Shown here in pieces: positions 1 to 14,472 of a stretch of DNA of 14,472 nucleotides. Under the pieces are notes generated by a model, which did not search any database, was not told the origin of the DNA, and was given only the letters and a program-made list of their open reading frames with translations. The position numbers and the translations under genes are program-made. Origin of the DNA: J061 sp003695725 [NCBI: Candidatus Schekmanbacteria bacterium] (lineage in GTDB: Bacteria > Schekmanbacteria > GWA2-38-11). Positions within the stretch are counted from its first letter, which is position 1; each line of letters begins with the position of its first letter. The stretch spans positions 1 through 14,472 of the forward strand of contig RFHX01000144.1 of NCBI GenBank assembly GCA_003695725.1. Reading direction: 5' to 3'.

Positions 1-11
1 AATATATATAA

Positions 12-20
12 AGAGGTGAT
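12..20 (+). promoter_or_regulatory. Strong Shine-Dalgarno site of gyrA
   Basis: AGAGGTGAT lies just before the gyrA ATG at 24 and is almost a full complement of the 16S rRNA 3' end. It fixes the gyrA start and suggests efficient translation. The promoter would lie upstream, outside the window. Confidence 0.8.
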
Positions 21-23
21 ATA

Positions 24-2456
24 ATGACATCTTCTATTTCTTCAAATCTTATCCCCGTCAATATAGAAGACGAAATGAAGAATTCCTACATTGATTACGC
101 AATGAGCGTAATCGTTGGGCGCGCTCTGCCTGATGTACGCGACGGATTGAAACCTGTCCACCGCCGTGTGCTTTATGCTATGGATGAGCTTGGGCTTGCT
201 TATAATAAACCCTATAAAAAATCGGCAAGAGTTGTTGGTGAAGTGCTTGGAAAGTATCATCCCCATGGAGATGCGGCAGTTTATGATACGATGATAAGAA
301 TGGTGCAGGATTTTTCACTTCGTTATCCTCTCATAGATGGGCAAGGCAATTTTGGTTCGATTGACGGGGATTCAGCGGCAGCGATGCGATACACTGAAGT
401 AAGAATGGCAAAGATTGCCCATGAGATGTTGACTGACATAGATAAGGAAACAGTGGATTTTGTTCCTAATTTTGATGAAACTCTTGTTGAGCCGGTGGTT
501 CTGCCTTCAAGGATTCCAAACCTTTTGATAAATGGCTCATCTGGTATTGCAGTTGGTATGGCAACAAATATTCCTCCTCACAATTTAGGTGAGATAATCG
601 ATGCCACTGTCCACTTAGTGAATAATCCTAACGCAACGATTGAAGAGCTTGCAAAGTTCGTACCGGGACCTGATTTTCCTACAGGTGCTTATATCTGTGG
701 AAAGAAGGGGATTCGCGATGCATACAGGACAGGGCGGGGCAAACTGATATTGAGAGGCAGAGTAACCATTGAAGAGCAAAAGTCGGGCAGGCAGAATATT
801 GTGATTACCGAGCTTCCCTATCAGGTAAACAAAGCGAAGCTCATTGAATCGATAGCATCACTCGTTAGAGATAAGAGGATTGAAGGTATATCTGATTTGA
901 GAGATGAATCGGATAGGGAAGGTATGAGAATTTTTATTGAGCTTAAAAAAGATGCTATGCCTGAAGTTATCTTGAATAATCTATACAAGCACACCCAGCT
1001 TCAGCAATCCTTCGGAGTCATTTTGCTTGCTATGGTCAATGGTGAGCCGAAGGTTTTAAATCTGAAAGAGGCGCTTACCTGCTTTGTTGAATTCAGAAAA
1101 GAAATCGTAATAAAACGCACCCGTTATGATTTGAGAAAAGCTGAAGAAAAAGCTCATATACTTGAAGGGTTGAAAACTGCTGTGGAAAACATCGATGAAG
1201 TTGTGGCTTTGATTAAAAAAGCAAAGAATCCGGCTGATGCAAAAGAGAAGCTTATGAAAAGATTTCCTCTTTCTGAAATTCAAGCAAAAGAAATACTCGC
1301 AATGCAGCTTCAACGATTGACAGGTCTTGAAAGGGATAAAATCATTTCTGATTATAAAGAGACTTTGAAGATAATCGCTGAATATAAGGCTATTCTTTCA
1401 AGCGAGCAGAAGGTTAGGGATATTGTTTGCAAAGAATTGCTCGAGGTCAAGGAGGAATATGCAGACGAGCGCAGAACAGAAATAATCGCTGATACAACGG
1501 AGATAGATATTGAAGACCTAATAAAACAAGAGGATATGGCTGTTACTATTTCACACAATGGCTATATAAAAAGAAATGCCTTGAGTATTTTTCAAAGCCA
1601 AAGACGCGGCGGCAAGGGTAAGACAGGAATGACTACAAGAAATGAAGATTTTGTTGAACATCTCTTTATAGCGAATACTCATGATTATATTCTCTTCTTT
1701 TCCAATAAGGGGAAGGTTTATTGGATAAAAGTCCACGAGATTCCTGAACTCGGGAGGACGGCTAAAGGACGGGCAATAGTCAATCTTCTCAATCTCAGCG
1801 CTGAAGAAAAAATATGCGCTTATGTGCCGGTCTCTGAATTTGATTCAGACCATTATGTTACAATGGTCACAAGCAAGGGAATAATAAAGAAAACAACCCT
1901 TGATGCTTTCAGTCACCCGCGCGCAGGCGGCATTATCGCTGTCAATCTTGATAAGGGAGACGAGCTTGTTTCTGCTGTTGTAACCGACGGCACACAAGAT
2001 ATTTTATTGGCAATGAGAAATGGAAACAGTATTCGTTTCCATGAGTCAGATGTTAGAGCTATGGGAAGGACGGCAAGGGGAGTAAAAGCTGTTTCTATCT
2101 CAAAAGATGACGAAGTCATAGGAATGGAGATTGTAAGCAATGGTAATTACAGCATATTGACTGTAACTGAAAACGGTTATGGCAAGCGGACAGAATTGAG
2201 TGAATACAGAGTGCAGTCAAGAGGCGGCAAAGGAATAATTACAATAAAAACAACAGAAAGAAATGGTAAAGTCGTAGGAATAAAACAGGTTAAAGATTCT
2301 GATAACATAATGCTTGTTGCTTCAGATGGAAAGATTATTCGCTTGAAGGTGGCAGATATAAAGGTCATAGGAAGAAACACTCAGGGGGTAAAGCTGATTG
2401 ATGTGGATGAAGGTGCAAAGGTTGTAGCAGTGGCGAAGATTGCCCATGAAGAATAA
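24..2456 (+). CDS. gyrA: DNA gyrase subunit A
   Basis: This is the breakage-reunion subunit of type IIA topoisomerase. With GyrB it introduces negative supercoils into DNA using ATP. At 810 residues it has the usual length. The N-terminal domain carries the catalytic tyrosine at residue 123 (AAMRYTEVR). The quinolone-region helix reads [10 protein letters not shown] at about 79-88, with alanine at residue 84 where E. coli has Ser83. The C-terminal beta-pinwheel holds a GyrA box, QRRGGKG, near residues 527-533, which separates GyrA from ParC. The start is set by the SD at 12-20. The gene stands alone on its strand, and the downstream operon converges on it. I see no acidic C-terminal tail; the protein ends AKIAHEE. 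Identity is certain. Confidence 0.98.
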
Positions 2457-2623
2457 AGAAGCTATCTTTATTTCATAGTATTTGGAGCGCCAATAAGCCA
2501 GAAGTTGTTTTTATAGAGGTAATCGATAGTCGGAAGGAAGTTTATTCTCTTAGAATCAATCTTTCAAGAATTGCTGCAGCAAAAACCATTTATCTGATTA
2601 GAAATAAGAGATTGAAGGAATAA
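2450..2623 (+). other. Open frame without a start in the gyrA/LEA gap
   Basis: Between gyrA and the convergent lipoprotein gene one plus-strand frame stays open for 57 codons and ends with TAA at 2621-2623. The product reads like protein (for example PEVVFIEVIDSRKEVYSLRI, then NLSRIAAAKTIYLIRNKRLK). There is no ATG, GTG or usable TTG near its 5' end and no ribosome binding site. It begins inside the gyrA stop region. It could be the decayed 3' end of a lost gene or chance AT-rich sequence. I do not recognise a family. The rest of the gap holds only a short palindrome (TTGCTGCAGCAA, 2571-2582) and no clear terminator. Confidence 0.25.
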
Positions 2624-2625
2624 TT

Positions 2626-3114
2626 TTAATCCTTTTTCAATACCTCAAATTCAACAGGTATTGTTATAAAGAAAGCATCTATGAAAGCAACTCCTGAAAT
2701 TTTCATTCCTCCTGCCCCAGCAGTTAATATTTTAATCATTTCGAGAGTTATCTGTTTATATGTTGCCTTGAAAGGGACAGTAATTTCTCTTTTTTCTCCT
2801 GCAGGTATTTTGAATTCTTCTGTAGTTTTCCCTTTGAAAAATTTGTCTTTCCCTATGAACAAACCGCATTTTACGGATTTAACTTTGACAGGTATCCAAT
2901 TGGGATTATCGACTTCAAGAGTTACTTCCCCATGAATTTTATTTTTGCCAAGTTCCATCCCTTCGATTTTTATGCTTTTAAATTTGAATGAACAGCGCTT
3001 GAGCATATTTTTGATACTGCAGGAGTCAAAGGTGAGAAGAATGAGAAGAATAATCGAGATAGGAATGAATATTTTTCTTTTTGAACGAAGAAGCAAAGTT
3101 ATTCTTTTTTTCAT
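2626..3114 (-). CDS. LEA type 2 / WHy-domain protein, probable lipoprotein
   Basis: This is a 162-residue exported or membrane-anchored protein with a LEA-2-like beta-sandwich (WHy) domain. A basic N-terminus (MKKRI...RSKRK) is followed by a hydrophobic segment at about 15-28 and a cysteine at 32 in TFDSC. That is a weak lipobox, because Asp sits at -2 and Phe at -3. The domain at about 45-158 has the typical pattern: a V-x-V-DNPN motif at 67-72, then a hydrophobic strand, FKIPAGEKREI at 101-111 and a VPF strand. Such proteins are linked to stress or desiccation protection in plants and archaea; in bacteria most are uncharacterised lipoproteins. It is the last gene of the minus operon, starting 4 nt after the stop of the 97-residue gene, so it is probably translationally coupled. 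Fold assignment is fairly sure; function is not. Confidence 0.75.
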   Translation of the reverse strand: MKKRITLLLRSKRKIFIPISIILLILLTFDSCSIKNMLKRCSFKFKSIKIEGMELGKNKIHGEVTLEVDNPNWIPVKVKSVKCGLFIGKDKFFKGKTTEEFKIPAGEKREITVPFKATYKQITLEMIKILTAGAGGMKISGVAFIDAFFITIPVEFEVLKKD

Positions 3115-3118
3115 CTTT

Positions 3119-3412
3119 TTATTGTGGAGATTCTTTTACTGCTTCATCATTTTCTTCTATTCCAAGAATCGATTTTATGCGTGGAGGAATATAGACATTT
3201 TCAAGGTTTAGCTTAGAAAGTTCATTGGCAAGAATTTCAACTTTTTCATTTATTCTAAGTCTTTTGTCGATGATGATGCGGTTTTCATCTTCCACTCGGC
3301 AAGAGCCTCCTCGAAGCTTAATGCCTGCCTTTTTTAAATCTTCATATTGAACTTTGATGGAAAGCTTTTCTGCCAATTCTTCAAGCTGTTCGAGAATAAG
3401 TTCCTGCTTCAT
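3119..3412 (-). CDS. Small conserved-looking protein of unknown function
   Basis: This 97-residue soluble protein has an acidic helical N-terminus (LEQLEELAEKLSIKV), a GGSCRV turn at about 35-40, a strand RIIIDKRL at 45-52, a helix with EKVEILANELSKL, and the motif VYIPPRIKSIL near 73-83. It has no signal peptide or membrane segment. The pattern 'GG-x-C-R-V ... IIIDK-L ... EKV-ILA-x-L-x-x-L-x-L-E-x-VYIPP' looks like a small uncharacterised family I have seen in deep-branching bacteria, but I cannot name it. It lies 43 nt after the HIT gene and 4 nt before the lipoprotein gene, all on the minus strand. A GGAG-type site lies about 12 nt before the ATG, which is long. It is a real gene with unknown role. 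Confidence 0.75.
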   Translation of the reverse strand: MKQELILEQLEELAEKLSIKVQYEDLKKAGIKLRGGSCRVEDENRIIIDKRLRINEKVEILANELSKLNLENVYIPPRIKSILGIEENDEAVKESPQ

Positions 3413-3455
3413 ACTCTATTTTTTCTCCTTCAAATAAAAAATGCAAAAATAGAAA

Positions 3456-3803
3456 TCAGCCGGGAGGCCAAGTCATTCTTCTTCCGCCAAGCAGATGAAA
3501 ATGAATATGAAATACTGATTGTCCAGCGCCTTCATTACAATTAAGGACGATGCGAAAGCCGGATTCATCTATCTTCTTTTCCTTGGCAAGATGTTTTGCG
3601 CTTTCAAATATGTCGGACAATATGTCAGAATCTTCTTTCTGGATATCCATTGTTGTGGGGATATGTTTTTTGGGAATCAAAAGAAGATGCACCGGTGCTT
3701 GAGGATTTATGTCTTCAATAGCTATTATCAAATCATCTTCATAGACTATATTTGCCTGCATTTCTCCTTTAATCATTTTGCAGAAGATGCATTCATTGGA
3801 CAT
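3456..3803 (-). CDS. HIT (histidine triad) family nucleotide hydrolase, HINT type
   Basis: This is a 115-residue HINT-branch protein. Such enzymes hydrolyse purine nucleoside phosphoramidates and aminoacyl-adenylates in the cytoplasm. The histidine triad HIHFH is at residues 99-103. A CIFC zinc-binding pair is at 5-8. The protein ends in GGRRMTWPPG, typical of bacterial HINT proteins. Its ATG is 2 nt downstream of the coaD stop. Its ribosome binding site GGGGGAG is at 3811-3817 on the minus strand and is encoded by the last coaD codons, so translation of the two genes is probably coupled. Family identity is very sure; the physiological substrate is not known. Confidence 0.93.
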   Translation of the reverse strand: MSNECIFCKMIKGEMQANIVYEDDLIIAIEDINPQAPVHLLLIPKKHIPTTMDIQKEDSDILSDIFESAKHLAKEKKIDESGFRIVLNCNEGAGQSVFHIHFHLLGGRRMTWPPG

Positions 3804-3805
3804 AG

Positions 3806-4303
3806 CTATTCTCCCCCTTTATTAGTGCCATAGATTTCTTTGAGTTTTTTTGAAACAAGCGCAGGAACCATTCCTTCAATATCGCCTCCGTATTTTGCAA
3901 CTTCTTTTACGATGCTCGAGCTCAGGTAAGAATATTTCACAGTGGACATAAGAAAAATGGTATCTACTTCTTTGAGAAGTTTTCTGTTTGTAACTGCCAT
4001 TTGAAATTCATATTCGAAATCGCTTACTGCTCTTAAACCTCTTATAATTGCCTTTGCTTGAACATCTTTTACGAAATCGATCAGTAGTCCGTCGAAAGAT
4101 TCAACACGGAGATTTTTCAATCCTTCTGTGGCTGAATTGATCATTTCGATTCTTTCTTCAACAGGAAAAAGGGTTTGTTTGTCTGTGCTTACTGCGACTG
4201 CCACTATGACTTCATCGAAAATCTGAAGCCCTCTTTCAATTATGTCTATATGCCCGTTTGTTACGGGGTCGAATGTTCCGGGATAAACAGCAATGTTTTT
4301 CAT
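3806..4303 (-). CDS. coaD: Phosphopantetheine adenylyltransferase
   Basis: This enzyme transfers AMP from ATP to 4'-phosphopantetheine, giving dephospho-CoA, the penultimate step of coenzyme A synthesis in the cytoplasm. The 165-residue length is normal. Diagnostic sites are present: the nucleotidyltransferase motif GTFDPVTNGH at residues 9-18, RGLRAVSDFEYE at 88-99, and YSYLSSSIVKE at 124-134 near the C-terminal ATP-binding region. It follows rsmD by 23 nt, a very common bacterial neighbourhood. The ATG at 4303 has only a weak upstream purine stretch, so it may rely on transcript coupling. Confidence 0.97.
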   Translation of the reverse strand: MKNIAVYPGTFDPVTNGHIDIIERGLQIFDEVIVAVAVSTDKQTLFPVEERIEMINSATEGLKNLRVESFDGLLIDFVKDVQAKAIIRGLRAVSDFEYEFQMAVTNRKLLKEVDTIFLMSTVKYSYLSSSIVKEVAKYGGDIEGMVPALVSKKLKEIYGTNKGGE

Positions 4304-4326
4304 AGAGTTTTTAAAAAATAAAAAAA

Positions 4327-4884
4327 TTAGTCAGATATATTCTTGTAATACAATATTCTTGTTTCACCGTAAAGTCTTTCTCTCATTAAATGGAGTTTTC
4401 CCTCTTTTTCAGGAAAACTTCGTTTTTTGAATATTTCAAGAATCATAGTGCCATTGGGTAAAAGAAGTTGTCCTGAATTTACTTCAGAGAGACATTTTAT
4501 ACTGTAATCGGAAGCATAGGGAGGGTCGCAGTAGATTATATGAAATGAAATGTTTTCAGCGACAAGCATTTTCAGGGCTTCTCTAAAATCCTTTTGGATT
4601 ATTCTTGCAAAGCCGTCTAAACCTGCAATTTGAAGGTTTTTCTTGATCACTGAGACTGCATTCCTATTTTTTTCGATAAAAACCACTCTTTCCGCTCCTC
4701 TGCTCAATGCTTCAATACCTACGCTTCCGGTCCCTGCAAAAAGGTCAAGAAAATCCGTGCCTTCAACTCCATTGCCCAATGTGTTGAAAACCGCTTCCCT
4801 AACTTTGTCTTGTGTAGGCCTAATTATATCTTTGGGAAATGATGAAAGTCTATGTCGTGCTTTTTTCCCGCCTGTAATTCTCAT
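4327..4884 (-). CDS. rsmD: 16S rRNA (guanine(966)-N2)-methyltransferase
   Basis: This enzyme methylates N2 of G966 in 16S rRNA during 30S assembly, using S-adenosylmethionine. It has 185 residues, as usual. The N-terminus MRITGGKKAR and the RPTQDKVREAVFN motif at 22-34 are characteristic. The SAM-binding loop DLFAGTGSVGIEALSRGA is at 47-64, and the catalytic DPPY is at 120-123. It lies 26 nt downstream of the Fe-S protein gene and 23 nt upstream of coaD. The rsmD-coaD pair is conserved widely, which supports the call. Confidence 0.96.
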   Translation of the reverse strand: MRITGGKKARHRLSSFPKDIIRPTQDKVREAVFNTLGNGVEGTDFLDLFAGTGSVGIEALSRGAERVVFIEKNRNAVSVIKKNLQIAGLDGFARIIQKDFREALKMLVAENISFHIIYCDPPYASDYSIKCLSEVNSGQLLLPNGTMILEIFKKRSFPEKEGKLHLMRERLYGETRILYYKNISD

Positions 4885-4910
4885 TCTCTTAGAACTCTTT
4901 TCTTTGACAC

Positions 4911-6212
4911 TTAATCAATTGTACTTTTACCATTAGTTGCTTCATCTAAAAGTTCGCACCAATGTTTTACTTCTATGTTGGAAGATTTTGCAATAAGACC
5001 GCTTTTAATTTGAAGTATGCATCCCGGACATCCGGTTAGGACCAGCTCTGCCTTAGATGAAAGAATGTTTTCTATCTTTTTCTTATTGATTTCCCTGCTG
5101 AGTTCAAAGTTTTCAATGCTAAACATTCCTCCAAATCCACAACAGTCACTGCTGTTTTCCATTTCAACGAGATTGATACGCGGAATATTTTTGATAATTT
5201 CTCTTGGTTCTTTCTCGATTTTTTGTCCCTTGTAAAGGTGGCAGGGGTCATGGTAGGTTGCAGTTTTGGTAGTTTCTTTTTCTGTTTTTTTAATCTTTGA
5301 AAAAATTCTATTTCCCGGTCCTGAAAGAAATTCACTTAAATCTAAAATCTTCCCCTTTATTTCTTCCCATTTCTGTAGTCTGTTGCTGTCATCCTCAAAA
5401 ATCAAGGGGTAGATTTCTTTGAATGCCGATCCGCACGTAGCGCAGGCAACCACCAAGTAGTCGAATTTTTTTTCAGACAGCATTTCGAGGTTTGAATATG
5501 CCAATTTTTCTGCCTTTTCCCTGTCGCCGGAAAAAAAAGCCGGCAGTCCACAACATTGTTGTTTATTGAGGAGAATAGGAGTAAAGTTGGATTTCCTTAT
5601 TAAATTCAACGCCGAGATGCCCGTTTGCGGGCTGATGAAATTTATAGTGCATCCTTGAAAGAATAGGACAGAAGACAGACTATCTGAGACTTTTTCGAGA
5701 TCGATTATTTCAGTGAGTGTTTTTTTAGAAAGGGCAGGGAATATTTTTCCTTCCTTTCTGCCTAAAAAATATCCCTTATAAAACAAACCGCTTTCAGAAG
5801 GAATTTTTTTCATAAACATCTTTTCAACTAAAGAAGCGGATTTCAGAAAAGTCTTTCTGCCCGGAAAGGTTCCGCAAAGAATTTCAAGGAGAGCCTTTTT
5901 TAAAGGAGGCATTCCAAATTCTTTTACTGCTTTTTCCCGTGCCGTGGAGATTATTCTGTCAATCTCTATACTTGCCGCACAGGTATCTTTACAGGATGTA
6001 CAGAGAATGCATTTTGAGATTGTTTCGTATAGCTTTGAAGTCAATTCAATTTCACCTTTCATATATGCCTGCAAAAGGGCAAGTTTCCCCCGTGCTACGG
6101 AGTTTTCCTTTTTTTCAATGTCATATACTGGACAGACAGCTTGACAGGCACCGCATTTGACACATTTGGAGAGCGCCTTTTGGAATTTTTCATTTTGAGA
6201 TTTTTTTTCCAC
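4911..6212 (-). CDS. (Fe-S)-binding protein with two CCG domains, GlcF/LutA/HdrD-like
   Basis: This is a 433-residue electron-transfer subunit of the type paired with FAD-linked oxidases such as glycolate, lactate or glycerol-3-phosphate dehydrogenases and heterodisulfide reductases. Two ferredoxin-like clusters are visible: C17-C20-C23-C27 (CVKCGACQAVCP) and C68-C71-C74-C78. Two cysteine-rich CCG domains follow: C188 with CCG at 220-222 and CATC at 257-260, then C324 with CCGFGG at 357-362 and CPGC at 395-398. The second reads like GlpC/HdrD rather than a strict GlcF. No FAD oxidase (GlcD type) gene is next to it, so the partner is unknown. The start is GTG at 6212; an in-frame stop lies two codons upstream. 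It has no membrane helix. It is 22 nt from the aminopeptidase gene. Confidence 0.85.
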   Translation of the reverse strand: MEKKSQNEKFQKALSKCVKCGACQAVCPVYDIEKKENSVARGKLALLQAYMKGEIELTSKLYETISKCILCTSCKDTCAASIEIDRIISTAREKAVKEFGMPPLKKALLEILCGTFPGRKTFLKSASLVEKMFMKKIPSESGLFYKGYFLGRKEGKIFPALSKKTLTEIIDLEKVSDSLSSVLFFQGCTINFISPQTGISALNLIRKSNFTPILLNKQQCCGLPAFFSGDREKAEKLAYSNLEMLSEKKFDYLVVACATCGSAFKEIYPLIFEDDSNRLQKWEEIKGKILDLSEFLSGPGNRIFSKIKKTEKETTKTATYHDPCHLYKGQKIEKEPREIIKNIPRINLVEMENSSDCCGFGGMFSIENFELSREINKKKIENILSSKAELVLTGCPGCILQIKSGLIAKSSNIEVKHWCELLDEATNGKSTID

Positions 6213-6234
6213 TAATTAACCGGTCCAAAGTTTG

Positions 6235-7365
6235 TTAACTCTTGAGTAGTTTCCCATTTGCAATTATTGTCTCTTCTTCACTTCCATAAAGTAGCTTTAA
6301 AGTGGGATTGAATAGAACAAAATCCTGATGAAAATTAGTTCTAACTTCTCCTCCAAATGATTTATTGTCTCCTAATGCGAGGTGAATTGTTCCTAAAATT
6401 TTTTCTGATTCAAGAATATTGTCGGGCTTGGTAGCTTTGGGGTTTGTGCCGATGCCAAGTTCTGCAATGTTTGAAGATTTGCGGTCAAGTTCGATCTGTT
6501 CACGAAGAAAATCTGCATAGTCATCAATGCCTTGAATTAGAAAGAGTTTTCCACTTTTAATCTCAAATTTGAGAGGTTTCTTGAATTTTGAAGTGGGACC
6601 CCATTCAGCAACAAATAAGCCTTCAGCGCTATTTTCAACTGGAGCAATGAATGCTTCTCCTGCAGGGAGATTGCCAAAAGCGCCTTTTCTTGTAAGAATT
6701 CCTGTATCTGCTATTCCGGAGCGTCCTTCAATTCCTATTTTTAAATTAGTGCCATTTGATGCAGTTATTACGGCTGTTTTAGCTCTGCTCAATTTTTTTG
6801 CCAAGTTTTCTGTCAATTGCCTCATTTTCTTGTGATTGACATTGAGCGGACCTTCAAACATCGATTTATCGAAGAGAGGCATACTTGCATATCTGCCTCC
6901 TGCGATTCTTGTATGAAGGTCGCGAAATTTTGTGTGGCTCGTTGAAAAATTGGAAAGAGCAATGATTACATCTACGCACTCCCTCTTGTGCTTTTTGATT
7001 ATTTTTTCGGCTTCAATTTCTTCTTTCTTCGTTGACTGCTTTGTAATGAGTTTTTCAAAAATCCCTTTGTCTCTCAAATCTGCAAATGCTCTTTTTCCAA
7101 ATGCCTCCTGCCAAATCAATTCCGGAGGCTCCATCCCGTGTTTTTCTAAAGATTCATATTGCAGAAAAGTAGTGTCATTTCTTTTTGACAAGTAATCAAA
7201 GATTTCTTCTGCAATCAGTGGAAGTTCGCTTCTCCTTTTTCTATCAGATTCGGTAATTGTTTCGTCCTCTGATATATCATCGCAGAAAATCAAAACTCTT
7301 TCATTTCTTTTAATGCCGAGATTTTCCTCGATTAATTTTTTTATTGCTCGTTCTGTAATAATCAT
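6235..7365 (-). CDS. Aminopeptidase, M29 family (thermophilic metallopeptidase type)
   Basis: This is a 376-residue cytoplasmic metallo-aminopeptidase of the AmpS/aminopeptidase T family, which removes N-terminal residues with a two-metal centre. The expected metal ligands are in order: Glu237 in NLPAGEAF, Glu302 in NIAELGIG, His328 in TIHLALGD, and His346 with Asp348 in NFHQD. The N-terminal half is the less conserved substrate-chamber domain. It is the first gene of the minus operon and faces the RiPP-like cassette divergently. The ATG at 7365 has only a weak GAAAG upstream. Substrate range cannot be read from the sequence. The link with the genes downstream is not obvious and may just be shared transcription. 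Confidence 0.9.
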   Translation of the reverse strand: MIITERAIKKLIEENLGIKRNERVLIFCDDISEDETITESDRKRRSELPLIAEEIFDYLSKRNDTTFLQYESLEKHGMEPPELIWQEAFGKRAFADLRDKGIFEKLITKQSTKKEEIEAEKIIKKHKRECVDVIIALSNFSTSHTKFRDLHTRIAGGRYASMPLFDKSMFEGPLNVNHKKMRQLTENLAKKLSRAKTAVITASNGTNLKIGIEGRSGIADTGILTRKGAFGNLPAGEAFIAPVENSAEGLFVAEWGPTSKFKKPLKFEIKSGKLFLIQGIDDYADFLREQIELDRKSSNIAELGIGTNPKATKPDNILESEKILGTIHLALGDNKSFGGEVRTNFHQDFVLFNPTLKLLYGSEEETIIANGKLLKS

Positions 7366-7397
7366 TGTTTTGCTTTCATTAAAGATTGTGGGATTAC

Positions 7398-7426
7398 AAT
7401 ATAGACGGTATCACATTTTTTTTAAA
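7398..7426 (-). promoter_or_regulatory. Possible promoter of the aminopeptidase-to-lipoprotein operon
   Basis: On the minus strand a TATATT hexamer (7403-7398) lies 17 nt downstream of TTTAAA (7426-7421), about 33 nt ahead of the aminopeptidase ATG. The -10 is 5/6 and the -35 is 4/6 to the sigma-70 consensus. Such matches are frequent in AT-rich DNA, so this is tentative. Confidence 0.3.
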
Positions 7427-7446
7427 TGGATTTTTCATATAAGTAA

Positions 7447-7575
7447 TATATTTTTTCTGTCAAGCTTCAAGAGATTAAGCTTTCTGAAATTATTCCTTCT
7501 TTGGATTATTTGTCTTTTGTAGGAACCAAAAAACGATGGATTTTGTTGGAAGAATTGTATAAATATCATTTTTAG
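7447..7575 (+). other. Open frame without a start upstream of the pqqD-like gene
   Basis: Inside the divergent gap one plus-strand frame is open for 42 codons and ends with TAG at 7573-7575. Its product looks protein-like (KLSEIIPSLDYLSFVG, then TKKRWILLEELYKYHF). It has no ATG or GTG; the only start-like codons are TTGs (first at 7501), none with a ribosome binding site. It could be the remnant of a gene lost when the cassette arrived, an unusual precursor peptide, or chance. An inverted repeat of two AAGCTT units (7462-7467 and 7477-7482) lies within it. I do not call it a gene. Confidence 0.2.
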
Positions 7576-7592
7576 GTTAAGGTTTGAAATTA

Positions 7593-7622
7593 TTGACACA
7601 TAAGAAACAGTTTTGGTAAAAA
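7593..7622 (+). promoter_or_regulatory. Possible promoter of the pqqD-kinase-rSAM-mcjB cassette
   Basis: A perfect -35 hexamer TTGACA (7593-7598) is followed after 18 nt by TAAAAA (7617-7622), a weak -10 match, about 20 nt before the first ATG. The perfect -35 box, its position and the lack of other good candidates make it the best guess for driving all four genes. Confidence 0.45.
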
Positions 7623-7642
7623 TATAAAAAAAGGGTTGAATA

Positions 7643-7927
7643 ATGATAGATGAAAAGTCGATACCATCGAAAAATCCGTCAATACTTTGCACTGAACTTG
7701 ATGAAGAAGCAGTTTTGCTTGACCTAAAAACGAAGTGTTATTTTGGATTGAATGAAGTTGCCCTTTTTATTTGGAAACTTGCAGACGGGAAAAGGAATGT
7801 GTCAGACATAGTAGATGAAATATGCAAAAATTTTGATGTCGAGCCGTCAACGGCATTGAATAGCGTAAAAGGATTTCTAAAGAAACTCAACGACAACAAT
7901 CTTGTCTTTATTGATGCTTCCAGTTAA
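7643..7927 (+). CDS. PqqD-family peptide-binding (RRE) protein
   Basis: This 94-residue protein has the winged-helix fold of the RiPP recognition element. PqqD-like proteins bind the leader of a precursor peptide and present it to a radical SAM or other modifying enzyme. Family marks are clear: DEEAVLLDLKTKCYFGLNEV at about 20-39, FIWKLADGK at 42-50, the helix VSDIVDEICKNFDV at 53-66, and a final helix-turn with FLKKLNDNNLV at 78-88. The ATG at 7643 is the first possible start because TGA lies in frame two codons upstream; AGGG at 7632-7635 serves as ribosome binding site. It is the first gene of a four-gene set with an HprK-like kinase, a radical SAM protein and a McjB-like protease, the same role that B1 proteins have in split lasso peptide clusters. 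The peptide it binds is not evident here. Confidence 0.88.
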   Translation: MIDEKSIPSKNPSILCTELDEEAVLLDLKTKCYFGLNEVALFIWKLADGKRNVSDIVDEICKNFDVEPSTALNSVKGFLKKLNDNNLVFIDASS

Positions 7928-7982
7928 TAAATTCTTGCCGGGAATGTTCTGTTTTTCTTTTTTGCAGAGAGTTCATTTTTAA

Positions 7983-8975
7983 ATGTTTTACAAATATTAT
8001 TCAATTTTTGGAGTCAATGTAAGAATAGAAGCTGAGACCGAAGCGATAATTAGAATAGCTGATAAGTGTATCGGATATTTCGAAATTCAAGAAGACGATG
8101 GCAAGTCTGATATTTCGTTCAAAATACTTTTTCCTTCAAGAGACTTAATCGAAGAAAGAAAAAAAGCAATAGAGAGCAAGTATTATCTCTTTTCCTTTGA
8201 TAAATTGACAGGATATAGAATAGGGGAAAAACTTATTGTGACTGATGGGGTATCGACTGCCGAGTGTGAAACATCCAAAGGCATTGTAACAATGTTTCTC
8301 GATAAAGGCATACTTCGGCAGGAAAGGTTTTTTGCTTTTGTCTTTTTTTATTTGATACTAATGGAGATGTTGAGATATCGAGGCTTCTATTATGTCCATT
8401 CTTCCTGTATATCGATAGATGGAAAAGCTCTTATTATTCCCGGTGATACAGGCGCAGGAAAAACGACTCTTTGCATTACACTATTGAGGGAGGGGTATAA
8501 ATATCTCTCAGATGACGGAGTTTTATTGAGAAGAGAGGGGGATACTGTTAGAACCTATGCTCTGCCGGGGGAATTCCATATAGACCCATCAATATCGAAG
8601 AGGTTTAAAGAGCTTGAAGATGTAAAATATGGAGAAAAATATGGGGAAGGACCAAAAAGGGCTTTTAGTGCCGATAAATTTTATCCGGGACAGTTTATTC
8701 ATTCTGCTGAGCAGAGATTTATAATTTATCCTGAAATCAAAAATCAACGGGCTTCCAGATTATGCAGGATTTCGCGCGCGAAAGCCCTTGCACTCTTTAT
8801 TCCCCATAGCCTCCTTGTTATGATGGATAGCGATATTGCAGCTGCCCATCTTGATGTTTTAAAAAGAGCTGTTGAAATTTCTGAATGTTTCCGATTAGAA
8901 AGCGGGCAAGACCTCCTTGACAATCCATCAAATGTTGTGAAAATGATTAAGAAAGAATTGATTGGAGCAGATTGA
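7983..8975 (+). CDS. HPr kinase-like P-loop kinase
   Basis: This 330-residue protein has a C-terminal P-loop kinase domain like HPr kinase/phosphorylase. It shows a histidine in YVHSS at 137-141, a Walker A loop GDTGAGKTT at 154-162, and the acidic pair SDD at 176-178, all in the order found in HprK. LPGEFHIDP at 194-202 is typical of HprK-related proteins in peptide-modification loci. The N-terminal 110 residues are not recognised. True HprK phosphorylates a serine of HPr; relatives in lasso clusters phosphorylate a precursor peptide. Here the substrate is unknown. The ATG follows pqqD by 55 nt and is the first start, as TAA precedes it directly; its ribosome binding site (AGAGAG) is weak and distant. 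The stop overlaps the radical SAM ATG (TGATG), so translation is coupled. Confidence 0.8.
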   Translation: MFYKYYSIFGVNVRIEAETEAIIRIADKCIGYFEIQEDDGKSDISFKILFPSRDLIEERKKAIESKYYLFSFDKLTGYRIGEKLIVTDGVSTAECETSKGIVTMFLDKGILRQERFFAFVFFYLILMEMLRYRGFYYVHSSCISIDGKALIIPGDTGAGKTTLCITLLREGYKYLSDDGVLLRREGDTVRTYALPGEFHIDPSISKRFKELEDVKYGEKYGEGPKRAFSADKFYPGQFIHSAEQRFIIYPEIKNQRASRLCRISRAKALALFIPHSLLVMMDSDIAAAHLDVLKRAVEISECFRLESGQDLLDNPSNVVKMIKKELIGAD

Positions 8976-9985
8976 TGGCTGGAGACATAGGTTTTTTGAC
9001 AGAATTAGGCATAGAATTGACTAACAGATGCAACTTTGTTTGTAAACATTGCCTTCGAGATGAGAACCTGCCAAGAAAAAATATTCCATTCAGGGTAGTC
9101 AAAAAGATTCTCAAAGAAGCAAAAACATATGGAATAAAACATATTGGTTTTACAGGAGGTGAGCCGACTCTTCATCCTAAATTTGATGAAATCTTGGGAG
9201 AAGTCGTAAAAGGCGGTTTTACATACCACTGCGTAACCAATGCATGGAATTTCTTGGAGATGCTTCCTGTTTTTGAAAAGCATGGACTTTCATCTTTAAA
9301 AGGGCTTTCATTTAGCCTCGATAGTCCGCGTGAGGAGGTGCATGATTATCTTAGGAAGAAGGGCTCTTATAAAAGGATAATGCAGGCAGTTAGTGTTTGC
9401 TTTATGAAAAAAATACCCTTTAATCTTCAAATGACAGTTTGTACGAAGAATAAAGACCAGCTTGAAGAGATGGCTTTGCTTGCTTCGAAACTTCAGGCTG
9501 AAAAGTTGTTTTTTGCTTTTATTCAGCCGACTCCGGGCAATGTGGAGGAAGGATTAGTCCCAACTCCAGTTGAGCAATCGAGATTGGCAAGGGAAATAAC
9601 ACGACTTGCAGGTATTTTTTCTATTGGCGTTTTTCTTTCACCCGGCTTTGATATTCCTGAATTGATGTTTCAATGCAGAGCCCTAAATATGACATCTTTA
9701 ACCATTGATTTTATGGGAAATCTTGTCTTTTGCTGCCAATTGTCAGGTTATGCAGGAAGCAATTCTAAAGCAGATATAATAGCAAACCTTGCAGATACAT
9801 CCCTTTTCGATGCCCACAGAATGTTAATAGATAAAATAGCCAAGTTTCAGAAGGATAGGGTTTCAAGAATAGAAAAAAAGAATCTTGGCGATTTGGATAG
9901 ATTCCCCTGTTTCTATTGTGCACGCTATTTTGGAAAGGTAGATTGGCTGCGCAATTATAAAGGAAATGCCTGGAATAAAGAATGA
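8975..9985 (+). CDS. Radical SAM protein with shortened SPASM-type C-terminus
   Basis: This is a 336-residue radical S-adenosylmethionine enzyme. The [4Fe-4S] site is CNFVCKHC (C19, C23, C26) and the SAM-contact motif GGEP is at 61-64. The C-terminus has C234-x13-G248-x4-C253, which fits the first SPASM motif; C254 and a CFYC pair at 312-315 follow. This suggests an auxiliary cluster, with fewer cysteines than a full SPASM domain, so perhaps a twitch-like form. Such enzymes modify peptides presented by PqqD-like proteins. I chose ATG at 8975 because GGAG at 8964-8967 is ideally spaced and the start overlaps the kinase stop; a TTG one codon upstream (8972) is less likely. The downstream gene overlaps its 3' end by 20 nt. 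The reaction and substrate are not known. Confidence 0.88.
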   Translation: MAGDIGFLTELGIELTNRCNFVCKHCLRDENLPRKNIPFRVVKKILKEAKTYGIKHIGFTGGEPTLHPKFDEILGEVVKGGFTYHCVTNAWNFLEMLPVFEKHGLSSLKGLSFSLDSPREEVHDYLRKKGSYKRIMQAVSVCFMKKIPFNLQMTVCTKNKDQLEEMALLASKLQAEKLFFAFIQPTPGNVEEGLVPTPVEQSRLAREITRLAGIFSIGVFLSPGFDIPELMFQCRALNMTSLTIDFMGNLVFCCQLSGYAGSNSKADIIANLADTSLFDAHRMLIDKIAKFQKDRVSRIEKKNLGDLDRFPCFYCARYFGKVDWLRNYKGNAWNKE

Positions 9986-10454
9986 GAAGACTCCCAATCG
10001 GATTGTAAGAAGAATTACGGAATTCGTTATCTATTCGAAAATATTTCTTCTTGCAACTATATTGCCTCTTCTTCTTAAAGTGTTAAGCCTTCCATCGGTA
10101 ATGAAAATCTTGACACCTTCTAAGAATAGAAGGCATTGGAGACAATGGAAAGTAGATATTATTGTAAAAGGGACAGATAAAATTCTTGGTATAGGATTTT
10201 TTATTTATCATCCTACCTGTCTAAAAAAGTCCCTTATTCTTTATCATTTTTTGAGAAAGGAAGGTATGGATGTGGCAATTCACTTTGGAGTAAGAAAAAG
10301 AAACGGCACTCTCGATGGACACAGTTGGCTTACGAAAAAGGGGAAAAGGGTGTATGACAATCTTGAAAGTGTAGATGACTTTTTTGTTACCTATTCATAT
10401 CCATCTGATGAATCCTTTGATAAAGCTTCAATCCTTGGCGCGAATAAGAATTAA
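9966..10454 (+). CDS. McjB / lasso peptide biosynthesis B2-like cysteine protease
   Basis: This 162-residue protein has the bacterial transglutaminase-like fold used by lasso B2 proteases to cut the leader off a precursor peptide. The triad fits: Cys85 in HPTCLKKSL, His119 in DGHSWL and Asp131 in VYDN, with HFGVRKRNG between. The N-terminal segment at about 21-49 is hydrophobic (KIFLLATILPLLLKVL), as in many B2 proteins, and may anchor it to the membrane. The ATG overlaps the radical SAM gene by 20 nt; AAGGA lies only 1-2 nt before it, so coupling is likely. Its 3' end overlaps the convergent thiamine pyrophosphokinase gene by 27 nt. No lasso cyclase lies nearby, so the product need not be a lasso peptide. 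Family call is strong; substrate is unknown. Confidence 0.85.
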   Translation: MPGIKNEKTPNRIVRRITEFVIYSKIFLLATILPLLLKVLSLPSVMKILTPSKNRRHWRQWKVDIIVKGTDKILGIGFFIYHPTCLKKSLILYHFLRKEGMDVAIHFGVRKRNGTLDGHSWLTKKGKRVYDNLESVDDFFVTYSYPSDESFDKASILGANKN

Positions 10455-11084
10455 TATTCCTGATTTTATGCTAATTGAAACTTTTCTTCCAACAGCTTCA
10501 TTGCTGATGCCATAAGGCCTTCCGATTTCCATTATTCCGTCATCGAGAGGATATTTGAGCCCTTCCGTCTTTATTCCGGTTACCATTTCACTCATTGGAA
10601 GAAGAGAGATTATTTCTCCTACTTCTGATTCAAAATCACAGTGTGAGGTTATCAAAGTTATGGTATTGTTTTCATCAACGATACTTGCTTTTATGCCTTT
10701 TTTATGGGCTTTGAGCAGAAGATGGATATTTGCCAACATATGGTCGATGCGGCTTCCGGTGCATGCTAAAAAGACTGCTTCAGTTACTTTAAGGGAAATG
10801 GCAAGGTCAAGGGCAAGTTCAGTATCAGATTTGTCCTTATCAGGGCTGTGTCTGATTATTTGGCTTTTATTGAGAATTTCTTTGTTCAGTAAATGATTGT
10901 CTGCGGAGTCAAAGTCGCCAATGATATAATCTGGAATTGTTTCTGCTTCGATGCAGTATTTCAGTCCGCCGTCAGCACAAATCAATATTACATCAGAGCC
11001 AATATAATTCTTGATTGAGGAAATATCCTTCAGAGCACCTGCTGAAATAATCAGAGCTTTTCTTTTTTTAGAGTCCTTCATCAT
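10428..11084 (-). CDS. thiN: Thiamine pyrophosphokinase
   Basis: This enzyme transfers pyrophosphate from ATP to thiamine, making the cofactor thiamine diphosphate in one step. It has 218 residues, the usual length. Motifs seen are ADGGLKY at 37-43, DYIIGDFDS at 52-60, DKDKSDTELAL at 82-92 and TGSRIDHMLAN at 109-119, the metal and nucleotide sites of the family. The C-terminal beta-sandwich binds thiamine and includes ISLLPMSE. The start MM at 11084 overlaps the end of the penicillin-binding protein gene by 17 nt; the second ATG (11081) is also possible. A GAGAG site lies upstream. It is co-transcribed after the PBP gene. Thiamine is therefore likely salvaged, but no thiamine riboswitch is visible here. 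Confidence 0.94.
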   Translation of the reverse strand: MMKDSKKRKALIISAGALKDISSIKNYIGSDVILICADGGLKYCIEAETIPDYIIGDFDSADNHLLNKEILNKSQIIRHSPDKDKSDTELALDLAISLKVTEAVFLACTGSRIDHMLANIHLLLKAHKKGIKASIVDENNTITLITSHCDFESEVGEIISLLPMSEMVTGIKTEGLKYPLDDGIMEIGRPYGISNEAVGRKVSISIKSGILILIRAKD

Positions 11085-13377
11085 AAATTTTTTCTCTCAA
11101 TTCATCTATGGCTTTTGCTCTTTTGTATTCTTGAGCTGAAGGTTCAGTGCCTTTTATAAAGGCAATTTCAATTGAGCCGGGTTCTCTATTCTTCAATGGT
11201 TCTCCAGTTTTGGGATTTACATTGATTAAAAGAACATTTGCCGGCTTTTTGAAACTGCCGGGCTTTCTATCTTTGTAAAAATTTTGAGCAAAATATTTCC
11301 ACACAGGACCTGCAACGCCTCCTCCTGTTTGCCTTTTCCCCAATGAGATGCTGTTGTCATCATATCCTATATATACTCCTGCTGTAAATTCAGGGGTAAA
11401 ACCGATAAACCAGGCATCCTTGAATTCATTTGTTGTCCCTGTTTTCCCTGCTGAAGGAATTCCTTTTATCCTTGTCCTTCTTGCTGTGCCGCGGCTAACT
11501 ACAAAACTCAAAAGGTTTGTCATTGTATATGCCGTTTCTGGCGAGATTACCTGCTTTTTTTCTTCTATAGCTTTTTCTATGACCTCGCCTCTATTGTTTT
11601 CAATTGAAATAACGGCTGTAGGTTTTATTTTTATGCCAAGATTTGGAAAGACTGTGTAAGCAGAAGTTATATCAAGAAGAGGAACAGATTCTGAGCCAAG
11701 GGCGAGGGATAAATAAGGTTCAAGATTTTCTTTTATTCCCATTTTATGAGCTATAGAAATAACTGGCTTTGTCCCTACCTTCTGCAAAAGTCTTATAGTT
11801 GCAAGATTGCGTGATTCCTGAAGTGCCTGCTGAACTGTAATAAGTCCCTTGAATTTGCCGTCATAATTTTCAGGTTTCCACAAAGTACCGTCAGGCAATT
11901 CAGATGTAAAGGGCAGGTCAAGTATTTTTGTAAGTGCATTTATCTTGCGCGATTCTATTGCAGCCGTGTAGATGAACGGCTTGAAAGCCGAACCGGGCTG
12001 TCTTTTTGCCTGAAATGCCCTATTGAATTGGCTGAGGAGAAAGTTTCTTCCTCCCACCATTGCCTTTATATGTCCGGTGGAATTCTCTATGACAACAATT
12101 GCTCCATTTACTTCATCATAGTTTTCAAGGTTTAGAATGTAGTTTCCATCCTTGGATATGCTCTTTAAACTCACAAATACACAATCACCGGGTGTAAAGA
12201 AGGATTGGGGGTTGTCTATTTTTGCCCATTTCATCGAAGATGGAGGGATATATCCTGATACTTTGCCGATTGATACCTCTATGGTACCATTATTCTCGAC
12301 TTCTTTTATTTTAGCGCAGTAAGTAATATCTTTTTCTAATTTTTCAACATCTGAAAAAGCGGAGATATATTCATCTTTTTTATCTTCGGGCACTTTGCTG
12401 AAAGGTTTTCTTCTTGAATATTCCATAAGCCCGCGGTTGAGGGCTTTCCTTGCATAGTCTTGGAGCTTTAAATCAAGAGTTGTTTTAATTTTCAATCCTT
12501 CCTTATATAGGGCTTTTGTGCCAAATTTGTTTTCTATGTATCTTCTTACATATTCCGAAAAATATGGAGCTTTGCTTACTTTTGATAAACCGGGATTGAG
12601 TTTTATTGGAGTCTTTATGAGTTTTTCATATTCCTCTCTGCTTATCATCTTTTCTTCAAACATTCTTTTAAGGACATAGTTTCGCCTTTGGCGGGCAAGC
12701 TCGATATTATTGTAGGGCGAATAACGTGAAGGAGCTTTTGGCAATCCTGCAAGGAGAGCGGCTTCCTCTGTGGTAAGGTCTTTGACATGTTTGTTGAAAT
12801 ATACGAAGGAAGCTGTTTCCACACCATAGGCGCCGCTTCCGAAATACAATTGGTTTAGATAAAGTTCGAGGATTTCATCTTTTGTGAATTCTCTTTCTAT
12901 CTGAAATGCAATAAGCGCTTCCTTTATCTTCCTTGAAAGTTTTCTTTCAGGTGTAAGAAACAGGACTTTGGAAAGTTGTTGAGTAATTGTGCTTCCTCCC
13001 TGTGTAACCCTTCCTGCAAAGAGGTTTGATATTGCGGCGCGGGTAATGCCTTTGATATCAATCCCGAAGTGGTTGTAGAAATTGCTGTCTTCAACAGCGA
13101 TTATGGCATTCTTAAGTGATTGAGGAATATCCTTGAAATCAACTATCATTCGCCTCTTTATGTAGAACTCAGCAAAAAGTTCACCATTTGCAGAATATAA
13201 CTGGGCAACTTTATCAGGTTCATATTCCCTTAGCTTTTCTATAGCTGGAAGGTCACGGATATACGAAAAAATGACTCCTCCGATTACGCCAAAGAAAATT
13301 GATACAAGGGCGCATAGAATTAGAAATATAGTCCTAACTTTTGATTCAAGTGAAGATATCTTTTTCTTTTTATCCAT
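11068..13377 (-). CDS. mrcA: Penicillin-binding protein 1A (bifunctional class A PBP)
   Basis: This inner-membrane enzyme polymerises glycan strands from lipid II and cross-links the peptides. It has 769 residues. A short cytoplasmic tail (MDKKKKI) is followed by one membrane helix at about 17-40. The GT51 glycosyltransferase domain follows, with catalytic Glu96 in VEDSNFYNHFG and GGSTITQQL at 127-135. An OB-like insert is at about 340-420. The transpeptidase domain has Ser463 in GSAFKPF, SRN at 522-524 and KTGTT at 645-649. The C-terminus is a short linker rich in basic and acidic residues. The ATG at 13377 follows an A-rich stretch without a strong ribosome binding site. It heads a two-gene unit with thiN. 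The MrcA/PonA family is certain; PBP1A rather than 1B follows from the OB insert. Confidence 0.95.
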   Translation of the reverse strand: MDKKKKISSLESKVRTIFLILCALVSIFFGVIGGVIFSYIRDLPAIEKLREYEPDKVAQLYSANGELFAEFYIKRRMIVDFKDIPQSLKNAIIAVEDSNFYNHFGIDIKGITRAAISNLFAGRVTQGGSTITQQLSKVLFLTPERKLSRKIKEALIAFQIEREFTKDEILELYLNQLYFGSGAYGVETASFVYFNKHVKDLTTEEAALLAGLPKAPSRYSPYNNIELARQRRNYVLKRMFEEKMISREEYEKLIKTPIKLNPGLSKVSKAPYFSEYVRRYIENKFGTKALYKEGLKIKTTLDLKLQDYARKALNRGLMEYSRRKPFSKVPEDKKDEYISAFSDVEKLEKDITYCAKIKEVENNGTIEVSIGKVSGYIPPSSMKWAKIDNPQSFFTPGDCVFVSLKSISKDGNYILNLENYDEVNGAIVVIENSTGHIKAMVGGRNFLLSQFNRAFQAKRQPGSAFKPFIYTAAIESRKINALTKILDLPFTSELPDGTLWKPENYDGKFKGLITVQQALQESRNLATIRLLQKVGTKPVISIAHKMGIKENLEPYLSLALGSESVPLLDITSAYTVFPNLGIKIKPTAVISIENNRGEVIEKAIEEKKQVISPETAYTMTNLLSFVVSRGTARRTRIKGIPSAGKTGTTNEFKDAWFIGFTPEFTAGVYIGYDDNSISLGKRQTGGGVAGPVWKYFAQNFYKDRKPGSFKKPANVLLINVNPKTGEPLKNREPGSIEIAFIKGTEPSAQEYKRAKAIDELREKIYDEGL

Positions 13378-13606
13378 CTTTTTTTAAAACTAAGGTCATA
13401 AAATCTACTATAGGTGAGATTCTAAAATAAAGTTATCAGCATTTTTAAATAAATGCCATAAAAAACAGATGCCGGAAGAGATAGCTAAATTTCTTGAACC
13501 AATGCCAGTAGTGAAAAGAAGAAAATTTTTGGATCAGAAGAATACCATAACCCATAAACATACTTTTTTATAAGCCGCTTTTGAGCAACTCTTTGTATGT
13601 AAGGAA
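13378..13606. other. Intergenic region between nifS and the PBP gene
   Basis: This 229-nt gap separates two minus-strand genes. It should hold the PBP promoter, but I see only weak candidates (a TATAGT-like hexamer near 13406-13411 on the minus strand). It has a short perfect hairpin, GCATTT/AAATGC, at 13439-13456. It also has a 34-codon plus-strand frame from ATG 13469 to TAA 13573 (MPEEIAKFLEPMPVVKRRKF at its start) without a ribosome binding site. That frame may be a remnant or chance. No terminator with a clear U-run is present after nifS. Confidence 0.4.
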
Positions 13607-14472
13607 TCAGCCACTCCACAAAGGAGACATACTTCTCAATTTTTCTACAATAGGAGGCAATGTTTCAAGCACATAGTCGATATCTTCAACAGTTGTAAAC
13701 CTTCCAAAACTGAAACGAAGCGAGCTTTGTGCAAATTCTACAGGTGTGTTGATCGCTTTCAGAACATGTGATGGTTCAGTTGAACCCGATGAACAAGCAG
13801 AACCTGTTGATACGGCAATTCCCTTCAGGTCAAGATTTATCAACATTGCTTCACCTTCGACACCTGCAAAGCCGATATTGAGTGTTGTTGGAAGACAGTT
13901 TTTTTCAGGGCTGTTGATTCTCAGCTTTGGTATCTTTTCAAGAAGGCCATTTTTGAGTTTTTCCTTTATTTTTTGAAGGTGTATAGTTTCTGCCTCCATA
14001 TCGCGTATGCTTATTTCACAAGCTTTGCCAAGGGCGACTATTCCTGCTATATTTTCTGTGCCTGCCCTTCTGTTGGTTTCCTGATGGCCTCCGTGAATAA
14101 GGCCATGCATTTTGGTACCCTTCCTGATGTAAATTGCACCAATGCCCTTGGGGGCATAGAGTTTATGCGCTGATAATGAAAGAAGGTCGATATTGTCTCT
14201 TTGGACATCTATGGGAATTTTCCCCAATGTTTGCACTGCATCTGTGTGAAAAATGATCCCGTGTTTTTTGGCAATTTCACCAATAGTGCGAATATCCTGA
14301 ATAGTGCCTATTTCATTGTTGCCGTGCATTATGCTTATAATGGCTGTTTTTTCGGTGATATTTTTTTCCAAATCCTCCGGATCAATCCTGCCGTCTTCGT
14401 CAACAGGGAGATAGGTTACACTATAACCCCTTGTTTCTAAATAATGACAGGTTTCAAGCACTGACGGATGCT
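13607..14472 (-). CDS. nifS: Cysteine desulfurase, NifS type (5' end outside the window)
   Basis: This PLP enzyme takes sulfur from L-cysteine to form an enzyme persulfide and alanine, supplying Fe-S cluster and tRNA thiolation pathways. About 288 C-terminal residues are visible; the family has roughly 380-400, so about 100 N-terminal residues are missing beyond position 14472. The frame stays open to the edge (HPSVLETC), so the GTG at 14461 is not a real start. Seen are HTDAVQ, the PLP lysine in SLSAHK (codon 14164-14162), GGHQETNRRAGTEN, and the persulfide cysteine in GSACSSGSTEPSHVL (codon 13795-13793). The short active-site loop and the C-terminus LRSMSPLW fit the NifS branch rather than SufS. 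Neighbouring scaffold genes, if any, lie outside the window. Confidence 0.95.
   Translation of the reverse strand, partial: HPSVLETCHYLETRGYSVTYLPVDEDGRIDPEDLEKNITEKTAIISIMHGNNEIGTIQDIRTIGEIAKKHGIIFHTDAVQTLGKIPIDVQRDNIDLLSLSAHKLYAPKGIGAIYIRKGTKMHGLIHGGHQETNRRAGTENIAGIVALGKACEISIRDMEAETIHLQKIKEKLKNGLLEKIPKLRINSPEKNCLPTTLNIGFAGVEGEAMLINLDLKGIAVSTGSACSSGSTEPSHVLKAINTPVEFAQSSLRFSFGRFTTVEDIDYVLETLPPIVEKLRSMSPLWSG

What the first reader, a model, noticed from the sequence alone, without database searches (positions are those of the whole stretch)
7643..10454. Four-gene PqqD / HprK-like kinase / radical SAM / McjB-like protease cassette, possibly an undescribed peptide-modification system
Seen: four co-directional genes with overlaps or short gaps (55 nt, TGATG, 20 nt overlap) carrying the motifs of an RRE protein, a P-loop kinase, a radical SAM enzyme with auxiliary cysteines and a transglutaminase-fold protease. 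Known: PqqD and B2 proteases work with precursor peptides in lasso and other RiPP pathways, HprK-related kinases can tailor such peptides, and PqqD-family proteins with HprK-related kinases co-occur in poorly understood loci. Inferred: kinase and radical SAM joined with a leader protease, without a lasso cyclase, would make a phosphorylated and radically modified product of an unknown class.
Basis: partly seen in the sequence, partly recalled or inferred. Interest (0 to 1): 0.75.

Follow-up and report, generated by a model that had tools for sequence, protein, structure and literature searches.

The report
Peptide-modifying cassette with unlinked precursor peptides
Four neighbouring genes look like a small assembly line that phosphorylates, radically modifies and cuts a short peptide; likely peptide genes were found elsewhere in related genomes, beside genes for large secreted lipoproteins.

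Summary
Window 7643-10454 encodes a discrete RRE (PqqD), an HprK-like kinase, a radical SAM enzyme and a lasso-B2-type peptidase, without lasso cyclase. The same four-gene order is in all 4 genomes offered for the order, with differing flanks. This radical SAM subfamily was met in 17 genomes; all have PqqD, 16 a B2 gene.

Candidate precursors were found. In five relatives a 48-61 aa ORF lies inside the cassette. A profile of four of them led to unlinked homologues in the window's order (G001, three; G002, one) and another phylum. Of 15 peptides, 14 have a Thr 15 residues after the leader's F/Y, 15 lack Cys beyond it, 10 have S/T three residues after it. This is the register of linear polyphosphorylated peptides (LPP, Popov 2026). 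No precursor was found in the window's own genome, of which 29% was read as ORFs.

Best reading: a RiPP system like LPP and phosphorylated lasso pathways, with a radical SAM enzyme instead of the cyclase and B2 as peptidase. In the order, precursors lie directly upstream of large secreted lipoprotein genes. Phosphorylation, radical chemistry and cleavage are inferred. Novelty: new variant of a known kind.

The parts
7643..7927 (+). discrete RRE (PqqD/B1-like), 94 aa; N37 and S74 lie at the LppB N33 and D70 positions
   Evidence: PF05402 2.6e-19; profile A5 matches TbiB1 5v1u (5.5e-21) and PqqD-family chains 9x90_B and 9x8z_B; position count
7983..8975 (+). HprK-like kinase, 330 aa, with an N-terminal domain of unknown role
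   Evidence: TIGR04352 6.5e-12, below cut-off; H-K-D-D motif; model pLDDT 89.6, Foldseek matches PEP carboxykinases and HprK
8975..9985 (+). radical SAM enzyme with C-terminal auxiliary cysteines, 336 aa (alternative start TTG 8972)
   Evidence: PF04055 3.9e-24; model pLDDT 89.6, Foldseek hits include SuiB, viperins, SkfB and PqqE
9966..10454 (+). B2-type leader peptidase (transglutaminase fold), 162 aa; C85 and H119 invariant in 9 sequences, with an acidic residue 12-15 positions after the His
   Evidence: NF033537 46.6 bits, cut-off 33; alignment of 9

Best explanation
The four genes mature a short ribosomal peptide encoded elsewhere in the genome. The PqqD protein (RRE) grips the leader at an FxEPxL motif and presents it to its partners. 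The HprK-like kinase phosphorylates a Ser/Thr shortly after the conserved leader Thr. The radical SAM enzyme installs a second change that does not use Cys. The B2 peptidase cuts just after that Thr, releasing a core of about 13-14 residues in this order (for example LFTSTANVGGGTFF in G002, or one residue less). In the window's order each precursor locus lies directly upstream of a gene for a lipoprotein of about 1,050 residues, so the finished peptide may work at the cell surface with it. Shown: the genes, their conserved order, precursor homologues and their register. Inferred: every chemical step, the cut site, the surface role. For the window's own genome the precursor is predicted, not found.
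For: Order conserved in 4 genomes. Candidate precursor ORFs inside cassettes: G463 radical SAM-B2-A-kinase-PqqD; G192 B2-A-kinase-radical SAM; G181 kinase-B2-A-radical SAM-PqqD-MFS-like; G043 directly before the kinase; G350 between B2 and radical SAM. Profile A6 matched homologues in G002 (2.8e-4), G001 (two), G386, G387, G308, G023, G320, G350, G464; a third G001 copy was read beside the first. Of 15 peptides 14 have T at motif position 16, 15 have no Cys after it, 10 have S/T at T+3. The LPP consensus YxxPxVLxHQxIxFETxxS has the same spacing and LppK phosphorylates that Ser. Each of the five f22 genomes has a single PqqD match, so their FxEP peptides have no other evident RRE. Asp RREs go with Tyr leaders in 3 of 3 genomes and non-Asp RREs with Phe in 9 of 10; that Ser should go with Phe in the order was noted before its peptides were found. 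The leader motif was found at the N-terminus of 0 of 11 neighbouring lipoproteins.
Against: No precursor was found in the window's genome: best whole-genome profile match E 0.112, without the motif, and none in 809,061 of 2,771,721 bases read as ORFs. The unlinked peptides are tied to the cassette by leader similarity, not position; G001 and G002 have 4 and 5 PqqD matches. For the order and f22 the E-values run from 0.0003 to 0.34, overlapping those of two control genomes (0.125, 0.774), whose matches however lie in long frames. The peptides were gathered by leader motif or profile, so the motif itself is partly built in. G464 breaks the aromatic rule (Ser RRE, Tyr leader). In G463 the radical SAM gene changes frame between CxxxCxxC and TGGEP, in G464 only its first part was seen, and in G308 B2 is in two frames. 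The kinase is below every family cut-off. Cores differ between phyla, so one chemistry is not assured.
Confidence: 0.73

Rival explanations
1. The cassette makes a peptide-derived small cofactor, as PQQ and mycofactocin pathways do (recalled): RRE, radical SAM and protease excise a modified, here phosphorylated, fragment.
For: The cassette stands among housekeeping genes without transporter or immunity gene (window ORFs read by eye) and is kept in 4 genomes of the order. The radical SAM profile matches PqqE (1.5e-17).
Against: G001 has three precursors with varied cores, beside secreted lipoprotein genes. The leader is of lasso/LPP type. G181 has an MFS-like gene in the cluster (27.2 bits, below the 33.4 cut-off).
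Confidence: 0.1
2. The system modifies the large secreted lipoproteins themselves, and the short peptides are only adaptors or regulators.
For: Lipoprotein genes (signal-like N-terminus ending in Cys, judged by eye) sit beside the precursor in 3 of 3 loci of the order and in G386, G023, G043 and G320; PD40 beta-propeller proteins lie just before B2 in G023, G043 and G188.
Against: The leader motif occurs in 1 of 11 such proteins, and there in mid-protein. Lipoproteins of different phyla are not clearly homologous (hhalign 72% over the N-terminus only, 15%, 0.6%).
Confidence: 0.07
3. It is a decayed lasso-peptide cluster that lost its cyclase and has no peptide product.
For: RRE, kinase and B2 are those of phosphorylated lasso pathways. 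Genes are broken in three relatives: radical SAM in G463 and G464, B2 in G308.
Against: In the order all four genes are open and 39-75% identical to the window's, the radical SAM most conserved; candidate precursors recur as open frames. The breaks may also be assembly errors.
Confidence: 0.06

Closest known systems
Linear polyphosphorylated peptides (LPP), Paenibacillus alginolyticus lpp cluster (PMC13381572; abstract, sections 6, 7, 10, 12 and passages read)
   Same: Discrete RRE, HprK-like kinase, no cyclase, leader YxxPxV...T with the same spacing, Ser/Thr three after the Thr in 10 of 15 peptides; an NTP_transf_5 gene follows B2 in G023 and G390
   Different: LPPs use an SpI-like peptidase, not B2; 'radical SAM' and 'rSAM' have 0 occurrences in that paper; it states LPPs are restricted to Bacillota; the window has no NTP transferase or transporter by eye, and the precursors of its order are unlinked
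Phosphorylated lasso peptides: paeninodin and pseudomycoidin (PMC9266682, passages), Bsf (PMC10368454, abstract and passages)
   Same: B1 (PqqD), B2 and HprK-like kinase with the H-K-D-D motif; [Y/W]xxPx leader; BsfK acts on core residue 3
   Different: No macrolactam cyclase; a radical SAM enzyme instead
SynChlorMet cassette (ScmC, ScmD, ScmE, ScmF: names, description recalled)
   Same: PqqD, kinase-like and radical SAM proteins together; ScmD and ScmF are the best NCBIfam matches of the PqqD and the radical SAM
   Different: All scores far below cut-offs; one radical SAM gene rather than two; a B2 peptidase

Membership tests
LPP | discrete RRE plus HprK-like kinase, no macrolactam cyclase in the cluster | tested here: met
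   Asn-synthase-family matches of G000-G003 all lie on other contigs
LPP | SpI-like leader peptidase | tested here: not met
   the fourth gene is a B2 peptidase
LPP | NTP transferase and MsbA-like transporter in the core cluster | tested here: not met
   none among the window's ORFs as read by eye; Pfam was run on 7 of them
LPP | precursor with YxxPxV and T-x-x-S register | tested here: inconclusive
   spacing met by precursors of the same order, with F for Y; no precursor found in the window's genome
lasso peptide pathway | B1 RRE and B2 peptidase | tested here: met
   B2 above the NF033537 cut-off; RRE profile matches TbiB1 and TfuB1
lasso peptide pathway | macrolactam cyclase (Asn-synthase-like C protein) | tested here: not met
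   no PF00733 match on the cassette contigs of G000-G003
SynChlorMet cassette | scores above the cut-offs for ScmC, ScmD, ScmF | tested here: not met
   19.4 of 125, 58.2 of 100, 80.5 of 400 bits
sactipeptide or ranthipeptide | Cys in the core for thioethers | tested here: inconclusive
   no Cys after position 16 in 15 of 15 precursors of relatives; the window's own precursor is not known
peptide-modifying radical SAM enzyme | CxxxCxxC and auxiliary cysteines | tested here: met
   29 invariant columns include the three SAM-cluster Cys and C235, C254, C255, C313, C316; the clusters themselves are not testable

The most novel reading that the evidence does not exclude
A RiPP class in little-known bacterial lineages in which a linear core is both phosphorylated and modified by a radical SAM enzyme, and in which one central cassette serves several scattered precursor genes, each encoded with a partner lipoprotein of about 1,000 residues, to build or tune a cell-surface apparatus.
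Probability: 0.35. Interest if true: 0.85.

Novelty: new variant of a known kind. Interest (0 to 1): 0.7.

Why it matters
It joins two tailoring chemistries, HprK-type phosphorylation and radical SAM, on one lasso/LPP-type leader without a cyclase, and gives concrete precursor sequences to test. The pairing of an RRE residue with the leader aromatic (Asp with Tyr, Ser with Phe) is a ready test of how RREs choose peptides. The lipoprotein neighbours are a first lead on function, which for LPPs and paeninodins is stated to be unknown (PMC13381572, section 12).

Tried and rejected
Short ORFs of the four cassette regions of the order, compared with each other: at E 1e-6 or better only PqqD, reads antisense to or inside it, one housekeeping-region gene and its antisense; no peptide gene (one search did this more widely but its output was cut). 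Plasmid records: no match. The single genome-contig scan gave two loci, an Elusimicrobia and a Chloroflexi MAG, with a distant radical SAM gene and none of the other three. Phylum searches around G043, G188, G023, G192 and G350 offered 3, 3, 9, 82 and 8 genomes, the first two the same three. Lipoprotein homology between phyla: weak. No NCBIfam or Pfam match for the G043 and G181 precursors. B2 profile against PDB sequences: none at 0.1. I first suspected the large lipoproteins of G043 and G188 as substrates and dropped this when short precursor ORFs appeared. Paper searches: SynChlorMet 0 papers; HprK + PqqD + radical SAM + peptide 0; HPr kinase + radical SAM + precursor peptide 1, a remark on lasso clusters; radical SAM + lasso peptide + kinase + RiPP recognition element 6, of which 5 are listed, none describing this set by title or abstract start.

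Full report
Observation. The window is contig C144 of a 2,771,721-base, 374-contig genome. Its four co-directional genes are as described. They lie between an M29-like peptidase gene (6235-7365, minus) and thiamin pyrophosphokinase (10428-11084, minus). No window ORF appears among the precursor-profile matches at E up to 20.

Conservation. The radical SAM gene was sought in 60 and then 386 genomes: 13 of 386 match, at E 3.2e-91 or better, under a threshold of 1e-35. Phylum searches gave 3 of 3, 5 of 9, 2 of 82 and 1 of 8 at 1e-50. In all 17 genomes carry it: G000-G003 (the order, as the search named kinship), G023, G308, G386, G387, G390 (family f22), G043, G188, G320, G181, G192, G463, G312, G350. 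In G463 the reading frame changes between CxxxCxxC and TGGEP, so that gene is broken or misassembled. The kinase lies in the same cluster in 16 of 17; G350's contig of 3.5 kb holds none. PqqD is in 17 of 17 (16 of 16; G463). B2 is in 16 of 17: 11 in the radical SAM cluster, and 5 (f22) at a second locus with PqqD, where G386 has the two on two contig ends and G308 has B2 in two frames. G181's B2 was missed by the six-frame search and found as an ORF. G312 has an S24-like peptidase gene instead (PF00717 4.2e-8). The uninterrupted order PqqD-kinase-radical SAM-B2 is in the 4 genomes of the order; all four genes share one cluster in 7 of 17 (these, G043, G181, G463).

Absence of a cyclase. All 16 genomes searched have Asn-synthase-family genes, but none on the cassette contigs of G000-G003. 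In G386 one lies about 2.2 kb from B2 on the other strand and starts MCGICG, as amidotransferases do (meaning of the motif recalled); in G188 one lies about 10 kb from B2 on the same contig.

Enzymes. The kinase model (pLDDT 89.6) resembles PEP carboxykinases and HprK. In 12 aligned kinases H139, G159, K160, G171 and D177 are invariant. A strict pattern with the window's spacing matched 11 of 14 kinases; G043, G188 and G181 have one residue more between His and Lys. The radical SAM model (pLDDT 89.6) matches SuiB, viperin-like enzymes, SkfB and PqqE. C235, C254, C313 and C316 recall the one-cluster 'twitch' pattern of BtrN (recalled). B2 keeps Cys85 and His119 in 9 of 9; reading them as catalytic by analogy with McjB is recalled.

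Precursors. Short ORFs with an [FY]xxPx[LV] leader lie in the cassettes of G043 and G181, G192 and G463 and G350. A profile of the first four (A6) was run on 24 genomes: the 17 above and 7 meant as controls. Full-motif short ORFs were then read in G002, G001, G386, G387, G308, G023, G320, G350 and also in G464, a genus-mate of G463 chosen as a control, which proved to hold kinase, B2 and PqqD but only a first part of the radical SAM gene. Of the other six controls G005, G010, G019 and G465 gave no match and G007 and G012 gave matches in frames of 400-557 aa. So 12 of the 17 genomes have a candidate; none was found in G000, G003, G390, G188 and G312 by this profile (G312 has a different candidate). 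G001 holds three copies, two in tandem.

Register. In A10 (15 peptides; counts) position 16, counting the aromatic as 1, is T in 14; no Cys follows in 15; S/T stands at T+3 in 10 (4 of 4 peptides of the order, 4 of 4 of f22, G043, G320). The peptides were gathered by motif, similarity or profile, so the first part of the motif is partly a product of selection. In LPPs cleavage follows the T and the kinase acts on the Ser three later; in Bsf the matching position is -2 and core residue 3 is used. The two registers differ by one residue, so cut site and phosphosite are predicted only to within one position. A plain motif scan found 4 ORFs in 809,061 bases of G000 contigs, none like a precursor, and in 311,905 bases of cassette loci 2 others besides 5 precursors; the G181 peptide fails that pattern, having V at position 16.

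Pairing rule. LppB D70 hydrogen-bonds the leader Tyr. The printed alignment of PDB chain 9x8z_B puts the matching Asn and Asp at chain positions 51 and 88, an offset of 18 from N33 and D70; that this chain is LppB is inferred from this fit. The window has N37 and S74 there. Asp RREs go with Tyr leaders in 3 of 3 genomes (G043, G320, G181); Ser or Val RREs with Phe in 9 of 10, the exception being G464 (one-sided Fisher 0.014, with related genomes, so only indicative; for G001 and G002 the cognate RRE is assumed). A Phe leader is predicted for the window's genome.

Surroundings of precursors. In G001 (two loci) and G002 the precursor has directly downstream a lipoprotein of 1,042-1,071 aa; the G001 proteins are 45 and 43% identical to that of G002; no Pfam match. 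G023 and G386 have one of 907-971 aa downstream; G387 has a frame upstream that is cut by the contig end; G043 and G320 have a lipoprotein upstream; G308 has none adjacent. 'Lipoprotein' is judged by eye from a signal-like N-terminus ending in Cys. This is an association, not proof of partnership.

Known systems. LPPs (PMC13381572: abstract, sections 6, 7, 10, 12 and passages) and phosphorylated lasso peptides (PMC9266682 passages; PMC10368454 abstract and passages) supply the mechanism. Also seen: one passage of PMC4289311 and passages of PMC12710340; other papers only as search listings. A set of radical SAM, B2 and kinase without cyclase was not met in the searches, which cover open-licence PMC papers only.

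Noticed in passing
L032 8722-12785 (G000:C237, window's own genome): A second cluster: PqqD, radical SAM, HprK-like kinase, S24-like peptidase, NTP_transf_5, then ABC transporter genes (by eye) on the other strand; LPP-like with a radical SAM added.
   Followed up: partly
L053 12873-13049 (G312): 58-aa ORF with an AYAAPRVL leader and a C-terminal GCGCGCGCG repeat beside a cluster of two radical SAM genes, kinase and S24-like peptidase; perhaps another precursor.
   Followed up: no
L035 8159-8326 (G002:C36): 55-aa ORF MKYEKPELKSLN... near another PqqD and two radical SAM matches; perhaps precursor of a different system.
   Followed up: no
L031 84-1603 (G000:C355): PqqD, a radical SAM-like gene and a 69-aa basic ORF in a row on a 4-kb contig.
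   Followed up: no
L064 5882-8676 (G023) and L069 2808-5659 (G390): PqqD, a PD40-type lipoprotein, B2 and NTP_transf_5 in a tight row; PD40 proteins also lie just before B2 in G043 and G188 (PD40 by Pfam in G023, G043, G188).
   Followed up: partly
L081 2800-3400 (G463), L118 9073-9495 (G464), L065 7700-8100 (G308): Broken genes: radical SAM in two frames (G463), radical SAM cut short (G464), B2 in two frames (G308).
   Followed up: partly
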